Of a stretch of 64,000 bases of DNA, positions 1 through 64,000 are shown piece after piece. The position numbers and the translations under genes are program-made. The DNA comes from Myxococcota bacterium (GTDB taxonomy: Bacteria; Myxococcota_A; UBA9160; UBA4427). Location of the stretch: positions 1-64,000 of the forward strand of contig JAPKBZ010000012.1 of the NCBI GenBank assembly GCA_028823175.1, given 5' to 3'. The notes under the pieces are model-generated. The model saw only the letters and a program-made list of their open reading frames with translations. It was not told where the DNA came from and did no database searches. The number at the start of each line of letters is the position of its first letter. Position 1 is the first letter of the stretch.

Positions 1-488
1 AAGGTGTTCGACCCCGCCGATCGACCGAGGCCTCACCGAATTCAGAGGCCTCACCTAATTCAGAGGCCTCACCGAACTCATCGACGAATCGCGCGAGGAT
101 CTTGCACGCTTTCATCTGCATTCCGCCGCCTTTTCGCTTCTTATGGGATCGGCCTTCGGGCGAGCAACTTCCAATGGATCTCCGCCGAGTTCCCACCTTT
201 TTACGGTCTCAACCGACAAGGCTGGGTCCACTCACAGGAGAGCATGCGTCCGTGACCCATACGGTCACAGACACAGGACGGCTTCCGGGTTCCAGAAAAC
301 CCACGCGACTCGCGACCGCAGATCTCCCCTGTGGGGCTCATTGGGCGCCGGGGAAGCGATCGCGATCATCCGGGGTGACGAACAGGAGGCCGCCGCGCGA
401 TTCAGGTCGCGTATAGTAACGGCCCGGCAGGGCAGGAGGCCTCGCCGAAAGTGCAAGAACACCGTTCCCGAGCGCAAGGAGCCATGGG
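1..488. other. Gene-free stretch upstream of the PpiC gene
   Basis: No reading frame here has a recognisable domain, convincing ribosome binding site or coding-like composition. The first 80 bases hold a short tandem repeat, annotated separately. The last part must hold the promoter and the ribosome binding site (AAGGAG at about 475-480) of the downstream isomerase gene. A gene ending left of the window cannot be excluded. Confidence 0.5.
27..80. repeat. Three tandem copies of an 18-bp unit
   Basis: Bases 27-44, 45-62 and 63-80 are head-to-tail copies of GAGGCCTCACCGAATTCA with one or two substitutions each. The array starts mid-repeat near the window edge, so it may extend to the left. No function can be assigned. 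Confidence 0.85.
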
Positions 489-1397
489 GTGAAACAAGAA
501 GAAGCCGGCGAGGGCGACGAGGGTCAGCGCATCCCCTGGCTCCTGGGGCTCGGCGCGGCTTGCGGTCTGCTGATGGCCGCCTACGGAATTCTTGAGCCGC
601 CGAGCGGGGGGCAACACGCGGTGCCCGCCGATGCGGTTGCGGTGGTCAACGGCGAAGTCCTTCGGCGCGATACCTATGAGCGACTTCTGGCGGGGTTCGA
701 GAGCGATTCCCGGAATCCCATCGACGACGAGGTGCGCCTGCACATTCTCGACCGAATGATCGAGGAGGAGTTGCTCGTCCAACGCGCGCTCGCACTCGGC
801 CTAGCCTCAGTCGATCGCCGGGTGCGCGCCGACCTGACCTCGAGCCTGATTGAATCGGTGGTTTCGGGCGCCGAAGAGCGCGATCCCGAGCGCGAGGAAT
901 TGCGCGCCTTCTACACCGAGCAGGAGGCCTTCTTCACCCGACCCGGCCGCTACCGCGTCGACCAAATTCTCTTTCGTATTCCCTACGAAGACGACGGCCA
1001 AAACGCTCTCGAACGAGCGCGAGCTGCCCGGGCGGAACTCCTGGCCGGTACCCCTTTCGAGGAAGTGGCCGAACGCCTCGGCGACGAGGAAATTTCACCG
1101 CTCCCGAACACTCTCCTGCCCGCCATGAAGCTGCGCGAGTACATCGGTCCAACCGCTCTCGGTGCCGTCATGGAACTCGAGACCGGCGAAACGAGTCTGC
1201 CCGTTCGATCGGGCGTCGGCGTTCATTTGCTACGGCTCACCGAATCCCTGCCCTCGATCTCGCCCCCCTTCGATGAAATCGAAGACCAGGTGCGGCGCGA
1301 GTACATTCGTCGGACAGGCGACCGCGCCCTGCGAAGCTACCTCGAGCGATTGCGCGCGGAGAGCGACGTCTCCACCGCGCTCCCCCAGAGCGGTTGA
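489..1397 (+). CDS. Membrane-anchored PpiC-type peptidylprolyl isomerase (parvulin family)
   Basis: A GTG start at 489 follows AAGGAG by 7 nt. Residues about 17-36 form one hydrophobic signal-anchor, so the body should lie in the periplasm. The region around residues 45-110 (VAVVNGEVLRRDTYERLL) resembles the N-terminal chaperone arm of SurA/PpiD proteins. Residues about 150-270 resemble a parvulin domain (YRVDQILFRIP, then GTPFEEVAERLGD, then SGVGVHLLRLTE). The GVGVHLLRL strand is typical of active rotamases. The protein most likely assists folding of exported proteins. The next gene follows after 26 nt, so the two may be co-transcribed. Exact substrates are unknown. Confidence 0.8.
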   Translation: MKQEEAGEGDEGQRIPWLLGLGAACGLLMAAYGILEPPSGGQHAVPADAVAVVNGEVLRRDTYERLLAGFESDSRNPIDDEVRLHILDRMIEEELLVQRALALGLASVDRRVRADLTSSLIESVVSGAEERDPEREELRAFYTEQEAFFTRPGRYRVDQILFRIPYEDDGQNALERARAARAELLAGTPFEEVAERLGDEEISPLPNTLLPAMKLREYIGPTALGAVMELETGETSLPVRSGVGVHLLRLTESLPSISPPFDEIEDQVRREYIRRTGDRALRSYLERLRAESDVSTALPQSG

Positions 1398-1423
1398 GCC
1401 CATCGGCCCAGCGAGAGGAGTTT

Positions 1424-2254
1424 ATGGATCCGAAGGGTCACTCAAAGAGCCATCCGAAGGGCGAAGCCCGGAAGCGCGTCGTCCCCCGACGAGCCGATTA
1501 CGGGGAGGGGATCTACCGTCGCTGCATCGTGCTCAAGGCCGAAGAGCACCATGTCCGCACCGAGTTGGCCGACGATTTTCACCACTTCGCGGTGGCCTTG
1601 AGCCACGATGGCGAGCATGCCAAGCGGCTAAGCGGCGAGGGAATCCGAGTCCCCTGGACTACCTGCCCCGGTGCCCTGCTGCCGCTGCGCCGACTCGAGG
1701 GGGCAAGCCTCGACCTGCCCCTCACCGAACTCGCTCGCTACACCGATGCCTCCGCCCAGTGCACGCACCTCTTCGACCTCGCCTGCCTCGCCTTCGTGCA
1801 TGCCCGGCGGGCCCGTGCTGGCGGGGCCGCGACCCGGCGCTACGACATCACGCTTCCCGATCGAGTTCAAGGAACCACCCGGGCCCGCCTCGAGCGCGAT
1901 GGCCTTGACCTACTGGAATGGAAGATCGAAGGCAATCGAATCGGCGAAGCCTCCCCTCCCAGTTTCGAGGGACTCGAACTCTCGGGCCGACCCTTCCATC
2001 GCTTCATCACCCACGAAGTCGACGACGATCTCGCCGAAGCCGCCTGGGTCCTGCGCAGAGGCGTCTTCATCGGCGGGGGCCGGATTCACGATTTCAAGCG
2101 GGTCGATCGGGGAACCACATTTCAGCCGGTCGTCGGCGCCGCATGCCATACCTTCGGACCCGATCAAGTCGGCCAGGCTCTTCCGATTCACTCGAGCCTA
2201 CGCGACTTCAGCGCCGGGCGTGACAAGATCCTCGAACGGCCCGAAGAGGGCTGA
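1424..2254 (+). CDS. DUF2889 family protein
   Basis: The start at 1424 is chosen because GAGAGGAG sits 3-4 nt before this ATG; an in-frame alternative at 1394 overlaps the preceding gene and lacks such a site. The 276-residue product shows the DUF2889 pattern: an N-terminal RRCIVLKAEEHHVRTELADD, a DDFHHFAVALSHDG segment, a middle CPGALLPLRRLEG and a conserved CTHLFDLACLA. The biochemical role of this family is not established. It lies downstream of a periplasmic foldase gene in the same direction, and its 3' end converges on the next gene with only a few bases between. Confidence 0.75.
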   Translation: MDPKGHSKSHPKGEARKRVVPRRADYGEGIYRRCIVLKAEEHHVRTELADDFHHFAVALSHDGEHAKRLSGEGIRVPWTTCPGALLPLRRLEGASLDLPLTELARYTDASAQCTHLFDLACLAFVHARRARAGGAATRRYDITLPDRVQGTTRARLERDGLDLLEWKIEGNRIGEASPPSFEGLELSGRPFHRFITHEVDDDLAEAAWVLRRGVFIGGGRIHDFKRVDRGTTFQPVVGAACHTFGPDQVGQALPIHSSLRDFSAGRDKILERPEEG

Positions 2255-2259
2255 GCCCC

Positions 2260-2631
2260 TCAGCCCTTGGGTTCGACTGCCAACCGATCGACGACGACCG
2301 GAGTCGAATCCCGATAGCCGCCAAAGGGCCTCGATAGCCGGGCCAGTGCGTAGCGGTCGACGAAACGTTGGCGAATCGAATCGGCCTCATCCGGGTCTTC
2401 GATCACGCTTGCCCGGCCGGTGAACCGATTGCCCCCGATGATCAGGGAAACCTCGGCATCCGCAGCCACGTTCCTGCACCAATGAGTTCCCGAGGCGCTC
2501 CCTGCCAGGTAGATCTTTCCGGGCCCAAGAGCGAACCAGATGGTGACGCTTCGAGGTTCACCGCTGCGACGACCCCGAGCGGTGAGTCGACAATTCCAGA
2601 AGCGCTCGAGAGGGGAGAGATCGGGATCCAT
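2260..2631 (-). CDS. Nitroreductase / deazaflavin (F420)-dependent oxidoreductase-family protein, Ddn-like
   Basis: This is a 123-residue single-domain protein. The motif TARGRRSGEPRSVTIWF (residues about 17-33) is the hallmark TxGRxSGxPR segment of the Ddn/FPOR split-beta-barrel family, which typically binds F420H2 or related flavins. It ends convergently with the DUF2889 gene. A second, more divergent family member lies at 31299-31784. Whether F420 is the real cofactor cannot be read from the sequence alone; PNPOx-like FMN or haem binding are alternatives. Confidence 0.7.
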   Translation of the reverse strand: MDPDLSPLERFWNCRLTARGRRSGEPRSVTIWFALGPGKIYLAGSASGTHWCRNVAADAEVSLIIGGNRFTGRASVIEDPDEADSIRQRFVDRYALARLSRPFGGYRDSTPVVVDRLAVEPKG

Positions 2632-2748
2632 GACCGCGAATCCTAGCTCTTCCGGCTCCGCTATTCCGACCCTTCGCGATCGGGTAGCTTATACAGACCT
2701 AGGGGAAGAGCCTGGCGATCACCGGGAATGAGAAGGAGATAGGGACCT

Positions 2749-3507
2749 ATGTCACTCGAGGGTAGGGTCGCGCTCGTCACCGGCGGCAGCCGCGGCATCG
2801 GAAGGGCGGTTGCCCGAGCACTCGCCGAGGACGGCGCCGATATCGCGGTCCACTACAACCGCGATGAAGAAGCGGCACAAAAAACAGTAGAGGCGGTCAG
2901 CCAATTGGGCCGACGTGCGCTGGCAGTTCGCGCGGCCATCGAGGATCCCGAAGCTCTGGCCGTCCTGGTCGGCAAGGTTCGGGAGGGACTCGGCCCGGTT
3001 GGCATCCTGATCAATAACGCTGGAGTCGCAAGCCGGGGGCGAAGCGTTCTGAAGACCGAAGCCGACGAACTCGAGCGGCTGATGCGCATCCATGCCCTGG
3101 GGCCGCACGAACTCTGCAAGCTCGTGCTCCCCGACATGCGAAAGCAGGAGCGAGGCGACATCGTGATGGTCTCGAGCGTCGCAACGAAATACAATGCCGC
3201 AGGTGGTGCGCCCTATAATATGGGTAAGGCCGCCATGGAATCCCTCGCCCTGACCCTGGCCGCCGAGGAGCGAGGCCACGGGATCCGGGTCAACGTTGTG
3301 GCGCCGGGCCTGGTGGAAACCGAAATGGGCAGCCGACTCATGAAAGCCACCGCAGGGATCGACGACCTTCGTCAACTCGACGCCCAGATGCCCTTTGGAA
3401 GGGTCTGTCAGCCCGAGGACATCGCCGACACGATCCGTCATCTCGTTTCTCCGAGAAGCGCCTATACCACCGGCCAGCGAATCGAAATCGACGGCGGAGG
3501 GCAGTAA
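2749..3507 (+). CDS. Short-chain dehydrogenase/reductase, FabG-like
   Basis: A 252-residue classical SDR. Residues 11-18 give the TGGSRGIG dinucleotide-binding motif, NNAG follows at about residue 90, the catalytic Ser lies in MVSSVATKY, and the YNMGK active site is near residue 160. The C-terminus has the usual YTTGQRIEIDGGGQ. It is preceded by AAGGAG with a slightly long spacer. It ends 5 nt before the histidine kinase start, so it appears co-transcribed with the redox two-component genes. The oxo- or hydroxy-acyl substrate is unknown. Confidence 0.88.
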   Translation: MSLEGRVALVTGGSRGIGRAVARALAEDGADIAVHYNRDEEAAQKTVEAVSQLGRRALAVRAAIEDPEALAVLVGKVREGLGPVGILINNAGVASRGRSVLKTEADELERLMRIHALGPHELCKLVLPDMRKQERGDIVMVSSVATKYNAAGGAPYNMGKAAMESLALTLAAEERGHGIRVNVVAPGLVETEMGSRLMKATAGIDDLRQLDAQMPFGRVCQPEDIADTIRHLVSPRSAYTTGQRIEIDGGGQ

Positions 3508-3512
3508 ATCCC

Positions 3513-4814
3513 GTGTGGAGTGGCATCCGTTCCTTCTTTTCTCCGCCCATGACGGCCGACCCGGCAGAGGTCACGGCCAAGCTGCATTGGGTCGTGCGGC
3601 TGCGCTGGTTGGCCATTACCGCGCAAATCATTTCGATCTTCCCCGCTCTCTATTTCGAAATGATGGATCCGGATTTGCTGCCGACATTCGCCGGGGCGAT
3701 TGGTCTTCTGGTCGTTTGGAATCTGTTGACCTGGCTTGCGCTCCAGCGCGAATGGGAACTCCCACCTCCGCAGATCCTGATCCAGCTCTGCGTCGACATT
3801 GCGGTGCTTTCGACCCTGCTCGCCCTGACCGGGGGTGCGTGGAACCCGACAGTGCCCATTCTCTTCGTCCACTCGGTACTCGGCGCCATGCTCCTGCAAG
3901 GTGGCCGTAGCCTCGCCTTCTTCCTCATCCTTCTACTCAGCGTGATCGTGATTCAATTCAGTGCGCAGATCCCCCCGGCCCTAGAAAATTCCCTGCTCCC
4001 GAGAACCATCCTCTTTCCCGCGCAATTCCTCGTCGCGCTCGTCTTCTGGATCCTGACAGCCTGGCTGTCCCGTACCCTCAGCACTCTCCAGACAGACCTG
4101 TCGACCGCCCGAGAGCGCAAGACCCGCATCGACCGACTTCGCGCCGTGGGCGCCCTGGCCGCCGGGCTCTCTCACGAGTTCGCCACCCCCCTGAACACCG
4201 CCCAATTGCGCCTCGGGCGGTTGGCCCGCACCCAAGGCCTTGAGGACAATGCGGATCTCGTGACGGCCCAGGAGGAACTCAAACGCTGCGGTGAGGTTCT
4301 GCGCCACATGGCGGGCTCCCAGCTCGATCCCGAAAGGCTGAGTCTCGAGATCGCGGACATCGACATGCTGGTCAGCCAGGTCTGCCGGGGCATCCGCAAC
4401 GATCACGACGAGGGCGTCACTATTCGCTACCACACGACGGGCCGTGCCCCCTACCGCGCTCTCATCCCCTCAGTCGCCTTCTCCCAGGGCGTGATCAACC
4501 TGATCGACAATGCGATTCAATCCGGCGGCGACAACTGCACCGTCGACGTCGTGGTCGAGGGAACCCTCGATCATGTCAACCTCTCGGTCGCCGATCGTGG
4601 CGCCGGGTGGCCTGCGATCGTGCGCAACCACCTGGGCGAACCCTTCGTCACCACCAAGCCCGGGGGCGTGGGGTTGGGGCTCTACTATGTCCACAGCCTT
4701 TCGGAGGCCATCGGAGCGACTCTCCTTCTTGAGGACCGGCCCGACGGAGGGGCCATTGCCAAGGTCTCCTTGCCCCGACCGCCAAGGGTCGAATCCCCCG
4801 GTGGAGAGGCGTAA
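3513..4814 (+). CDS. regB: RegB/PrrB/ActS-like redox-sensing membrane histidine kinase
   Basis: A 433-residue protein with several hydrophobic helices over residues about 30-190 and a cytoplasmic kinase. Residues 107-112 read GGAWNP, matching the quinone-interacting GGxxNP box of RegB. The H-box SHEFATPLNT places the phospho-accepting His at 221. Cys259 in LKRCGEVL sits 38 residues later, where RegB has its redox-active cysteine (40 residues after the His in Rhodobacter). N, G1 and G2 boxes follow (NLIDNAIQSGG, VADRGAGWP, GVGLGLYYV). The start is GTG. It is paired with a RegA-like regulator 39 nt downstream. Known relatives report quinone-pool and redox state. Confidence 0.85.
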   Translation: MWSGIRSFFSPPMTADPAEVTAKLHWVVRLRWLAITAQIISIFPALYFEMMDPDLLPTFAGAIGLLVVWNLLTWLALQREWELPPPQILIQLCVDIAVLSTLLALTGGAWNPTVPILFVHSVLGAMLLQGGRSLAFFLILLLSVIVIQFSAQIPPALENSLLPRTILFPAQFLVALVFWILTAWLSRTLSTLQTDLSTARERKTRIDRLRAVGALAAGLSHEFATPLNTAQLRLGRLARTQGLEDNADLVTAQEELKRCGEVLRHMAGSQLDPERLSLEIADIDMLVSQVCRGIRNDHDEGVTIRYHTTGRAPYRALIPSVAFSQGVINLIDNAIQSGGDNCTVDVVVEGTLDHVNLSVADRGAGWPAIVRNHLGEPFVTTKPGGVGLGLYYVHSLSEAIGATLLLEDRPDGGAIAKVSLPRPPRVESPGGEA

Positions 4815-4853
4815 GATAGAGCTTCCACCCACGATGACTGGAGCCGCGAACTT

Positions 4854-5408
4854 TTGGAGACCGAAAAAAATCCCCCGGCCGAGGACAACAGAAGCCTATT
4901 GATCGTCGAAGACGATCAACGCTTTGCCGATACCCTCGCTGCGGAATTCCGGGATCGTGGCTATCGCGTCGAGTGGTTGGAAAGCCTTCGCGCGGTCCAA
5001 GAGCACCCCACGCTCGACTTCCGCTACGCGGTCGTCGACCTTAGAATCCGCCAGGATAGCGGCCTTGATGTGATCTCATGCATCAAAGACCGCGCGCCCG
5101 ATACCGTCATCATCGTACTCACGGGGTACGGAAGTATCGCGACGGCAGTGAAGGCCACCAAACTCGGTGCGACCGCCTACCTGACCAAGCCCGTCGACGC
5201 CGATGAGATCGAGCGGGCCTTGACCGGCGAAGACACCGAGGAAGACATCCCCATCCCGGACGAGTTCCAAAGCCTATACCGGCATGAGCGCGAATATATC
5301 GAGTATGTCCTCGCCGAATGCGAGGGAAATATCAGCCAAGCAGCCCGGCGGCTCGGCCTTCACAGGCAAAGCCTTCAGCGCAAACTCCGAAAATATACGC
5401 CCAACTAA
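4854..5408 (+). CDS. regA: RegA/PrrA/ActR-like response regulator
   Basis: A 184-residue protein of the compact RegA type. Receiver landmarks are the acidic pair in IVEDDQ, phospho-acceptor Asp62 in VVDLRI, Thr90 and Lys112 (LTKPVDADE). A short acidic linker leads to a Fis-type helix-turn-helix at about residues 158-180 (GNISQAARRLGLH then RQSLQRKLRKYTP), which is nearly the RegA consensus. The start must be TTG at 4854, with GGAG 10 nt upstream; no in-frame ATG precedes the receiver domain. It is the presumed partner of the adjacent kinase. Target genes cannot be seen. Confidence 0.85.
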   Translation: METEKNPPAEDNRSLLIVEDDQRFADTLAAEFRDRGYRVEWLESLRAVQEHPTLDFRYAVVDLRIRQDSGLDVISCIKDRAPDTVIIVLTGYGSIATAVKATKLGATAYLTKPVDADEIERALTGEDTEEDIPIPDEFQSLYRHEREYIEYVLAECEGNISQAARRLGLHRQSLQRKLRKYTPN

Positions 5409-5449
5409 GATCGGCCCCATTTCACGAAAGTGCCCGAGAGGAGAAGACC

Positions 5450-6199
5450 ATGAAGCGCTTCGAAGACAAGGTCACCATCGTGACCGGATCCGCTGCCGGG
5501 ATCGGGAAGGCGAGCGCCGAACGAATCGCGAGCGAAGGCGGGCGGGTAGTCTGCACCGACATCCAGACGGAAGCGGTGATGGCCACGGCCAAGGAAATCC
5601 GTGACGCGGGGGGCGAGGCGCTTGCCCTTGCCTGCGACGTCAGCGATCCGAGCGATGTGGCGAAGACCATCGAGGCGACGGTTTCGGAGTACGGCAAGAT
5701 CGACAACCTTTGCAATATCGCGGGCATCCTTCACTTCGACAACACCCTCGACCTGGAACTCGAGAAGTGGAACCGCATCCTCAAGGTCAATCTCACCGGG
5801 ACTTTCCTAATGTGCCAGGCCGCGCTCCCGCACCTACTCGACGGCGGGGGCAGCATCGTCAATATGGCATCGACCGCGGGGCTCGCCGGGCACCCCTGGA
5901 CCGCTGCCTACTCGGCCTCCAAGGGGGGCGTGCTCGCCTTGACCTCGACCCTGGCCGTCGAGTACGGAAAAAAAGGCGTCCGCGCCAATTCCGTCTGCCC
6001 CGGATCGGTGAAGACCGCGATGCACGATCAATTTGTCCTGCCCGAAGGGGCCGACGCCAAATTGCTGGAGCGCATCATGCCTCTGGACACATTTCGGGGC
6101 CCAGAGGTCGTCGCCGCCCTCGTCGCATTCCTGGCTTCGGATGATGCGGCGCATATCAACGGTGAGAAGATTCGAGTCGACGGCGGCACCCTCGCCTGA
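5450..6199 (+). CDS. Short-chain dehydrogenase/reductase
   Basis: The ATG at 5450 is preceded by GAGAGGAGAAG at normal spacing, so the 132-bp in-frame extension back to 5318 is not used; it overlaps the response regulator. The 249-residue product has TGSAAGIG (residues 12-19), an NIAG motif near residue 88, catalytic Ser in NMASTAG, YSASK near residue 155 and the terminal INGEKIRVDGG. NIAG replaces the more usual NNAG, which is common in some SDRs. It starts 41 nt after the RegA-like gene. Substrate unknown. Confidence 0.88.
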   Translation: MKRFEDKVTIVTGSAAGIGKASAERIASEGGRVVCTDIQTEAVMATAKEIRDAGGEALALACDVSDPSDVAKTIEATVSEYGKIDNLCNIAGILHFDNTLDLELEKWNRILKVNLTGTFLMCQAALPHLLDGGGSIVNMASTAGLAGHPWTAAYSASKGGVLALTSTLAVEYGKKGVRANSVCPGSVKTAMHDQFVLPEGADAKLLERIMPLDTFRGPEVVAALVAFLASDDAAHINGEKIRVDGGTLA

Positions 6200-6244
6200 A
6201 GCTGCGTCCCGGCCCCCGGGCGAGTCCGAGCGAAGCGGCCTCGG

Positions 6245-7363
6245 CTAGAAGGTGTAGATCAAGCGATCCTTCTCATCCTGATGACTCTCCGCACTGCCCA
6301 TCAGGCGCAAATGCTCGAGGTGGGCGTAAGTTTCGCTTTCCGCCATTCCCCCCCAACTGCGCTGCTTGAAGAGCCGCTCCATGAAGGCGCGCACCGGGGC
6401 GGGGCCGAGTTCCCGGGCGATGGAACGTACCTGGTCGAGGCGCTCATCGTGATGGTCCTTGATCGCCTCGCACCGGGCGGCGAGATCGCTGAACGGGTGG
6501 CCGTGGGCCGGAAGCACCCGACTGACGTGTTCGATCGCCGCAGCCCGATCCAGGGATTCGAAAAAGGCCTTGAGCGGATCCCGCTCCAGGGTCAGACCGG
6601 AAATATGAGGCGTAATGGTCGGTAGCACGTGGTCGCCCGCCAAGAAGATTTCCTCAGCGGGGTCATGCAGGCAAATATGGTCTTCCGTGTGGCCGGGAGT
6701 ATGCACCACGAAGAATTCGCGGCCCGCCAGCCTGATCACATCGCCACCGAGCACCGGATGCGTGATCGTAGGAAAGCGCATGGCTTTTCCGAGGGTTCGC
6801 ATAAGACGCCAGCGCATCCGCATCTTGAAGGGCGGGCGCGGCTGCTGGCCGCCCCACGGCGTGCGCCCTCCCGAGTAGTCGGGCGAGGCGGGAGTGAAGG
6901 GCTTCCGAGCTCGGGCCCGGTCGGCCTCAGGGCCGGGCTCTCGGCCGGCCTCGGCATCTTCGTGGGCGTGCAAGTCGTTGACCGAGAACTCGGGCTTGCC
7001 GTGTCCGCCCATCCCCAGGCTGAAGCTGCTGTGGGCGATCAGCTTGCCATTGGACTCGGCGAGAACCCGGGAGGCCCCCCCGAAATGATCGGGGTGGGAG
7101 TGGGTGACCACCACCGTATGACAATCCTTAACGGCGAGACCCGCTTGGCGAAGCCGCTGCTTGAGCGCCACGAACGAGCTCCCCGTGGGCAAGCCGGGGT
7201 CGATCAGCGCGGCCCCTTCGCTATCGAGCAAGGCGTAGCAATTCACGTGCCCGAGGCCGGGCATCGAGATCGGCAATTCCATCCGGAGCACATCCTTAGC
7301 GACCTCGGTCACTCCCTCGCGGGCGGTTTCCTGCTCCTCTCTCTTCGGTTTTGCAGATTCCAT
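6245..7363 (-). CDS. Metallo-beta-lactamase-fold hydrolase
   Basis: The 372-residue protein carries the dinuclear metal motif VVTHSHPDHFGGA (HxHxDH), a downstream histidine in VVHTPGHTEDHICLH and the metal-bridging aspartate in FLAGDHVLP. The C-terminal DLAARCEAIKDHHDERLDQV region is typical of LACTB2/SoxH-like MBL proteins acting on esters or thioesters. Residues about 125-165 form a charged insertion rich in Glu and Arg, unlike the core. It is divergent from the SDR at 7532 across a 168-bp gap that must hold both promoters. No ribosome binding site is obvious, so the exact start is uncertain. Confidence 0.82.
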   Translation of the reverse strand: MESAKPKREEQETAREGVTEVAKDVLRMELPISMPGLGHVNCYALLDSEGAALIDPGLPTGSSFVALKQRLRQAGLAVKDCHTVVVTHSHPDHFGGASRVLAESNGKLIAHSSFSLGMGGHGKPEFSVNDLHAHEDAEAGREPGPEADRARARKPFTPASPDYSGGRTPWGGQQPRPPFKMRMRWRLMRTLGKAMRFPTITHPVLGGDVIRLAGREFFVVHTPGHTEDHICLHDPAEEIFLAGDHVLPTITPHISGLTLERDPLKAFFESLDRAAAIEHVSRVLPAHGHPFSDLAARCEAIKDHHDERLDQVRSIARELGPAPVRAFMERLFKQRSWGGMAESETYAHLEHLRLMGSAESHQDEKDRLIYTF

Positions 7364-7531
7364 TTAGGGAGGCTAACGAAATCCGGGCCGAGTGGCTGCC
7401 GCCCGAGAGCCGCTTTTTCAGCCTGTTCAGCGGGCGAAAGATTCGCGAGAATTGGCCGCCGGACGCATCCGCGCCCGGACTCACACGGAGGCCAATGGGG
7501 CCAGCCCCCTGCCGCCTGGAGGATAGGCCCC

Positions 7532-8293
7532 ATGACAGGAATGGTTTCGGGAAAGGTCGCTCTCGTCACGGGGGCGGGCAGCGGCATCGGGCGAAAGTCG
7601 GCAGAACTTCTCGCCCGGGAAGGCGCGCGGCTGCTGGTTTGCGATCAGAACTCCGACGCGGCCGAGGAGACCGCTGAGGGAATAAAGGCGAGCGGAGCCG
7701 AAGCCGAAGCCCTTGAGGTGGACGTCTCCGACGAGGACCAGGTTAGCGCCATGGTCCGTCATTGTGTCAGTCGCCTTGGGCGCCTCGACTGTGCGGTCAA
7801 CAATGCCGGCATCGCGGGCCCTACGGGAACCCTCGAAACCGTCTCCCTGGACGATTGGAGCCGAGTACAGGCCGTCAACCTCACCGGGGTGTTCCTCTGC
7901 ATGAAATACGAAATCGCGGCGATGCTCGAAGCGGGCGGGGGCGCCATCGTCAATATGTCATCGGGGGCGGGTCTGATCGCGACCCCCGGCCTCTCCCCCT
8001 ATAGTGCGAGCAAGCATGGCGTACTCGGCCTCACTCGCACCGCCGCAGTGGAGAACGCACGGCGAGGGATTCGCATCAATGCCATTTGCCCCGGCAGCAT
8101 CGATACCCCGATGCTGCGCAAGGCAATGGAATCCGACCCTGCGACCGCCCGTTTCATCGAGAAGAGCATGCCCATCGGACGCCTCGGGAAGGCCGAAGAA
8201 ATCGCCGAAGCCGTGGCCTGGCTCTGCTCGGACCGGGCCTCTCTGGTCACCGGACAGTCCATGGGCGTCGATGGTGGGTCTGTCGCTCGCTAA
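7532..8293 (+). CDS. Short-chain dehydrogenase/reductase
   Basis: GGAGGATAGG stands just before the ATG at 7532. The 253-residue protein has TGAGSGIG (residues about 13-20), NNAG, a catalytic Ser in NMSSGAG, YSASK and the C-terminal VTGQSMGVDGG, all canonical for classical SDRs. It is the third SDR within 6 kb and, like the others, sits beside a hydrolase or regulator rather than a fatty acid synthesis cluster, which favours catabolism or secondary metabolism. Substrate unknown. Confidence 0.88.
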   Translation: MTGMVSGKVALVTGAGSGIGRKSAELLAREGARLLVCDQNSDAAEETAEGIKASGAEAEALEVDVSDEDQVSAMVRHCVSRLGRLDCAVNNAGIAGPTGTLETVSLDDWSRVQAVNLTGVFLCMKYEIAAMLEAGGGAIVNMSSGAGLIATPGLSPYSASKHGVLGLTRTAAVENARRGIRINAICPGSIDTPMLRKAMESDPATARFIEKSMPIGRLGKAEEIAEAVAWLCSDRASLVTGQSMGVDGGSVAR

Positions 8294-8347
8294 TCCCGCC
8301 CACCTGGGAGCAGGCCCACTCCTAGGACACCCGGCCTCTGACCTGGG

Positions 8348-8812
8348 TTAAGGCGCGTGACTCGAGAAGATCGTCGTGCTGCCGTCTTCCTTGATGGCAA
8401 ACACCGAGTACGGCTCGGGGTTCGGGCCTTCCATGCCGGGTGAGCCAATGGGCATCCGCGGAACCGCCAGGCCCGCGATGTCCGGCCGCTCTCGAAGGAG
8501 CCTCTCAATATCCTCGGCGGGCACATGCCCCTCAACGAAATAGCCCCCGATGATCGCGGTATGGCAGGAAGCCATCCCCGCCGGCACCCCATTCATACGC
8601 TTCACGGGGGTGACATCGGGAACCTCTTTAGAAGCGACCTCGAAGCCGTTCTCTTCGAGGTGTTCGATCCACTTGGAACAGCAGCCACATGTGGGTGTCT
8701 TGTAGACCATCGCCGAAGACTTAGGAGCGGCATCGGAATCCGCCCAACTCATGGATACGATAAGAGGGGTGGCCACGAAGACCAGCCGAATGATTTCAAG
8801 GAGTTTTTTCAT
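8348..8812 (-). CDS. Exported DUF411 metal-binding protein
   Basis: 154 residues with an N-terminal signal peptide (MKKLLEIIRLVFVATPLIVS, then SWA). The DUF411 core begins with VYKTPTCGCCSKW, a CxCC metal-binding motif, continues with GVPAGMASCHTAIIGGYFVEGHVP, and ends with MPIGSPGMEG. DUF411 proteins are commonly linked to copper handling in the periplasm; that is family knowledge, not shown here. It starts 36 nt after the sigma-54 activator gene on the same strand and may be read through from it. Confidence 0.82.
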   Translation of the reverse strand: MKKLLEIIRLVFVATPLIVSMSWADSDAAPKSSAMVYKTPTCGCCSKWIEHLEENGFEVASKEVPDVTPVKRMNGVPAGMASCHTAIIGGYFVEGHVPAEDIERLLRERPDIAGLAVPRMPIGSPGMEGPNPEPYSVFAIKEDGSTTIFSSHAP

Positions 8813-8848
8813 CGATTTTTCCTTTTCTGGGGCCCTACTGCACCCTGC

Positions 8849-10435
8849 TCATCCTACACCGACCGAACGCAGGTCCCAATCCTTGATCTTTTTCTGCAAC
8901 ATCTGGCGGCTAATCCCCAGCTCCTTCGCAGCCCTTGTCGCATTGCCCGAATGGAGTTGGAGAATGGAAACGAGGAATCCCCGCTCAAACTCCTGCCGCG
9001 CCTCGCGCAGGCTACCACGCCGATGAATGACCCCGGGGTCGCTCCCTGAGTTCGACCGAAACCTCTCCACGATTCGAGGGGAAAGGGAGTCGACCGAAAT
9101 CGACGCGCCGGGCGTGGCCAATGCGAGCGCTCGCTCCAGCTCGTTTTCCAATTCTCGCACGTTACCCGGCCAGTCGTATTGAATCAGCGCCTCCAAGACG
9201 TCCGCATCGATCGCCCTAATTTTTTTCCCTGCCTTTTCGGCGATTCGGCCCAAGATACCGCTGGCGAGGAGCGGGATATCACCGGCCCGCTCGCGAAGGG
9301 GGGGGACCGGGATCGGAAAAACATTGAGCCGGTAGTAGAGATCCTCGCGAAATCGCTTCTCCTTGACCTCCTGAAGCAAGTCGGCATTACTCGCGGAGAT
9401 CAATCGAACGTCGATCTTCCGCGGGACCGTTTCGCCCAGGCGCCGAATTTCTCCCTCCTGGATCACGCGCAGAAGCTTGGCTTGCTGATCAAGAGGCATC
9501 GCGTTGATCTCATCGAGGAAGAGGGTGCCGCCGTCGGCCGCTTCGAAGAGGCCTGGCTTCTCGCGGTCAGCGCCGGTAAACGCGCCACGGGCGAAGCCAA
9601 AGAGCTCACTCTCCAGAAGAGACGCCGGCATCGCACCACAATTGAGTGCGACGAGGGGGGCAGCCTTTCGATCCCCATAATTGTGAATGGCGCGCGCCAC
9701 GAGCTCTTTGCCAACCCCGGTCTCACCCTGGATCTGCACAGCGATGGAAGCATTCGTAGCGCTCTCCATCAGAGCGAAAACCGACTCCATGGCAGGGCTT
9801 TGGCCGATAATCTCGGGAAACGAATCGGCGTGAATCCTCTCTCGCCGCAGGCCACTGACTTCGCCAGCAAGGCGCGTCGTGGTATCGCGCAGGCTACCCA
9901 TGAGCATGCTGGTTTCCACGGCCAGGGCGACCGAGAGAGCGAGGGCCTCGAGGAAGTCCAGATCGGTCTCCTCAAAGGGTCCCTCCAGGCTGTTGATCAC
10001 CTCAATCACTCCTATGACGCTGTCCCGAGTGCGGAGCGGAGCACACAGCATGCTCCGAGTGACCTCACCTGTTTGGCGGTCGACGGCGGGATTGAAATAA
10101 CGGTTTTCGGAAACTTCGTTGACGAGCAACGGTTGGCGGGTTCGCACCACCTGACCTGCAATGCCCTGGGCAACGGGAAAGCGAAGCGAGCGCAGGCTTT
10201 GGTCGATCCCTGCCTTGGCGCTGCTGGTGACGGGAAAGTAGAGCTCGTGGGCCTCCTCATCGACGAGGAGCAGCGAGCATCCCTCGGCTCCGAGCACCGC
10301 CTTTGTCCGCTGGACGACCAGGGGCAGGAGTTCGTCGAAATCACGTTGAGCGATAAATCCGTGAGAGAGTTCGAGAAGCAGGCCCAGGCGCTCGCTCGAC
10401 GAGCTGCGGCTTTCGCGTGCGGTCGCTACATCCAT
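8849..10435 (-). CDS. Sigma-54-dependent transcriptional activator with GAF sensor domain
   Basis: A 528-residue bacterial enhancer-binding protein. Residues about 30-180 form a GAF domain ([15 protein letters not shown] region). The AAA+ domain has Walker A GETGVGKE at 237-244, the sigma-54-contacting GAFTGA at 284-289 and Walker B GGTLFLDE at 302-309. The C-terminal Fis-type HTH lies at about residues 495-522 ([20 protein letters not shown]). Architecture matches NorR/FhlA-type activators without a receiver domain. It is divergent from a 10635-10650 sigma-54 promoter, so it probably controls the gene at 10929. The signal bound by the GAF domain is unknown. Confidence 0.9.
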
Positions 10436-10457
10436 TTCAGACCTCCGATAGGAGAAG

Positions 10458-10492
10458 TGTCATATAGCCAAGACAGTCAATTTAATATGACA
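10458..10492. promoter_or_regulatory. Inverted repeat, candidate enhancer site for the sigma-54 activator
   Basis: TGTCATAT at 10458-10465 is exactly mirrored by ATATGACA at 10485-10492, with a 19-bp spacer. Its centre is about 160 bp upstream of the -24 element, the usual distance for an upstream activator sequence. It also lies just before the activator's own start codon, so autoregulation is possible. Binding is inferred. Confidence 0.5.
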
Positions 10493-10634
10493 GAGATAAA
10501 AACGTCAATGAAAATAAGGATATTTGGCTAAATCTCGCTCGAAACGCCAAGAAAAGTAACTATTGATTGACTATTTGTCGTCTTGAATTTCATCAATTTT
10601 AAAATTTCTCATGTAAAACAAACACTTAGGATCA

Positions 10635-10650
10635 TGGCACAGGGATTGCT
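10635..10650 (+). promoter_or_regulatory. Sigma-54 (-24/-12) promoter
   Basis: TGGCACAGGGATTGCT matches the RpoN consensus TGGCAC-N5-TTGC(A/T). The invariant GG and GC pairs are 10 nt apart, as required. Transcription would start near 10661, running rightward towards the gene at 10929. The position opposite a sigma-54 activator gene strongly supports function. Confidence 0.8.
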
Positions 10651-10928
10651 CTAGGGAGGGGTAGCCCACACAACCCCCAACCCGAGGTCATCCCGTGTCC
10701 CCCCCCACCCGATTCTTCCTCTCCGCGGCCACCCCCAGGCATCCACCCTCTCCCACGACGGGAGCTCCACCCTCACCGGAAGCGCCGACGGCGGCAGCCG
10801 CCGCCGCCGCCAGGCGAGTCCATCGGGAACGACTACCCGCTTGAGGGGACTCAGCGCAGGCGGGAAGCAATAACGCCGCGCGTGACCCTACTGGCCGAAC
10901 CCAGCCCTCAGAATTCCTGGAGAAAACC

Positions 10929-11336
10929 GTGGTCAACTTTTGCACCGACCTTCGAACCGCCCGACAGATTCATGAACTGATGCAACGCTGGATGAACGAT
11001 TTTGGCCAGGGCATCGAGAGCGAGCTGTCCAATGATCTCTGGGTCCAGAGATTGGGAGACTTCGCGAGGAGCCTCGATCTCGATGCCCTGGCCGCACAGT
11101 GCGAACCCGACCAAATTCTGGTCTGTGAGCTGGGTGGCCGTGGACCCACCGCCCAAGCCCTGGTCTACCGGTTCATCTGCTGGCGGCAAGATCGTCCCGA
11201 AGCGATCCCAGCAATCCTGGATATCGAGGAATCCATCTGCGATCGAATTTGCTTGCAGGGACTTTGGGAGGTCGTCCCGGCGCCCCTCCCTGTCCGTCCG
11301 AAGCGCCTGCTGCCCGGGACGGCCCTATCGCAGTGA
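10929..11336 (+). CDS. Hypothetical protein, likely sigma-54-controlled
   Basis: A 135-residue protein starting at GTG with GGAG 7 nt upstream. I recognise no family. It is predicted soluble and helical, with a negatively charged N-terminal half (ARQIHELMQRWMNDFGQGI) and several cysteines (residues 5, 58, 66, 84, 103 and 107 by approximate count). It is the first gene downstream of the -24/-12 promoter at 10635 and stands alone, since the next gene is convergent 13 nt beyond its stop. It is therefore the obvious candidate target of the divergent activator. Coding status is supported by position and ribosome binding site rather than homology. Confidence 0.6.
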   Translation: MVNFCTDLRTARQIHELMQRWMNDFGQGIESELSNDLWVQRLGDFARSLDLDALAAQCEPDQILVCELGGRGPTAQALVYRFICWRQDRPEAIPAILDIEESICDRICLQGLWEVVPAPLPVRPKRLLPGTALSQ

Positions 11337-11349
11337 GCCCAGGGGGCTC

Positions 11350-12621
11350 TCAGCCAGCCGGAAGGGGCGTTGCGGCAAGGGCTTCCTCGACGGCAAAGAG
11401 AGCCTCATCGATGGACTCATCATCGTGTGCGGCACACAGAAAACCGTTGAGCCCCGGATGAATGAGTACCCCTCGACGAGCGGCCTCTCTCGAAAACCAC
11501 ATGCCTCGGCTGTGATCGGGGTCGTCTTCGAAGAGTAGGGTGGGCATGGCGGGAGGCCCCGAAAAATCAATGGCATGGCCCGTCTCAACCGCCGCCGCCT
11601 CGATCCCCGCCCGGAGGCGCGAGCCCGCACGAGTCATCGCACCAAAAGCATCCTCGCGGTCGTAGGCTTGCAGGGTGGCCATCGCGGCTTGCATCGGTGG
11701 CTGCTCGAAATGGAGCGAGGAGGTGAACATGATCCCACGCGCGCCCTCGCGAAGGGCGTCTCGGCCGAGGAGCGCGGAAACCGAGTATCCGTTGCCCAGT
11801 CCTTTGCCGAGGCATAGAAGGTCCGGGTCTATGCCCAGGGCGTGATGACTTCCGCGCGGGTTCATCCTGAAGCCCTGGCGCACGTCGTCGAGGATCAGGG
11901 CAGCGCCGGTTTTTCTGCCCGCCTCAGCGATTGCACGAACGAAGCCAGGCTCTGCGAAGCGGGTGGGCTGAAACGAATTCTGGTCGAGGGCGTTGAAGAG
12001 AACGCCGGCAATCTTTCCCGAATGGTCCCGGCAGAATTCCTCGAGCGCCGGGGCGTCGTTCCACGGAAGGCGAACGATGTCGTCCAAGCGACTCGAAGGG
12101 ACTCCGGGGGGCGGCCAGGGAGAGAGCTCGGCATCCGAACCGTGGTAGGCCTGGTTGAACGCGACGATCAACGACCGCCCCGTAGCCTTGCGCGCAACCC
12201 GACAGGCGAGGGTCACGACTTCCGAGCCCGTCTTGGCCAGAACCGCCCAATCCTGTCCCGGGTGGCGCTCCACCAACTGCTCGGCGAGTTCGATCATCGA
12301 AGGGGAGAAAAAGTTCATACTGGCGGGTCTTCGAGCTTGTTCCAGAAAAGCTTCTTGCACGGCAGGGTGGCCGTACCCGAGCAGGTTGGGACCGTTGGCG
12401 CAGATGAAATCGATGTATTTACGCCCGTCGGCATCGACCACCCGGCAGCCCATGGCATCTCGAACGAAGCCGGGCAGCACACCCTCTCCGGCAAAGCGCG
12501 CACTGCGTGAGAGATAGATCCCTCCCCCCGGAAGGACTCGGTCGGCACGTGCCCAGAGGGCAAGCCCCTCGACCCCATCTACCACCCAGTCGGCCGCGGA
12601 CGAGTTCTGGTCGGAGCTCAC
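11350..12621 (-). CDS. Class III PLP-dependent aminotransferase, glutamate-1-semialdehyde aminomutase-like
   Basis: 423 residues of the class III aminotransferase fold. The N-terminal RVLPGGGIYLSRSARF resembles the GSA-aminomutase start. DGRKYIDFICANGPNLLGYGHPAV is the substrate-loop region, and LILDDVRQGFR carries the PLP-pyridine-binding Asp. LCLGKGLGNGYSVSALLG contains the probable Schiff-base lysine. The absence of haem biosynthesis neighbours, and the P450 gene 19 nt upstream on the same strand, suggest a catabolic or secondary-metabolic amino transfer rather than tetrapyrrole synthesis. Substrate unknown. Confidence 0.83.
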   Translation of the reverse strand: MSSDQNSSAADWVVDGVEGLALWARADRVLPGGGIYLSRSARFAGEGVLPGFVRDAMGCRVVDADGRKYIDFICANGPNLLGYGHPAVQEAFLEQARRPASMNFFSPSMIELAEQLVERHPGQDWAVLAKTGSEVVTLACRVARKATGRSLIVAFNQAYHGSDAELSPWPPPGVPSSRLDDIVRLPWNDAPALEEFCRDHSGKIAGVLFNALDQNSFQPTRFAEPGFVRAIAEAGRKTGAALILDDVRQGFRMNPRGSHHALGIDPDLLCLGKGLGNGYSVSALLGRDALREGARGIMFTSSLHFEQPPMQAAMATLQAYDREDAFGAMTRAGSRLRAGIEAAAVETGHAIDFSGPPAMPTLLFEDDPDHSRGMWFSREAARRGVLIHPGLNGFLCAAHDDESIDEALFAVEEALAATPLPAG

Positions 12622-12640
12622 GAAAGGCCCCGGGTTGACA

Positions 12641-13861
12641 CTAACGCGCCACCCGAACCCAAAGCGACTTCAGGCTCCGAAAACTGGGGACGGGTGCATA
12701 TTCGTACCGGCCTTCGAGGGCATGGATTTCAGGGAAGCGATCGAAGAGCGCGAAAAAAGTTTCCTGCGCTTCCAGACGCGCCAAATGGGCGCCCATGCAG
12801 AGATGACGCCCGCCTCCAAAGGACTGGTGGTGCGTGTCCTCGCGTTCGATATCGAAACGATCTGGCTCGGGATAGACGTCGGGGTCTCGGTTGGCAGCGG
12901 CCAACGTGACCGAGAGACTCTCGCCCCGAGCGATTTTGACGCCTCCGATTTCCATGTCGGCGTTCGCAATACGCCCGGAGTTCACCACCGGCGAGTCGTA
13001 GCGGAGAATCTCTTCCACGGCGTTCTTCATCAATCCAGGCTGCGCCCGCAACTTCTCCATCTGGTCAGGGTGATCGAGAAAAGCCTTGGTCCCGTTTCCG
13101 ATCAGGTCGGTGGTCGTCAGGTTCCCTGCCGCCAGAAGCAGATTGCAGGTTGAGATGACCTCGGCCACGCTCAGGCGATCCCCGACCGCTTCTGCGGCAA
13201 CGAGTTGGCTGATCAAATCTTCGCCGGACTCGCTTCGCCGGCGCCGGATCTCCTCCTCGAAAAAAGCATCCAAGGACGCCTGGGCCTTCTCGGCCAGCCT
13301 CACCGCCGCCTCCTCTTTAACCGGGCTGAAGGCGACCTCGACGCTGTCATGCGACCATTGCTTGAAGCTCTCGTGCATGCTCGGATCAACCCCAAGCAGT
13401 TCGGCAATGACCACGGTGGGGATCGGCCTGGCCACTTTTTCCATCAGGTCGAATTCGCTGCCGTCGATTTCCCCGATCACCCGATCCGCTACCGCCCGGG
13501 CACGACTTCGCCATTGCTCGACGGCCCTGGGAGTAAACGAGCGGTAAACGAGTTCTCGCAGCCGGCGATGGCCGGGATCGTCCATCAAGAGCATGGACGG
13601 CTCTTCGTCGTCATTGCCCAGGACCTCCCGGGAAAAGGTTCCGGGGTTGCCCTTTCGCGGGTCGGACCACAAATCGCGATCTCGCAAGATCGCCATCACA
13701 TCATCGTGTCGGGTGAAGACGTAACGCTTGAAAACCTGGTCGTGATGAACGCGCTCGCATTGCCTGAGCTTGGCGAGAATCGGGTAGGGGTTTTCCCGGA
13801 ACGGCTTGTCGAGAGCGGTCAGCTCCAAACCGGTAGGAACCGCATCAGCCATCGGGGTCAT
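12641..13861 (-). CDS. Cytochrome P450 (soluble bacterial type)
   Basis: About 406 residues from the ATG at 13861, chosen because the segment before it (to 13906) does not resemble P450 N-termini. The K-helix EEILR, the SFGGGRHLCMGAHLAR haem loop with its Cys ligand, and MDDPGHRRLRELV (C-helix) are present. The I-helix reads LLAAGNLTTTD: the usual acidic residue before the conserved Thr is replaced by Leu. It needs separate ferredoxin and reductase partners, neither encoded next to it. It is cotranscribed with the downstream class III aminotransferase. Substrate unknown. Confidence 0.88.
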   Translation of the reverse strand: MTPMADAVPTGLELTALDKPFRENPYPILAKLRQCERVHHDQVFKRYVFTRHDDVMAILRDRDLWSDPRKGNPGTFSREVLGNDDEEPSMLLMDDPGHRRLRELVYRSFTPRAVEQWRSRARAVADRVIGEIDGSEFDLMEKVARPIPTVVIAELLGVDPSMHESFKQWSHDSVEVAFSPVKEEAAVRLAEKAQASLDAFFEEEIRRRRSESGEDLISQLVAAEAVGDRLSVAEVISTCNLLLAAGNLTTTDLIGNGTKAFLDHPDQMEKLRAQPGLMKNAVEEILRYDSPVVNSGRIANADMEIGGVKIARGESLSVTLAAANRDPDVYPEPDRFDIEREDTHHQSFGGGRHLCMGAHLARLEAQETFFALFDRFPEIHALEGRYEYAPVPSFRSLKSLWVRVAR

Positions 13862-13951
13862 GCCTCCGGGATCGCGTGAAGCGCCATAATAGCACCCCGA
13901 GCCCATCCCAGATTTCAGAATCCCACCACCGACGGGCGACGATTCAGCGGC

Positions 13952-14716
13952 TCAAGATCGGCGCCGGCGGGCCCCCGCCAAGAGCGCCAGTCCCCAGGCT
14001 GCCAGCAGGCCGCTGCTGGGCTCGGGAACGGGAGTGGCGAACAGGTTGAGCACGGCGACAACCGTCAGATCTGAAGCCTCTCCGTACGCTGCGCCGCTCA
14101 AGGAGTGCAGAGTTACTCCGGTAATCGAAACATTCGGCCCGGGGCCCACCACCGCTGTCATCTGCGACATTTGGTAAGCGATGGCTATACCGCTAACCGT
14201 AGCCGGGATAGCCGTCCCCGTTGAGTCCGTCGCGCCCCAGGAGCCTGAAACATCGAGAGGGCCCGCGAAAGTCGTGTAGCTCCCGGTCCCCGTTGCAACC
14301 GGGGCAGCCGTAGGGCCGTAGCCCGCGGCATCAACCACCGACGCCGTCTCGATCGTAATTTGATCGTAACCACCGTAGGGGGTCGAAAGGTTGAGCAGAA
14401 TATTGGAGGCGAGGGTGACGTCGATCGCGTCGATCGAAGGGGTCACCGCATCGAGCGTCACACTTCCGGTGAGGGTGGGACTGATTGCCGACCCGATGAC
14501 CAGCCCATTGACCATAACCGTGATATTGGCCGTGCCGCCGGTCAGGTTATATGTGACCGGCGCAGCACTCGCCGCCACGGGCAGCCCCGAAAGGAGCAGC
14601 CCTACCAGAAGCGGAGCGATGCGTAGCCGCCGCGAAGAAGCCAATCCGGCTTTCTTTCGTTGCTCCCGACCCAAAAACCCTGTCCAACTCGCAAAAGCGC
14701 ACCAAATGGCAAGCAA
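13952..14716 (-). CDS. PEP-CTERM sorting-signal protein
   Basis: The 254-residue product has an N-terminal signal peptide (RIAPLLVGLLLSGLPVAASA) and a body rich in Thr, Gly, Val and Ala without cysteines. The C-terminus is a PEP-CTERM signal: VPEPSSGLL, a hydrophobic stretch, then GARRRRS. Such signals are handled by an exosortase with export to the cell surface or matrix, so the organism should encode an EpsH/exosortase elsewhere. The start is uncertain; the signal peptide is preceded by about 30 residues and a later start is likely. Function unknown. Confidence 0.8.
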   Translation of the reverse strand: MLAIWCAFASWTGFLGREQRKKAGLASSRRLRIAPLLVGLLLSGLPVAASAAPVTYNLTGGTANITVMVNGLVIGSAISPTLTGSVTLDAVTPSIDAIDVTLASNILLNLSTPYGGYDQITIETASVVDAAGYGPTAAPVATGTGSYTTFAGPLDVSGSWGATDSTGTAIPATVSGIAIAYQMSQMTAVVGPGPNVSITGVTLHSLSGAAYGEASDLTVVAVLNLFATPVPEPSSGLLAAWGLALLAGARRRRS

Positions 14717-14869
14717 CTTGTCTCCCTTCCCAGGAATTTAGGAACAAGCACTCGGAGCCGAAACTTCATTTGTGTCATTGAAGATCCGGCAACCGTTGGA
14801 GTCCCCAGATACTTTTTATACGCCTCGAGGCTCTATCTGAAAAGCAAAAAGCGCATTCCCGCCGTCTTT

Positions 14870-14917
14870 TTAGAGTGAACTCCTGCTTTCACCTTAGAAT
14901 GAACTCCTGCTTTCACC
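14870..14917. repeat. Tandem duplication of a 24-bp unit
   Basis: Bases 14870-14893 and 14894-14917 are adjacent copies differing at one position (TTAGAGTGAAC... versus TTAGAATGAAC...). The copies lie in the AT-richer gap between the PEP-CTERM gene and the antiporter gene. A GGGGG/CCCCC hairpin at 14943-14961 follows and may end the antiporter transcript on the minus strand. Confidence 0.85.
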
Positions 14918-14989
14918 AAAATTCAGGCTCGTATTTCGAGCCGGGGGGCTCCGATTCCCCCACGGGGCCCAGGGTTTCCCCCAAGGTAA

Positions 14990-16843
14990 TCAGGGCTCGG
15001 GAACCCAGCCGAGCCCCGTCAGGGCCTCGACCGCTTCACTCCTCTCGGGGGCGTGGAGCGCCACGCTGGCCCAGTCACCGGGTTTGAGGACGAATCTGGT
15101 GGACATAGGGCGCGTCACTCCGCCGCGTTCGATCGCCAGCACGATAAATCGCTCGCCAGCGGTTCCTCGAGCGGGTCCGTCCTCACCCCCTTGGTCCGCC
15201 TCCGACGGTCGATAGAGAAAGCGGACGATCTCGATGTCGCCACTTCGTGCGCGCGCCTCCCAGCGCTCGAGGTCGTGGTGGCCTTCGAATACGACGTCGG
15301 CTTCGTCGCGCTCCAGCATCTCCGCAACCAACCCGCCGTCGATCTCCGTCGCAGCCACCAAGGCCCTAGGGACACCGAAGAGCTCCCGCGCGCGCTCAAC
15401 GAAAACTCCGTTGAGCGTTTTGTTTCCCGTAAGCCCGACAGCGGCCTCCACGGATTCAAAGCCCGCACGCTGGAGAGTCCGCTCCTGAATCGCGTTGCCA
15501 AAGACCACCCCGAACCCCCTCTCCTCGGCCTCGCGAGCCTTGTGAGGATTCGAGTCCAGGAAGACGACGCCTCGGCCTCCAGCGCGGAGCACCTCGGCCA
15601 GCGCCAGGGCGATGGCGCCCACTCCCAGAATCGCCACGCCCTCTCTCCCCGGAAGGCGAACCCCGAGCCAGTTGCCCACGAAACCCGCGCTGAGCCCCGC
15701 CACCACCACCGTGCAGGCGATGGTCAGGAAGACCAACGCCCGCAATTCGTCTCCCCCCTCCAGACCCGCACTCTCGAGCGCGCGCGCCACGATGGAGGCG
15801 ATGGCGGCCGCCACGATACCGCGCGGCGCCACCCAGGCGATGAACCCCCGCTCGCTCAGAGAGAGTTCGGATCCCGCGGTCGTGATGAAGACCTGCAATG
15901 GACGAACCAGGAAAACCAGGGAGGCGACCACCAGCCACCCCCCCAACCCGAGGGCGCGAACCTCCTCGAAACGAACACCCGCCGCCAGCATCACGAAGAG
16001 CAGGCCGATCAGGAGGACGCTGAGCTGATCCTTGAACTCGCGCAGATCGCGATCGACCGAGGTCTTCGAATTTCCAACGACGACGCCCGCCAGGGTCACC
16101 GCCATAATCCCGCTCTCGGGGACGAACGCGTCGCATGCTTCGAAGAGCAGCAGAACCAGCGCCAGAACGAGGATATTGCGATGACCCTCGGGAACCAGCC
16201 GCCGAACCGCCAGCAGCCGCGCCAATATAAAACCCGCACCCACTCCGGCGCCCGCGCCGAAGGCCAGGCGAAGGACGAGGCCCAGCCCGCCCGCCGCCAA
16301 AGAATCGAGGCCCGGCGAGATGGTGACCTCCAGAACCAGGACCGCCAGAATCGCCCCAATCGGATCGATCAGAACCCCCTCGGCCTCGAGCACTGTGGCC
16401 ACCCTGGGGCGAAGTCTCAACTCCGCCACCAAAGGCCCCACGACCGTCGGACCCGTGACCACCACCAGACTTCCGAAAAGCAGGGCTATTTCCCAGTCCC
16501 AGCCAAGGAAATAACGGGCGGCCAGCGCCCCGCCCAGCCAGGTAATGCACGCCCCCCAGGTCACCAACCGCCGAATCTCGAGCTGGGATCGCCGCAGGCG
16601 AGAAATTTCGAGGTTCAGCCCGCCCTCGAAGAGAATCACGGCCACGGCGAGGTCGACCAGGGAGTAGAGGCCACCGCCAAGTTCGTCCGGCCGCACCCAG
16701 CCCAAGCCATCGGGGCCCACGCCCACGCCCACGACGAGCAGCAGGACGATCCCCGGCAAGCGAAGGTGCCTAGCCACCGCCTGAGCGAGCACGCCCGCAG
16801 CGAGGGCCAAGGCAATCGTCAGGCTGGAATGGGCGGCCTCCAC
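14990..16843 (-). CDS. Monovalent cation:proton antiporter (CPA family) with C-terminal TrkA-N domain
   Basis: 617 residues. About 12-13 membrane helices occupy residues 1-390. [14 protein letters not shown] and [16 protein letters not shown] resemble the substrate-binding helices of the CPA1/NhaP type. A Rossmann RCK/TrkA-N domain starts near residue 398 ([20 protein letters not shown]) and a TrkA-C-like tail follows ([23 protein letters not shown]). Such fusions usually exchange Na+ or K+ for protons under nucleotide control. The gene stands alone between longer gaps. Confidence 0.87.
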
Positions 16844-16990
16844 CGGTCCTCGCTTCCTCGTCGGCGACTAAAGCCGCTCCGAAAGAACTCGAAGTCGGCC
16901 CGAGCCGCGCCAGTCGTCCTTCTCGACGCTCGCTTGACCGGCCAGCCGATCACCCAATTCCCGAACTCAGCCGCCCCCGGTAGGGAGGGA

Positions 16991-18094
16991 CTAGTTGTCC
17001 CGGGATCCGGCGATAAAGGCCTGCACGTTGCGGTGGGCTTCGTCGTCGGTGACCTGCTCGGGCGGGTGCTTCATGAAATAGGAGGAGGGTGAGTGCAGAA
17101 CCCCGCCAATCCCCCGATCCAGAGCCACCTTGGCGCAGCGAATGGCATCGATGGAAACGCCCGCGGAGTTCGGGGAATCCTCCACCGAGAGCCGCATCTC
17201 GAGATTCATCGGAACGTCGCCGAAGAGTTTCCCCTCCATGCGGATGAAGCAGACCTTATTGTCGTTCTGCCACGGGACATAATCGCTCGGACCCACGTGG
17301 ATATCATCGGCATTCATCCGAGTCGCAGCGACCGACTGGACCGCCTCGGTCTTGGATTCCTTCTTGCTGGCCAGGCGGTCCCGGTTGAGCATATTGAGGA
17401 AATCGGTGTTCCCGCCCGTATTCAGCTGGTAGGTGCGCTCCAGCTTTACTCCCCGCTTCGCAAAGAGGTCGGTCAGGGTCCTGTGCGTGATCGTGGCCCC
17501 GAGTTGGGCCTTGATGTCGTCTCCCACGATGGGTAGGCCGCGCTTCTCGAAGCGCGCGGCAAAAGCCGGGTCGCTGACGATGAAAACGGGAATGCAATTC
17601 ACCAGAGCCACCCCGGCCTCGAGAGCGCACTCGGCATAGAAACGAGCGGCTTCTTCGGAGCCTACGGGGAGGTAGTTGATGAGGACATGGGCACCGGATT
17701 CCCGAAGTTTTTCGACGACTTCATGCTGGGTGGGCTCTTCGCCATCCGAGGGCAGGAACGTGCGCTCATCGGAGTAGTCGGCCATGTGCTCGGCGACGCC
17801 GTCGAGCACGCGCCCCATGCTGACATGGACCCCAGCCTTGGGCACGTTCGGGCAGAACGCGGTGGTGCAATTCGGCGACTCGAAAATCGCCTCGGAAATA
17901 TCCTTCCCGACCTTCCGCACGTCGACGTCAAAGGCGGCGACGACCTCGAGATCCGAGGGCAAGTACCCGCCGAGGTCCCAGTTCATCAGCCCAGTCGCCT
18001 CTTCGGGGCCCCTCTCGGCGTAGTACTGGATGCCCTGAACGAGCGAGCTCGCGCAGTTGCCAACGCCTGCGATGGCGATTTTAATTTTGCCCAT
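16991..18094 (-). CDS. ino1: Inositol-3-phosphate synthase
   Basis: 367 residues from the ATG at 18094, chosen because an AGGGGGGAA ribosome site lies between it and an upstream in-frame TTG. The protein converts glucose 6-phosphate to myo-inositol 3-phosphate using tightly bound NAD. The N-terminal [20 protein letters not shown] is the NAD-binding motif of the actinobacterial/archaeal type. [13 protein letters not shown], followed by KKESKTEAV, is the conserved active-site segment. It implies inositol phospholipids or inositol-derived solutes. It is monocistronic; the upstream gap of about 245 bp holds its promoter. Confidence 0.92.
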
Positions 18095-18340
18095 GGTTCC
18101 CCCCTGCAAACTTCGCCGACCCCAACGGCCATTTGGGCTGCTCGTGCCCGGTGTCGGGCGAGGCAGATCTTACCTTAGTCCAACGGGAGCTACCCCGTTT
18201 CACTGGCCGGCTAAGCGCTTGTTCGTGCTCGTGGCCCGTTCCAGCAGCCCCTTTGTATAGCCCGAATTATCGGCCGCGGGTCCGCCCCTCGGGGATTCAA
18301 GGAACGGGGAGGGGGGAGAAACTCCCAACCCCGACGCTGC

Positions 18341-18811
18341 TCAGTCAGCCGGGGCCCGGCCCGACACCAGACGAAGGAAAAAGATCAGGTCGGTCCGACT
18401 CTGAGAGTCCACAAGAGGGGCAGAAAGCATACGATTTCGGGGAATCAGGCCCTGGGGGTCGACCAGAAAACGGTCGAGGGTGCCGCTCTCCCAAACGACC
18501 CTGGACGCTCGAAGCGCTGGAGAGTACGGAAAACCCTTAACAAATCCAGCCTGTTGGCCGAAAAGTCCAAGGAGGGGCGGGCCCACCTTGATCGCGTCTC
18601 CAGTCAGATCATGACAGGACCAGCAGGGTGTGGCCGAGCGAAGCCCGCGATCGAATCGCATCTGGTCGGCTGGCGAGAGCTCGCTCCGAATTTCCGAGTA
18701 GGGATTGCATCCCCCCACCCCAAGGCAAGCCACGAGGCAGACCCCTACCATCCAGCCCGGGAACGCGGGGCCAGGGAAAAAGAGAGTAAAAGAAAAGAGC
18801 CGCAAACTCAT
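18341..18811 (-). CDS. Monohaem cytochrome c lipoprotein
   Basis: 156 residues from the ATG at 18811, which has GGAGGATCC directly upstream. A hydrophobic signal ends in GVGGC, a plausible lipobox placing the protein on the membrane. The haem site is CWSCH, followed by GPPLLGLFGQQAGF and a distal methionine candidate in PRNRMLSAPLV, the layout of class I cytochromes c. It overlaps no sense gene. It is divergent from the secreted-protein gene at 18920. Partner oxidoreductase unknown. Confidence 0.8.
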   Translation of the reverse strand: MSLRLFSFTLFFPGPAFPGWMVGVCLVACLGVGGCNPYSEIRSELSPADQMRFDRGLRSATPCWSCHDLTGDAIKVGPPLLGLFGQQAGFVKGFPYSPALRASRVVWESGTLDRFLVDPQGLIPRNRMLSAPLVDSQSRTDLIFFLRLVSGRAPAD

Positions 18812-18919
18812 GGATCCTCCGCAACGATGCGTGGCCAACCAACCCGTCAGGGGTCTCGACCCGGAACCGATAGGAAAGTTTGCCACTCCGGTCCAGCGAG
18901 AGATCCCAGGAGCCGCCCT

Positions 18920-19468
18920 TTGAAGATCGCAGATTTCGCCCACAGAGACCCAAGCCCAGGCTTGCCCTCTCGAAGATGGCGCGCCGGAACCACACTCGCC
19001 CAATGGATCCTCGTGGCACTCGTCGTCGGGGTCGGCTTCCCGGCGCTCGCGAACCCGTTTCTAGGCTCGCGCTATCCGGCTCCCCAACCGAACCCGACCT
19101 GGATCGAACCCGGCGAGCCGATTCCGGTCGAGGGGGTCGGGTGGACACCCGTGCGCATCAAGCTCGAAAATAGCGAGGCCCGAGTGCGCAGGTCGTGGCA
19201 CAACCTTGCCACCGCCCAAATCTTGCTGACCCACGCCCGCGTGCGCCGCTACCCCAGAGGCGAGCCCTTTTTCAAGATTCGCGATCGAGTCATCTTTCTC
19301 GAGTCCGAACGCACCGCCTCGGAAACCCAATTCCTCGAGTTAGTGCAACAAGCCCGGCGCGGGGGAATGCCCGCCGGAACCCTCTCGCCGTTCATGGACT
19401 TCTCCGCCGAAATTGAGCGGGACCGAAAGCTGAGGGCGAGCGCGGTGGACGCGTACGTAGAGCCCTGA
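18920..19468 (+). CDS. Secreted protein of unknown function
   Basis: The TTG at 18920 is the preferred start because AGGAG lies 6-7 nt upstream and a signal peptide (TLAQWILVALVVGVGFPALA) follows at about residues 24-43. Longer in-frame versions overlap the cytochrome gene in antisense and look non-coding. The mature part (about 140 residues) begins NPFLGSRYPAPQPNP and is rich in Arg and Glu, with no cysteine. I do not recognise the family. It ends 1 nt before the convergent lipoprotein gene. Confidence 0.6.
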   Translation: MKIADFAHRDPSPGLPSRRWRAGTTLAQWILVALVVGVGFPALANPFLGSRYPAPQPNPTWIEPGEPIPVEGVGWTPVRIKLENSEARVRRSWHNLATAQILLTHARVRRYPRGEPFFKIRDRVIFLESERTASETQFLELVQQARRGGMPAGTLSPFMDFSAEIERDRKLRASAVDAYVEP

Positions 19469-19469
19469 C

Positions 19470-20075
19470 TCAGGGGTTCACTGACCCCGAGCCCAACGGG
19501 CCGGGAGTTGAAGACGCCTCGGGAAGCCAGTCCTCGGGAGGGCAGGCGGTATAGACCACGCCATGGGCGGGCGAGATCACCGTCCACGCGTAGGACCCGC
19601 CGCCGGCCTGACGAGCGCGTATTCCCTTTTGCTCGCCGTCCGCACAGGGTTCGAGGGAAAACCCGGCGTCCTCGTCGCTGACCCAGACCTCGTCGCTGGC
19701 CCAGACATAGGCGAATGTCCTAGCCCCGTCCTTGACCAGGCGAACCGAGATGCCCTCCGGAAGTCCCGACGGAACACCCAGGTAGGTCTGCCCCTCGAGC
19801 CAGCGGGGAGCGCCGGCTTCGCCCGAAAGGCGAATACCCTTAAGGGGCTGACCGATCTGCTCCGAGGGAAGGGTCTCCAGGTATTCCGCGAGCAGGGGAC
19901 CGTTTTGGGCATACCACTTGGGGGTCGCCGAAGCCGCACGCTCGCGTGGAGCCGATCCGAAGGGGTGGCCACAGGCGATGAAACCAAGCCAAAGGAGCGC
20001 GAGAAAGCAGGCCGCGACGCGGCCGCCTGTCGGAATCGCCCCCCCCGCTCTGCTCCGAAAAATGCCGATCCCCAT
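19470..20075 (-). CDS. Putative lipoprotein of unknown function
   Basis: A 201-residue protein with an N-terminal signal (VAACFLALLWLGFIAC) ending in a good lipobox, giving a lipid-anchored Cys at about residue 35. The mature part contains VWASDEVWVSDEDAG and PAHGVVYTACPPEDW, but no family is recognised. It lies 11 nt downstream of the DUF4345 gene on the same strand, suggesting one transcript, and converges with the secreted-protein gene at 18920. Confidence 0.62.
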   Translation of the reverse strand: MGIGIFRSRAGGAIPTGGRVAACFLALLWLGFIACGHPFGSAPRERAASATPKWYAQNGPLLAEYLETLPSEQIGQPLKGIRLSGEAGAPRWLEGQTYLGVPSGLPEGISVRLVKDGARTFAYVWASDEVWVSDEDAGFSLEPCADGEQKGIRARQAGGGSYAWTVISPAHGVVYTACPPEDWLPEASSTPGPLGSGSVNP

Positions 20076-20086
20076 GGCGAACGCCT

Positions 20087-20479
20087 CTACGCCCCGGACC
20101 GCTTCGCCGCGATCAGGCGCATGGCGAAGAGAGCGAGTAGCGCCGAAAGGCTTTCGTAGACCGTGGCGCCGAGGTTATAAGGGGACGTGCCGTAGAGCAG
20201 GAGCCCCAGGGTTCGCGCCAGGGCGAGGCTGCCGAGCAAGACGAACATGAGCATCAGCCCGGACTGAAACCTCTCCTCGCGCATGCCGTGATAGATAAAG
20301 AGGCCGCCCACCCCGGCCTGAAGGCCGCCGTACATGGCAGCAACTTCGGTCATCGCGCTGGCTCCGGGAAGTTCCATTCCGGCGTAGCCGGCGACCAGCA
20401 GGGGCGAAGCCAGGCACGCAAGACCGTAGAGCAGGAAACTGGCTCCATTCGTCCAGAGCAGGATTCGAGCTAAAAGCAT
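20087..20479 (-). CDS. DUF4345 membrane protein
   Basis: 130 residues with four hydrophobic helices (ILLWTNGASFLLYGLACL, MYGGLQAGVGGLFIYHG, LMLMFVLLGSLALARTLG and a C-terminal one). The MYGGLQAGVG and SLALARTLGL segments are typical of DUF4345 inner-membrane proteins. The family's role is unknown. It is the upstream member of a two-gene unit with the lipoprotein at 19470. Confidence 0.72.
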   Translation of the reverse strand: MLLARILLWTNGASFLLYGLACLASPLLVAGYAGMELPGASAMTEVAAMYGGLQAGVGGLFIYHGMREERFQSGLMLMFVLLGSLALARTLGLLLYGTSPYNLGATVYESLSALLALFAMRLIAAKRSGA

Positions 20480-20693
20480 GGATACCCCCTTCGCCGGTTC
20501 GAAAGTCTCGCAGCGGAGCCAAGGGCATTCCCAGCGCGTTTCCCTCCGCGAGCCGGAAGCGGTCTTCCGCTCGCCAGGGATTCGAATCGCCCCACGGCCG
20601 AGAGTAGACGATCCATCGAGAATCGAAACGTTCCACGAGGCAAGGGATTCCCGAGCGGGCTAGGCTCTCAAGTAGCGATCGAGAAATCGAGAA

Positions 20694-21386
20694 GTGAGAG
20701 GAGAAGCTGAGATTCGGGCGCTCGTCTTTGATTTCGACAGTCTGAGCTTGAACGCGGAAGCCGCTGAGCAGCAGGCATGGCGAGAGACGTATCTCGCCCA
20801 CGGCACCCTGTTCCCCGAGGAGGAATGGCTGGGAAACGAATCGCCCGCCGAGCCGGAATCCGATCTGTGCAGGCAACTCGAGCGACAACTCGGGGGCCGC
20901 GTGAATCAGGAGAGGGTCCTCGGCGAGGTCGCTCACCGCAAATCCGAACTCCTCGCCTCCGAGACTCCTCCCTCGGGAATGATTGACTTCATCGAACGGG
21001 CTGCCGAAATCGGCATGCAGCTCGGGATCGCCTCGGATGGCCAACGGCAGGCGGTCAGCGCGTGGCTCGCACGCCTGGGTCTCGGCAAGTATTTCAGTGC
21101 GGTTCGCTGCGCCGCCGACCTCAGCGAAACCCAAGCCGGACCCCGTATCTATTTTTCCCTCTGTGAAGCCATGAACGTGGCTCCGACCGAGAGCATTGCC
21201 ATTCAGAGCTCACCCGGAGGCCTGCAGTCCGCCAAGGGTGCAGGGCTTTACTGCATCGCGGTCCCCAACCGAGTCACCGGCAGCGTCTCGATGGATCGGG
21301 CCGACCTCGTCCTGCTTTCCCTCGAGAATACGACACCCGATGAAGTCATCGAACGAGCACGGCTGAAGAGAGCGGCGACTCCGTAG
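20694..21386 (+). CDS. HAD-superfamily protein with degenerate catalytic motifs
   Basis: 230 residues with the fold landmarks of a beta-phosphoglucomutase/PGP-like HAD. Motif I reads FDFDSLSLN, keeping both aspartates (13 and 15) but lacking the usual Gly-Thr. Motif II appears as LGIASDGQ. The motif III lysine (normally KPxP) is replaced by TQAGPRIYF, and the acidic motif IV (normally F/EDS) is IQSSPGG, with no aspartate to bind Mg2+. It therefore looks like a pseudoenzyme or a divergent phosphatase. The start is GTG with a weak upstream site. Confidence 0.7.
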   Translation: MRGEAEIRALVFDFDSLSLNAEAAEQQAWRETYLAHGTLFPEEEWLGNESPAEPESDLCRQLERQLGGRVNQERVLGEVAHRKSELLASETPPSGMIDFIERAAEIGMQLGIASDGQRQAVSAWLARLGLGKYFSAVRCAADLSETQAGPRIYFSLCEAMNVAPTESIAIQSSPGGLQSAKGAGLYCIAVPNRVTGSVSMDRADLVLLSLENTTPDEVIERARLKRAATP

Positions 21387-21407
21387 GGTGGAGCAGCAAA
21401 CGCGTGT

Positions 21408-22235
21408 CTACTCTCCTACGGGGAGCGTTGTCTCATTCTCAGGGGGAAGCAGCCGGGCGAGATACTCCCCACTCGAAGTTCGAGCGAGAACTTGCGTCTT
21501 CCAGCCAAGACTTTCGCTGACCTCAGCCAGACTCTCCTCCTCTAGGTAGAGCCAACTGAAGGACTCACCCGCGAATCCCTGGAACGAAAACGAAACATCG
21601 ATTCCTTCCATGTCCGGTGCGCACCCCGCGCGGGTGCCGAGGAGAGGACTCGAATCCAACAAAATCTGGCCCCCCTTTCTCAGCCGCGGGGCCAAGGAGA
21701 GCAGAAGCCTCTCCAGACCAAACCGGCTACCGGCGATCCCGATGCTTTGCATCAGGAAGAGGATGGTGTCGAAATCCCCAAGCTCCTCGGCGTCGAGAGC
21801 AAAAACATCCGCCACGCGCGCCTGCTCGACTCCGCGCTGACGCATCACCTCTACGCAGAGCGGTGAAATGTCGACGGCCACCACCTCGTGGCCTGCTTCC
21901 TGAAGGCGAAGGCTATGGCGCCCAGCGCCGGCACCCACGTCGAGGACTCGTCCGCGAGCTTCCTGCAGCGATCGCTCATCCAGCGCTTCCAGTCGACCTT
22001 CGATCGAAAAAAATTCCCGACTTCGAATCGTGTAGGAAACGCCGTCATTTCGCTCCACTTCGATCTCGGCATCCTTCCCCGTGAGCCAATGCGAACGAAC
22101 GGCCAGGCCAAGGGGAGCGTGGTGCTCCACTTTTACGCGACGCCTCATCCAATATTTTATCCAGCTCGGGACCTTCATTGCCTGAACAAGATACCTCGAA
22201 ATTCGAAAAACCATTCCAATCGCATGCTTCGACAC
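21408..22235 (-). CDS. Class I SAM-dependent methyltransferase
   Basis: 275 residues. Motif I, VLDVGAGAGRHSLRLQ, lies near residue 97, followed by VVAVDISPLCVEVM, and LGDFDTILFLMQSIG as motif II/III. The first about 75 residues are basic and fit no domain I know. The stop codon of the upstream gene at 22236 adjoins its start, so the two are translationally linked. The methyl acceptor is unknown; small-molecule methylation is more likely than nucleic acid methylation because no target-recognition region is visible. Confidence 0.8.
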   Translation of the reverse strand: MSKHAIGMVFRISRYLVQAMKVPSWIKYWMRRRVKVEHHAPLGLAVRSHWLTGKDAEIEVERNDGVSYTIRSREFFSIEGRLEALDERSLQEARGRVLDVGAGAGRHSLRLQEAGHEVVAVDISPLCVEVMRQRGVEQARVADVFALDAEELGDFDTILFLMQSIGIAGSRFGLERLLLSLAPRLRKGGQILLDSSPLLGTRAGCAPDMEGIDVSFSFQGFAGESFSWLYLEEESLAEVSESLGWKTQVLARTSSGEYLARLLPPENETTLPVGE

Positions 22236-22691
22236 CTAGAACCGAAGGTGCAGACCGCACCCTTCGCGCGAAGCCGTTGAGCTCAGAAACTGCAGGCGGG
22301 AAAGCGTTCGCTGGTATTCTCGATTGTCGATCAGGAGCCGATACTCGACCCCATCGAGCTCGGCGACGCGAAAATCATGCACGGATCCGTACGTCATGCG
22401 ATCGGCCTCGTAGAATATATGCATCGCCTTCTCCGTACACCCAGGAGAGATCGCCGCCTCCTGGCCAGCCCCCACCGGACCCAAAATCAAATCGAGCTCG
22501 TTGAGGAGAGCGACAACCCCGTGCCCCCTCAACGCGTGCAGCGAATTGGGAGAGATCTCAAATCGCCAATCGGCCTCGATGAACTCGTCGTGGTCGAGCC
22601 AGATAAAACCGGCTTCACCCGCGGAGTAGGGCGGGCTGGGATTGGACTGCGGCCGACTATGATCGAAGTAGTAGATCCCGGGCTGCGTCAT
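22236..22691 (-). CDS. Hypothetical protein
   Basis: 151 residues, soluble, acidic, starting MTQPGIYYFDHSRPQ, with no signal peptide. I recognise no domain. It contains FIWLDHDEFIEADWRFEI and a C-terminal REYQRTLSRLQFLSS. It directly precedes and nearly touches the methyltransferase gene, so a shared function is likely, for example as a partner or substrate-binding subunit; this is inference. Confidence 0.55.
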   Translation of the reverse strand: MTQPGIYYFDHSRPQSNPSPPYSAGEAGFIWLDHDEFIEADWRFEISPNSLHALRGHGVVALLNELDLILGPVGAGQEAAISPGCTEKAMHIFYEADRMTYGSVHDFRVAELDGVEYRLLIDNREYQRTLSRLQFLSSTASREGCGLHLRF

Positions 22692-22797
22692 CCCGTCCTT
22701 CCGAAATTCTCCCGGAACTCCTCTTCAGGACTGGATCTCTGCTCTGGGGAAGCGCTTGCGGGGGCCTTGGCTCAATCGGCGGGCGGCGCTGCCCCGG

Positions 22798-23070
22798 CTA
22801 TCCGACGCGCTGCATTCCCGCCGGCGGGTTTTTTCCGCGGTCAGTTTCGTCGCTCACGAATCGACTCCACTCTTCGTCGTCGACAGCCTCCATGTAGTCT
22901 CTATGCCGGCTCTTCAAGTGCGCGCCGCAGCTCATGCATTCGACGTAGTGCAGGGTCTGGGCCTCGCGCACCGAATCGACCTCGATCGAAGCCCTGATCC
23001 AAAGGCGGCTCAGCTCACCCTTCGCATCGCAATCTACGCATCGCAGTAAGAAGACCGAGTCGATCATCAT
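22798..23070 (-). CDS. Small putative zinc-ribbon protein
   Basis: 90 residues from the ATG at 23070, which has GAGAGGAAAG upstream. Two cysteine pairs, CVDC near residue 11 and CMSCG near residue 45, could bind one zinc ion. The C-terminal 30 residues are charged and probably disordered. No further domain is recognised. The 107-bp gap to the next gene and its own ribosome site support independent translation. Confidence 0.5.
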   Translation of the reverse strand: MMIDSVFLLRCVDCDAKGELSRLWIRASIEVDSVREAQTLHYVECMSCGAHLKSRHRDYMEAVDDEEWSRFVSDETDRGKNPPAGMQRVG

Positions 23071-23197
23071 GACTTTCCTCTCTTCCTCCCCAGGAGCTTT
23101 CACAATACACTACGGAGACGGGGGGGTCGATGAAGACTTGGCAATCCCCGTGCAAATTCGGTGGGGAGGCGGGCGGAATTAAAACCTTTCCAGTTTT

Positions 23198-23959
23198 TCA
23201 CTCGACTCGAATTTCGGCTCGCTTGATGGTCACCACCTTGCGGGGCTCTCCGCTTTCGGACCCGTAATTTTCCAGTGCCCGAAGGGTTCCCAATCCCTCG
23301 ACAACCTTGCCGAAAACTGTGTGCTTTTCGTCGAGATTTTCGGCTGCGTCGAAGAGGATGAAGAATTGACTCCCCTCGCTGCGAGGCCCGGAATTTGCCA
23401 TGCTCACAACACCTCGCTTCGAGTGCCGCGCCTTTCGATTGATCTCGCTCGGATAGTTAAAGCCCGGCCCACCCGTACCGGTGCCTAACGGGTCTCCTCC
23501 CTGTGCCATGAACTTAGGAATCACCCGATGGAAGGTCAGGCCATCGTAAAAGCCGATCTCCGTCAGGTAGATCGTCGCGGCCACACGTCGAGGGGCCCAC
23601 TTCGGTTCAAGTTCGATCTTCAGTGCGCCTTCGCTGGTATAGAGATACCAGTAATAACTTTTCGCTGGATTGAACTTGACGACAGGGGGCCGAGGGACAT
23701 TAGTTTTCCATCCCGGGTCAGCCTTGTCGACTGGATGCTCCGCCACGTAGGCGTCGACGACCTCGAGGACCGGCGGCTGATTAAACTTCGCAGCTGGTTT
23801 CTTCGGAGGAGACTTCGGCGATGAGCAAGCCGATAGGCTGACGCCAACAACAAGCGCCAGAAGCAAGAGCGGCCTGAGGTCTCGGACTCCGATTGAAGGC
23901 GATCCGTTTTCTCTATTTAGCAAGCGATTATCCTCTGGGTGATTGAAGTTCCCCTCCAA
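23198..23959 (-). CDS. Lipoprotein cyclophilin-type peptidylprolyl isomerase
   Basis: 253 residues. The signal peptide (LRPLLLLALVVGVSLSAC) ends in an LSAC lipobox, so the protein should be anchored at the membrane facing the periplasm. A Pro/Lys-rich linker precedes a cyclophilin domain at about residues 105-250 with GLTFHRVIPKFMAQGGDP, GTGGPGFNYPSE, the MANSGPRSEGSQFFI active-site segment and HTVFGKVVEG. The Trp that binds cyclosporin in human CypA is absent, as in most bacterial members. Together with the PpiC protein at 489 it adds to periplasmic folding capacity. Confidence 0.88.
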   Translation of the reverse strand: MEGNFNHPEDNRLLNRENGSPSIGVRDLRPLLLLALVVGVSLSACSSPKSPPKKPAAKFNQPPVLEVVDAYVAEHPVDKADPGWKTNVPRPPVVKFNPAKSYYWYLYTSEGALKIELEPKWAPRRVAATIYLTEIGFYDGLTFHRVIPKFMAQGGDPLGTGTGGPGFNYPSEINRKARHSKRGVVSMANSGPRSEGSQFFILFDAAENLDEKHTVFGKVVEGLGTLRALENYGSESGEPRKVVTIKRAEIRVE

Positions 23960-24112
23960 TCAGTTTGGGGCTCTCTCTCTCCGAGAGCAAGGTATGGTCG
24001 TACCCGACGAAAACTCTTCCGGGGCGGGCCATTTTCCCGGTGGGTCAGGGTCCCTCGTGTTGGGGCATACTCAGTGGGCGCCACGGGCTATCTGCCCTTC
24101 AGGACTACTATC

Positions 24113-24670
24113 GTGGACCCTTCCCCCAGAATCGAAGATTGCCGCCGAGTCGATCAGATCGCCTGGTCGACCTGGGAGCCCGTGGACGTCGCCACCCTCA
24201 CCTTTATCGTTCGCGGGACAGAGATCCTGCTGATCCGCAAAAAGAGAGGGCTCGGAGCGGGAAAGATCAGCGGGCCCGGTGGCCGACTGGAAGTCGGCGA
24301 AAGCCTCATGCAATGCGCGGTTCGCGAAATCGAAGAGGAGCTACTCGTCACACCGATTGAGCCAAAATATCGCGGCGAGTTGCGCTTCCAATTCCTCGAC
24401 CTCTATTCAATTCATACCCACGTGTTCACGAGCGTCGACTTCATAGGGGAGCCCAGCGAAACCGATGAGGCAATACCCCTCTGGACACCCATCGACGCAC
24501 TCCCCTATAACGAAATGTGGGAGGACGACCCGCTCTGGCTTCCTCGCATCCTCGAGGGGCAGAACGTCTCGGGCTACTTCCTCTTCGATGGCGACGTCAT
24601 GCTCGACTACGAAATCGAAGCCAACTCCCCTCAAGACCAAGAGGGCGATCCGGGCGCGTGGCACGAATAA
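24113..24670 (+). CDS. Nudix hydrolase, MTH1/8-oxo-dGTPase-like
   Basis: 185 residues from the GTG at 24113 (AGGA 8 nt upstream); the in-frame extension to 23939 overlaps the cyclophilin gene in antisense and is rejected. The Nudix box GRLEVGESLMQCAVREIEEE is complete. Outside the box the protein resembles eukaryotic MTH1: KKRGLGAGKISGPGG, then MWEDDPLWLPRILEGQ holding the base-recognition acidic pair, then GYFLFDGDVMLDYEIE. The expected role is removing oxidised purine nucleotides such as 8-oxo-dGTP. Confidence 0.83.
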   Translation: MDPSPRIEDCRRVDQIAWSTWEPVDVATLTFIVRGTEILLIRKKRGLGAGKISGPGGRLEVGESLMQCAVREIEEELLVTPIEPKYRGELRFQFLDLYSIHTHVFTSVDFIGEPSETDEAIPLWTPIDALPYNEMWEDDPLWLPRILEGQNVSGYFLFDGDVMLDYEIEANSPQDQEGDPGAWHE

Positions 24671-24679
24671 ATCCGTCGC

Positions 24680-25252
24680 CTACCAGAGATAAACGCGGCT
24701 ACTGCTTCCGCTCGAACCCCGGCGACGACTTCGACGACGACGCATTCGGTCGTGGAGGGCTTGCCTGCGGGTGTCGAGCAACTGAACCCGGGGCGTAAGA
24801 TTTTCGCCTTTAGCACCCCGAGCGGCCCGCCTTTCTCGGTAGGCGCAGAAGTCCTCAAAGGCCTCGATCTCGTGCTCGAGCTCCGTCACGACGAGCTCGA
24901 CCATGATGGCATCATCGAGAAAGCCGAGGACGGGCACCTTATCGGGAATCATGTCATCGGGTTCGGCGAAATAGGCCATTCCTCGCAGCACTCGGTCTCG
25001 GTCACGACCAGAGAGAGCCCACTCCGCATCCTCGAGCATATCGATCAAGATCACTAGCTTCCCGACGCGATCGCGGACGAAATCCGGGGCAGTCGTCCGA
25101 CCGATGCCCTCGATGAGCTGACGACAGGCTGCCAGAATTTCTTCCTCGCTCGATTTCGCGTGCTTTTCTCGCACGTCTCGCATCACCCTTCGGAAATACT
25201 TGAGATCCTTCTGGGTTAGATCGAACGAGACTCTCATCGTTGAATCAGCCAT
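24680..25252 (-). CDS. DUF1232 protein
   Basis: 190 residues. The core AEPDDMIPDKVPVLGFLDDA, followed by IMVELVVTELE, is the DUF1232 signature (normally a membrane-associated hairpin with a D-x-IPD motif). A charged coiled-coil-like N-terminus precedes it and a very Arg/Ser-rich tail (HDRMRRRRSRRRGSSGSSS) ends it. Function of the family is unknown. It converges on the Nudix gene with 9 nt between the stops. Confidence 0.72.
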   Translation of the reverse strand: MADSTMRVSFDLTQKDLKYFRRVMRDVREKHAKSSEEEILAACRQLIEGIGRTTAPDFVRDRVGKLVILIDMLEDAEWALSGRDRDRVLRGMAYFAEPDDMIPDKVPVLGFLDDAIMVELVVTELEHEIEAFEDFCAYRERRAARGAKGENLTPRVQLLDTRRQALHDRMRRRRSRRRGSSGSSSRVYLW

Positions 25253-25336
25253 GACTTGAGGACTTCCTCTCTAGCTTTGAGCGAACCCGCCCGCTTCCGG
25301 GCACTCCGCAACCCTAACAAAAAAAAGAACTCTTCT

Positions 25337-26041
25337 TCACCCGGCAGGGCCAGTTGGCGGGGCGGGCAGAATTTGTTGCGACCTTTGCCCGGCACCCAGC
25401 CCCCACCAGGCCCCCACAGCCAACAACGCCCCCAGCAGGGGGGCCAACACGTAGAGCCACAAAGTGCCCAGAGCACCGGAAAAGATCGCCGGACCCAGGG
25501 ATCGGGCCGGGTTCAGCGAAGCCCCTGAGATGGGGCCGCCAAAAATCGCAGAAAAACAAACGACGGACCCGACTGCAATGCCCGCGATGATGCCCTTCTC
25601 CTTGGCGCCAGTGGCAACACTCAGAATGACAAACATAAGAAAAAAAGTGAGAATTCCCTCGAGGACGAACGCCGCCACGATATTTTCTCCAGGCCGAGTT
25701 GCACCAAGATCCAATTCGGCAGGAAAGAGAGCCCGGAGCACCGCACTGGCCAGGATTGCCCCAAGGAGTTGGGCCGCGAGATAGACCGGGACGGTTCGTC
25801 CGGGCAGCCGACGGGCGCTCCAAAAGCCGACGGTTACGGCTGGATTGAAGTGTGCGCCGGAAATGTCACCCACGGCATAGATCATGGTCATCACCGTCAG
25901 GCCAAAACAAAGCGCGATGCCCACGTGACCGATTGCGCCGCCGCTGACACGATCCACCACAATGGCGCCCGTACCCACGAATACGAGAGCGAAGGTTCCA
26001 ATTCCCTCCGCAAGCATCTTCTCTGGCCAAGACCCGTGCAT
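25337..26041 (-). CDS. Aquaporin / MIP-family channel
   Basis: About 234 residues from the ATG at 26041, which lies 10 nt after the preceding gene's stop. Six membrane helices and the two half-helices are visible, with the paired signatures SGAHFNPAVT and SGASLNPARS. The second loop ends in NPAR, giving the selectivity-filter Arg. The residues favour a water-selective or AqpZ/AqpN-like channel over a glycerol facilitator, but this cannot be proven here. It seems co-transcribed with the exported thioredoxin-fold gene. Confidence 0.85.
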   Translation of the reverse strand: MHGSWPEKMLAEGIGTFALVFVGTGAIVVDRVSGGAIGHVGIALCFGLTVMTMIYAVGDISGAHFNPAVTVGFWSARRLPGRTVPVYLAAQLLGAILASAVLRALFPAELDLGATRPGENIVAAFVLEGILTFFLMFVILSVATGAKEKGIIAGIAVGSVVCFSAIFGGPISGASLNPARSLGPAIFSGALGTLWLYVLAPLLGALLAVGAWWGLGAGQRSQQILPAPPTGPAG

Positions 26042-26051
26042 CCTGACCCTC

Positions 26052-26579
26052 TCAGTCGGGCTGACCAAGGTCTCCGCTCTCCGGCTTGAGCGCATCAAGC
26101 CGAGCCCCGAGTTCGGAGGAGTCATCGATGTACTCGATCGAAATGAGCGTCGAATCGTTCAGCAGAATCAGAGTCGCGGAGTCCGAGCGGTCGGGGAAGC
26201 GGGCGGTCAGATCGCCCTCGCGATCCAGCAAGATGGGGTAGGGGCGGCGGCGCATCGCGGGAACTGCGAAAAGCCGGGTCACCAGGCTCGGCATGGCGCT
26301 GATGTCATTCACGTACGCAATGCCCCGAGCGGTCAGGAATGCGCCATCCCGTCCCTCCATGGCGTCACTCATCACCGAACCGCCCTTCCGGTCCCGACTG
26401 TAGAGGATGACTCGAATATCCGGCCCCAGCCGGTGCTCCTCACCGTGCTGATCCTCCAGGGAAAACGCTTCCAGTCGGTCGCCGACTTCGAGGGGCTCCT
26501 TCTGGGCGAAACTCACCCCTTCAAGAAGGAAGACCACAGCCAGCACAGCGCAGATCCAGCCACTTTTTCGAAAGCTCAT
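26052..26579 (-). CDS. Exported thioredoxin-fold-like protein lacking CxxC
   Basis: 175 residues from the ATG at 26579, where a signal peptide begins (MSFRKSGWICAVLAVVFLLE, then GVSFAQ). The mature part runs LEVGDRLEAFSLEDQHGEEH, then IRVILYSRDRKGG, NDISAMPSLVTRLFAVPAMR and PYPILLDREG, the pattern of a family found in many proteobacteria and often misnamed as a dehydrogenase. It has the peroxiredoxin-like beta-alpha order but no redox cysteine pair, so enzymatic activity is doubtful. Confidence 0.65.
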   Translation of the reverse strand: MSFRKSGWICAVLAVVFLLEGVSFAQKEPLEVGDRLEAFSLEDQHGEEHRLGPDIRVILYSRDRKGGSVMSDAMEGRDGAFLTARGIAYVNDISAMPSLVTRLFAVPAMRRRPYPILLDREGDLTARFPDRSDSATLILLNDSTLISIEYIDDSSELGARLDALKPESGDLGQPD

Positions 26580-26654
26580 ATTACGATCGCCTCCCCGCTC
26601 GAAGAAAAATTCTCGCGCCAACACCCCAAAAGTCCGCAACGAACGAACCCTACC

Positions 26655-27122
26655 CTACCCTCCACGAAGCACACCCCGGGCGGCGAGTTCTTCCCTTAGG
26701 GCTTCAACCCGGCGCCGATTGACGCCCATATCGGACCAGCCCAAGCGCGAGGCCGAACGAACGCCGATCGTCCCCTCGGCGGCATGGAGTCGCAGTTCGA
26801 GGTCGTCGACGAAGCCCAGGAGGGCACTCCGGCACTCTGCATGGAGATAGCCCGGCTCCGACTCAACCACCTCGGTCCGGGGCATGGCTTCCACCGCCTG
26901 CTTCGCAGCCTGCCAGGCCGCCTCCGCCTCTCCCTTGAAGGCCAGGGGCTCGACGAAATGGTCCCCAGCGGGGTCATCACTGCACACGCAATTCGGCGAT
27001 GAAGGGCACGGCGCTAGCCGGCCGTCATTCAAGCCCAAGTGGGCGGGGCGAGTCCCCGCGCACGAGAGAAGAACCATTGCGATCAAGATAGGTGTCCCTC
27101 TGCTCCAGATACGAGTACCCAT
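26655..27122 (-). CDS. DUF1499 lipoprotein
   Basis: 155 residues. The short signal ILIAMVLLSC gives a plausible lipobox. DUF1499 hallmarks are LAPCPSSPNCVCSDD near residue 37, HFVEPLAF, and the C-terminal VGVRSASRLGWSDMGVNRRR-like segment, which here reads IGVRSASRLGWSDMGVNRRR. The function of this family is not known. It precedes the thioredoxin-fold gene by 75 nt on the same strand. Confidence 0.8.
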   Translation of the reverse strand: MGTRIWSRGTPILIAMVLLSCAGTRPAHLGLNDGRLAPCPSSPNCVCSDDPAGDHFVEPLAFKGEAEAAWQAAKQAVEAMPRTEVVESEPGYLHAECRSALLGFVDDLELRLHAAEGTIGVRSASRLGWSDMGVNRRRVEALREELAARGVLRGG

Positions 27123-27151
27123 GGGGCTATCTTACATCGCCCAGGCGAATC

Positions 27152-27412
27152 TCAACTCCGCGAAACGGTCGCCATGCGAATGGGTCGCCGGCCCCCGGGC
27201 GGAATCGACTCGAGCAGAGTCGGCCGGGCACTCAGGCGAACGAGGGCGGGGGCCAGGCAGCTTTCGCAGATGCCATAGTTCTTCTCAGCTCGGCTCTGCA
27301 GCGGCCTTTGCTTGCCACCGGGGACGTCGGCCTCATTGAATCCACGCGATCCCGGAACCGAGTCAGCGGGGGCATCCATTGGATCACCGCACCAAGAGCA
27401 GACGAAGCACAT
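27152..27412 (-). CDS. Small putative zinc-binding protein
   Basis: 86 residues if translation begins at the ATG at 27412 (MCFVCSWCGDPMD). A CxxC pair there and GICESC near residue 50 resemble the cysteine-rich tail found on some bacterial sensor and regulator proteins (CxxC...GICPxC). No ribosome binding site is clear, and composition is not decisive, so coding status is uncertain. Confidence 0.4.
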   Translation of the reverse strand: MCFVCSWCGDPMDAPADSVPGSRGFNEADVPGGKQRPLQSRAEKNYGICESCLAPALVRLSARPTLLESIPPGGRRPIRMATVSRS

Positions 27413-27612
27413 CTTGGCGGGAGGACAGGAAGACGGGCGAGTGGGGGGCGACGATTGCCTGGGGGGCATAAGTAGAACCTACCATATTCTCTGGGCTTTT
27501 TTGTGGCTTCGGCCCCAAGATTTGCCCGGAGCGGTATTCTCCGAGAAGCGAAAAGCCGGTTGGGGGGAGGAGTCGGCACCCCAGCGGCGGGACGAGTGAC
27601 GGGAGGGGCGCG

Positions 27613-28053
27613 TTGCCCGCAGTCCGAGAAGAGATCGAGGCCGCCTGGCGGCACATCGTGGCCGTCGCCGATGCCGCGGACTGGAACACCTGGGCAGACC
27701 TTCACAGCCCCGACTGCGTCTGGGTCGAGCACCATCTGGGGACATTTCGCGGCCGTGAGGCGATTCTCGGGGCAATTCTCGAGGCGATGCGGCCTGTCCC
27801 GATGATGCGATTTCCGGTCGAGTGGGTCGCTTTCGAAGGCAACCGCGTCGTCTACTACCCTTGGCAAGTTCTTCCGGATCCAACGGGTGGCGACGAGATC
27901 TATCGCTTTGGCTGCGTCACCATACTCGAATACGCTGGGAGCGGGCTCTGGAACTACCAGGAAGATCTCTACAACCCCGCCGAAGGCCGCGCCGTGTTCA
28001 CACGCTGGATGGAAGCCGGGGGCCGCCTTGCCGCAACCGGGAGCGACGGATAG
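27613..28053 (+). CDS. NTF2/SnoaL-fold protein
   Basis: 146 residues, start TTG with GGGAGGGG just upstream. The sequence AAWRHIVAVADAADWNTWAD then LHSPDCVWVEHHLGTFRGRE is the helix-then-strand opening of SnoaL-like proteins, and FEGNRVVYYPW and RFGCVTILEYAG continue the cone-shaped fold. Such proteins are often isomerases, cyclases or dehydratases, but many are non-catalytic. It stands alone between convergent and divergent neighbours. Confidence 0.68.
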   Translation: MPAVREEIEAAWRHIVAVADAADWNTWADLHSPDCVWVEHHLGTFRGREAILGAILEAMRPVPMMRFPVEWVAFEGNRVVYYPWQVLPDPTGGDEIYRFGCVTILEYAGSGLWNYQEDLYNPAEGRAVFTRWMEAGGRLAATGSDG

Positions 28054-28071
28054 CGGCCTCGCTTGTCGGCT

Positions 28072-28572
28072 TTAGCCAGAGCCAGATCTTCCCAACTCGT
28101 CGAGGGTCCGTTTCAGGGCTTCGCGTTCCAGATTTTCGAAATCGAGTGCGACGAAGCGGCGGATTCTCGCCTCGAGTTCTTGATAGGTCCGCTCAAAGGC
28201 AGCTCGAATTCGGGCCTCGTCCCCATCCCAAGCCACCGGATCCGCCAGGCCCCAATGCACGCGGAAGGGCGCTCCGGGCCAGACCGGGCAAGACTCGTCC
28301 CGAGCCCGATCACAGACCGTGAAGACGAAATCAAAGGTTGGAGCGCCCGACTGCGTGAAGTTGTCCCAGCTCTTGCTCTGGAGGTGGTCGGTCGAGTGCC
28401 CCTTTCGAGTGAGGATTTCGAGGGCATTGGGATGCGGCGCACCCAAGGGGTGACTGCCAGCACTAAAGGCGCCGAAACGTTCGCCGCCGTACTTGGCCAG
28501 AAGACACTCGGCCAAGAGGCTGCGCGCCGAATTCCCCGTACAGAGGAAGAGAACGAAATAACAACCCTCCAA
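28072..28572 (-). CDS. arsC: Arsenate reductase, LMW tyrosine-phosphatase type
   Basis: 166 residues. FLCTGNSARS holds the P-loop nucleophile Cys11 and Arg17. The second redox pair lies in FTVCDRARDESCPVWPG (Cys87 and Cys95), followed by VHWGLADP, as in the thioredoxin-coupled ArsC family; spacing between the pair is one residue longer than in the staphylococcal enzyme. It would reduce arsenate to arsenite. No arsenite pump or ArsR lies beside it, so it may act with remote genes. Confidence 0.83.
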   Translation of the reverse strand: MEGCYFVLFLCTGNSARSLLAECLLAKYGGERFGAFSAGSHPLGAPHPNALEILTRKGHSTDHLQSKSWDNFTQSGAPTFDFVFTVCDRARDESCPVWPGAPFRVHWGLADPVAWDGDEARIRAAFERTYQELEARIRRFVALDFENLEREALKRTLDELGRSGSG

Positions 28573-28646
28573 TTTTCTTCCTTTTCAGGGTACGGGCCTC
28601 TCCACCTCCCACCCTTCTCACACTGTTTCGACTACCATGGCCATTC

Positions 28647-29072
28647 ATGACTCTACGAAATAAATTTCTCGTCGGCATTGGATGCATTGCTCTCGCAATT
28701 CAACTCGTTCCCGTCGACCGCGAAAACCCGCCGGTCGAAACTGAAATACCGGCGCCTGAAAACGTTCTGGCTGTGCTTCAAAACGCTTGCTACGACTGCC
28801 ACTCGAACGAGAGCGTCTGGCCCTGGTATGGATACGTCGCCCCTTTTTCCTGGCTGGTCGAGTACGACATCGAAGAGGCCCGGGAGCATATGAACTTTTC
28901 CACTTGGAACCAGTATGACGCCGACGAGCAAATCGATATGGTGGAAGAAATATGGGAGGAAGTCGAAGAGGGCGAGATGCCCCCCTACTTTTACACGCCC
29001 CTCCACCCAGAGGCTCGCCTCAATGCGAAAGACCACGCCCTGATCCAGGTCTGGGCTCACGAGTCGCCTTAG
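28647..29072 (+). CDS. Haem-binding domain protein, exported
   Basis: 141 residues with an N-terminal hydrophobic anchor (FLVGIGCIALAIQLVPV). The haem-binding domain shows NACYDCHSNESVWPWYGYVA, a CxxCH haem c site followed by the conserved WPWY, then FSWLVEYDIEEAREHMNFS and a C-terminal MPPYFYTPLHPEARL. The family (Haem_bd) is a monohaem periplasmic protein of unclear electron-transfer role. It is divergent from arsC by 74 nt. Confidence 0.85.
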   Translation: MTLRNKFLVGIGCIALAIQLVPVDRENPPVETEIPAPENVLAVLQNACYDCHSNESVWPWYGYVAPFSWLVEYDIEEAREHMNFSTWNQYDADEQIDMVEEIWEEVEEGEMPPYFYTPLHPEARLNAKDHALIQVWAHESP

Positions 29073-29138
29073 AGCCCTTGAAGAGCAGGCAGAGAGCCAA
29101 TCGCCGCGAACAGGAGACTCTCGAATACTCGGCGTCGG

Positions 29139-29399
29139 CTATTTCGGCCGAGTGACCAAAATTCGTTTGAGCCCCACCCCCACCGATCCGAAGACCAGCG
29201 AAACCAAAGCGGCGTACCAGAAATAGTGACCCGCCGACCGCATACGCCACGATTCGGAATCACCGTTGAAGTCGTGCTCCGACAGGATCTCTGGCGGAGC
29301 CAGTAGGCCCAAATAAAGGCCGTTGACTCCGACCCACGCCGCGTATAGGAATGCGAGCAGTGCGGGCAGCCAGGAAACGGCTCTCTTCAATCTATCCAT
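29139..29399 (-). CDS. Small membrane protein
   Basis: 86 residues from the ATG at 29399, which has GAGAGGGAG directly before it. Two hydrophobic helices (WLPALLAFLYAAWVGVNGLY and FWYAALVSLVFGSVGVGL) flank an acidic loop. No family recognised. A short GC hairpin (CTCGGC...GCCGAG, about 29128-29152) overlaps its stop and could act as a terminator for the minus strand. Confidence 0.5.
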   Translation of the reverse strand: MDRLKRAVSWLPALLAFLYAAWVGVNGLYLGLLAPPEILSEHDFNGDSESWRMRSAGHYFWYAALVSLVFGSVGVGLKRILVTRPK

Positions 29400-29465
29400 C
29401 CACTCCCTCTCGGCCACCCAAGGCGCGAAGGCGCTCAATTCTCCAGTGTGACTACACGCGCCGGG

Positions 29466-29843
29466 TCACCGACCGGCCGACACCGAACCCGCCGCCTCAC
29501 GCTGGCTCTGGCACACAATACAGAATGCCGCTTCCGGTTTGACCTTAAGGCGCTGAACCCCGATCGACTCTCCGCAGCCCAGGCAGTCGCCATACTCACC
29601 TTCGGCAATCCGCTGAATCGCGGATTGGACACCCTTCGCCCGGGCCTGGGCGGCCTGACGATTCGCCTGAGAGATCTTCTGCTGAGCCATCGCATCCATG
29701 CGTGACAACCGGCCAATCGGCTGATCGAGATCAACAGGCCGACTTTCTGCTTCGGAAATATCAATGAGCAGGAGCAACTCCTCGCTGAGCGCCATGAGTT
29801 CCGCGTGCAGTTGGTCGATTTCTTCGGGCGCTAGATCGTCCAT
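29466..29843 (-). CDS. DksA/TraR-family C4 zinc-finger protein
   Basis: 125 residues. A coiled-coil N-terminal half (EIDQLHAELMALSEELLLL) leads to the zinc finger GDCLGCGESI with FCIVCQSQRE, i.e. four cysteines as in TraR/DksA. Known members bind the RNA polymerase secondary channel. The coiled-coil tip lacks a clear pair of acidic residues in the DxxDxA arrangement of DksA, so it is probably a TraR-like relative rather than the main DksA. Confidence 0.8.
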   Translation of the reverse strand: MDDLAPEEIDQLHAELMALSEELLLLIDISEAESRPVDLDQPIGRLSRMDAMAQQKISQANRQAAQARAKGVQSAIQRIAEGEYGDCLGCGESIGVQRLKVKPEAAFCIVCQSQREAAGSVSAGR

Positions 29844-29903
29844 CTCTAATGCCTCCGGTATCCAGATAGGCCTAGGCGCTAAAAAGCGTTCCCACCCACT
29901 CGT

Positions 29904-30899
29904 TCAGCCGCTTGCCTCATTGGGCTGGGCGGGGGTGCTTTTGATCCACTCGTCCACTCGGCAGGCCAAGTCCTCACCCGCTTCCTCCTGGATGAAATGA
30001 CCGACCCCCTGCAGAACCGAATGGGGCTGGCCGACTGCGCCGGGCACCATTTCCTGAAAAATTTTCTCCCAACCCCGTGTAGACGGATCGGAACCGGAGT
30101 AGAGGGTCAGGAATGGGCGTTGCCAGGTCGTGAGGAACTCCCAGGTTGCCCGATTGATACCCGCCCCCGGGTCGTTTCGCGTCACGGGGATCAAGACCGG
30201 AAATTGCCTCATTCCCGCCTTCGCTTCCTCACAGGGGAAGGGAGCGTCGTAGGCTGCGGCCACATCATTCGTGAGGGGTTTTACCAGGGCACCGTTCATG
30301 GACCAACTGGCCTCCATCTCCTCCGAGCGCTGGCTGAAGAGAATCCAATCCAGCAGGCTTTCGGCGAGACAGACATCGTCCTTTCCTATCCCGTAATTCG
30401 ACCATTCCAGCCGGCCTTTGAGATCGGCACTGGCGGTATGGAGCACGGTGTTCGAGGCGATCACCCGCGCGAATCGGTCCGACTCTTCGGCCACCACGCC
30501 CAGACCAATGGCCCCCCCCCAATCTTGACCGAAGAGCGTGATGTTCCTCAGGTCGAGGGCGACGACAAGTTGACGTATCCATTCGATATGGGAGGCGTAA
30601 GAATAACTCGTCCGCACCGTGGGCTTGTCGGACTTGCCGAACCCGATGTGATCGGGCGCAATGGCTCGATGGCCTGAAGCGACAAGTCCGGAAATCATTT
30701 TTCGATAGCTGAAGGACCAAGTGGGTTCGCCGTGAAGCATCAGAACGGGGTGCGCATCCGGATCACCTTCATCGACATAGTGCAGACGAAGCGGAGGGGC
30801 TTGGGCGGTTGGGCTCGAAGCGACCTCAACGAAATGGGACTCGAATGGATATCCGGGGAGGTCATCGAAATTTTCTTCGGGCGTACGAAAAACTCCCAA
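29904..30899 (-). CDS. Haloalkane dehalogenase (alpha/beta hydrolase)
   Basis: 331 residues from TTG at 30899, preceded by AGGAGG with 9 nt spacing; the resulting MGVFRTPEENFDDLPGYPF matches the start of HLD-I dehalogenases. The oxyanion region HGEPTWSFSYRK, the nucleophile in FGQDWGG (Asp, with the adjacent halide-binding Trp), the acid in SGSDPSTRG and the histidine in GVGHFIQEE complete the family's triad. It would hydrolyse carbon-halogen bonds of alkyl halides. It is monocistronic. Confidence 0.87.
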   Translation of the reverse strand: MGVFRTPEENFDDLPGYPFESHFVEVASSPTAQAPPLRLHYVDEGDPDAHPVLMLHGEPTWSFSYRKMISGLVASGHRAIAPDHIGFGKSDKPTVRTSYSYASHIEWIRQLVVALDLRNITLFGQDWGGAIGLGVVAEESDRFARVIASNTVLHTASADLKGRLEWSNYGIGKDDVCLAESLLDWILFSQRSEEMEASWSMNGALVKPLTNDVAAAYDAPFPCEEAKAGMRQFPVLIPVTRNDPGAGINRATWEFLTTWQRPFLTLYSGSDPSTRGWEKIFQEMVPGAVGQPHSVLQGVGHFIQEEAGEDLACRVDEWIKSTPAQPNEASG

Positions 30900-31298
30900 T
30901 GAACACACCCTCCTAGGGAGCGCCCGCCCTGCAAGCGAAGGCTCTCGAGCTGCGCGCAGGGACCCGCTTCCCATCGCTGGCTAGCTTAACGCGTTCACCC
31001 GCCGCCGGAAGTCGGTGGGGCCCGACCCCAGACCCTTGGCTGGGCGTGTTCCACCCCTAAAACCCGCCCCCGATGCCCGGCCCCCAAGCAGCGACGCACC
31101 CCCCGCTTGGGCTCGCTTGATCCAAAGAGTACACCTGTACTCATAGGGTCGAAGCCGGGCGGAAGTTCCAAGCGGCCGAGCCCCCGGCGGCCAAAATCCT
31201 CGGGCTCCCGACGCCCGGGTCGGTCCCCCGCCAGGTGCACCGAGGGCGGATCGAAGCGCGCGCCGACGGCGGTTGGCGCGCGCTTCGATCCGGCCCCG
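30900..31298. other. Gene-free stretch with palindromes
   Basis: Between the dehalogenase start and the Ddn-like gene's stop, about 400 bp show no convincing gene. The stretch contains a small palindrome at 31128-31141 (AGTACA-CC-TGTACT), a candidate operator about 230 bp upstream of the dehalogenase, and the large inverted repeat at 31247-31292. A promoter for the dehalogenase must lie here. Confidence 0.5.
31247..31292. terminator. Perfect 18-bp inverted repeat, likely terminator hairpin
   Basis: Bases 31247-31264 are perfectly complementary to 31275-31292 around a 10-nt loop. It lies 7-50 nt beyond the stop codon of the minus-strand Ddn-like gene. No T-run follows, so it is at best a GC-hairpin terminator or mRNA stabiliser. 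Confidence 0.6.
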
Positions 31299-31784
31299 CT
31301 AGTCCACCTGCTTTTCCAGAACGACCACTGGAATTTCGCGTCCGGCTCGCGCTTGATAGTCCTGGTAAGCGGGGTAGACGGCCACCATGGATTCCCAGAG
31401 CGAGGCTCGCTCGTCACCCTCCGCAGTGCGCGCCTTCGCGCGAAATTTTTCCGCACCGACCTGCACGGAAACCTCGGGCACCTCGACAAGATTCAGATAC
31501 CAGACGGGGTGTATAGGGGCGCCGCCCTTCGAAGCCACGATCACGTGACCCGTTTCGGACTCGCCGTAAATCAAGGGCAACATGCGCGGCTCTCCGCTTC
31601 GCCGCCCCTGGGTAGTCAAGAGGAGCGTCGGGAAAACTCCCGAGCCTCCTGCCGAAGAGGCATCCCACATATGACCATCACGGCCATCACTTTCGACATA
31701 CCGTTTCATGTGGTCCAGAATCCAGCCGGGCAGATCCGAATTTTCTTTTGCTTCAGTCATTTTTATCGACTTCTCCATGCTCAT
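31299..31784 (-). CDS. Nitroreductase / deazaflavin-dependent oxidoreductase-family protein, Ddn-like
   Basis: 161 residues. The TTQGRRSGEPRMLPLIYGE segment (residues about 57-75) is the family's TxGRxSGxPR motif, followed by VIVASKGG, then HPVWYLNLVEVPEVSVQVG, all conserved in FPOR-B proteins of actinobacteria, where F420 is the usual cofactor. Two ATGs near the N-terminus leave the start open. A large inverted repeat lies just past its stop. Substrate unknown. Confidence 0.78.
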   Translation of the reverse strand: MSMEKSIKMTEAKENSDLPGWILDHMKRYVESDGRDGHMWDASSAGGSGVFPTLLLTTQGRRSGEPRMLPLIYGESETGHVIVASKGGAPIHPVWYLNLVEVPEVSVQVGAEKFRAKARTAEGDERASLWESMVAVYPAYQDYQARAGREIPVVVLEKQVD

Positions 31785-31985
31785 GCTCGCAGACGTTAAA
31801 AATTAGTATGACGCATTTCACAACTTCGGCGAAAGGACTCGAAAACTCTCGATCATAAAGTGAGCGATTGCCAGGAGGCAATTTCGCTATCCTCGATTTA
31901 TCGCTCAAGCGACTCCTTGAATAAAATATTGAATCGTCCTTGCCGGCTCCCGTGGAGTAAAAAGACCCATTCAACCCTTGAACGC

Positions 31986-32282
31986 TTAGCCCGAGAACAC
32001 ACCTTTATAGTGTTCCACATCGGGGAAAACTTCATAGAAAGAATGGAGAATCTCCTTCCAACGCGAGTACTCCTCTGATCCACGGAATCCTTCGGTGTGG
32101 TCTTCCAACTTTTCCCAGCGAATCTGAAGAAGAAATCTCGAATCTTTTTCAACGCAGTGCAGGAGTTCGTGAGAGCAATAGCCAGGCATCGAAGCCACGA
32201 TCGCCTGGGCTTCCGAAAACGCCCGCTGGAAAGCCTTCTCTTTTCCACTCTTCACATCCAAGATTACGGATTCCAAGATCAT
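31986..32282 (-). CDS. Antibiotic biosynthesis monooxygenase (ABM) domain protein
   Basis: 98 residues from the ATG at 32282, preferred over an ATG at 32297 because AAGGAG is placed 6 nt before it. The sequence MILESVILDVKSGKEKAF then SMPGYCSHELLHCVEK then SRFLLQIRWEKLEDHTEGF and SEEYSRWKEIL follows the ABM ferredoxin-like fold with the conserved W and H. ABM proteins are cofactor-free monooxygenases or haem-degrading enzymes. It ends 200 bp before the Ddn-like gene start. Confidence 0.78.
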   Translation of the reverse strand: MILESVILDVKSGKEKAFQRAFSEAQAIVASMPGYCSHELLHCVEKDSRFLLQIRWEKLEDHTEGFRGSEEYSRWKEILHSFYEVFPDVEHYKGVFSG

Positions 32283-32542
32283 CACCCACTCCTTCATCAC
32301 AAATTCGATTGGCTCGTCGCTCGTTCCTTCATATCCAACACAATCACAACCCACCCAAGCGGGGCGAGTCGTGCAACGGTAACGGGGAAAATCTTGCAAC
32401 GGCGACGACTGGGCTAGGCTCCCCGACCGGGGCCGACTCCCCAAGGAGAACCGATCGGGCCGGTCGCCCGCAAACACCCACCAAGGTAGACCTTTTGGAC
32501 CTGCCATCGAGGACAGGGGCGGGGGGAGGGACAGGGGAATAA

Positions 32543-32989
32543 ATGATCGAGCAATTTATCGAAAAATGGCATAAGTACCTGAAAGGACAGCTCCCTGGAG
32601 GGCTCGACGAGATCCTGGACGAGAACGTGACCTTTCATTCGCCGGTGGTCTACACGCCTCAGGAGGGGCGCGAGATCACGAAGCTCTACCTCTCGGCGGC
32701 GGCCGGAACTTTTGGAGGCGACCCCGGTGAGGAAGGGGCAATCTCTGCGGAGGGCGACGACTCTCGATCCGGTTCTTTCCGCTACACCAAGCAGGTACTG
32801 TCGGGGAACCAGGCCGTACTCGAGTTCGAAAGCAAGGTCGGCGGTAAATATGTCAATGGAGTTGACATCATCGAGTGCAACGACGAGGGCAAGGCAATTG
32901 AGTTCAGGGTAATGATCCGCCCACTCCAGGCGGTGAACATGATCCACCAACAAATGGCGTCGATGCTCAAGAAGATCCAGGACAGCTAG
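32543..32989 (+). CDS. NTF2/SnoaL-fold protein
   Basis: 148 residues, ATG start with AGGGG 6-7 nt upstream. The fold pattern is IEQFIEKWHKYLKG, then LDEILDENVTFHSPVVYTPQ, EGREITKLYLSAAAG, and later VNGVDIIECNDEGKAIEFRV, then MIRPLQAVNMIHQQM: the core of SnoaL-like proteins with the conserved D-x-I-x-F-x-V-x-V-R-P. A strong terminator follows its stop (33002-33044). Enzymatic role unknown. Confidence 0.72.
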   Translation: MIEQFIEKWHKYLKGQLPGGLDEILDENVTFHSPVVYTPQEGREITKLYLSAAAGTFGGDPGEEGAISAEGDDSRSGSFRYTKQVLSGNQAVLEFESKVGGKYVNGVDIIECNDEGKAIEFRVMIRPLQAVNMIHQQMASMLKKIQDS

Positions 32990-33001
32990 CCGCGAATAGA
33001 C

Positions 33002-33044
33002 AAAAGAGGGACGCCGGCAGCTCCGGTATCCCTCTTTGTTTTTC
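33002..33044. terminator. Rho-independent terminator, bidirectional
   Basis: AAAGAGGGA (33003-33011) pairs with TCCCTCTTT (33029-33037) around a nested CCGG...CCGG stem, followed by GTTTTT on the plus strand. It lies between the plus-strand SnoaL-like gene and the convergent alanine dehydrogenase gene and probably serves both. Confidence 0.85.
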
Positions 33045-33058
33045 TCTTCCGGCGATTG

Positions 33059-34129
33059 CTAGAGCAGGGCGTCGTGCACGAGCTGGCCACTCTGAACGTT
33101 CAAGCCTCCGGCGAGGTGCCCATCTTCGACGCAGGCCTTTTCCCAGCCCAAGTCAGCGATCGCTTTGACAAAAGGAAGCGTTACGTTCGTCAGGGCAAAT
33201 GTCGAAGTCCGGGGCACTCCGCCAGGCATATTGCTCACGCAATAGTGAACAACACCATCGACCACAAAAGTCGGCTCTGCATGGCTGGTTGGCCGACTGG
33301 TTTCAAAACAACCGCCTTGATCGATCGATATATCGACAAGCACCGAGCCCGGCTTCATCCTCTTGACCATCTCACGAGTCACCAACTTCGGTGCTGCAGC
33401 GCCCGGGATCAGGACGGCGCCGATGACGAGATCGGCTCCTACCACCAGTCGGTCTATCGTATCCGCCGATGCATGAGCAGTTTTCAGCTGATTCCCGAAT
33501 TGCGATGACAACTCTCGAAGTCTCTTGGCCGAGCGATCGACAACGGTGACGTCCGCCTTCATACCCACGGCGATCTCCGCTGCGTTCGTGCCGGCAACGC
33601 CACCCCCCAGGATCACGACCTTAGCCGGGGCGACTCCGGAAACGCCCCCGAGAAGTATTCCCAATCCGCCCGAGGCCTTCTGAAGATTTTCCGCGCCCAC
33701 TTGAGCGGACATTCGTCCAGCCACTTCACTCATCGGTGTGAGCAAGGGGAGCGAGCCGTCGTCGGCCGTCACCGTCTCGTAGGCGATGGCCGTCACACCC
33801 GACTCGCAGAGCGCCGCCGCCTGCGCGGGATCCGCCGCCAAGTGGAGGTAGGTAAAGAGGACCTGGTCCGGTCGAAGCCGCGCGCACTCGATCAGTTGCG
33901 GTTCCTTGACCTTCACGATCAAATCCGAGGCCGCGAAGACTTCCTCGCCGGTCGCCGCGATGCGGGCTCCCGCGCTCGCGTAGTCCGCATCGGAAAAACC
34001 GATTCCGCCGCCTGCACCGATTTCCACGAACACCTCGTGCCCCGCAGCCACCAGTTCCGAGACGCCCGAGGGCACGATCCCGACCCTGTACTCATGCACT
34101 TTGATCTCCTTCGGAACTCCGATCCGCAT
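33059..34129 (-). CDS. ald: Alanine dehydrogenase
   Basis: 356 residues. MRIGVPKEIKVHEYRV (with the pyruvate-binding Lys/Arg), KVKEPQ, the LLTPMSEVAGRMSAQ segment, the NAD-binding VVILGGGVAGTNAAEIA and the HYCVSNMPGGVPRTST loop are all canonical. It interconverts L-alanine with pyruvate and ammonia using NAD. It ends about 15 residues earlier than many homologues; the conserved catalytic part is complete. It is divergent from an Lrp/AsnC regulator, as ald commonly is, which suggests alanine-responsive control. Confidence 0.92.
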   Translation of the reverse strand: MRIGVPKEIKVHEYRVGIVPSGVSELVAAGHEVFVEIGAGGGIGFSDADYASAGARIAATGEEVFAASDLIVKVKEPQLIECARLRPDQVLFTYLHLAADPAQAAALCESGVTAIAYETVTADDGSLPLLTPMSEVAGRMSAQVGAENLQKASGGLGILLGGVSGVAPAKVVILGGGVAGTNAAEIAVGMKADVTVVDRSAKRLRELSSQFGNQLKTAHASADTIDRLVVGADLVIGAVLIPGAAAPKLVTREMVKRMKPGSVLVDISIDQGGCFETSRPTSHAEPTFVVDGVVHYCVSNMPGGVPRTSTFALTNVTLPFVKAIADLGWEKACVEDGHLAGGLNVQSGQLVHDALL

Positions 34130-34261
34130 GCTCTTCTCCTCCTGGGGCGAGATCGGGCGCCGACCTCAACTCAATAATATGCTGTTTGTCTCTAAATTTT
34201 CTTGTCTTCTAGCCATAAAATCGCTCATATCCGGTGGATTCCTTCACTCAGAGGCTAAAAA
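34130..34261. promoter_or_regulatory. Divergent promoter region of ald and the Lrp/AsnC regulator
   Basis: 132 bp of AT-rich DNA separate the two start codons. The AATAATATGCTGTTTGTCTC and AAATTTTCTTGTCTTC stretches provide A/T-rich sites of the kind bound by Lrp-family octamers. Exact binding sites cannot be defined from one copy. Confidence 0.45.
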
Positions 34262-34741
34262 ATGGCATATTATTGCTTGATGGACGCTTATGATCGCTCG
34301 ATTCTTGCGACGCTCCAGGAAGAGGGCCGTATCGCCAACGTTCAACTCGCCGAGAAAGTCCACCTCTCTGAATCCGCTTGCCTGCGCCGGGTTCGCGCCC
34401 TCGAGGCCCAGGGCATCATCGAGGGCTACTCCGCCCGGGTCGACCCCCAGAAGGCTGGCCTGCCGGGCATCGTCTTCGTCAGCATCACCCTCGAACGTCA
34501 GGATCAGGACGAACTTCAGGTCTTCGAAGATGCCGCCCGGGCCATCCCCGAGGTCATGGACTGTTACCTCATGACCGGTGAATTCGATTATCTGCTCCGA
34601 GTCGTCGTCGCCGATACCGAAGATTTCGAACGCATTCATCGCCAGGGGCTGACGCGACTCCCCGGCGTTGCCCGGGTCCACTCGAGCTTCGCCCTGCGAA
34701 CCGTCCAGAAGAGCGCCGCCCTTCCAATTCCAGAATCATGA
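34262..34741 (+). CDS. Lrp/AsnC-family transcriptional regulator
   Basis: 159 residues. The N-terminal winged helix (MDAYDRSILATLQEEGR, VQLAEKVHLSESACLRRVRA) is followed by the RAM ligand-binding domain (VFEDAARAIPEVMDCYLMTG, then EFDYLLRVVVADTEDFERIH). The first ATG (34262) is preferred since AGAGG precedes it by 7 nt; an internal ATG at 34280 would give the more usual length. It is divergent from ald and probably activates it in response to alanine, as AldR-type regulators do. Confidence 0.85.
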   Translation: MAYYCLMDAYDRSILATLQEEGRIANVQLAEKVHLSESACLRRVRALEAQGIIEGYSARVDPQKAGLPGIVFVSITLERQDQDELQVFEDAARAIPEVMDCYLMTGEFDYLLRVVVADTEDFERIHRQGLTRLPGVARVHSSFALRTVQKSAALPIPES

Positions 34742-34771
34742 AGCCAGCGCGATGCTGATCCACAGCTCATT

Positions 34772-35212
34772 TCAAGACTGCCAGGGGTCGTAGTCTCCGA
34801 AGCTCCAGACGTTGCCGTCGCAGTCGAGACAGGTATACCCTCGGCCGCCGTAATCCTGATCCTGAATCTCCATCATGACCGAGGCACCTGCGGTCACCGC
34901 CCGGGCGTAGTGCGCATCGGGATCGGGGACAACGAGATAGATCGCCTGATTCGTCTTCTCTCCAAGTTCACTCGCCGGCCGCACCCGCTGATCGAATGCG
35001 TTCCCTCCATGGGAATCGGCCGAGGCCAACATGATCATCGCGTTTCCGTGAATGAGTTGAGCATGAACGATGCTTCCTTCGTTCTCTCCAGGGACAACAA
35101 GGTGCTCTTCGAATCCGAAAGCCTGGCAAAGCCAATCGATGGCTAGCCGAGCCTCGGGATAGCGAAGAGAGGGCACAATCGAACTTGCAACATGCCCGGA
35201 CTTTGTATCCAT
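34772..35212 (-). CDS. VOC (glyoxalase/bleomycin resistance) family protein
   Basis: 146 residues from the ATG at 35212, which follows TTGGAGGTGGGG. Features are PEARLAIDWLCQAFGFEEHL (domain start), HAQLIHGNAMIMLASADSHG, and the C-terminal DYGGRGYTCLDCDGNVWSFG with the glutamate/serine region of VOC proteins. It may bind metal, but the exact ligands are unclear. It is the last gene in the minus-strand run led by the CYP51-ferredoxin fusion. Confidence 0.75.
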   Translation of the reverse strand: MDTKSGHVASSIVPSLRYPEARLAIDWLCQAFGFEEHLVVPGENEGSIVHAQLIHGNAMIMLASADSHGGNAFDQRVRPASELGEKTNQAIYLVVPDPDAHYARAVTAGASVMMEIQDQDYGGRGYTCLDCDGNVWSFGDYDPWQS

Positions 35213-35250
35213 ACCCCACCTCCAACTCTGAATAGGCGAATCATAAGAAT

Positions 35251-36228
35251 TTAGTTGCTCGTGCGGAGAGCGCGAAGATCGCGTAGATAGAGCAGGCCCA
35301 ACAGGCACCGGCCCAACGTCAGAGCGATTGGGAAGACCAGGCCAAAAGCAACAATTTCGGCCTGCTCCCCGTAATCGGACCAGAAGAAAACCATCGCAGC
35401 GGCCTGGGTTCCCAGACCCGCCGGTGCGATGGGGATTGCGGCAACCAACATAATCACCGGCGCCGAAGCAAGGGCGAGGGCAAAAGGGATTTCGATCCCG
35501 AAGGCGTGGCTACCCGCCCAGAAGATCCAGATAAAAACGAGGAAGTAGACAAGCTTGATGAGAACGATGAACGCGAAATCCGCAGGGCTGGCCAGGCGGT
35601 AGCTCCGAATGATGGATGCGTTGCGAACCCTGCTCAGCCAACGCCACCCAGGAATCGAAGCCGCCAACAGAAAAAGCAGCCCAGCCTGGATCAAAAACGT
35701 CACCCCGGCCACGTGTCGCAGGGTTTCAATCGTGGAAGTCGCAACGAAAACCGAAGATCCCACCAGGGCCAGGCCGAGCATGATCAAAGCGTCGCAATTT
35801 CCATAGAGAAAGAGCGAACTCGTCGACTCGAGGGCAGGAACCGATTTGAAGCGCTTCAAGTAGACCACGATCGCCGCAGTTCCCACGTTCCAGTTCAGAG
35901 CGGTGAGGAGATAGGTGACCCCGCGCATGGAGCGTGCCTCGGACCAGGCTAGAGGCGCATTGAATCGCGTGATCAGGTAGGCGAGGGCTCTGGAATCGAG
36001 AAGAAACCAGAAGATCACAGCGGCGATTATTTCGGGAACGAAGAGGTCGAGTCGCGCGTTGCGGGCAGCCGAGCCCACCTGGGCAATCGGAACCTCCCAG
36101 AGCAGGAAGACAACAATTCCGAGAGCCGCCAACCAGGGGGCGACACTTCGCAACCAGCCCGGAGCGCTTAGACCCTCGCGAGACGCTTGGGAGGCCGGGC
36201 CTCTGTCGATGTCACCAGACTCTTCCAT
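35251..36228 (-). CDS. Flippase-like membrane protein (lysylphosphatidylglycerol synthase TM-domain family)
   Basis: 325 residues with about 8 membrane helices. The closing segment IPIAPAGLGTQAAAMVFFW resembles the P-x-x-P-G-G-L-G motif of the AglD/MprF N-terminal transmembrane family, members of which move or modify lipids. It starts 45 nt after the extended SDR and precedes the VOC gene by 38 nt, so it belongs to the same tandem run. A lipid-transport role is inference. Confidence 0.68.
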   Translation of the reverse strand: MEESGDIDRGPASQASREGLSAPGWLRSVAPWLAALGIVVFLLWEVPIAQVGSAARNARLDLFVPEIIAAVIFWFLLDSRALAYLITRFNAPLAWSEARSMRGVTYLLTALNWNVGTAAIVVYLKRFKSVPALESTSSLFLYGNCDALIMLGLALVGSSVFVATSTIETLRHVAGVTFLIQAGLLFLLAASIPGWRWLSRVRNASIIRSYRLASPADFAFIVLIKLVYFLVFIWIFWAGSHAFGIEIPFALALASAPVIMLVAAIPIAPAGLGTQAAAMVFFWSDYGEQAEIVAFGLVFPIALTLGRCLLGLLYLRDLRALRTSN

Positions 36229-36273
36229 TGAACGAGAAGCATACCGGGTTTCGCTTCCCCGCAGGAGAAGAAG

Positions 36274-37308
36274 CTAGGACCGATTCGCCTGCCGGTCGGC
36301 CCCGGGATCGGCGGCGCAGTCCAGCGCGGGCACGGCGGACGCCGGCAACCGGCCAACCTCGACCAGCCAGACAAAAAGATCGTGAATCGTTTCCCGGGGA
36401 TCGCGCCAATCTATTCCGAGTTCGGCGACCTGACGCGAATTCTGCATCCGGGGAAAGCGCGTGGCGATTTCGAGACCTTCCCCGGTCATTGGCATCTTCT
36501 TGCCCGTCAGCGCCCCGACCCTGTCCAGGGAGCGACCCGCCAGCCGGAGCAGCCAGCCCGGGGCCGCCAATCGCGGAATTTCGGCGCCGGTCACCTCTTC
36601 GAGCAGGGCTGTGAATTCATCCCAGTCGAAATAGTGACCCGCCGCGATCACCCGGCCGACCCTCTCCTCCTCGAGCATACGTACGAGCAACCCCGCCAGA
36701 TCGCGCACATCCAATAACTGGTTCCCTCCTTGGCTCCGAAGCGTTCGGCGCAGGAAGGATCGATAGGCCTTGACGGATTCACTGAATCCCGGGTCGTCCG
36801 GGCCGACCACACCCGGTGGATACACCAGGGCGACTCGCGCGCCCGCATCCTGGTGCGCGCGCACCCACCCGTCGCACTCGGCCTTCGAGCGACCATATCG
36901 CGTGCGGCTTTGAACCAGGGGAGAGTCCTCGGTGGGGGGGCGAGAGGGATCAAAAATGGCCGTCACGCTCGAAAGAAAAATTGCATAGATCCCCTTGGCG
37001 AGGGCCTGTCCGATCACCACCTCGGTCCCCCGAAGGTTGTCCGAAAAATCCGCTTGGGCGGCGGTGACCGAGACGCCAGCGGCGGCATGAACAACGGCAT
37101 CGACGCCCTCGAGGGCCCGGCTGACGGCTTTGGGGTCGGTCATATCGCCCGGGATTCTCTCCTCGGCTTCGATTCCAAGCGGCCCGAGCACCCGCTCGCC
37201 CTTGGCTGCATCCCGGACGAGCGCGCGAACGCCGTGGCCCTGGGCCGAGAGACGGGCGGCCAGGTGGTAGCCGATAAATCCCGTGGCGCCGGTGACCAAT
37301 ACCTTCAT
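36274..37308 (-). CDS. Extended SDR (NAD-dependent epimerase/3beta-HSD-like)
   Basis: 344 residues. MKVLVTGATGFIGYHLAARL is the extended-SDR Gly motif, DAVVHAAAG the strand-4 site, and YGRSKAECDGWV the catalytic YxxxK. The middle part (VYPPGVVGPDDP) and C-terminal helices fit the epimerase/dihydroflavonol reductase/3beta-hydroxysteroid dehydrogenase group. Position in the CYP51-headed run makes action on a steroid or terpenoid ring conceivable, but the sequence does not prove it. Confidence 0.82.
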   Translation of the reverse strand: MKVLVTGATGFIGYHLAARLSAQGHGVRALVRDAAKGERVLGPLGIEAEERIPGDMTDPKAVSRALEGVDAVVHAAAGVSVTAAQADFSDNLRGTEVVIGQALAKGIYAIFLSSVTAIFDPSRPPTEDSPLVQSRTRYGRSKAECDGWVRAHQDAGARVALVYPPGVVGPDDPGFSESVKAYRSFLRRTLRSQGGNQLLDVRDLAGLLVRMLEEERVGRVIAAGHYFDWDEFTALLEEVTGAEIPRLAAPGWLLRLAGRSLDRVGALTGKKMPMTGEGLEIATRFPRMQNSRQVAELGIDWRDPRETIHDLFVWLVEVGRLPASAVPALDCAADPGADRQANRS

Positions 37309-37342
37309 GGCTTCCTTTTAGCCCCCTGTGCATCCGCGCGCT

Positions 37343-38653
37343 TCACGAGCGCAGCGGCCGCCTCTGCTCGAATTCGAAGGCGGCCCCTCGGCTGATGCGA
37401 GCCAGCTTCAATTCTTGGGGTTCGGGTCGAGGTTCCGCAGCAGGGTCGATTTCCACGAGCCAGGCCAGGCCTCCCCCGGCCGGCCGGGGCAGTGCATGAC
37501 AGCGTGCCCGGGGATTGACGACGCCGGCGATCGCCTCGATCGCCGGATGTGAGGCTTCTCCGAGACCGGCGAACCACGAGTGGGCGTCTTCCTCGGCCAG
37601 GGCTGGGCAATCGTGCAGGGTCAACCGCGCGCTGCGGGAATCGACGATCTCGAGCGAGATTTCGGAATAGGTCCTGGGGTGGAAACACGGGTGAAGCTGC
37701 AAGACCTTGGCAATGGAGTCGATGCCTTCTCCTTCGATACCCAGGGCGCGAATAATTCTCTCGGCGGTCAGTGCACCGATTCCTGTCCATTGAGATCGGC
37801 CGAGTTCAGCGACGGCATCCTCATCCAGGCGCTGGCTGGCGCAGAGCAGGAAAGCCCTGGCCAGTAGGTGACTCTGCACGGCGAACTCCTGGATCACGGT
37901 ACCCAGCGCCCGATGAGACAAATCCTCGAGCTGGAACCCCGGGTCGAAGGCGCCCGAGTAGTCGGGCCAGCCGCCGGCTTCAGCTTCGTCCGCGAAGGGA
38001 AGAAGGCCCACCGCCGCCAAGAGCGAACCTTTGACGACCTCGAGATTAGGATGTTGCTCGTAGGGCTGACTTTCTTCATCGATCGCCACAGACCAGCGGC
38101 AATGGGGCTGCCGACCGGCCGGAACCCGGGGCGGGCGGTGCAGGGGCCTCATCTTCATGCACGGGTGCGTGGCCGCCGCCGTCGCGTCGAAGGTCGGGTC
38201 CTCAATATCGTGGCACATGAGTTTCACGCGCTCTTCACCAAAGGGCTCGACGTCGAGGAGGGCACCACAATGGGGAAGCCAAAATTCCCCGTAATCGGGC
38301 CCCTCGAGCTTGAATTGGAAATCCATGAATTGGTGAGGCGCACCAATATCGAGTTGCAGGTTCTTGAAAACCGTCGCCACGTCGTGTCCCTCGAAACGCA
38401 TCGCTCGCTGCATGCGGGCGGAATAGAGGGGGCTGGCCGCCATCCATTCTTCGATAGAAAACTGAACGTAGGCGTTCCCGCCGAATTTTTTCGCCACTAG
38501 GGGCAAGCCCACACGATCCTGAAGGTGACCATTCAAGAGGTACTCGCGACCGAGGCGCGCCAGGGTCTGGCGCGAAAAACTCGCGAGCCCCACCGCCGGG
38601 TCGAAGGGCCCTGAATAATCGTCGAGGAGTGTGTTTTCAGTGGGGCTCTTCAT
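37343..38653 (-). CDS. Protein of unknown function with an internal duplication
   Basis: 436 residues, no signal peptide or membrane helix. The protein appears to contain two related halves: DDYSGPFDPAVGLASFSRQT at residue about 11, and PDYSGAFDPGFQLEDLSHRA near residue 230. Each half also ends with an HD-type segment (VKLMCHDIEDPTF; ARLTLHDCPALAEED) and a His-Pro-containing stretch. I do not recognise the family. It sits 3 nt from the NTF2-like gene, inside the CYP51-headed run. Confidence 0.68.
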   Translation of the reverse strand: MKSPTENTLLDDYSGPFDPAVGLASFSRQTLARLGREYLLNGHLQDRVGLPLVAKKFGGNAYVQFSIEEWMAASPLYSARMQRAMRFEGHDVATVFKNLQLDIGAPHQFMDFQFKLEGPDYGEFWLPHCGALLDVEPFGEERVKLMCHDIEDPTFDATAAATHPCMKMRPLHRPPRVPAGRQPHCRWSVAIDEESQPYEQHPNLEVVKGSLLAAVGLLPFADEAEAGGWPDYSGAFDPGFQLEDLSHRALGTVIQEFAVQSHLLARAFLLCASQRLDEDAVAELGRSQWTGIGALTAERIIRALGIEGEGIDSIAKVLQLHPCFHPRTYSEISLEIVDSRSARLTLHDCPALAEEDAHSWFAGLGEASHPAIEAIAGVVNPRARCHALPRPAGGGLAWLVEIDPAAEPRPEPQELKLARISRGAAFEFEQRRPLRS

Positions 38654-38656
38654 GGG

Positions 38657-39217
38657 CTAGGCGTCGGGGTCTTCCAGGGTCGCATACCAATCAAAATCCT
38701 TTTGACGAACCCAACCCGGCATCTTGCTCCCCAACTTCATTCTTTCCTGCATTCGCTCGCTCAACTGACCGTTCTTCATCATCGCACCGAATACGGCCCC
38801 GGCGTTGGCATGATCGAAAAAATCACGCTGCCAGCACCACTGGAAATTGCCCGCGTAGCGGAACCAGCTGCCGCCCGTACCCCGAATTTCATAAGGGACG
38901 CCATCGGGATCCTTCACCGGGGCCACTTGCCGCCAGATTCCGAGAAATTCGCCCTTCTCTTCATCAATCAGTCGGCGCTTGTAGGGGTAGGTCCAGCGAT
39001 CGAGGCCCGACATCTCGGTACCGAAAACCCAATCGTGGATCTCCTGGCGCCCCCGAGCGGCGAATTCCCATTTGGGTCCATTATTCCAGCTATAGATCGC
39101 TTCTTCCGTATAAAAAGACGACATCTTCGACCAGTCGCCACTCTCCCCCGCCTCATCGTTGGCCGCCACCCAGCGGTCGACCATCTCCTTAATTTCGTCT
39201 CTCGAAAAACCAGGCAC
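38657..39217 (-). CDS. NTF2/SnoaL-fold protein, coupled to CYP51
   Basis: 186 residues; GTG start at 39217 overlaps by one base the TAG of the CYP51-ferredoxin gene, with GGAGGGT upstream, so translation is coupled. The fold is typical: IKEMVDRWVAANDEAGESGD, then WSKMSSFYTEEAIYSWNNG, ARGRQEIHDWVF, and RGTGGSWFRYAGNFQWCWQRD. A C-terminal helical tail (SERMQERMKLGSKMPGWVRQ) is longer than in other NTF2-like proteins here. Tight coupling suggests it acts with the P450, perhaps on its product. Confidence 0.75.
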   Translation of the reverse strand: MPGFSRDEIKEMVDRWVAANDEAGESGDWSKMSSFYTEEAIYSWNNGPKWEFAARGRQEIHDWVFGTEMSGLDRWTYPYKRRLIDEEKGEFLGIWRQVAPVKDPDGVPYEIRGTGGSWFRYAGNFQWCWQRDFFDHANAGAVFGAMMKNGQLSERMQERMKLGSKMPGWVRQKDFDWYATLEDPDA

Positions 39218-40812
39218 TAGATACCCTCCTCTATGTTCTCGATGGTCAAAGCCCGGGTCGGGCAGTGTTCCGCCGCCTGTCGTACCCGGTCGCGATCGTT
39301 TGGATCGGGTTCGGAAACGCGCACGACGACTTTTTTCTCATCCGGGTCGACAGAAAAAATGTCGGGCGCTTCCTCGGCGCAAACTCCGTGACCCTGACAA
39401 AGATCTGCATCGACACAAATTCGGAAGCGCCCAGTGGTTCCGATATCTTGCGCACCGCCTCCGGCCGTCACCAGCGATCGAGGGGCCTCGCGCCTGCGGT
39501 AGCGGACGGCGCAGGGCTGGGCGAGCTGCACCACCATCTTTGAGTGGTCGTTTCGATAGGCCTCGGGAGCCTGGGCGAGTTCGAATGTGTAGTCCCGAAG
39601 CAGCTCACTAAAAATGGCTTTGATCTGCATCAGGGCAAAGGCCGAACCCACACAGCGATGTCGCCCGGCTCCGAAGGGAATCCAGGCGAAGAGCTGTTTA
39701 TCCTCATCTCTTCCCCCAGCGTAGCGGGCCGGGTCGTAACGATCGGGTTCGGGAAAGCATTCGGGCATCCGGTTCGAGACCGCAGGCGAGACCCCGACGA
39801 GTTGACCGGCGGGAACGGTGAACTCCTTATAATGGAAGTCTTGCATGACTTTTCGCATGAGCAGGATCAGCGGGGGGTGGAGCCGGAGTGCTTCCATGAT
39901 CGAGTGCTCGAGGCAGGGAATTTCGCGCAGGGCCTGGTGGCTGACCTCTCGGCCATCGGCGTAGAGCCCATCGAGCTCCACGACGACCTTATCCATCGCC
40001 CAAGGGTGCCTCAAGAGCTCGATCAAAGTCCAGGCAGCGCTCCCCGATGTGGTGTGGTGCCCGGCAAACATCAGCGAAATAAACATCCCCGTGATCTGGT
40101 CGATGGTGTAACGGGGGCTGCCTGACTCATCTTTCAACTTGAGCAAAATATCGAAGAGCTCGGGGGATGCTTCTGGATCACGCCTTCGGCGGTCGAAGAC
40201 CCCGGACAAAAGATCAACCAGGCGCTGCCTCGCCCGATCTCGCGCGCGAAAGGCGGGCAGGGGGAGGTTCGCATTCACGTACGCAATCGCATCCGTCCCC
40301 TTCTCCAATTCGTAGAAGGCGCGGAAATATTCGGGGCTGAGCTCTTCGCGAAACTCCTTACCGATCAGGCACGAGCTCGACGTGTAGATCGTGAGTTCCG
40401 AGAAAAAATCGAGCAGGTCGATCTCGCCCGCGTCGCCGAGGCCTTCCATCATCCGCCGCACTTCGCTCGAAATCGACTCGGCATGGGCCTTCATGAACTT
40501 CGCGGTGAGCGACTGATTCCTGAGCGCTTGCTTTCGCTGCTCCGGGGTTCCGTCAAAGACGACACCCTCACCGAAGATCGGGGTCATAAAGGGATAGGCA
40601 GCGGCCTGATCGAGTTGCTCGTCGCTCGCTCGGAAGAAGGCTTCCTGGGCCTCCTCCCCCATCAACATGACCACGCGATTGCCGGCGAAGTTGATCTCGC
40701 CAATTTCGCCCAACTCGTCGCGAACTCGCTGAAAGAGGGCGATGGGATCCTTTCGGAGTGCGCCCAGATGACCCAGCAGCGGCCAGGCCCCGCCCAGGCG
40801 GGGCGCTGCCAA
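39217..40812 (-). CDS. cyp51: CYP51 sterol 14alpha-demethylase fused to a 3Fe-4S ferredoxin
   Basis: 531 residues from the TTG at 40812; the frame is open to 40962, but the extra part overlaps a promoter palindrome and has no family similarity. CYP51 features: YPFMTPIFGEGVVFDG (residues about 73-88, the BC-loop signature), I-helix MFISLMFAGHHTTSG (243-257), EALR (307-310), and the haem loop PFGAGRHRCVGSAFALMQ with Cys387. It closely resembles mycobacterial CYP51. A short linker leads to a ferredoxin (about 463-531): CQGHGVC (Cys472, Cys478) and CPTRAL (Cys517), with His475 at the fourth-ligand position, as in 3Fe-4S P450 ferredoxins. A similar natural fusion is known from Methylococcus. Confidence 0.9.
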   Translation of the reverse strand: MAAPRLGGAWPLLGHLGALRKDPIALFQRVRDELGEIGEINFAGNRVVMLMGEEAQEAFFRASDEQLDQAAAYPFMTPIFGEGVVFDGTPEQRKQALRNQSLTAKFMKAHAESISSEVRRMMEGLGDAGEIDLLDFFSELTIYTSSSCLIGKEFREELSPEYFRAFYELEKGTDAIAYVNANLPLPAFRARDRARQRLVDLLSGVFDRRRRDPEASPELFDILLKLKDESGSPRYTIDQITGMFISLMFAGHHTTSGSAAWTLIELLRHPWAMDKVVVELDGLYADGREVSHQALREIPCLEHSIMEALRLHPPLILLMRKVMQDFHYKEFTVPAGQLVGVSPAVSNRMPECFPEPDRYDPARYAGGRDEDKQLFAWIPFGAGRHRCVGSAFALMQIKAIFSELLRDYTFELAQAPEAYRNDHSKMVVQLAQPCAVRYRRREAPRSLVTAGGGAQDIGTTGRFRICVDADLCQGHGVCAEEAPDIFSVDPDEKKVVVRVSEPDPNDRDRVRQAAEHCPTRALTIENIEEGI

Positions 40813-40942
40813 CCCCCTGGACCCGCCTTCCTCGCCGCCGGGGATTGCCCCCCTCTTCGCTCGCGGATCCTCAGCGGGATGGGGCGCCGAGTCAATATTG
40901 TGCGCGTCGGAAGGGGATCGGACCACAACTGCGACCGTATCC

Positions 40943-40975
40943 AATTTACAATTCTTCTGCAATGTAAATTATGAT
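40943..40975. promoter_or_regulatory. Divergent promoter with 8-bp inverted-repeat operator
   Basis: AATTTACA (40943-40950) and TGTAAATT (40963-40970) form a perfect inverted repeat with a 12-bp spacer. On the plus strand, TTACAA (40946-40951) and TATGAT (40970-40975), 18 bp apart, could be -35 and -10 elements, so the repeat overlaps a core promoter. The TetR gene of the divergent operon is the natural candidate binder. Confidence 0.6.
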
Positions 40976-41039
40976 AGGGTCCACCGGGTCAAGAGAATCC
41001 CGGCGAACCAACGCGAGCAGCAGGAGCAGAGGAGTGGCC

Positions 41040-41906
41040 ATGAGCAAGCGAGTGGGCTTCATCGGTCTGGGCAACCAGGGCAAGCCCATCGCGGCGCACC
41101 TGGCACCCGCCGGCTTCGACACCGTTGTCTACGACATCGATGAAACCGCTATGGCCGAGGTGGTCGCGGGCGGAGCGAGCGCTTCGGCTTCGCCTCGAGA
41201 GGTCGGAGAGCGAGCCGACTGGGTCGGGCTCTGCGTCCCCGAGGATGCTCATGTTCTCGCCGTCTCTTTGGGGGAGCAAGGACTCGTCGCGGGGATGCGT
41301 GAGGGCGGGGTCATCTTGATCCACAGCACGGTGCTTCCGGAGACCGCCGAGGCCGTTGCCGAAGCAGCAGCGGCCAAGAAGATCGCCGTCCTCGATGCCT
41401 GTGTCACCGGCGGCGCCGCTCGCGCGGCCAATCGGGAACTCACCTACCTCGTGGGCGGCGACCCGGAAACAGTCGAGAGGGTGAAGCCCTATTTCGAAGC
41501 GACCACGGATATCCCCCACATCCATGCGGGGCCCCTGGGCAGCGGAGCGAAACTCAAGCTCTGCATCAACTTGATCACCTATATCCAGTGGGCCGCCGCC
41601 TATGAGTCCATGGCCCTCGCCCGGGCAATTGGCCTACCCCAGGAAATTCTGGAAGAGGCGGGGCGATCCAATGGACAGATCACCGACTTGATGCTGAGCT
41701 ACCTGACCAGCCAAAAGCTTCCCCAGGACGCCCGGGAGAGCGAACCCTTCCAAAAGCTCATGCGTGGCCACATGAAAATCGCCGAAAAAGACCTGGCCTG
41801 GGCACTCGAACTCGCTCGCAAATCCGAAGTCGCCTTGCCCGTTGGCTCCCTCGTTTCCCAGTCCATGGCGCGCCTCTACGGCGTCGAAGATAAGGCACGA
41901 AGGTGA
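41040..41906 (+). CDS. Beta-hydroxyacid dehydrogenase (3-hydroxyisobutyrate dehydrogenase-like)
   Basis: 288 residues from the ATG at 41040, preceded by GAGGAGTGG. The N-terminal RVGFIGLGNQGKPIAAHLAP is the NAD(P) Rossmann motif, DACVTGGAARAANRELTYLV matches the substrate-binding signature, and GSGAKLKLCINL carries the catalytic lysine. Family members oxidise beta-hydroxyacids, such as 3-hydroxyisobutyrate or tartronate semialdehyde. First gene of a three-gene operon (TetR, CoA transferase) with 4-nt overlaps, divergent from CYP51. Confidence 0.85.
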   Translation: MSKRVGFIGLGNQGKPIAAHLAPAGFDTVVYDIDETAMAEVVAGGASASASPREVGERADWVGLCVPEDAHVLAVSLGEQGLVAGMREGGVILIHSTVLPETAEAVAEAAAAKKIAVLDACVTGGAARAANRELTYLVGGDPETVERVKPYFEATTDIPHIHAGPLGSGAKLKLCINLITYIQWAAAYESMALARAIGLPQEILEEAGRSNGQITDLMLSYLTSQKLPQDARESEPFQKLMRGHMKIAEKDLAWALELARKSEVALPVGSLVSQSMARLYGVEDKARR

Positions 41907-42538
41907 GCACCCAGCTCGAGAATGCGCAGCCCGGCCCCGGCAAACGGCGGAGTCATGCCGAGCGAACCGCCGAAACCCGTGATCGGGTTCTGCGCGCTGT
42001 CGTCGCGAGCATCGATGAGGTGGGCTTTCAGAGGACCACGGCGGCGGAAATTGCGCGCAGGGCTGGGGTCTCGTGGGGCGCAGTCCAACATCATTTCGGA
42101 GACAAGGAGGGCATCTTGATGGCTGCCCTCGAGGAATCGTTTGAGGTCTTTGCCGAAAAACTCGGCGCTCCGCCCGACGGCGCCATGGCGCTAGAGGATC
42201 GCGTGGAACTCTTCGTCGCTCGAAGTTGGGAACATTTCCGAAGTGCCCACTACCGCTCGACCTTCGAAATTCTCATCAACCTGCCAACCGAGACCGAAAT
42301 GCCCTGGCAACGCGGAGTCCTCGACGAATGGCAAAGGATCTGGTCGCGCTTCTTCCCCGAGAGCAAGCCACGGGGACGCCAGCGAATAGACCTCATGCTC
42401 TATGCCATCTCCGTTCTCACCGGCCTCTCCGCGACTCGAATGCTCGAAGGCCGGCCGGCGCGCACGCCTTGCCGCGAACTCGCTTTCCTTGAGCGAACTC
42501 TGATCGAGTCGCTCGGCGAAGAGGAAACCCGGGGATGA
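41903..42538 (+). CDS. TetR/AcrR-family transcriptional regulator
   Basis: 211 residues; GTG start overlaps the preceding stop by 4 nt. The DNA-binding domain reads TRDRVLRAVVASIDEVGFQR, TTAAEIARRAGVSWGAVQHHFGDK, a textbook TetR HTH. The C-terminal half resembles TetR_C ligand-binding domains. Its likely target is the inverted repeat at 40943-40970 between its own operon and the CYP51 operon, so it may couple both to a common ligand, for example an acyl-CoA or sterol. Confidence 0.85.
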   Translation: MSTQLENAQPGPGKRRSHAERTAETRDRVLRAVVASIDEVGFQRTTAAEIARRAGVSWGAVQHHFGDKEGILMAALEESFEVFAEKLGAPPDGAMALEDRVELFVARSWEHFRSAHYRSTFEILINLPTETEMPWQRGVLDEWQRIWSRFFPESKPRGRQRIDLMLYAISVLTGLSATRMLEGRPARTPCRELAFLERTLIESLGEEETRG

Positions 42539-43728
42539 AATCCGAGCGGGGGCCGTGTTCGGGGATTCGCGTCCTGGATTTCACCACCATGATCTCCGGC
42601 CCGCTCTGTACTCAGGTCCTCGGTGATCTCGGTGCGGATATCCTCAAGCTCGAATCGCCGCTTGGCGACGCCGCCCGCTATAGCGGCGCCCCTTTCCGAG
42701 AACCGGGGTTTTCGGGCTTCCTCGCCCAATTCAACCGCAACAAGCGAAGCCTCGTCGTGGATCTCAAGCGCAGCGAAGGCCGACAACTCGTTCTCGATCT
42801 CCTGCCCCAGATCGATGTGCTCGTCGAAAACTTCAGGCCGGGGGTCATGCAAAAATTGGGGCTCGGTTATTCCGCGCTCTCGGCTATCCACCCCGGTCTG
42901 GTGTATGCCCAGGTCAACGGTTTCGGTGACGATGGACCCTACGCCGAGCGTCCGGCCTACGATCAGGTCCTCCAGGGCCTCACCGGCCTGATGCCGGCCC
43001 AGGGGGGCGAGGGCCCGCCAGCCCTGGTCCAGGGGGCGGTCGCCGACAAGTCCACCGCGCTGACCGCCCTTGCGGGCGTGCTCGCCGCCCTTTTCGCCCG
43101 GGAGCGTGATCCGGAGGGACGCGGACAGAGGGTGGAAATCGCGATGATGGACGCCTTTTCCGCTTTCTCCCTCACCGAGGCGATGATGGAACGCTCGTTT
43201 CCTCCCCTGAAAAACGAGTTCAGTACAGGCGCCGACTTCTTTCGCACGTGGAAGACCGCGGACGGCCATGTGGTCGGCCTCCTCATTCAGGATGCCCAAT
43301 TCGCCGGACTCTGCCGAGTCCTCGAGCGTCCGGAACTCGCCACGGACCCGCGCTTCGAAGCCATGGTCAAGCGTTTCGAGAACTGGCTTCAACTCGTCCC
43401 GATCCTCGACGCAGAACTCTGCAAACTCTCCAGCTCCGAATTTCTCGCGCGAGCCGAGAGCGAAGGCGTTCCCTTTGCTCCGGTCAACGACCTCGACGAT
43501 TTTCTCGCCGACCCTCAGGTCCGGCATCGCCGAAGCGTTGTGGAGTTGAACGACCCACGCTTCGGGCCTGTCCAATACCTCGCGCCTCCAATTCGCTTCG
43601 AGCGGACCCGCGCGAGTATCGAGCGCCACGCACCGCGCCTGGGTGAGCACACCGACGAGATCCTCGAAGAACTGGGGCTCAGCGCCGATGCAATCCGTGA
43701 GTTACGTGAACTCGAAGCGATTCGGTAG
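42535..43728 (+). CDS. CaiB/BaiF-family (class III) CoA transferase
   Basis: 397 residues; ATG start overlaps the TetR stop by 4 nt. Family marks are IRVLDFTTMISGPLCTQVLG, DLGADILKLESP, FNRNKRSLVVDLKRSEGR, and the catalytic Asp in PAYDQVLQGLTGL. It would move CoA between carboxylic acids, often activating a substrate for degradation. With the beta-hydroxyacid dehydrogenase it suggests a short acid-degradation route under the TetR regulator's control. Confidence 0.87.
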   Translation: MKSERGPCSGIRVLDFTTMISGPLCTQVLGDLGADILKLESPLGDAARYSGAPFREPGFSGFLAQFNRNKRSLVVDLKRSEGRQLVLDLLPQIDVLVENFRPGVMQKLGLGYSALSAIHPGLVYAQVNGFGDDGPYAERPAYDQVLQGLTGLMPAQGGEGPPALVQGAVADKSTALTALAGVLAALFARERDPEGRGQRVEIAMMDAFSAFSLTEAMMERSFPPLKNEFSTGADFFRTWKTADGHVVGLLIQDAQFAGLCRVLERPELATDPRFEAMVKRFENWLQLVPILDAELCKLSSSEFLARAESEGVPFAPVNDLDDFLADPQVRHRRSVVELNDPRFGPVQYLAPPIRFERTRASIERHAPRLGEHTDEILEELGLSADAIRELRELEAIR

Positions 43729-43742
43729 CCCTCGACCGCCGT

Positions 43743-44609
43743 TCAAAAATGGTCCAGAACCTCATCGCCGAAGCGCTTGATGCCATCGCAGCGAGCCTCG
43801 CGGGATTGGTTTGCATCGCCATAGAAGAGCCATGGCACAGTGATCAACTCGGTCACGCCCCGGTCACGCATTTCCCGATAGCCATCGAGATCGTAGACAT
43901 CGCGTAGGGCCGCACAAATACCCAGGGGCTCGCCGGCCCGATCCGACTGTGCCCGATAGGTCCGCAGTCGATCCATAATCGTGTCGAGTTCTTCGCGAGT
44001 CTGGATTTCAGACGCCCAGCCATCACAGAGCGTCGCCGCTCGCCTCAGCGCCGCATCGGAAACGCCTCCCCCGTAGATAGGAACGGGCTGGGGCGGAACC
44101 GGGTTCATTTGCAAGGGCCCAAAATCGTAGAACTCACCGTGATGCTCGACCGCGCCCCCGCTAAAGAGCGTGCGCATAATTTCAATCGACTCCGCCAGGC
44201 GGCGCCCACGGCCCTCGAAGGACTGGCCGAGAACCTCGAACTCTTCGCGCATCCAGCCAGCGCCAACGCCCAACGTCAACCTGCCCTGGGAGAGGACCGA
44301 GGCCGTTGCCACACTTTTGGCGGCGAGCACCGGGTGGCGAAGAGGCAGCACCAGAACGCTCGTGATGAAGCGAATACTCCGGGTGACCGCTGCCATGGCG
44401 CCGACGGCAACCAGCGGATCGGGCCAGGGCGTCTCGGGCGCCCAGCGGGGCTTCCCATCTGCCGTATAGGGGTAGGGGGTACCCAGATGAACAGGGTGAA
44501 TGACATGGTCAGAGATGACGATCCCGCCGAAGCCGGCCTCCTCGGCTGTCTTCGCGATCTCGCAGAGGTCCTCGGGTTGGCTATACGCGACGGCGATACA
44601 GAAATCCAG
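43743..44609 (-). CDS. LLM-class (F420- or flavin-dependent) oxidoreductase, CTG start
   Basis: 288 residues. The reading frame is open upstream of the internal ATG at 44396, and its translation LDFCIAVAYSQPEDLCEIAK then TAEEAGFGGIVISDHVIHP is the usual LLM N-terminus. No ATG, GTG or TTG occurs before the next in-frame stop, but GGAGAGAAGGT sits directly before CTG at 44609, so CTG is the likely start. Downstream, ATASVLSQGRLTLGVGAGWM and GREFYDFGPLQM-like segments (here HHGEFYDFGPLQM) are canonical. Converges on the CoA transferase gene. Confidence 0.78.
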   Translation of the reverse strand: MDFCIAVAYSQPEDLCEIAKTAEEAGFGGIVISDHVIHPVHLGTPYPYTADGKPRWAPETPWPDPLVAVGAMAAVTRSIRFITSVLVLPLRHPVLAAKSVATASVLSQGRLTLGVGAGWMREEFEVLGQSFEGRGRRLAESIEIMRTLFSGGAVEHHGEFYDFGPLQMNPVPPQPVPIYGGGVSDAALRRAATLCDGWASEIQTREELDTIMDRLRTYRAQSDRAGEPLGICAALRDVYDLDGYREMRDRGVTELITVPWLFYGDANQSREARCDGIKRFGDEVLDHF

Positions 44610-44666
44610 ACCTTCTCTCCTACAGAGCGGGACGAAGGACTCAAGACGCCTTCGATCGCGTGTTGA

Positions 44667-45329
44667 TCAGGCGTCGCGATCTGCCCTGACTGGTTCATCT
44701 CCCACTTCGCGCATCGACCGGTTCCAATAATCGCGCGTCAGATTTGATTGGTACCCGATGCTGGCGATCACCACGAGAACGGCAACGGTGGCAATCGCCG
44801 GTTGCTCACCCATAATCGCAATCACAATTGCCATGCCAAGCACGATCAGCGAGGAACTCCCGGCGGTCACTAAATCCTGACGCGTTGCTCGCGACACGCT
44901 TTCAAAAAACTCTCGGTTTTCAGGTTCCCGGCGCGCACGGATAAAAACCCATTGGCCACTCGCAATCGTACTTCCCCCGAGCAAGGCGATGGCAAAGAGC
45001 CAGGCGGCCATCATCCCAGGCTGAGTCAACTCGACCAACGCGAACTCGACGATTCCGAGCCCGAAGGGAATCACCGAATCAAAGATCGAGGGGACCCAGA
45101 CCAGGCGAATCACGATACTGATATAGAAGAGCCAGATCTGCAGAAATCCGAGCAGAGCGGCCACTATCTGAAGCCAAAAAATAAATGCCGCCCAATTCAG
45201 AGTCCATGCGGCGGGGCTTTCTACCACACGGGTCCAAAGCAACTCGAGGGCAAGCGCCTGGACCATGCTGAGCACGGTGAGCATGACGGATGGGAAAATT
45301 GTCTTCGCACGTAGGCGAATCGACTCCAC
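44667..45329 (-). CDS. Membrane protein of unknown function
   Basis: 220 residues with about five hydrophobic helices (VMLTVLSMVQALALELLW, WAAFIFWLQIVAALLGFLQI, and three further ones). A charged stretch (RARREPENREFFESVSRATR) separates helices 4 and 5. No family recognised. It follows the MgtC-like gene by 5 nt on the same strand, so the two are probably co-transcribed. Confidence 0.6.
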   Translation of the reverse strand: MESIRLRAKTIFPSVMLTVLSMVQALALELLWTRVVESPAAWTLNWAAFIFWLQIVAALLGFLQIWLFYISIVIRLVWVPSIFDSVIPFGLGIVEFALVELTQPGMMAAWLFAIALLGGSTIASGQWVFIRARREPENREFFESVSRATRQDLVTAGSSSLIVLGMAIVIAIMGEQPAIATVAVLVVIASIGYQSNLTRDYWNRSMREVGDEPVRADRDA

Positions 45330-45334
45330 GCTAC

Positions 45335-45814
45335 TCAGCCCTCGTCGCTTTTGCTCTCATCCACTTCGGGGGCATAGATCCCGGTTCGAAGCCGCCGAAA
45401 GCCACTCTCCAGCAGCCCCACGCCGATCAGGATGGAAACCGTCAAGACCGCGAAGACGAGGGCCCCCGGCGCGTACCCCAGACCGATACAAGCTCCGATA
45501 GCCGCCAGGATCCAGATCACCGCCGCCGTGGTTACTCCCGACACGACACCGCCCCGGGCGAGCATGACCCCGGCCCCCAGGAAGCCGATTCCGGTCACGA
45601 CCTGGCCGAGAACCCGGGTGGGGTCACCGGTGACCGTTCCCAGCACACCGCCGAGCTCGACAAAAATTGATGTACCCAGGCAAATAAGGATGCTTGTCCG
45701 CACGCCGACGGGCTTGCCACGGATCTGCCTTTCCAGGCCGACCAGCCCACCCGCCAGAATCGAGTAGCCGACCTTGATCCAAAAACTTGTCGCCAGGGGG
45801 TCGAATTCATCCAT
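45335..45814 (-). CDS. MgtC/SapB-family membrane protein
   Basis: 159 residues. AGGLVGLERQIRGKPVGVRT followed by SILICLGTSIFVELGG, then DPTRVLGQVVTGIGFLGAGVML and RGVVSGVTTAAVIWILAAIG are the conserved MgtC segments. MgtC proteins are linked to magnesium homeostasis and modulation of ATP synthase; general-purpose members such as this are poorly understood. The gene is divergent from the selenoprotein peroxidase across about 127 bp. Confidence 0.85.
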   Translation of the reverse strand: MDEFDPLATSFWIKVGYSILAGGLVGLERQIRGKPVGVRTSILICLGTSIFVELGGVLGTVTGDPTRVLGQVVTGIGFLGAGVMLARGGVVSGVTTAAVIWILAAIGACIGLGYAPGALVFAVLTVSILIGVGLLESGFRRLRTGIYAPEVDESKSDEG

Positions 45815-45941
45815 ACCCAGGACCTCTTTCGGATTTCGCTCAAATGCAATGAAAGTGCCCCCACCATAGCGCTTGTCGGCGCCGGGTTCTGCCTTGGGAA
45901 GTTTCTCATGCTAACTTCGGCCAAACCCCTGAGGAGACCCC

Positions 45942-46421
45942 ATGTCCAGTATCCATGACTTTTCAATGACTTCGATCACCGGCGAGAACGTCGCGCTGTC
46001 CAGTTACGAAGGCAACGTTTGCCTGATCGTCAACGTCGCGAGTAAATGAGGACTCACTCCCCAGTACGCAGGTCTGCGTACCCTACACGATGAAAACAAA
46101 GCGGCGGGCTTTCGAGTTCTCGCCTTCCCGTGCAACCAGTTCGGCGGCCAAGAGCCCGGAAGCGACGAAGAAATCTCCGAGTTCGTCAAGTCCAACTTCG
46201 ACGTGACCTTTCCGCTCTTCGCCAAAATCGAAGTGAACGGCGACGGGGCATGCGAACTCTACGAATTCCTCAAGGCGGGGCATCCCGACGAAGAGGGCAA
46301 AGAGGACATCGCCTGGAATTTCACAAAATTCCTCGTCGGAAGAGATGGGCAGGTGATTGAGCGCTTTGGCCCCACGACGACACCGGAGAAGATCGCCGAA
46401 GTACTCACAAACCACTTGTAA
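45942..46421 (+). CDS. Selenocysteine-containing glutathione peroxidase
   Basis: 159 residues with an in-frame TGA at 46047-46049 (codon 36). The context VNVASK-U-GLTPQY is exactly where GPx has its catalytic Cys or Sec. Other tetrad residues are present: Gln70 in FPCNQFGGQEPG, and Trp125-Asn126 in IAWNFTKFLV. The frame is uninterrupted otherwise, with GAGGAG before ATG 45942 and a SECIS-like hairpin straight after the TGA. It reduces peroxides; bacterial GPx often uses thioredoxin. Gene finders will call it as two pieces or a pseudogene. Requires SelA-D elsewhere. Confidence 0.88.
46050..46093 (+). promoter_or_regulatory. Bacterial SECIS element
   Basis: A perfect 7-bp stem GTACGCA/TGCGTAC (46064-46070 and 46075-46081) caps a GGTC loop 21 nt after the TGA. 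Bacterial SelB-type SECIS elements need a G in the first loop positions and 16-37 nt spacing. The apex GCAGGTCTGC is the same as I recall for the E. coli fdhF element. Confidence 0.85.
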
Positions 46422-46662
46422 AATTTTTCTTCGTACCGCAACAGCGAGGCCAGTCGCCCTCGCAACACCCCTATCGAGCCTTTGGGGGCGACGCTCTGGG
46501 TGACTGGCTTCTCTGTCCCGATAGCGGACCGTACGCTTCGGATCTCTATCTCTCGCTCATATCCGCCATCCATACCGGCGAAGATGTGGACCGAGCAACT
46601 CTGTGAGGATTTTTTCAACTCGGTGTAGAGTACGCACATCGTCGCTCCGGAGGTTCAGTCGC

Positions 46663-47889
46663 ATGCTTCGCTTTATCGGTTTGATCGGCCTTCTCGCCTG
46701 GCTCTTGCCCGCCACAGCCCTGGCCGACTCAACGACCGATCTCGAACCTTTCGAAGCCTTGGAGTTCGTCGAACTCGAACCGATCAGTCCCCACTCGGTC
46801 TGGGTGACCGATGTCATTTTTCGTCAAAGCCTCCTCTTCGATGCCGATAGCGGCGAGGCTCTCGCCACGATCGGAAATGCTCTTGGGTCCTTCCCAAAAC
46901 CTCCGATTTTTTCGAGCTCTCGGAACGAGTTCTACGTGCCCGAAGCGCAAAGGAAATGGGGGCATCGCGGCGAACGAACCGACTTCGTCACGGTCTACGA
47001 TGCAAAGACCCTGAACGCTGAGGCCCAAATCGTCATCCCGACTCAGAGCGGAGAAAGTGCGGGGAATATCGGCTACGCGAATCTCCTCGACGGCGGGGAC
47101 ACCCTGGCGATCTACAACCAGTTTCCCGCTCAATCCGTTTCGCTCATCGATATGGGCGAGCGAACTTTTATCGACTCGATCTCCACCGGAGGATGCGCGG
47201 GGATCTACCCGACCGGCGAGCTTAGTTTTGCCACGCTCTGCGGAGACGGGACCCTGCGAGAAGTGGAAGTCGACGCCAGGGGCCAACTGATCCGCGACGA
47301 GTCTACGTCCGCCTTCTTCGATGCGGTCAACGATCCCGTGATGATGAATGGCAGCCGGGTCGGAGATCGCTGGGTCTTCATCTCCTTCAGTGGCGTGATC
47401 CACGATGTCGATTTTCGCGCGAGCCCCCCGACGGTTCGTTCTTGGTCCGGGGTCAGCGCCCCCGAAAAGAGCGAGGGCTGGCGACCGGGCGGGCGGCAAG
47501 TCTCGGCCGCCCACCAGAAACTCGAGCGACTCTATGTTCTCTTTCACCCCGGCGAATCGGGTAGCCACAAGGATCCGGGCCCCGAGGTCTGGGTCTTCGA
47601 TCTGGAGGCCGGCAGCCGGATCGACCGCTTCTCCCTTCCCAATATGGACGCCTCCGCCATCGCCGGCCTGCTGGGGTTGGAGGGAGGCTTCACGGGTTGG
47701 CTTCTAGAGAATATCGTCCCCGCCACCGGCGGAGATACCCTCGCCATCACCCAGGACGATGAACCCCTCCTTCTGGTTCGTAATTCCAGCCTGCCAATCG
47801 CAGCGGTCCTGGACGCCCGAACAGGCGAACATCTCCGAAACCTCACGGAAATCGGCATCTCCGGCTTTCGATTGACGGTGCCCCGATGA
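46663..47889 (+). CDS. mauB: TTQ-type amine dehydrogenase, heavy (beta-propeller) subunit
   Basis: 408 residues from the ATG at 46663 (GGAGG 9 nt upstream). A signal peptide (MLRFIGLIGLLAWLLPATAL) is followed by a seven-bladed propeller-type body resembling methylamine/aralkylamine dehydrogenase heavy chains: HSVWVTDVIFRQSLLFDADS, FYVPEAQRKWGHRGERTDFV, GYANLLDGGDTLAIYNQFPA, and C-terminal LRNLTEIGISGF. It supports the catalytic light chain and binds the electron acceptor. First gene of the operon; overlaps mauE by 4 nt. Confidence 0.87.
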   Translation: MLRFIGLIGLLAWLLPATALADSTTDLEPFEALEFVELEPISPHSVWVTDVIFRQSLLFDADSGEALATIGNALGSFPKPPIFSSSRNEFYVPEAQRKWGHRGERTDFVTVYDAKTLNAEAQIVIPTQSGESAGNIGYANLLDGGDTLAIYNQFPAQSVSLIDMGERTFIDSISTGGCAGIYPTGELSFATLCGDGTLREVEVDARGQLIRDESTSAFFDAVNDPVMMNGSRVGDRWVFISFSGVIHDVDFRASPPTVRSWSGVSAPEKSEGWRPGGRQVSAAHQKLERLYVLFHPGESGSHKDPGPEVWVFDLEAGSRIDRFSLPNMDASAIAGLLGLEGGFTGWLLENIVPATGGDTLAITQDDEPLLLVRNSSLPIAAVLDARTGEHLRNLTEIGISGFRLTVPR

Positions 47890-48440
47890 ACGGATTCGCC
47901 AGCGGACTCGACCCGGTTCTCGACGCCCTATTCCGAATCGGACTCTGCGCGATCTTCCTGGGCGCGTGTATCCACAAGGCCAGGGACCTGGATAAATTTT
48001 CGGCCACCCTCGGCGACTACCGCCTTCTCCCCCGACACCTCTCGGGTGTCGCGACCCGAGCTCTCGCCACCAGCGAGGCCATCGTAGCCCTCGCGCTGCT
48101 CATGCCCCCCCTCGATCCCCTGGGACCCCTCGGCAGCCTCGGCCTCTTCGCGCTCTACAGCGCCGCCATCGGGATCAACCTCGCTCGGGGTCGGCGACAT
48201 ATTGACTGCGGCTGTACGGGCTTCGGGCAAGTCCCGCAAACGATCAGCGGCATGCTGCTGGTTCGCAACGCCGGGCTCGCCATGCTTGCCCTCGCACTCC
48301 TCGCCCCCGCCGCCGCTCGGCCCCTGGCCTGGCTCGATTTCATCTCCATCGCCGGGGGGCTAATCCTTGGGGCACTCGTCTGGCTCGCCGCGCATGAACT
48401 CGGCCGCACCCCGCCGCCGATCCCGGAGGAAGCTCCATGA
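47886..48440 (+). CDS. mauE: MauE-like membrane protein for amine dehydrogenase maturation
   Basis: 184 residues with about four membrane helices of the MauE/DoxX type. IFLGACIHKARDLDKFSATL and INLARGRRHIDCGCTGFG, with the CxC motif facing the periplasm, are typical. MauE, together with MauD, is needed to form the six disulfides of the light chain. ATGA overlaps on both sides couple it to mauB and mauD. Confidence 0.86.
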   Translation: MNGFASGLDPVLDALFRIGLCAIFLGACIHKARDLDKFSATLGDYRLLPRHLSGVATRALATSEAIVALALLMPPLDPLGPLGSLGLFALYSAAIGINLARGRRHIDCGCTGFGQVPQTISGMLLVRNAGLAMLALALLAPAAARPLAWLDFISIAGGLILGALVWLAAHELGRTPPPIPEEAP

Positions 48441-49069
48441 GCGATGCCCTCGCGATTTCCAATGCCCTGCTCTGGGTCGGCCTGATCGTCCTGGGCTTCG
48501 TCGTCATGGCACTCACGCGCCAAATCGGCCTGCTCCACGAGCGCCTCGGACCCGCCGGCGCCCTCGCCCAGGAGCGGGGGCCGAAAGTGGGCGACGCGAT
48601 CCCCCGGCTCGAGTTCCCCGACATAATGGGGGCACCGGTGGCGGTTGGAGGAGAGTCACCGGGTGTTCGCACCCTTCTCTTCTTTCTTTCCCCGAACTGC
48701 CCGGTCTGCGAAAACCTGCTGCCCACCCTGCTGAAAGTGGCCCGGGACGAGGACCCGGGGCTTCGCCTGATTCTCGCCAGCGACGGCGAGCCCGGCGAGC
48801 ACCACGAATTTCGCGCGCGCAAAAGCCTGGAAGACCAGGCCTACGTGCTCTCCCTCGAACTCGGGCTGAAATTCGCCGTCTCGAAGCTCCCGACGGCGAT
48901 CCTCCTCGACGAGCAGGGGATCGTCCGCGCCAAGGGCCTGGTAAACTCGCGCGAACACCTCGAGAGCCTCTTCAACGCCCACGAACTCGGGGCAGCATCA
49001 ATCCAGGAATTCATGGCCCGGGAAAATCCAGCCCCCAACTCAGTCGTCCAAGTGGAGGCCCCAAGATGA
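48437..49069 (+). CDS. mauD: MauD-like thioredoxin-fold disulfide protein
   Basis: 210 residues. An N-terminal membrane anchor (LLWVGLIVLGFVVMALTRQI) is followed by a thioredoxin domain with SPNCPVCENLLPTLL, the CPVC redox pair, and the cis-Pro region VSKLPTAILLDEQG. MauD is required for disulfide formation in the light chain. Start overlaps mauE and stop overlaps mauA, each by 4 nt. Confidence 0.86.
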   Translation: MSDALAISNALLWVGLIVLGFVVMALTRQIGLLHERLGPAGALAQERGPKVGDAIPRLEFPDIMGAPVAVGGESPGVRTLLFFLSPNCPVCENLLPTLLKVARDEDPGLRLILASDGEPGEHHEFRARKSLEDQAYVLSLELGLKFAVSKLPTAILLDEQGIVRAKGLVNSREHLESLFNAHELGAASIQEFMARENPAPNSVVQVEAPR

Positions 49070-49614
49070 GTCGACTCGATCGCTGGCTCGAAGACTCCGC
49101 CCGGGGTCTGGCCCGAGGTGCAGGAAGGCGAAGCTTTCTTGCCCGGGTCGGCCGATTTTCCCTGGGCGCTCTCGGAGCCTCGACTCTTCCCCTGCTCCCC
49201 GTCGCCCGAGCCGACAACGAAAGCCACGCCCTGCCCGAAGACGTCGACGGGCCCGAGGGCGATCCCGGCGACTGCAATTATTGGCGCCACTGCGCGATCG
49301 ACGGCTTCCTCTGCGAGTGCTGCGGGGGCAGCACGACTGCGTGCCCTCCGGGCACCAGCTCCAGCCCGGTCACCTGGGTGGGTACCTGCCTCAACCCGGC
49401 CGACGACACCCATTACATGATTTCCTACAACGATTGCTGCGGAAAGGGTTATTGCGGCCGCTGCAACTGCAACCGCAACGAGGGAGAGCGACCCGACTAC
49501 CACTGGTATCGTGCGAACGATATCAACTGGTGCGGCGGAGCCCCCAGCCAGTCGTACCACTGCTCCGTGGCTCGGGTCATCGGTCGCGCCAGCGAGCAAC
49601 AGCCCGAGCGATGA
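49066..49614 (+). CDS. mauA: TTQ-type amine dehydrogenase, light (catalytic) subunit
   Basis: 182 residues. A Tat signal with GRRSFLARVG leads the precursor. The mature part follows the methylamine dehydrogenase light-chain pattern: CNYWRHCAIDGFLCECCGG, CPPGTSSSPVTWVGTC, YNDCCGKGYC, and NDINWCGG. Trp104 and Trp155, 51 apart as in Paracoccus (57 and 108), should be crosslinked to the TTQ cofactor, and the catalytic Asp in NDCC is present. Twelve or more cysteines fit six disulfides. Substrate could be methylamine or an arylalkylamine. Confidence 0.92.
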   Translation: MSRLDRWLEDSARGLARGAGRRSFLARVGRFSLGALGASTLPLLPVARADNESHALPEDVDGPEGDPGDCNYWRHCAIDGFLCECCGGSTTACPPGTSSSPVTWVGTCLNPADDTHYMISYNDCCGKGYCGRCNCNRNEGERPDYHWYRANDINWCGGAPSQSYHCSVARVIGRASEQQPER

Positions 49615-50036
49615 AATCCGCCCGGGGGCTCGCTTTGGCGGCCCTCATTTGGGCGAGCTTGCCCGCCGCTCGACTCCACGCCGAGACGCCTTCGGTGGCC
49701 GAGGACTACGTCCTCCACTGTTCGGCATGCCACGGGCGCGACGGGAGCGGATCACCCGGTCTCGTTCCCTCCCTACTCGAACTCGCCCCTCTTCTGAGCG
49801 ATCCCAGAGCCCGCGCCTACCTCGCTAGCGTCCCGGGCGTTGCCCAGGCGCCGCTCTCGGATCGCCGAATCGCGCGACTCCTCAACTGGGTCCTCGACGA
49901 GTACGCGAACACGCGTGTCACCCCTCCCTATAGCGCGGGGGAGGTCGGGGAACTCAGGGCATCCCCCTTGCGCGACCCCCTGGCCTTCAGAGCGAGCTTG
50001 GTCTTGGAGGGCGCCGCCCTCGGCGCGCCTGACTGA
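49611..50036 (+). CDS. Exported monohaem cytochrome c, likely electron acceptor of the amine dehydrogenase
   Basis: 141 residues; ATG start overlaps mauA by 4 nt. A signal peptide (SARGLALAALIWASLPAARL) precedes YVLHCSACHGRDGSGSPGLV with one CxxCH haem site. A distal Met is not obvious in the short C-terminal part, so the second ligand may be His or absent. Its position suggests it takes electrons from TTQ in place of amicyanin. No mauG-like dihaem enzyme is in the window. Confidence 0.82.
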   Translation: MKSARGLALAALIWASLPAARLHAETPSVAEDYVLHCSACHGRDGSGSPGLVPSLLELAPLLSDPRARAYLASVPGVAQAPLSDRRIARLLNWVLDEYANTRVTPPYSAGEVGELRASPLRDPLAFRASLVLEGAALGAPD

Positions 50037-50106
50037 CTCGAGGGCTTCGAGGAAATATCCACCGGGTACCGCGACCCCGCGGCCAAACTCGGCTTCACTG
50101 CCGCCC

Positions 50107-50127
50107 GGCCCGGGGACGCCCCGGGCC
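50107..50127 (+). terminator. GC-rich hairpin ending the amine dehydrogenase operon
   Basis: GGCCCGGGG (50107-50115) and CCCCGGGCC (50119-50127) form a perfect 9-bp stem with a 3-nt loop about 70 nt past the cytochrome stop. No T-run follows, so it is a GC-hairpin rather than a classical intrinsic terminator; it could also end the convergent FAH-family transcript. Confidence 0.5.
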
Positions 50128-50184
50128 CTTGGCCCGCAAGGGCGACCGCACACCTCTCGTCCCCGGCCGGGCGCCGGGGATCAC

Positions 50185-51063
50185 TTACCCGATACGCACC
50201 GTATTTTCGGGCTCCTCGATCACCCCGTTCTCGAGCTCACCGATGCCCGAGATCGCGATCTTGACCACGTCCCCGGCTTGCAAGAATTTCGGCGGCTTCA
50301 TCACCGCGCCCACACCACTCGGAGTCCCCGTCGGGATCACATCACCCGGCTCCAAGGTAAAGGCGGTGGAGAGATGCTCGATCAGGGCGGGTACTTTGAA
50401 GATCAGGTGCTTGGTATTACTCGATTGCCTGAGTTCTCCGTTCACCCAGGTTCGAAGATCCAGACTATGGGGATCGGGAACTTCATCCGCGCTGACAATC
50501 GCGGGGCCCAGAGGGCAATGGGTATCCCAGGATTTCCCCATCGTGAAAGTCGGTACCCGAATCTGCCAATCGCGAACCGAAACGTCATTACAGATCGTGT
50601 ACCCGGCGACGACTTCGTAGGCCCGCTCCTGAGGAACGTGGCGGCAGCGCTTGCCGATCACCACCGCGAGCTCTCCTTCGTAGTCCAGGGCGGGCGAGGC
50701 ACGGGGCAAATGAAAGGGCTCGTTCGGGGGATGGGCCGAGGTCGACTGCTTGTTGAAGATCATCGGATATTTCGGGGTGTCCATTCCCGCCTCGGCCACG
50801 TGGTCGGCGTAATTCAGCCCCACGGCAAGAATTTTCGGAGGCCGCAAGATCGGCGACTCGAGATGGATATCCGCCAGAGCTAGACGCGGGCCGCCAGCCT
50901 CAAGGGCCGAGCGCGCTGCGTCCATGGCCGAGTCGCCGGCTTCGAGAAACGCGACCATTTCGCGGGGAAGATCAGGGCTCGCCGCGCTCAGGTCGACGAC
51001 GGACTCGCCGTCTAGGATACCGATCCGGGTCGTGCCGCTCTCGGTGAACGTAATCAGTCGCAT
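50185..51063 (-). CDS. Fumarylacetoacetate hydrolase-family protein
   Basis: 292 residues from the ATG at 51063 (GGAAAGGGAAG upstream). ILAVGLNYADHVAEAGM, ALDYEGELAVVIGKRCRHVP (with the metal-binding Glu residues) and GDVIPTGTPSGVGAVM are the FAH C-terminal-domain signature. Members hydrolyse or decarboxylate beta-diketo acids in aromatic or sugar degradation. It lies between the amine dehydrogenase operon and a 248-bp gap. Exact substrate unknown. Confidence 0.87.
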   Translation of the reverse strand: MRLITFTESGTTRIGILDGESVVDLSAASPDLPREMVAFLEAGDSAMDAARSALEAGGPRLALADIHLESPILRPPKILAVGLNYADHVAEAGMDTPKYPMIFNKQSTSAHPPNEPFHLPRASPALDYEGELAVVIGKRCRHVPQERAYEVVAGYTICNDVSVRDWQIRVPTFTMGKSWDTHCPLGPAIVSADEVPDPHSLDLRTWVNGELRQSSNTKHLIFKVPALIEHLSTAFTLEPGDVIPTGTPSGVGAVMKPPKFLQAGDVVKIAISGIGELENGVIEEPENTVRIG

Positions 51064-51311
51064 GGTCTCTTCCCTTTCCCGCTCTCCTCTCGCTCCCCTC
51101 TCGCTCCCCAAAACCCGGAGAGTTCGTCACCCGAGGAGACGAAAGTGATTTCTGTGTCCAGGTTCTCCCAAACTTTTTCAGCGAACGCTCTTCTCAAGCA
51201 CCGGCCCCAAAAATTCGGAGCCGTTGATCGCGTAGCGGTCGCCTGAACTCGGAAGTGTAGCCGCCACAAAAGGCGCCGCAGGGTACCGCCCAAAAGCCGG
51301 CGGGGTAGCCT

Positions 51312-51878
51312 CTAGGGCGCGACCAAATCCAGCGCCATGGCGACTCGCTTAGCCGGGTCGAGACCCTCGGCGGCTTCTCCCTCGAGCACAGCGCGGAGTT
51401 CGGGGCCCTGGCCAGACTCGGGAACTGAAACGAAACCGAGGCCCGAGTAGAAGGGCGCGTTCCAGGCCAGGTGGCGAAAAGTGGTCAGGCTTAGCGAGGA
51501 GAAACCCTCTTCTCTCGCCCAGCGCGCAACATGAAGCACCAACCCCGCCCCAAGACCGCGACGCCCGTGCTCGGGAAGCACGTCCAACTGGCGAAGGTGG
51601 GGGGCTCCGTCCACCACGCAGATCGCCGCAAACCCCACCGGCGCCTGGGAAGCCCGCTCACGAACGACCCAGAGATGCCCCACCCCGAGGGCCTCCTCGA
51701 GGACGGAGAGGGGAAGCGTCCGCACCCGCAAGGCGGGGGGCAGATCCTCGGGCGGGAAGAGCGCTCCCGCCACGACCTCGATGGCCGAGAGCAGGGGGAT
51801 CTCGTCGCGGCGCGGGTGCTCGATGGCATAGCCCTCGGGCATTGCCCGCTTCGAAGCAGATCCAGCGCCCTCGCCCAT
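51312..51878 (-). CDS. GNAT-family N-acetyltransferase
   Basis: 188 residues from the ATG at 51878, which shares bases with the stop of the upstream Coq4-like gene (TGATG). The acetyl-CoA-binding motif is LDVLPEHGRRGLGAGLVLHV, with the RRGLGAG loop; FYSGLGFVSVPES closes the fold. Substrate unknown; the family covers small-molecule and protein N-acetylation. Translational coupling to the Coq4-like gene may only reflect crowding. Confidence 0.82.
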   Translation of the reverse strand: MGEGAGSASKRAMPEGYAIEHPRRDEIPLLSAIEVVAGALFPPEDLPPALRVRTLPLSVLEEALGVGHLWVVRERASQAPVGFAAICVVDGAPHLRQLDVLPEHGRRGLGAGLVLHVARWAREEGFSSLSLTTFRHLAWNAPFYSGLGFVSVPESGQGPELRAVLEGEAAEGLDPAKRVAMALDLVAP

Positions 51879-52540
51879 CAGGCGAGGCCGTATTCTTCGC
51901 GCAGTTCCGCGAGGGGGCTCTCCCAGTACTCTTCCCAGTGCACGGCCATCAGGGACCGGGCCCGGCGTCCGAGAGCCCAACCCTCGGTGATCGCATCCAT
52001 CACCACCGGGAGCAATTCGGGCTTGTAGAGCACCATCTGAAGGGGGCGGGTCGCAATGATCATGGCGGGGTAGGGGGCCGGCGTCTGAGCGACGGTGAAG
52101 CTCACAACCCGGACCTCACCCAGGGGCGTCGTGTCGAAGCCCGTCAGCACATGGAAGAGATCGTGGAGTTGGAAGCCGCGTTCGGCCAGGTAGCCGACTT
52201 CGTCGCCCCGCGCGCGGTGCGCGCCGATGAAGGCGGACTCGCGAAGCAGGTTCGCGTCGAGGTCGTTGTCCACGAGGTAGCGGGCGAACTCCCGGCCCAG
52301 AGAGCCAGCGGGCAGGCCCAAAAGTTTCTCGATGTCCGGGCTCGGGCTGAGGTAGCGATCCTTGAGCATCGCTTCGGCTTGGGGAGTGCCGAGGGCCAGG
52401 GCATCGAAGCCCGCAAGCGCGGCCTCGTCGCCCAGACGCATATAGTCGAGAGCCAGGGGAACCGAGGCTCGGGGGTCCCAATTGGCCAGGGACTCGAGCA
52501 AGCTCTGGGCAAGCTCGGGGTCGAGTTCAGGCGATTTCAT
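51878..52540 (-). CDS. Coq4-like ubiquinone biosynthesis protein
   Basis: 220 residues from the ATG at 52540 (GGAAGGAG upstream). The segment ERGFQLHDLFHVLTGF then DTTPLGEVRVVSFTVAQ carries the HDxxH...E zinc-type motif of Coq4. Coq4 homologues assist ring modification in ubiquinone synthesis. The remainder is helical as in the family. It is 77 nt downstream of the symporter gene's stop and shares its strand with the GNAT gene. Confidence 0.85.
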   Translation of the reverse strand: MKSPELDPELAQSLLESLANWDPRASVPLALDYMRLGDEAALAGFDALALGTPQAEAMLKDRYLSPSPDIEKLLGLPAGSLGREFARYLVDNDLDANLLRESAFIGAHRARGDEVGYLAERGFQLHDLFHVLTGFDTTPLGEVRVVSFTVAQTPAPYPAMIIATRPLQMVLYKPELLPVVMDAITEGWALGRRARSLMAVHWEEYWESPLAELREEYGLA

Positions 52541-52616
52541 ATCGATTGCTCCTTCCAAGAATTCTCTTGCCACTCCCCGCTCTCTTACCCAACCCGAATC
52601 CTCGAGCCTCCGTCAC

Positions 52617-54398
52617 TCAGCGAGGGACCCGGATCGTTTCCACCAGGCGCTGGACAGATTCGGGCGGGGGCGGGGTCAAGCGAGAAATCGAAAGCGCGAC
52701 GGCGAAATTCAGCAGCATGCCCACGGTTCCGATGCCCTCGGGCGATATCCCGAAAAGCCAGTGCGCGCTGCTATTGGCTTCGGGATTCACGAACTTGAAG
52801 TAGATAATATACGCTGCCGTGAAGACGATCCCCACGACCATGCCGGCCACCGCGCCCTCGCGATTCATGCGCTTTGAGAAAATCCCGAGAACGATGGCGG
52901 GAAAAAAGGAAGCGGCGGCCAAGCCGAAAGCAAATGCGACCACCTGAGCAACAAAGCCCGGCGGGTTGACTCCGAAATAGCCCGCAATGCAGACCGCAAC
53001 CCCTGCCGCCATCCGCGCGTAGAGGAGCTCCTGCTTTTCGGTAATTCCAGGCATGAGAATATTCTTCAACAAATCGTGGGAAATCGAGGCCGAAATTACG
53101 AGCAGCAGACCCGCCGCTGTGGAGAGCGCTGCGGCCAGGCCGCCCGCCGCCACCAGGGCGATCACCCAGTTGGGAAGACGAGCGATTTCCGGGTTCGCGA
53201 GCACTATGATGTCGCGGTCGACATAGAGTTCGTTCGGGCCGTCGGCTTTGGGATTGGCGTAACGAGGCTCGCCCAACCCACCCCTCTCAGGATCCCGGAC
53301 GAGCTTGAGACTCTTATCGCCGGGCATCTTCCCGAACGCCCCACCCGGCGCATACTGGATCAGCCCGTCGCCATTTTTGTCCACCCAGGCGAGCAGACCG
53401 GTGTTCTCCCAATTATGAAACCACTCGGGCATCGAGGCATAGGGTTGCCCTTCGACGGTTTCGATCAGGTTCGTGCGCGCGAAGGCCGCCACCGCCGGCG
53501 CCGTGGTATAGAGCAGGGCGATAAAGAGGAGGGCGTAGCCGGCCGAGAGCCGGGCGTCGCGCACCCGGGGCACGGTAAAGAAGCGGATGATCACATGGGG
53601 TAGACCCGCTGTACCCACCATCAGGGCCGCGGTAATGAAGAAGACGTCGATGGTCTCCTTCTTCCCGTTCGTATAGGCCGCAAAGCCGAGTTCTCGGTGG
53701 AGACCATCCAATTTATCGAGCAGGTAAACGCCGGTATCCCTGCCCGAACCATCCAGCACGGTCGAGCCAAAGCCGACCTGGGGGAAAACCTCCCCCGTCA
53801 TCGACATGGAAATGAAGATCGCGGGCACCAGGAAGGCGAAGATCAACACGCAATATTGGGCGACCTGGGTATAGGTGATGCCCTTCATGCCCCCCATGAC
53901 CGCATAGAGAAAGACGATCCCCATGCCGATTAGGACGCCCAAGCCGATCTCCACATCCAGAAATCGGGAAAACACCACGCCCACCCCGCGCATCTGGCCG
54001 GCCACATAGGTAAAGGAAACAAAGATCGCGCAGACAACCGCCACCAGTCGTGCCTGCTTCGAGTAGTACCTCTGACCCACGAAATCGGGCACCGTGTACT
54101 GTCCGAATTTTCTGAGGTAGGGAGCCAGAAGCAGGGCGAGAAGCACGTAGCCCCCGGTCCAGCCCATCAGATAATAGGCGCCGTCGTGGCCGCTGAACGA
54201 GATGATCCCCGCCATGGAGATGAACGAGGCCGCGGACATCCAGTCCGCCGCCGTCGCCAAGCCGTTCGCCAGGGGGGAAACATGGCCTCCAGCGACGTAG
54301 AAGCCGCGGGTCGTCTTGACTCTGGATCCAATTGCGATGGCTATATAGAGGGCAAAGGTCAGGCCAACGATCAAGTAGGTCCAGGTCTGGAGATCCAT
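52617..54398 (-). CDS. Sodium:solute symporter, VC_2705/ActP-like large subunit
   Basis: 593 residues with about 13 membrane helices. DLQTWTYLIVGLTFALYIAI, TAADWMSAASFISMAGIISF (Na+ site) and AAGGLAAALSTAAGLLLVIS match the solute:sodium symporter family of the acetate-permease type. An extracellular-side segment includes DKNGDGLIQYAP, an EF-hand-like loop seen in this subgroup. It pairs with the DUF4212 small protein 24 nt upstream. Probable substrates are short monocarboxylates. Confidence 0.87.
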   Translation of the reverse strand: MDLQTWTYLIVGLTFALYIAIAIGSRVKTTRGFYVAGGHVSPLANGLATAADWMSAASFISMAGIISFSGHDGAYYLMGWTGGYVLLALLLAPYLRKFGQYTVPDFVGQRYYSKQARLVAVVCAIFVSFTYVAGQMRGVGVVFSRFLDVEIGLGVLIGMGIVFLYAVMGGMKGITYTQVAQYCVLIFAFLVPAIFISMSMTGEVFPQVGFGSTVLDGSGRDTGVYLLDKLDGLHRELGFAAYTNGKKETIDVFFITAALMVGTAGLPHVIIRFFTVPRVRDARLSAGYALLFIALLYTTAPAVAAFARTNLIETVEGQPYASMPEWFHNWENTGLLAWVDKNGDGLIQYAPGGAFGKMPGDKSLKLVRDPERGGLGEPRYANPKADGPNELYVDRDIIVLANPEIARLPNWVIALVAAGGLAAALSTAAGLLLVISASISHDLLKNILMPGITEKQELLYARMAAGVAVCIAGYFGVNPPGFVAQVVAFAFGLAAASFFPAIVLGIFSKRMNREGAVAGMVVGIVFTAAYIIYFKFVNPEANSSAHWLFGISPEGIGTVGMLLNFAVALSISRLTPPPPESVQRLVETIRVPR

Positions 54399-54422
54399 CG
54401 CGTGCTCGCCTACTCCCGCTTT

Positions 54423-54728
54423 CTAGGACTCGTCGACATCGAATTTTCGATCGATCCGATTCATCTTCCAGGCGTACAAAAAGATTAGGACGACGAAAAC
54501 ATAGATAGACCCCTGCTGGGCGAACCAGAAACCAAGCTTGAAGCCCCCCACACGGATCTCATTGAGTGGCTCGACGAGCAAAATTCCGAACCCGTAGGAG
54601 ACGATGAACCAGACCGCGAGGAGCCAGCCCATCAAACGAAGATTCGCCCGCCAGTAGGCGCGGTGAGTGGCTTCGATCGCCGCCGCGTCGGGATCGGGTT
54701 GCGAAGTCTCTTCCTGCATCTCCTGCAT
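54423..54728 (-). CDS. DUF4212 small subunit of the symporter
   Basis: 101 residues with two membrane helices (LMGWLLAVWFIVSYGFGILL and GSIYVFVVLIFLYAWKMNRI). The HRAYWRANLRLMGWLLAVWF and GFKLGFWFAQQGSIYVFVVL pattern is characteristic of DUF4212, which is found next to VC_2705-type symporters. It precedes the symporter gene by 24 nt, fitting a two-subunit transporter. Confidence 0.88.
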   Translation of the reverse strand: MQEMQEETSQPDPDAAAIEATHRAYWRANLRLMGWLLAVWFIVSYGFGILLVEPLNEIRVGGFKLGFWFAQQGSIYVFVVLIFLYAWKMNRIDRKFDVDES

Positions 54729-54859
54729 CGTTCTCCCAAGCTGAAGAGGGGGCCGTGAGCCTCGGTGCTTCCCGGCTCTTTGGGCGATTAAACCCGGGGA
54801 AGCGTATCACGCGAAGCGTTTTTCAGAAATAGCGACCGACTGCTCTCGGCCCGCGCCTC

Positions 54860-56068
54860 TCAATCGCCCAGGTGACCGGGTTCCTGGGAAACGCTCGTAT
54901 GCGTCTTGCTCCGCACCTCCTGAAGGCGGTGGCGCTGGAACTCGGTGGCCTCGGGGTCGACTGGGGATTGTCCGAAGCCCGTGTAGAGAACCTTCCGTTC
55001 GCGCTCCACCGGCGGCTGCGCCATGTGCTGGGTGCAACTCAGATGCACCGTGACATCGCCGGTTTGGGTGGGCAGATCGAGGGGTTCGAGATCGAGGCCT
55101 GGCTGGAGACAGGGAGCCGGCCAAACCAAGGCGCGATGGCTTCCCGGGACCACGCGCAACTGACCCGATGCAGCATTGGCCCCTGTCACCGAGATGCCCA
55201 CGGTGAGATTCGAGCACTCGTAGGAATGGCGACCCAGGCTGCAGTCCTTATGCCACGGGACGTCCGAGATTCCTCGTACGACACCAATGGGCTTGACCAA
55301 AGCACCCACCCGGGTGCCGGGCTTCCGGGTGCCCTGGCTATGGTCAAGTCCCGGGATAGTTCCGATGCGTTGGAAGCGAGCTTCATCGATGAGCTCGGTG
55401 CAGGTGGATGAGTAGCGGTCAAAGCCCTCCATTCGGACGAGGTGCTCGACACCGTCATGCGTCTGGGCAAACCAAGCTCTCGGGTCGCTCTTTTCGAAAT
55501 GCGGCGCCGCCACGGAAAAATCGGACTCGACCGCCGCCATTTCCTCTGCACTGAAAAGGCCCTTGATATGGAGGTACCCGAACTGCTCCAGATACTCGCG
55601 CATGAGTTCGTCTGAATCCTCGGGCGAAAAGCTTCGCAAAAGAGCCTTCTCTATTTTCAGGTCGCCCTGGGCATGGATTCGCCGGGCATCGAGAGCCGAG
55701 CGCAACACCAGCCACCAATTCAAAAAATCGGGGAGGCCACCCTCGGGCATATCCAGCAAGTTGTTGCTCATCAGGGCGATGGGCGTGCTCTGGTCGTTGA
55801 CAAGGTCGCTGAATTGTTCGACGGAAAGGCGGGCTCGCGGCCCCGGAGTGATTCCCGAACTCACATCAACCCGGCCATCCCGCCAGGCCAAGGTCCAGGC
55901 TTCGCCCTCGATCTCCAGGGCGAAGGTCCTCAAGCCCAAGGACCGGGCGCCAGGTTCGATCAGAGCCTGGTGGGCATCCAGTTGGGCGGGCAGGGTTTCG
56001 CCAAAGAAGAGCTGGGGATCGACCGGCGCCTGATCGGAGTCCCGACGGGTACGAATATCAACCGACAT
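54860..56068 (-). CDS. SCP2-like domain fused to a phytanoyl-CoA dioxygenase-like domain
   Basis: 402 residues from the ATG at 56068 (CGAGGAG upstream). Residues about 20-140 resemble an SCP2 lipid-binding domain (FALEIEGEAWTLAWRDGRVD, then RARLSVEQFSDLVND, ending near HAQGDL). Residues about 155-390 are a PhyH Fe(II)/2-oxoglutarate oxygenase: DVPWHKDCSLGRHS gives His273 and Asp275, RVVPGSHRALVWP follows, and VHLSCTQHMA supplies the distal His (342 or 348). The fusion suggests hydroxylation of a bound lipid or sterol-like substrate. Confidence 0.8.
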   Translation of the reverse strand: MSVDIRTRRDSDQAPVDPQLFFGETLPAQLDAHQALIEPGARSLGLRTFALEIEGEAWTLAWRDGRVDVSSGITPGPRARLSVEQFSDLVNDQSTPIALMSNNLLDMPEGGLPDFLNWWLVLRSALDARRIHAQGDLKIEKALLRSFSPEDSDELMREYLEQFGYLHIKGLFSAEEMAAVESDFSVAAPHFEKSDPRAWFAQTHDGVEHLVRMEGFDRYSSTCTELIDEARFQRIGTIPGLDHSQGTRKPGTRVGALVKPIGVVRGISDVPWHKDCSLGRHSYECSNLTVGISVTGANAASGQLRVVPGSHRALVWPAPCLQPGLDLEPLDLPTQTGDVTVHLSCTQHMAQPPVERERKVLYTGFGQSPVDPEATEFQRHRLQEVRSKTHTSVSQEPGHLGD

Positions 56069-56170
56069 ATTTTCTCCTCGGATCCGAATACGACTCGGTA
56101 TTCCCGCCCCAAGAATAACGCGGTTTAGCGAATGGGTACCCCGAGCCAGAGTTCGGAGCATACCCAGGGG

Positions 56171-56794
56171 CTAGGGAGACGCTGGGAAGCTACCCCCAAA
56201 GAGTTGACTCCCCGCGCCCAGGATCATCTCCACCGCAAGGGCCGCGAGGATCAACCCCAGCACCTTGACCAAGAGCGTTGCGCCGGCATTCCCAATGAGT
56301 CCGTAAATGCGGTTCGCCTGGAGGAGCAGAATCAGAGTCAGGCCCAACACGCCGAGGAGTACCCCTGCAGTGATTGCCTGCTCGGCGATGGAATGGTGGC
56401 GATTATCCGTCAGCATCACCACCGCCAGGATAGAGCCAGGACTGGCAATCGACGGGACGGCCAGGGGAAAGGCTGCCACGTCGTGGCCGTCCTCTACTTT
56501 CCCTCCGCCGGCAGAGCCCATTCCAAAAACCATCTGGACCCCGAAGAGAAAGAAGATGATCCCGCCGGCCAGCTGAAAAGCTTCGAGGCGGATACCGAGC
56601 AGGCCGAGGACGACTTGGCCGAGCAGGATGAAGATCAGCAGAATCGCGGCCGAATAGCCGATGGTCCGCAGTGCGACCCGGCGACGTTCCCTCGGAGCCA
56701 GACCGGCGGTCAGCCCCACGAAGAGGGCCAATGTGCCGATGGGGTCGATTGTGGCTAGGAGGATAAGAAAGTTGCCCGTAATGTTTTCTGCCAC
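56171..56794 (-). CDS. MarC-family (UPF0056) membrane protein
   Basis: 207 residues from the GTG at 56794 (GGAG 6 nt upstream); longer in-frame versions lack family similarity. Six membrane helices and the conserved TIDPIGTLALFVGLTAGLAP, FQLAGGIIFFLFGVQMV, FPLAVPSIASPGSILAVVML segments identify MarC, whose role is unsettled despite its name. It is downstream of no obvious partner. Confidence 0.85.
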   Translation of the reverse strand: MAENITGNFLILLATIDPIGTLALFVGLTAGLAPRERRRVALRTIGYSAAILLIFILLGQVVLGLLGIRLEAFQLAGGIIFFLFGVQMVFGMGSAGGGKVEDGHDVAAFPLAVPSIASPGSILAVVMLTDNRHHSIAEQAITAGVLLGVLGLTLILLLQANRIYGLIGNAGATLLVKVLGLILAALAVEMILGAGSQLFGGSFPASP

Positions 56795-56991
56795 GTTCGG
56801 CTCCAGTAGAAGGCCGCGTCCGGGTGCAGGGGACTCAGCCCGACTCCGCTCCACTCGCGCGCGCACGCGGTTGAACTCAGAGCGTAACAAAAGGCCGAGC
56901 GCGCGGCCGATCTGCGCGCCTTCTTCGCCCAAGAAAGCGCACCGAGTCTTCGAGGCCCACTCAGCCCCCAACCCTTATAGCTCCCTGGTTC

Positions 56992-58269
56992 TCAGAGTTT
57001 TCGGATCAGGCCGAGAGCATCCAGGTCAAGCACCGCGTTTGAAGCACGGGCGAGTCCGGCCGAGACCACGGACTCGGGCTGGAAATTGCTCGGAGCCGTT
57101 ACTGCTCCAGCGATCCAGGCATATACGCTCTGCATCCGGTATTGCCGCCATGCGACATCGAAGGCGAGACTGACTCCATGATCAGCCAGGACCGCGAGAT
57201 AATGACGAACCAGTTTCTCCTGGTGATCGAGGCGGATTTTTTCATCCAGGGAGTTCACCAGCAGATAGCTGATATCGCGCATGCCCTGCCCATAATTAAA
57301 AACTTGCCAGTCGAGCAGGCCCACTTCGCCTTCCTGCACGTACATGTTCCCGAGGTGAGCGTCACCGTGCAGAAGGGTGCGTGGGCCCTGCGCCCAGGCC
57401 GCTTCCAATTTTCGGTAGTTTTTCATCAGATGAGGAATCAGGTCGACAATTTTCCCCGGTATGGAGGCCGAGTATTTCTGGCACGCGATGGGGACGCTCA
57501 ATTGCCGAACCAGATCGAGGAGTCGAAAATCGCGGTCGCTTTCGAGTCGGCGCACCCACGCCAGATCCGTCGAAAAGCGCGGACTCTCCCAGAATCCGGC
57601 GTGTAGGGTTCCCAGGGTAGTGATGACCTTCCGAGCTTCGTCGAGCGAGCAACTCGATGCCAGGGTACGAAAATCGCAACCCTTGTCCGTCAGATCCTCG
57701 AGCAAGATCACATAATGATTCGAGTTGCCCTCGCTGTAGAACACCTTCGGGGATCGGACGGTCAGATCGGGGCGAACCCGTCGATAGAAATCCACTTCGT
57801 TGCCGCCCAGACCAAAGAGAACGCCAAAGAGGGAGGAGCCAAAATCAGGCGGGCTCGACTTGATGAAAAGAGAGCTTGGACCCACGGGCTCGCCCTGCTC
57901 TTCGGCGTAGCGAACCCACAATCGCGAACGGCTTGCGGTGCCGGTATGCACCTCCTCGATGGAGGCACTCTTCACGAGTCGAGCCTCGATCCCCAATTTT
58001 TCTGCCAACCATGCGGGTGAGGTGAGCTTTTTGAGTCGGCGCTCTCGTGTGACAAAGAGGCGCTCGGCCTGGACGCGAAGAGCAGCCCCCAGCAGGCGAG
58101 GCAAGAGGAGCAGTACGTTCACAACCAGGCTAAAGCCGGGCGCAGCATAGGCCGCCGGGCGAGTTGGAGTCTCAATCGCCAAGAGGGAAGCCCGAGTCGC
58201 CGCTCTCGGCAGGTTCTCCGGATTGTCTCCAATCCTGAATATTGCCGTCCACAGAGGACACAAAAACAC
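56992..58269 (-). CDS. APH-fold phosphotransferase (ecdysteroid-kinase-like group)
   Basis: About 425 residues, though the N-terminal 60 do not fit the family and a later start is possible. VHTGTASRSRLWVRY is the nucleotide loop region, YVILLEDLTDKG the hinge, RTLLHGDAHLGNMY the catalytic loop with Asp, and VGLLDWQVFNYG the Mg2+ Asp. The family phosphorylates small molecules; ecdysteroid and acyl-choline types are included. It lies between MarC and a P450 with no clear operon. Confidence 0.8.
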   Translation of the reverse strand: MFLCPLWTAIFRIGDNPENLPRAATRASLLAIETPTRPAAYAAPGFSLVVNVLLLLPRLLGAALRVQAERLFVTRERRLKKLTSPAWLAEKLGIEARLVKSASIEEVHTGTASRSRLWVRYAEEQGEPVGPSSLFIKSSPPDFGSSLFGVLFGLGGNEVDFYRRVRPDLTVRSPKVFYSEGNSNHYVILLEDLTDKGCDFRTLASSCSLDEARKVITTLGTLHAGFWESPRFSTDLAWVRRLESDRDFRLLDLVRQLSVPIACQKYSASIPGKIVDLIPHLMKNYRKLEAAWAQGPRTLLHGDAHLGNMYVQEGEVGLLDWQVFNYGQGMRDISYLLVNSLDEKIRLDHQEKLVRHYLAVLADHGVSLAFDVAWRQYRMQSVYAWIAGAVTAPSNFQPESVVSAGLARASNAVLDLDALGLIRKL

Positions 58270-58437
58270 CCTCCTTCCCCGGCATATTCGCGCCCACGGA
58301 CGGGGGATTCGCTTTCGTGTAGAGGGTCGCCCCGGGCATTTTGTTAACCGGCTCCACCCATTTTTCCACGGTCTGTTGACGAGAACCGAGGGGCTTCCGG
58401 GGCCTGGTCATTGACGAAAACCAGCTCGAGCTCATGG

Positions 58438-59682
58438 CTATTTCGAAACCGCGGGCGGCGCGTTCGCCCCGGGCCCCGAGCCCTCGACACTGAAGGGCAG
58501 CGAGAGATAACGCCGGACATAATTTCCCCCGGCAAATTCTCCGGCTGCGGCGTCCACGGTAAACTTCGGACAACGCGCCAGCAGCTCCTCGAGGGCCACT
58601 CGTGTCTGCATGCGCGCTACGGCGGCACCAATACAGTGGTGGGGGCCATAGCTCAGGGCCAAGTGGCGTCGAACTTTTCGAGTGATATCGCAGCTCTCCG
58701 CCCCGGGTCCGAACTCGCGCTCATCCCGATTCGCCGATCCGTAGAGGAGCATGACCTTCTGCCCCTCCGGAATCGTCTTCTCCAAGACGGTGACCTCCCG
58801 AGTCGTCATTCGGGCGAGGCCCTGGACCGGGCTCGTCAAACGAAGAAACTCTTCGATCGCCACCGAGATCCGCTTCGGCTCGGTCACGAGCAATCTCTGC
58901 TGGTCGGGATTCCGGGTCAGCAATTCCGAGGCACCGCTCAGAAGCCCTGTGGTCGTATCGTTCCCCCCGGCGACCATCGTAAAGGCCATCCCCAAAATCC
59001 AGGCCGGAGAAACCTTCTCACCTTTTGGGCGAGCGTGCACCAGGGAAGAAATAATGTCATCGCCGGGGTTATGGCGAACCCGCTCCATATGCGCCGTGAA
59101 ATAACCGACCAATTGGGCGATGGCTTCGCCGGCGGAGCTGATATCGCCCTCGGAGTTGGCAGCCACAATGGCATCGGTCCATTGGTCGAAGAGATTGCGA
59201 TCCTCCTCGGGGACGCCCAGATAGTGCCCGACAACAAGGCTCGGCAGCGGCTTGAAGAGTTCGGCGACCACGTCGCCCTCGCCCATTTCGCGCAGGCGCT
59301 CGACGCGCTCGACCACAAATTCCCGAACCCGAGGCTCAAGCGACTCGACCTGACGCGGCGTAAATTGCTTCACGGCCAGCTTCCGCATCTCGGTGTGGTC
59401 GGGTGGATCCATCATAACGATGGGCGAATCGAGACCGAGTGCTTCCATCTCTCCGTACGCCATGGTCAGGCCCCGGGCCGAGGAGAAAGTGGAGGCATCC
59501 ACCGCCGCCGCGAAGACCTCTTGAAAACGGGAAAGCGCCCAGAATTCTCCGTTTTCATTCTCGAAACGGTGCACGGGATCGCGGTCTCGGAGCGCTTTGT
59601 ACATAGGGAAGGGGTCGCGCCAACTCTCACCGCCCCGGGGAAGATAGACGGGGGGCGGGAACTCGGTTCCGGAGTTCGGCAT
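58438..59682 (-). CDS. Cytochrome P450 (soluble bacterial type)
   Basis: 414 residues. MMDPPDHTEMRKLAVKQFTP (C-helix), I-helix FTMVAGGNDTTTGLLSG with normal acid-Thr pair, EEFLR (K-helix) and the haem loop LSYGPHHCIGAAVARMQTR, which has Tyr instead of the usual Phe before GxxxC. It needs external ferredoxin and reductase. A TATAAT -10 box on the minus strand at about 59729-59734 lies upstream. Substrate unknown; resembles CYP125/CYP142-type or CYP107-like bacterial P450s without a firm match. Confidence 0.87.
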   Translation of the reverse strand: MPNSGTEFPPPVYLPRGGESWRDPFPMYKALRDRDPVHRFENENGEFWALSRFQEVFAAAVDASTFSSARGLTMAYGEMEALGLDSPIVMMDPPDHTEMRKLAVKQFTPRQVESLEPRVREFVVERVERLREMGEGDVVAELFKPLPSLVVGHYLGVPEEDRNLFDQWTDAIVAANSEGDISSAGEAIAQLVGYFTAHMERVRHNPGDDIISSLVHARPKGEKVSPAWILGMAFTMVAGGNDTTTGLLSGASELLTRNPDQQRLLVTEPKRISVAIEEFLRLTSPVQGLARMTTREVTVLEKTIPEGQKVMLLYGSANRDEREFGPGAESCDITRKVRRHLALSYGPHHCIGAAVARMQTRVALEELLARCPKFTVDAAAGEFAGGNYVRRYLSLPFSVEGSGPGANAPPAVSK

Positions 59683-59728
59683 GGCGGCGCTCCTGACTGT
59701 TCGGACTTAGAGCGGAGGGGAAAATTGA

Positions 59729-59734
59729 ATTATA
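59729..59734 (-). promoter_or_regulatory. Putative -10 box upstream of the P450 gene
   Basis: On the minus strand, TATAAT stands about 50 nt before the P450 start in a short AT-rich patch (59721-59748). No strong -35 is seen at the ideal spacing. Confidence 0.45.
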
Positions 59735-59824
59735 CAAAAAGTTGATTTCGCAGAACAGGCTACAGCACCCGGGAAAGGCGCCTTGGGACGCCTGCCCGGA
59801 GCCCGCCCTCTCTCCGGCATCGGC

Positions 59825-61285
59825 TCAATCGTAGGGGTACCAAAAGTCCTTGGGTTCGGTGCTGAAATCCCAGTGGACATGCTTGGTGGTTCGAAACTCA
59901 TCCAGCCCTTCCTGGCCGAGTTCCCGGGAGCCGCCCGAAAGGCGCATGCCTCCAAAGGGGCCTGCATAATTGTCCGTCAGGGGGTCATTGATCCAGATCG
60001 TTCCCGCCTGAACCCCCTCGAAGAAGCGCTTGATGCGATCGGGATCGCTACTCAGCAGGCTGGCACCGAGACCGAAGGGGGAATCATTCGCGAGCGCCAC
60101 GGCCTGGTCGAAGTCCTCGTACTCCATCAGGGGAATCGCGGGACCAAAAGTTTCCTCGCGCATGATCCGCATGGAATGGTCGACCCCGGTCAGAACCGCC
60201 GGCTCGTAGAAGGCACCGGCGAGGGAGGATTCGGGCCGGCGGCCGCCGATCAAGAGCTTGGCGCCCTGGGCCGTGGCCTCTGCGACCTGGGCTTCGACCT
60301 TGTCGCGAAAGCGGCCCTCGATCATCGGCCCGATATCTGTCCCGGCATCGAGCCCATGACCCAGGCGCAGCGACCGGACATGCTCGACCAGGGCCTCGGT
60401 GAACTCCGAGGCGCGAGCGCGAGGCAGGTAAACTCGCTCGGTCGACGTGCAGACCTGCCCGCAATTGAGCAACGAGGAGTAGGCGAGGGCTCTGGCCGCT
60501 TTTTCGGGCTCAGCATCCTCGGCGATCACCATGGGATCTTTTCCCCCGAGCTCCAGGTGCAGCTTCTTCATCTGGGGTGCCGCCAGGGAGGCGATGCGTT
60601 GGCCGGTCTCGAGGCTTCCGGTAAATGCGATGGCGGCCACCGAGGGGTGGGCGACCAGCGGCTCCCCGGCATCGAGCCCGGTACCGGTCACAACATTCAC
60701 GACCCCGGGCGGAAGATGGGAAAGGCAATGTTCAGCAAAGTAGAGACTCGAAAGCGGAGTCAACTCGGAGGGCTTGACCACGCAGGTATTTCCCGCCGCC
60801 AGCGCCGGGGCCAATTTCCAGGCCAGGAGCATGATGGGGTAATTCCAGGGCGTGATGCAGGCCACGACTCCGTAGGGCTCTTTCAAGGTGAAGTTGAATT
60901 GGCTCGAGGCCCCGGGTGGAAGCACCTGCCCGACTTCGTGGCGGCCCAACTCAGCGTAATAATCGAAGGTATTCGCCGACCACTCAACCTCCTCTTCGTT
61001 CTCGACCCGGGGCTTACCTTCTTCCCGGGTCAAGAGATCGATGAGTGCGGCCTGGTGTTCGCGCATGCGCACGCCGATCTCGTGGAGCATGCTGGCCCGC
61101 TCATTGGCGACGACTCTCGACCACCCGGAGAAAGCGCGCTCCGCAGCCTCGACCGCCCGATTGACTTCCCCGGCTCCTGCTGCCGGAACGCTGTCGAGGA
61201 TCTCCAAATTGGCGGGGTCGAGAACTTCGATCCGTGCCCCGCTGCTGGCCTCCCACGCCTCGCCATCGATCAACATGCTTTGCAT
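59825..61285 (-). CDS. NAD(P)-dependent aldehyde dehydrogenase
   Basis: 486 residues of the ALDH superfamily. FNFTLKEPYGVVACITPWNY, the catalytic Glu in LHLELGGKDPMVIAED and the nucleophile Cys in LLNCGQVCTSTERVY are all present, followed by EEVFGP-type REETFGPAIP. Resemblance is to betaine-aldehyde and gamma-aminobutyraldehyde enzymes. It could oxidise the aldehyde made by the amine dehydrogenase at 46.7-50 kb or a P450 product, but there is no operon link. Confidence 0.9.
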   Translation of the reverse strand: MQSMLIDGEAWEASSGARIEVLDPANLEILDSVPAAGAGEVNRAVEAAERAFSGWSRVVANERASMLHEIGVRMREHQAALIDLLTREEGKPRVENEEEVEWSANTFDYYAELGRHEVGQVLPPGASSQFNFTLKEPYGVVACITPWNYPIMLLAWKLAPALAAGNTCVVKPSELTPLSSLYFAEHCLSHLPPGVVNVVTGTGLDAGEPLVAHPSVAAIAFTGSLETGQRIASLAAPQMKKLHLELGGKDPMVIAEDAEPEKAARALAYSSLLNCGQVCTSTERVYLPRARASEFTEALVEHVRSLRLGHGLDAGTDIGPMIEGRFRDKVEAQVAEATAQGAKLLIGGRRPESSLAGAFYEPAVLTGVDHSMRIMREETFGPAIPLMEYEDFDQAVALANDSPFGLGASLLSSDPDRIKRFFEGVQAGTIWINDPLTDNYAGPFGGMRLSGGSRELGQEGLDEFRTTKHVHWDFSTEPKDFWYPYD

Positions 61286-61357
61286 CCGAAACCCTCCGGA
61301 GGAGAGAATAGAGGATCGGAAACTTCAACCCGATACCCCTCGCGGAAAATAATCGTC

Positions 61358-61768
61358 TTATCCGAACCCCAAATCGGATTGGGCCTTTGGATCGGGTCCG
61401 TAGAGGTTCTCGTGGGATTCACCGTCCTGCAAGATAAAGACCAGAAGGACGATAAGGCCGATCAGCGGCAGCAGTATAATCGAGACCCACCAGCCGCTGC
61501 GACCCGTATCGTGAAGGCGACGCACGAGAACCGAGAGGGAAGGAACGAAAATCACGAGGGAGTAGAGCCCGCTCAAGAGCCCGACTCCCAAGTCCGCGTT
61601 GTAGGTGCCCACCAGAGTATCCACGAAAGCGATCAGCACACTAAAGAGGACATTGAACAGGCCGAAGAACCAATACTCCTTGCGCCGAGAGCGACCGGCG
61701 AAGTCGGCGTAGCGCCTCAGGGCTTGCAGATACCAGTCCATCCCGGATGCCTCTCCTATTTTTCCCAT
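61358..61768 (-). CDS. DUF805 membrane protein
   Basis: 136 residues with four membrane helices. MDWYLQALRRYADFAGRSRR, then KEYWFFGLFNVLF, and SVLVRRLHDTGRSGWWVSII are the DUF805 signature. Function unknown. It starts 25 nt before the acetoacetate-decarboxylase-family gene's stop on the same strand. Confidence 0.82.
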   Translation of the reverse strand: MGKIGEASGMDWYLQALRRYADFAGRSRRKEYWFFGLFNVLFSVLIAFVDTLVGTYNADLGVGLLSGLYSLVIFVPSLSVLVRRLHDTGRSGWWVSIILLPLIGLIVLLVFILQDGESHENLYGPDPKAQSDLGFG

Positions 61769-61792
61769 CGGCTTCGAACCGATACCTGATTT

Positions 61793-62488
61793 CTAGAGTT
61801 TTTCGACCGCGCCGAAAGTGCCGAAGAAATGTTCGGTCCAGTTCGAGAGCAGGGGAGGGAGATCCGGCAGCCCGAGACTTCGCAATTCGTCGGCGATCGG
61901 ATGGGTCCCGAGTTCAAGAAGCACCCCTTCACCCCCTGGCACGGTGGCCTCGCCCCGCCCACCCCGACTGAACTCGGTACGGTGGGGCACCCCCTGGATC
62001 AGGGTATACCCGGTGGCCAGCGTATCGGGCGTCTCTCCCTCGCCGCCCCGGGGCAGGGTCAGGGTCAAGACGTGTTCGCCCCCCATATCGAGACGACACG
62101 TCGCCGAGCCCTCGGCGACGCTGAAATCAATCTCTTCGACGGTCTTGGGAAACCCCCAGATCGTCAGGCCCGCCTCCTGGGTAAACGACTGGTTGACGGG
62201 AAGGTGGTGAATATAGGTGCCCACCTCGGCGTCGGGCTGGCCGGCAGGGCGCACAAAGAAAACGACGCCTACCTCGTCGTAATCGCCGAGGTCATTATCC
62301 CGATAGTCGACCACCACCAGGCAGAGTTGGGTCTTTCCCGGAGCGATTTCATCCGCCTCGAACTCCGCAGGAATGATCTGGCTCGCCACCTCGCGGTCGA
62401 CCATGTACATGACAGTCCCCGAGGAAGCGTCGCGCACCGCCACGGGTAGCTGGACCCTCTGCCCCTGGATCTCGTAGCTGCTGCTCAT
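61793..62488 (-). CDS. Acetoacetate decarboxylase-family protein
   Basis: 231 residues from the ATG at 62488 (GGGGAG upstream). ADC-family landmarks: QLCLVVVDYRDNDLGDYDEV, VGVVFFVRPAG, and EAGLTIWGFPKTVEEIDFSV, where the lysine in GFPK is the Schiff-base residue. Classical ADC makes acetone from acetoacetate, but many members act on other beta-keto acids or have lost decarboxylase activity. Confidence 0.82.
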   Translation of the reverse strand: MSSSYEIQGQRVQLPVAVRDASSGTVMYMVDREVASQIIPAEFEADEIAPGKTQLCLVVVDYRDNDLGDYDEVGVVFFVRPAGQPDAEVGTYIHHLPVNQSFTQEAGLTIWGFPKTVEEIDFSVAEGSATCRLDMGGEHVLTLTLPRGGEGETPDTLATGYTLIQGVPHRTEFSRGGRGEATVPGGEGVLLELGTHPIADELRSLGLPDLPPLLSNWTEHFFGTFGAVEKL

Positions 62489-62554
62489 GGAATATCTCCC
62501 CGTCAAAGGTCAGGGAACCAAGGCTACACGAGTTGTATCCGGCCGCCCAGAGAT

Positions 62555-62589
62555 GGATTCGGTGCCAGGGAACTGCCTGACACCGAACC
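62555..62589. repeat. Imperfect inverted repeat (hairpin) between genes
   Basis: GGATTCGGTGCCAGG (62555-62569) pairs 13 of 15 with CCTGACACCGAACCC (62576-62590) around a 6-nt loop. It follows the stop of the minus-strand gene at 62601 by about 11 nt and could act as a terminator or be a copy of a dispersed palindromic repeat. Confidence 0.6.
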
Positions 62590-62600
62590 CATTGGGGGTT

Positions 62601-63572
62601 TTACGCGAACGCCGAGAGTCGATCCCGAATCGTCGCCTGGGCTTCGTTCATGATTCGATCGATCAGCTCCTGACACGTCGGGATATCGTGGATCAACCCC
62701 GCCACCATGCCACAGCTCCAGGCGCCCGCGTCCAGGTCGCCCTCGCGCATGATCTTGGGATAGACGCCCCCAACGAGCTGAGCGATATCCTCGATGCCGA
62801 GTTCATCACCCTTGGAGTTTTCGATTTCGACGATCTTCTCCACCGCGGCATTATTGAGAACGCGCTCGGTATTTCTCAGTCCGCGCATGATCAGGCGCGT
62901 GTCGAGTTCGCTCGCATTCACGATGGCCTGCTTGACGTTTTCGTGAACTGGGGCCTCCTGGGTCGCGATGAAGCGAGTGCCCATATTGATGCCCTCCGCT
63001 CCCATGGCTAGGGCGGCGACGAGTTGCTGGGAGCAGCCGATTCCGCCCGATGCCACGAAGGGAATCTTCATCTCCTCGGCGACCCGGGGCAGCAGGATCA
63101 TGTTGGGGATATCGTCCTCACCAGGATGGCCGCCGCATTCGAAGCCATCGACGCTTACCGCGTCGCAGCCGATCTTTTCGGCCTTGAGGGAGTGACGAAC
63201 GGAGGTGCATTTGTGGATGACCTTGATGCCCGCTTCCTTGAGTGCGGGCATATATTTTTCGGGGCTGCGGCCGGCGGTTTCAACAATCTTGACCCCGCCT
63301 TCGACGATCGACTGGATATAGCCGGGGTAATCGGGCGCGGCGAAGCCCGGGAGGAAGGTGAGATTCACCCCGATGGGCTTGTCGGTCATCTTGCGACAGC
63401 GGGCGATCTCGTTGGCGAGATCTTCGGGGGTGGGTTGGGTCAGCCCGGTAATGATCCCGAGGCCGCCGGCATTCGAGACCGCTGCCGCCATTTCGGCGAG
63501 GCCCACGTGATGCATGCCGCCCTGGATGATCGGGTGCTCGATGCCAAATAATTCAGTGATTTGGGTCTTCAT
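62601..63572 (-). CDS. Nitronate monooxygenase-like FMN oxidoreductase
   Basis: 323 residues. EHPIIQGGMHHVGLAEMAAA, then VSNAGGLGIITG, is the N-terminal FMN-site segment; FVASGGIGCSQQLVAALAMG and GINMGTRFIATQE complete the family (2-nitropropane dioxygenase/ nitronate monooxygenase, and FMN-dependent enoyl reductases). The catalytic His of class I nitronate monooxygenases is not certain, so the reaction may differ, for instance a flavin-dependent reductase. Confidence 0.85.
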   Translation of the reverse strand: MKTQITELFGIEHPIIQGGMHHVGLAEMAAAVSNAGGLGIITGLTQPTPEDLANEIARCRKMTDKPIGVNLTFLPGFAAPDYPGYIQSIVEGGVKIVETAGRSPEKYMPALKEAGIKVIHKCTSVRHSLKAEKIGCDAVSVDGFECGGHPGEDDIPNMILLPRVAEEMKIPFVASGGIGCSQQLVAALAMGAEGINMGTRFIATQEAPVHENVKQAIVNASELDTRLIMRGLRNTERVLNNAAVEKIVEIENSKGDELGIEDIAQLVGGVYPKIMREGDLDAGAWSCGMVAGLIHDIPTCQELIDRIMNEAQATIRDRLSAFA

Positions 63573-63671
63573 ATCGTCCCCTCAGGTTTTTCGGAAAGCC
63601 GGGCCTGGACGAAGGTGCCGATTGCGGGGAGTCGCGGGTGCAATCGCCGAGGCCGGATCACTCACTCTTGC

Positions 63672-64000
63672 TCAATTCTCTTGGGGATACTCGCCCATGG
63701 CGCGGAGGCTCACCAGAGCCTCGCTCTCCGCGCCGCCATCCTCGGGATACTCAACATAGATCGGGGAAGACCAGGCGCGGGGCTCCGCCTCGGAGAGACA
63801 ATCATCCGCGGCAGGCGCCAGGTTTCCGCACGGCTCGACCTGCACGCAGGCCCCGCTCTCATCGTAACGGCAGCCCAGGGGGTTCTCGCCATGAATCAAC
63901 AGAGCGGGCGCCTCGATGGCGCGCGCGTAGTAGACCGTATCGCGCTGGGCCCCGGTAAATTCCGTATCCGAGAATTCGATCACACAACCCGAACCGTCCG
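63672..64000 (-). CDS. DUF3604 protein, C-terminal part (cut by window edge)
   Basis: The frame is open to the right window edge, so only about 108 C-terminal residues are visible. QRDTVYYARAIEAPALLIHG, CRYDESGACVQVEPCG, and DDCLSEAEPRAWSSPIYVEY are the typical end of DUF3604 proteins, large metal-dependent PHP-like proteins often exported. The full gene begins beyond 64000. Confidence 0.85.
   Translation of the reverse strand, partial: DGSGCVIEFSDTEFTGAQRDTVYYARAIEAPALLIHGENPLGCRYDESGACVQVEPCGNLAPAADDCLSEAEPRAWSSPIYVEYPEDGGAESEALVSLRAMGEYPQEN

Follow-up and report, generated by a model that had tools for sequence, protein, structure and literature searches.

A known counterpart of the gene reported here is the CYP51-ferredoxin fusion of Methylococcus capsulatus, which has been known since 2002, and "large numbers" of bacterial CYP51-ferredoxin fusions are mentioned in work cited in PMC9519919. 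A second point of reference is the CYP51 of Mycobacterium tuberculosis, which has been crystallised and assayed and whose physiological role is unclear because M. tuberculosis lacks a complete sterol pathway (PMC6469627). The third is 8,14-Bsr, a reductase described in 2026 that makes an 8(14)-ene sterol from the product of CYP51; its defining reaction leads from 4,4-dimethylcholesta-8,14,24-trienol to the 8(14)-ene. The gene lies close to that of CYP51 in Methylococcaceae, in Mycobacteriales and in uncultured Myxococcota (PMC13277303). Both the fusion architecture and the Myxococcota pairs of Bsr and CYP51 are already known (PMC9519919, PMC13277303). What is new here is a lineage without detectable cyclases, a gene set that this lineage has in common with Actinomycetota, and a third, uncharacterised gene, U436, that among the genomes sampled is confined to the cyclase-poor side. 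The main text of PMC13277303 discusses neither U436 nor the lack of cyclases in this group.

The fusion gene and its operon

The window, i.e. the whole 64,000-nucleotide stretch of DNA that was analysed, comes from a contig of a 4.64-Mb MAG that is 90.97% complete and carries ~25 P450 genes. The features of the locus are as follows:

39217-40962, minus strand: CYP51-ferredoxin fusion ORF; 581 aa if read from the longest start, with conservation setting in at residue ~50
39487-40812, minus strand: domain of CYP51 (sterol 14alpha-demethylase), which covers residues 51-492 and matches 1x8v at 575 bits in phmmer
39241-39423, minus strand: C-terminal ferredoxin domain, residues 514-574, C-x2-H-x2-C...CP (Pfam Fer4_13/Fer4_15 and sequence)
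38657-39217, minus strand: NTF2/SnoaL-fold protein, 8,14-Bsr homologue by six residues matching M. capsulatus (PMC13277303)
37343-38653, minus strand: uncharacterised protein of 436 aa (U436) made of two tandem copies of one domain, remotely DUF6125; predicted V4R/Bet3/H-NOX-type fold; noted for its co-occurrence
36274-37308, minus strand: extended SDR (epimerase/3beta-HSD type), candidate 3beta-hydroxysteroid or 4-carboxysterol dehydrogenase; HpnA/SdmB-like below cut-off
35251-36228, minus strand: membrane protein, LPG_synthase_TM/flippase-like, possible last operon gene; near CYP51 also in L040
40971-41906, plus strand: divergent beta-hydroxyacid dehydrogenase (HIBADH family), probable start ~41040; a neighbour in relatives
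41903-42538, plus strand: divergent TetR-type regulator, candidate regulator; immediate neighbour of CYP51 in several relatives

The earlier note had described a CYP51 naturally fused to a ferredoxin, and our analysis confirms that the fusion ORF is real and intact and that its CYP51 identity is sound. P450 and ferredoxin are encoded in one uninterrupted minus-strand frame of 581 codons, which runs from a TTG at 40962 to the stop at 39217-39219 without an internal stop. In the span first given for the gene (39217-40812, with no strand), position 40812 is residue 51, where conserved homology sets in; the longest ORF begins at 40962. TTG 40962, TTG 40944 and GTG 40926 are candidate start codons, and the true start is uncertain because the 50-residue leader shows weaker conservation, even among members of the genus. 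The P450 part matches Pfam p450 at 223 bits; in phmmer searches M. tuberculosis CYP51 aligns with residues 51-492 (575 bits, E 2e-171), and the M. capsulatus fusion 6mcw aligns with residues 56-574, across both domains (520 bits). All best PDB matches are CYP51 and other P450s score far lower; the P450, for which a position outside the CYP51 clade had been considered, is a CYP51. The mycobacterial-type signatures noted before are borne out by the best match, M. tuberculosis CYP51, and by the tree, in which the gene joins actinobacterial CYP51. The CYP51 signatures present are YPFMTPIFGEGVVFD and FAGHHTTSG, with heme Cys437; Y123 (the invariant Tyr, Mt Y76), H303 and T304 of the I helix and C437 (heme) are kept in all tabulated rows. 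The Cys-x2-His-x2-Cys...Cys-Pro ferredoxin was likewise found in frame as C522-Q-G-H525-G-V-C528 ... C567-P568 (CQGHGVC...CP), and this part matches the single-cluster model Pfam Fer4_13 at 47 bits; the motif suggests a cluster of the 3Fe-4S type. The activity proposed at the outset, 14-demethylation with electrons passed within one polypeptide, is also the likely one.

Each of the five genus genomes carries the fusion, and it is common across the class; identities are 60-91%. Contamination is therefore unlikely, and its recurrence in four more genus genomes and across the class speaks against a chance event. One CYP51-ferredoxin gene nested among the Myxococcota rows stems from a MAG labelled Gammaproteobacteria (L057:8365-12684), is flanked by Bsr on its upstream and an SDR on its downstream side, and reflects either transfer or mis-binning. 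Genome G305, which has an OSC-like gene, carries a second, divergent CYP51-ferredoxin gene (L188, G305:C288:20000-26000) beside its window-type copy. Elsewhere in the window lie two P450 genes of other families (12641-13906 and 58438-59682, both minus strand) and an actinobacterial-like inositol-3-phosphate synthase gene (16991-18109, minus strand) that scores 448 bits against the INO1 model of the mycothiol pathway, below its cut-off of 638.

Downstream of the fusion the genes are tightly packed. The GTG start of Bsr overlaps the CYP51 stop (TAGTG) on the same strand, with GGAGG upstream; U436 follows 3 nt after Bsr, the SDR 34 nt further and the membrane protein another 45 nt further. A PDB search with the Bsr protein returned nothing significant. 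Its pocket residues Y36, Y42, Y77, Y79, D132 and D135 correspond to Y37, Y43, Y78, Y80, D133 and D136 of M. capsulatus at a constant offset of one, and the mapping was cross-checked on the Haloechinothrix aidingensis homologue (L104), which has Phe where PMC13277303 reports Phe. Judged by these residues, the gene at 38657-39217 is an 8,14-Bsr homologue. Bsr is co-localised with CYP51 in most relatives too and occurs in 49 of the 52 class genomes with CYP51 (91 class genomes; Fisher 1e-19, kinship uncorrected). The same gene set, mostly with an unfused ferredoxin, is found in Actinomycetota. The SDR was considered as SdmB and rejected; it stays a candidate oxidoreductase because it reaches no more than 84 bits where the cut-off is 600. 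On the other flank, a CoA-transferase family III gene (42535-43728, plus strand; near CYP51 also in L041 and L043) lies downstream of the TetR gene, and an LLM-class flavin oxidoreductase gene (43743-44396, minus strand; F420-dependent TIGR03619, 179 bits, above cut-off) is found near CYP51 in several relatives.

Predicted substrate and fate of the sterol

We infer activity, substrate, origin and purpose of the operon, and the role of its third gene, in one reading that we regard as probable: the fusion-headed operon 14-demethylates and reduces exogenous sterols, which would probably be C4-monomethylated. The CYP51 with its C-terminally tethered ferredoxin would act as sterol 14alpha-demethylase, with a separate ferredoxin reductase still needed, and 8,14-Bsr would reduce and isomerise the resulting delta8,14-diene to an 8(14)-ene sterol. 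U436, with its two ligand-binding-type domains, would probably bind or present the lipid. The sterol itself would be taken up from eukaryotes, probably in a C4-monomethylated form (obtusifoliol type), and then be remodelled or fed into steroid catabolism.

The C4-monomethyl prediction derives from a single position. The residue at Mt position 78 (T. cruzi 105) decides whether C4-monomethyl (Phe) or C4-dimethyl (Ile/Leu) sterols are preferred (PMC2629123, PMC2850312). In the window clade, all 42 rows from its Myxococcota and actinobacterial parts have Phe there (Phe125 in the window fusion), while Ile/Leu is found in 7/7 Methylococcus-clade rows and Ile in six of seven rows of a third, mainly OSC-bearing clade. 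Phe125 thus predicts a C4-monomethyl substrate as a preference and not as a strict specificity, because M. tuberculosis CYP51 with Phe78 turns over lanosterol too (PMC6469627).

Steroid use by the host is plausible. Its genome encodes a full-length homologue of 3-ketosteroid delta1-dehydrogenase (KstD; L195) that scores 572 bits to 7p18; against the NCBIfam model it reaches 602, short of the cut-off of 789. The surrounding region (L206:8036-15902; C234 ~36.0-43.9 kb) contains a gene for a MaoC-like protein with an OB fold of the ChsH2 type, together with thiolase-like, ECH and LLM flavin genes; CoA-transferase and ETF genes are found in the neighbourhood as well, and the whole is possibly a steroid or CoA-ester catabolic cluster. 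An HsaC-type extradiol dioxygenase is only weakly matched in this incomplete genome (46 bits to TIGR03213, cut-off 366; 36 bits to 2zi8), so that the 9,10-seco steroid pathway cannot be called complete. The CYP51 locus does not lie beside the KstD cluster, and KstD-like genes are widespread in the class with or without CYP51. Among the scanned window proteins (redox sensor kinase, NorR-like regulator, aminotransferase, antiporter, INO1, symporter and dehydrogenases) no steroid cluster was seen. Another region (C174), with two P450s and a dioxygenase-like gene, was considered as a steroid set and holds mixed catabolic genes with no clear set of this kind.

It is possible, if not what we favour, that the exogenous sterols do not serve as food but are remodelled or detoxified, e.g. 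for the organism's own membrane or against sterol-like defence compounds. This would fit 9,10-seco ring-cleavage genes that were not convincingly found and the LPG_synthase_TM/flippase-like membrane protein at the operon end; KstD and side-chain-type genes in the same genome argue against it. Unlikely, in our view, is a scenario in which the fusion has taken on a substrate other than a 14-methyl sterol (another triterpenoid, a fatty compound or a pollutant) and the CYP51 signatures are a relic. The genome gives no sign of sterol synthesis, its ~25 P450 genes suggest broad oxidative catabolism, and the natural role even of M. tuberculosis CYP51 is unclear (PMC6469627). Yet not only Tyr123, His303 and Thr304 are kept, but also the Tyr equivalent to Y186, which in M. 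capsulatus CYP51 hydrogen-bonds the sterol 3-OH (PMC9519919), and the coupled Bsr gene retains six of six residues, its tested homologues using the CYP51 product (PMC13277303).

The exogenous origin of the sterol is suggested by the cyclase searches. PF13243 (cyclase) finds no match in the organism's own genome (91% complete), and TIGR03463 finds neither an OSC-like nor a hopene-cyclase-like match in the five genus genomes, all of which carry CYP51-ferredoxin and Bsr. These cyclase models readily detect OSC and SHC elsewhere in the phylum; for TIGR03463, scores above ~380 bits were taken as OSC-like and ~230-265 bits as hopene-cyclase-like, a split that is a reading of scores within the phylum. 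The genomes sampled are mostly MAGs, and the absences hold for the models and genomes searched. The check proposed earlier, a genome search for squalene epoxidase and oxidosqualene cyclase, yielded no cyclase and, as the lone PF08491 match in the organism's own genome, a generic FAD monooxygenase at threshold level (L009, 20 bits), which was rejected as squalene epoxidase. No co-occurrence of OSC with CYP51 emerged in the class: OSC-like genes are present in 2/52 genomes with the window-type CYP51 (G022 and G305) and in 3/39 without CYP51 (Fisher 0.65). Of the phylum genomes sampled, 16 of 19 with other CYP51 types, chosen from CYP51 matches for the tree, have one (Fisher 4e-11 against the window type, kinship uncorrected).

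Given that no oxidosqualene or squalene cyclase could be detected in organism or genus, a sterol of eukaryotic origin is the most likely substrate. The Methylococcus-like sterol making hinted at in the earlier note is not supported by our data, because a cyclase and a convincing squalene epoxidase are lacking and OSC occurs in 2/52 genomes with the window-type as against 16/19 with other CYP51 types; the P450 also falls outside the Methylococcus clade. De novo synthesis as in Methylococcus, with cyclase and epoxidase genes too divergent or missing from the assembly, is quite improbable: a gene could sit in the gap of a 91% complete MAG, two class genomes with window-type CYP51 have an OSC-like gene and CYP51-ferredoxin with Bsr serves sterol synthesis in Methylococcaceae (PMC13277303), but none of the five genus genomes has a cyclase, OSC goes with other CYP51 types and not with CYP51 in the class, and the same models find OSC and SHC readily in the rest of the phylum.

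The third gene, U436

U436 has no Pfam match at E 0.001; four of 19 relatives match DUF6125 marginally, a literature search found no paper on DUF6125, and a PDB search with the U436 profile gave nothing significant. Its two halves are homologous (24.5% over 204 aa, E 7e-15). Half-size homologues of ~220-237 aa occur near CYP51 (L085:6228-6938, L102:1514-2218, L106:12042-12746, L052:6384-7064 and L053:2493-3158) and presumably represent the unduplicated form. U436 adjoins Bsr in Rhodococcus, Williamsia, Gordonia and Speluncibacter loci and lies no more than 10 kb from CYP51 in several mycobacteria. Within the class (91 genomes) it is present in 48 of 52 genomes with CYP51 (Fisher 3e-15, kinship uncorrected) and in 47 of 51 with Bsr; it was not found in the 288 genomes examined from the rest of the phylum, those of sterol makers among them.

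The AlphaFold model has a pLDDT of 90 for the whole protein and 77 for one half. One half aligns to 6iy8_C (DmpR) with a VIA Z of 9.3 (rmsd 3.8 over 141 residues), to MopR with Z about 9 and to Bet3 with Z 8-9; the whole protein reaches Z 7. A Foldseek search gave no E below 0.001, and the predicted V4R/Bet3/H-NOX-type ligand-binding fold is for this reason suggestive only. This fold would be shared by one U436 half with the V4R/aromatic sensor domains of DmpR, MopR and PoxR and with TRAPP Bet3. U436 differs from these proteins by an identity of ~10%, two copies per chain, the lack of a DNA-binding or AAA+ part and an invariant Cys/His motif of its own. The conserved residues C129, C147-H148, E151-D152, H172 and C185 may form a putative metal or catalytic site, and we infer a role in sterol binding or sensing.

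History of the fusion and comparison with known systems

A maximum likelihood tree of 63 prokaryotic CYP51 domains (quick search, SH-aLRT support only; eukaryotic CYP51 left out, M. capsulatus represented by the 6mcw sequence) places the window CYP51 in a 43-row clade with a support of 100, together with all sampled actinobacterial CYP51, including that of M. tuberculosis, and the Myxococcota of the class. M. capsulatus CYP51 stands outside this clade with Myxococcota of another family that mostly bear OSC, and the third clade, largely OSC-bearing as well, is separate from both. Of the two affinities that the earlier note wanted compared, the actinobacterial one is thus recovered, whereas a single clade of M. 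capsulatus and window-type fusions is rejected (AU p = 9e-6). The actinobacterial CYP51 in the window clade are mostly unfused; in most sampled Actinomycetota the ferredoxin is a separate neighbouring gene, and L078, L085, L097 and L098 look fused. At least seven changes between fused and split states are required on the tree. Given this and the tree position, the CYP51-ferredoxin fusion is a recurrent or repeatedly lost state and not a mark of sterol synthesis.

It may be, and we propose it tentatively, that CYP51-ferredoxin, Bsr and U436 form a module for exogenous 14-methyl sterols which is shared by cyclase-free Myxococcota and Actinomycetota, including relatives of M. tuberculosis. U436 would then be an undescribed sterol-pathway protein (carrier, sensor or enzyme) that scavengers have and sterol makers lack, and Phe versus Ile/Leu would separate scavenging from synthesising CYP51. 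If true, such a shared scavenging module would explain why CYP51 is retained in bacteria without sterols.

The fusion of M. capsulatus (6mcw/7snm; PMC9519919) has the same order, CYP51 followed by a C-x2-H-x2-C...CP ferredoxin in one chain. It differs from the window fusion in its CYP51 clade and in carrying Ile at the C4-methyl position, where the window fusion has Phe, and Methylococcus makes sterols de novo, whereas the window genome shows no cyclase. The window Bsr is of the same NTF2/SnoaL type as the described 8,14-Bsr, with six of six residues and a position adjoining CYP51 (PMC13277303). The closest solved relative of the window CYP51 is M. tuberculosis CYP51B1 (Rv0764c), and both have Phe at position 78. 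Mycobacterial loci, like that of the window, have ferredoxin and Bsr near CYP51. The M. tuberculosis ferredoxin is a separate gene (Rv0763c), in contrast to the fused one of the window, and U436, where present in mycobacterial loci, lies ~6 kb upstream and not directly after Bsr as in the window. The same gene set in an unrelated phylum lacking cyclases offers a comparative handle on the role of M. tuberculosis CYP51: the comparison points to exogenous, possibly C4-monomethyl sterols as its natural substrate and singles out U436 as the new gene.
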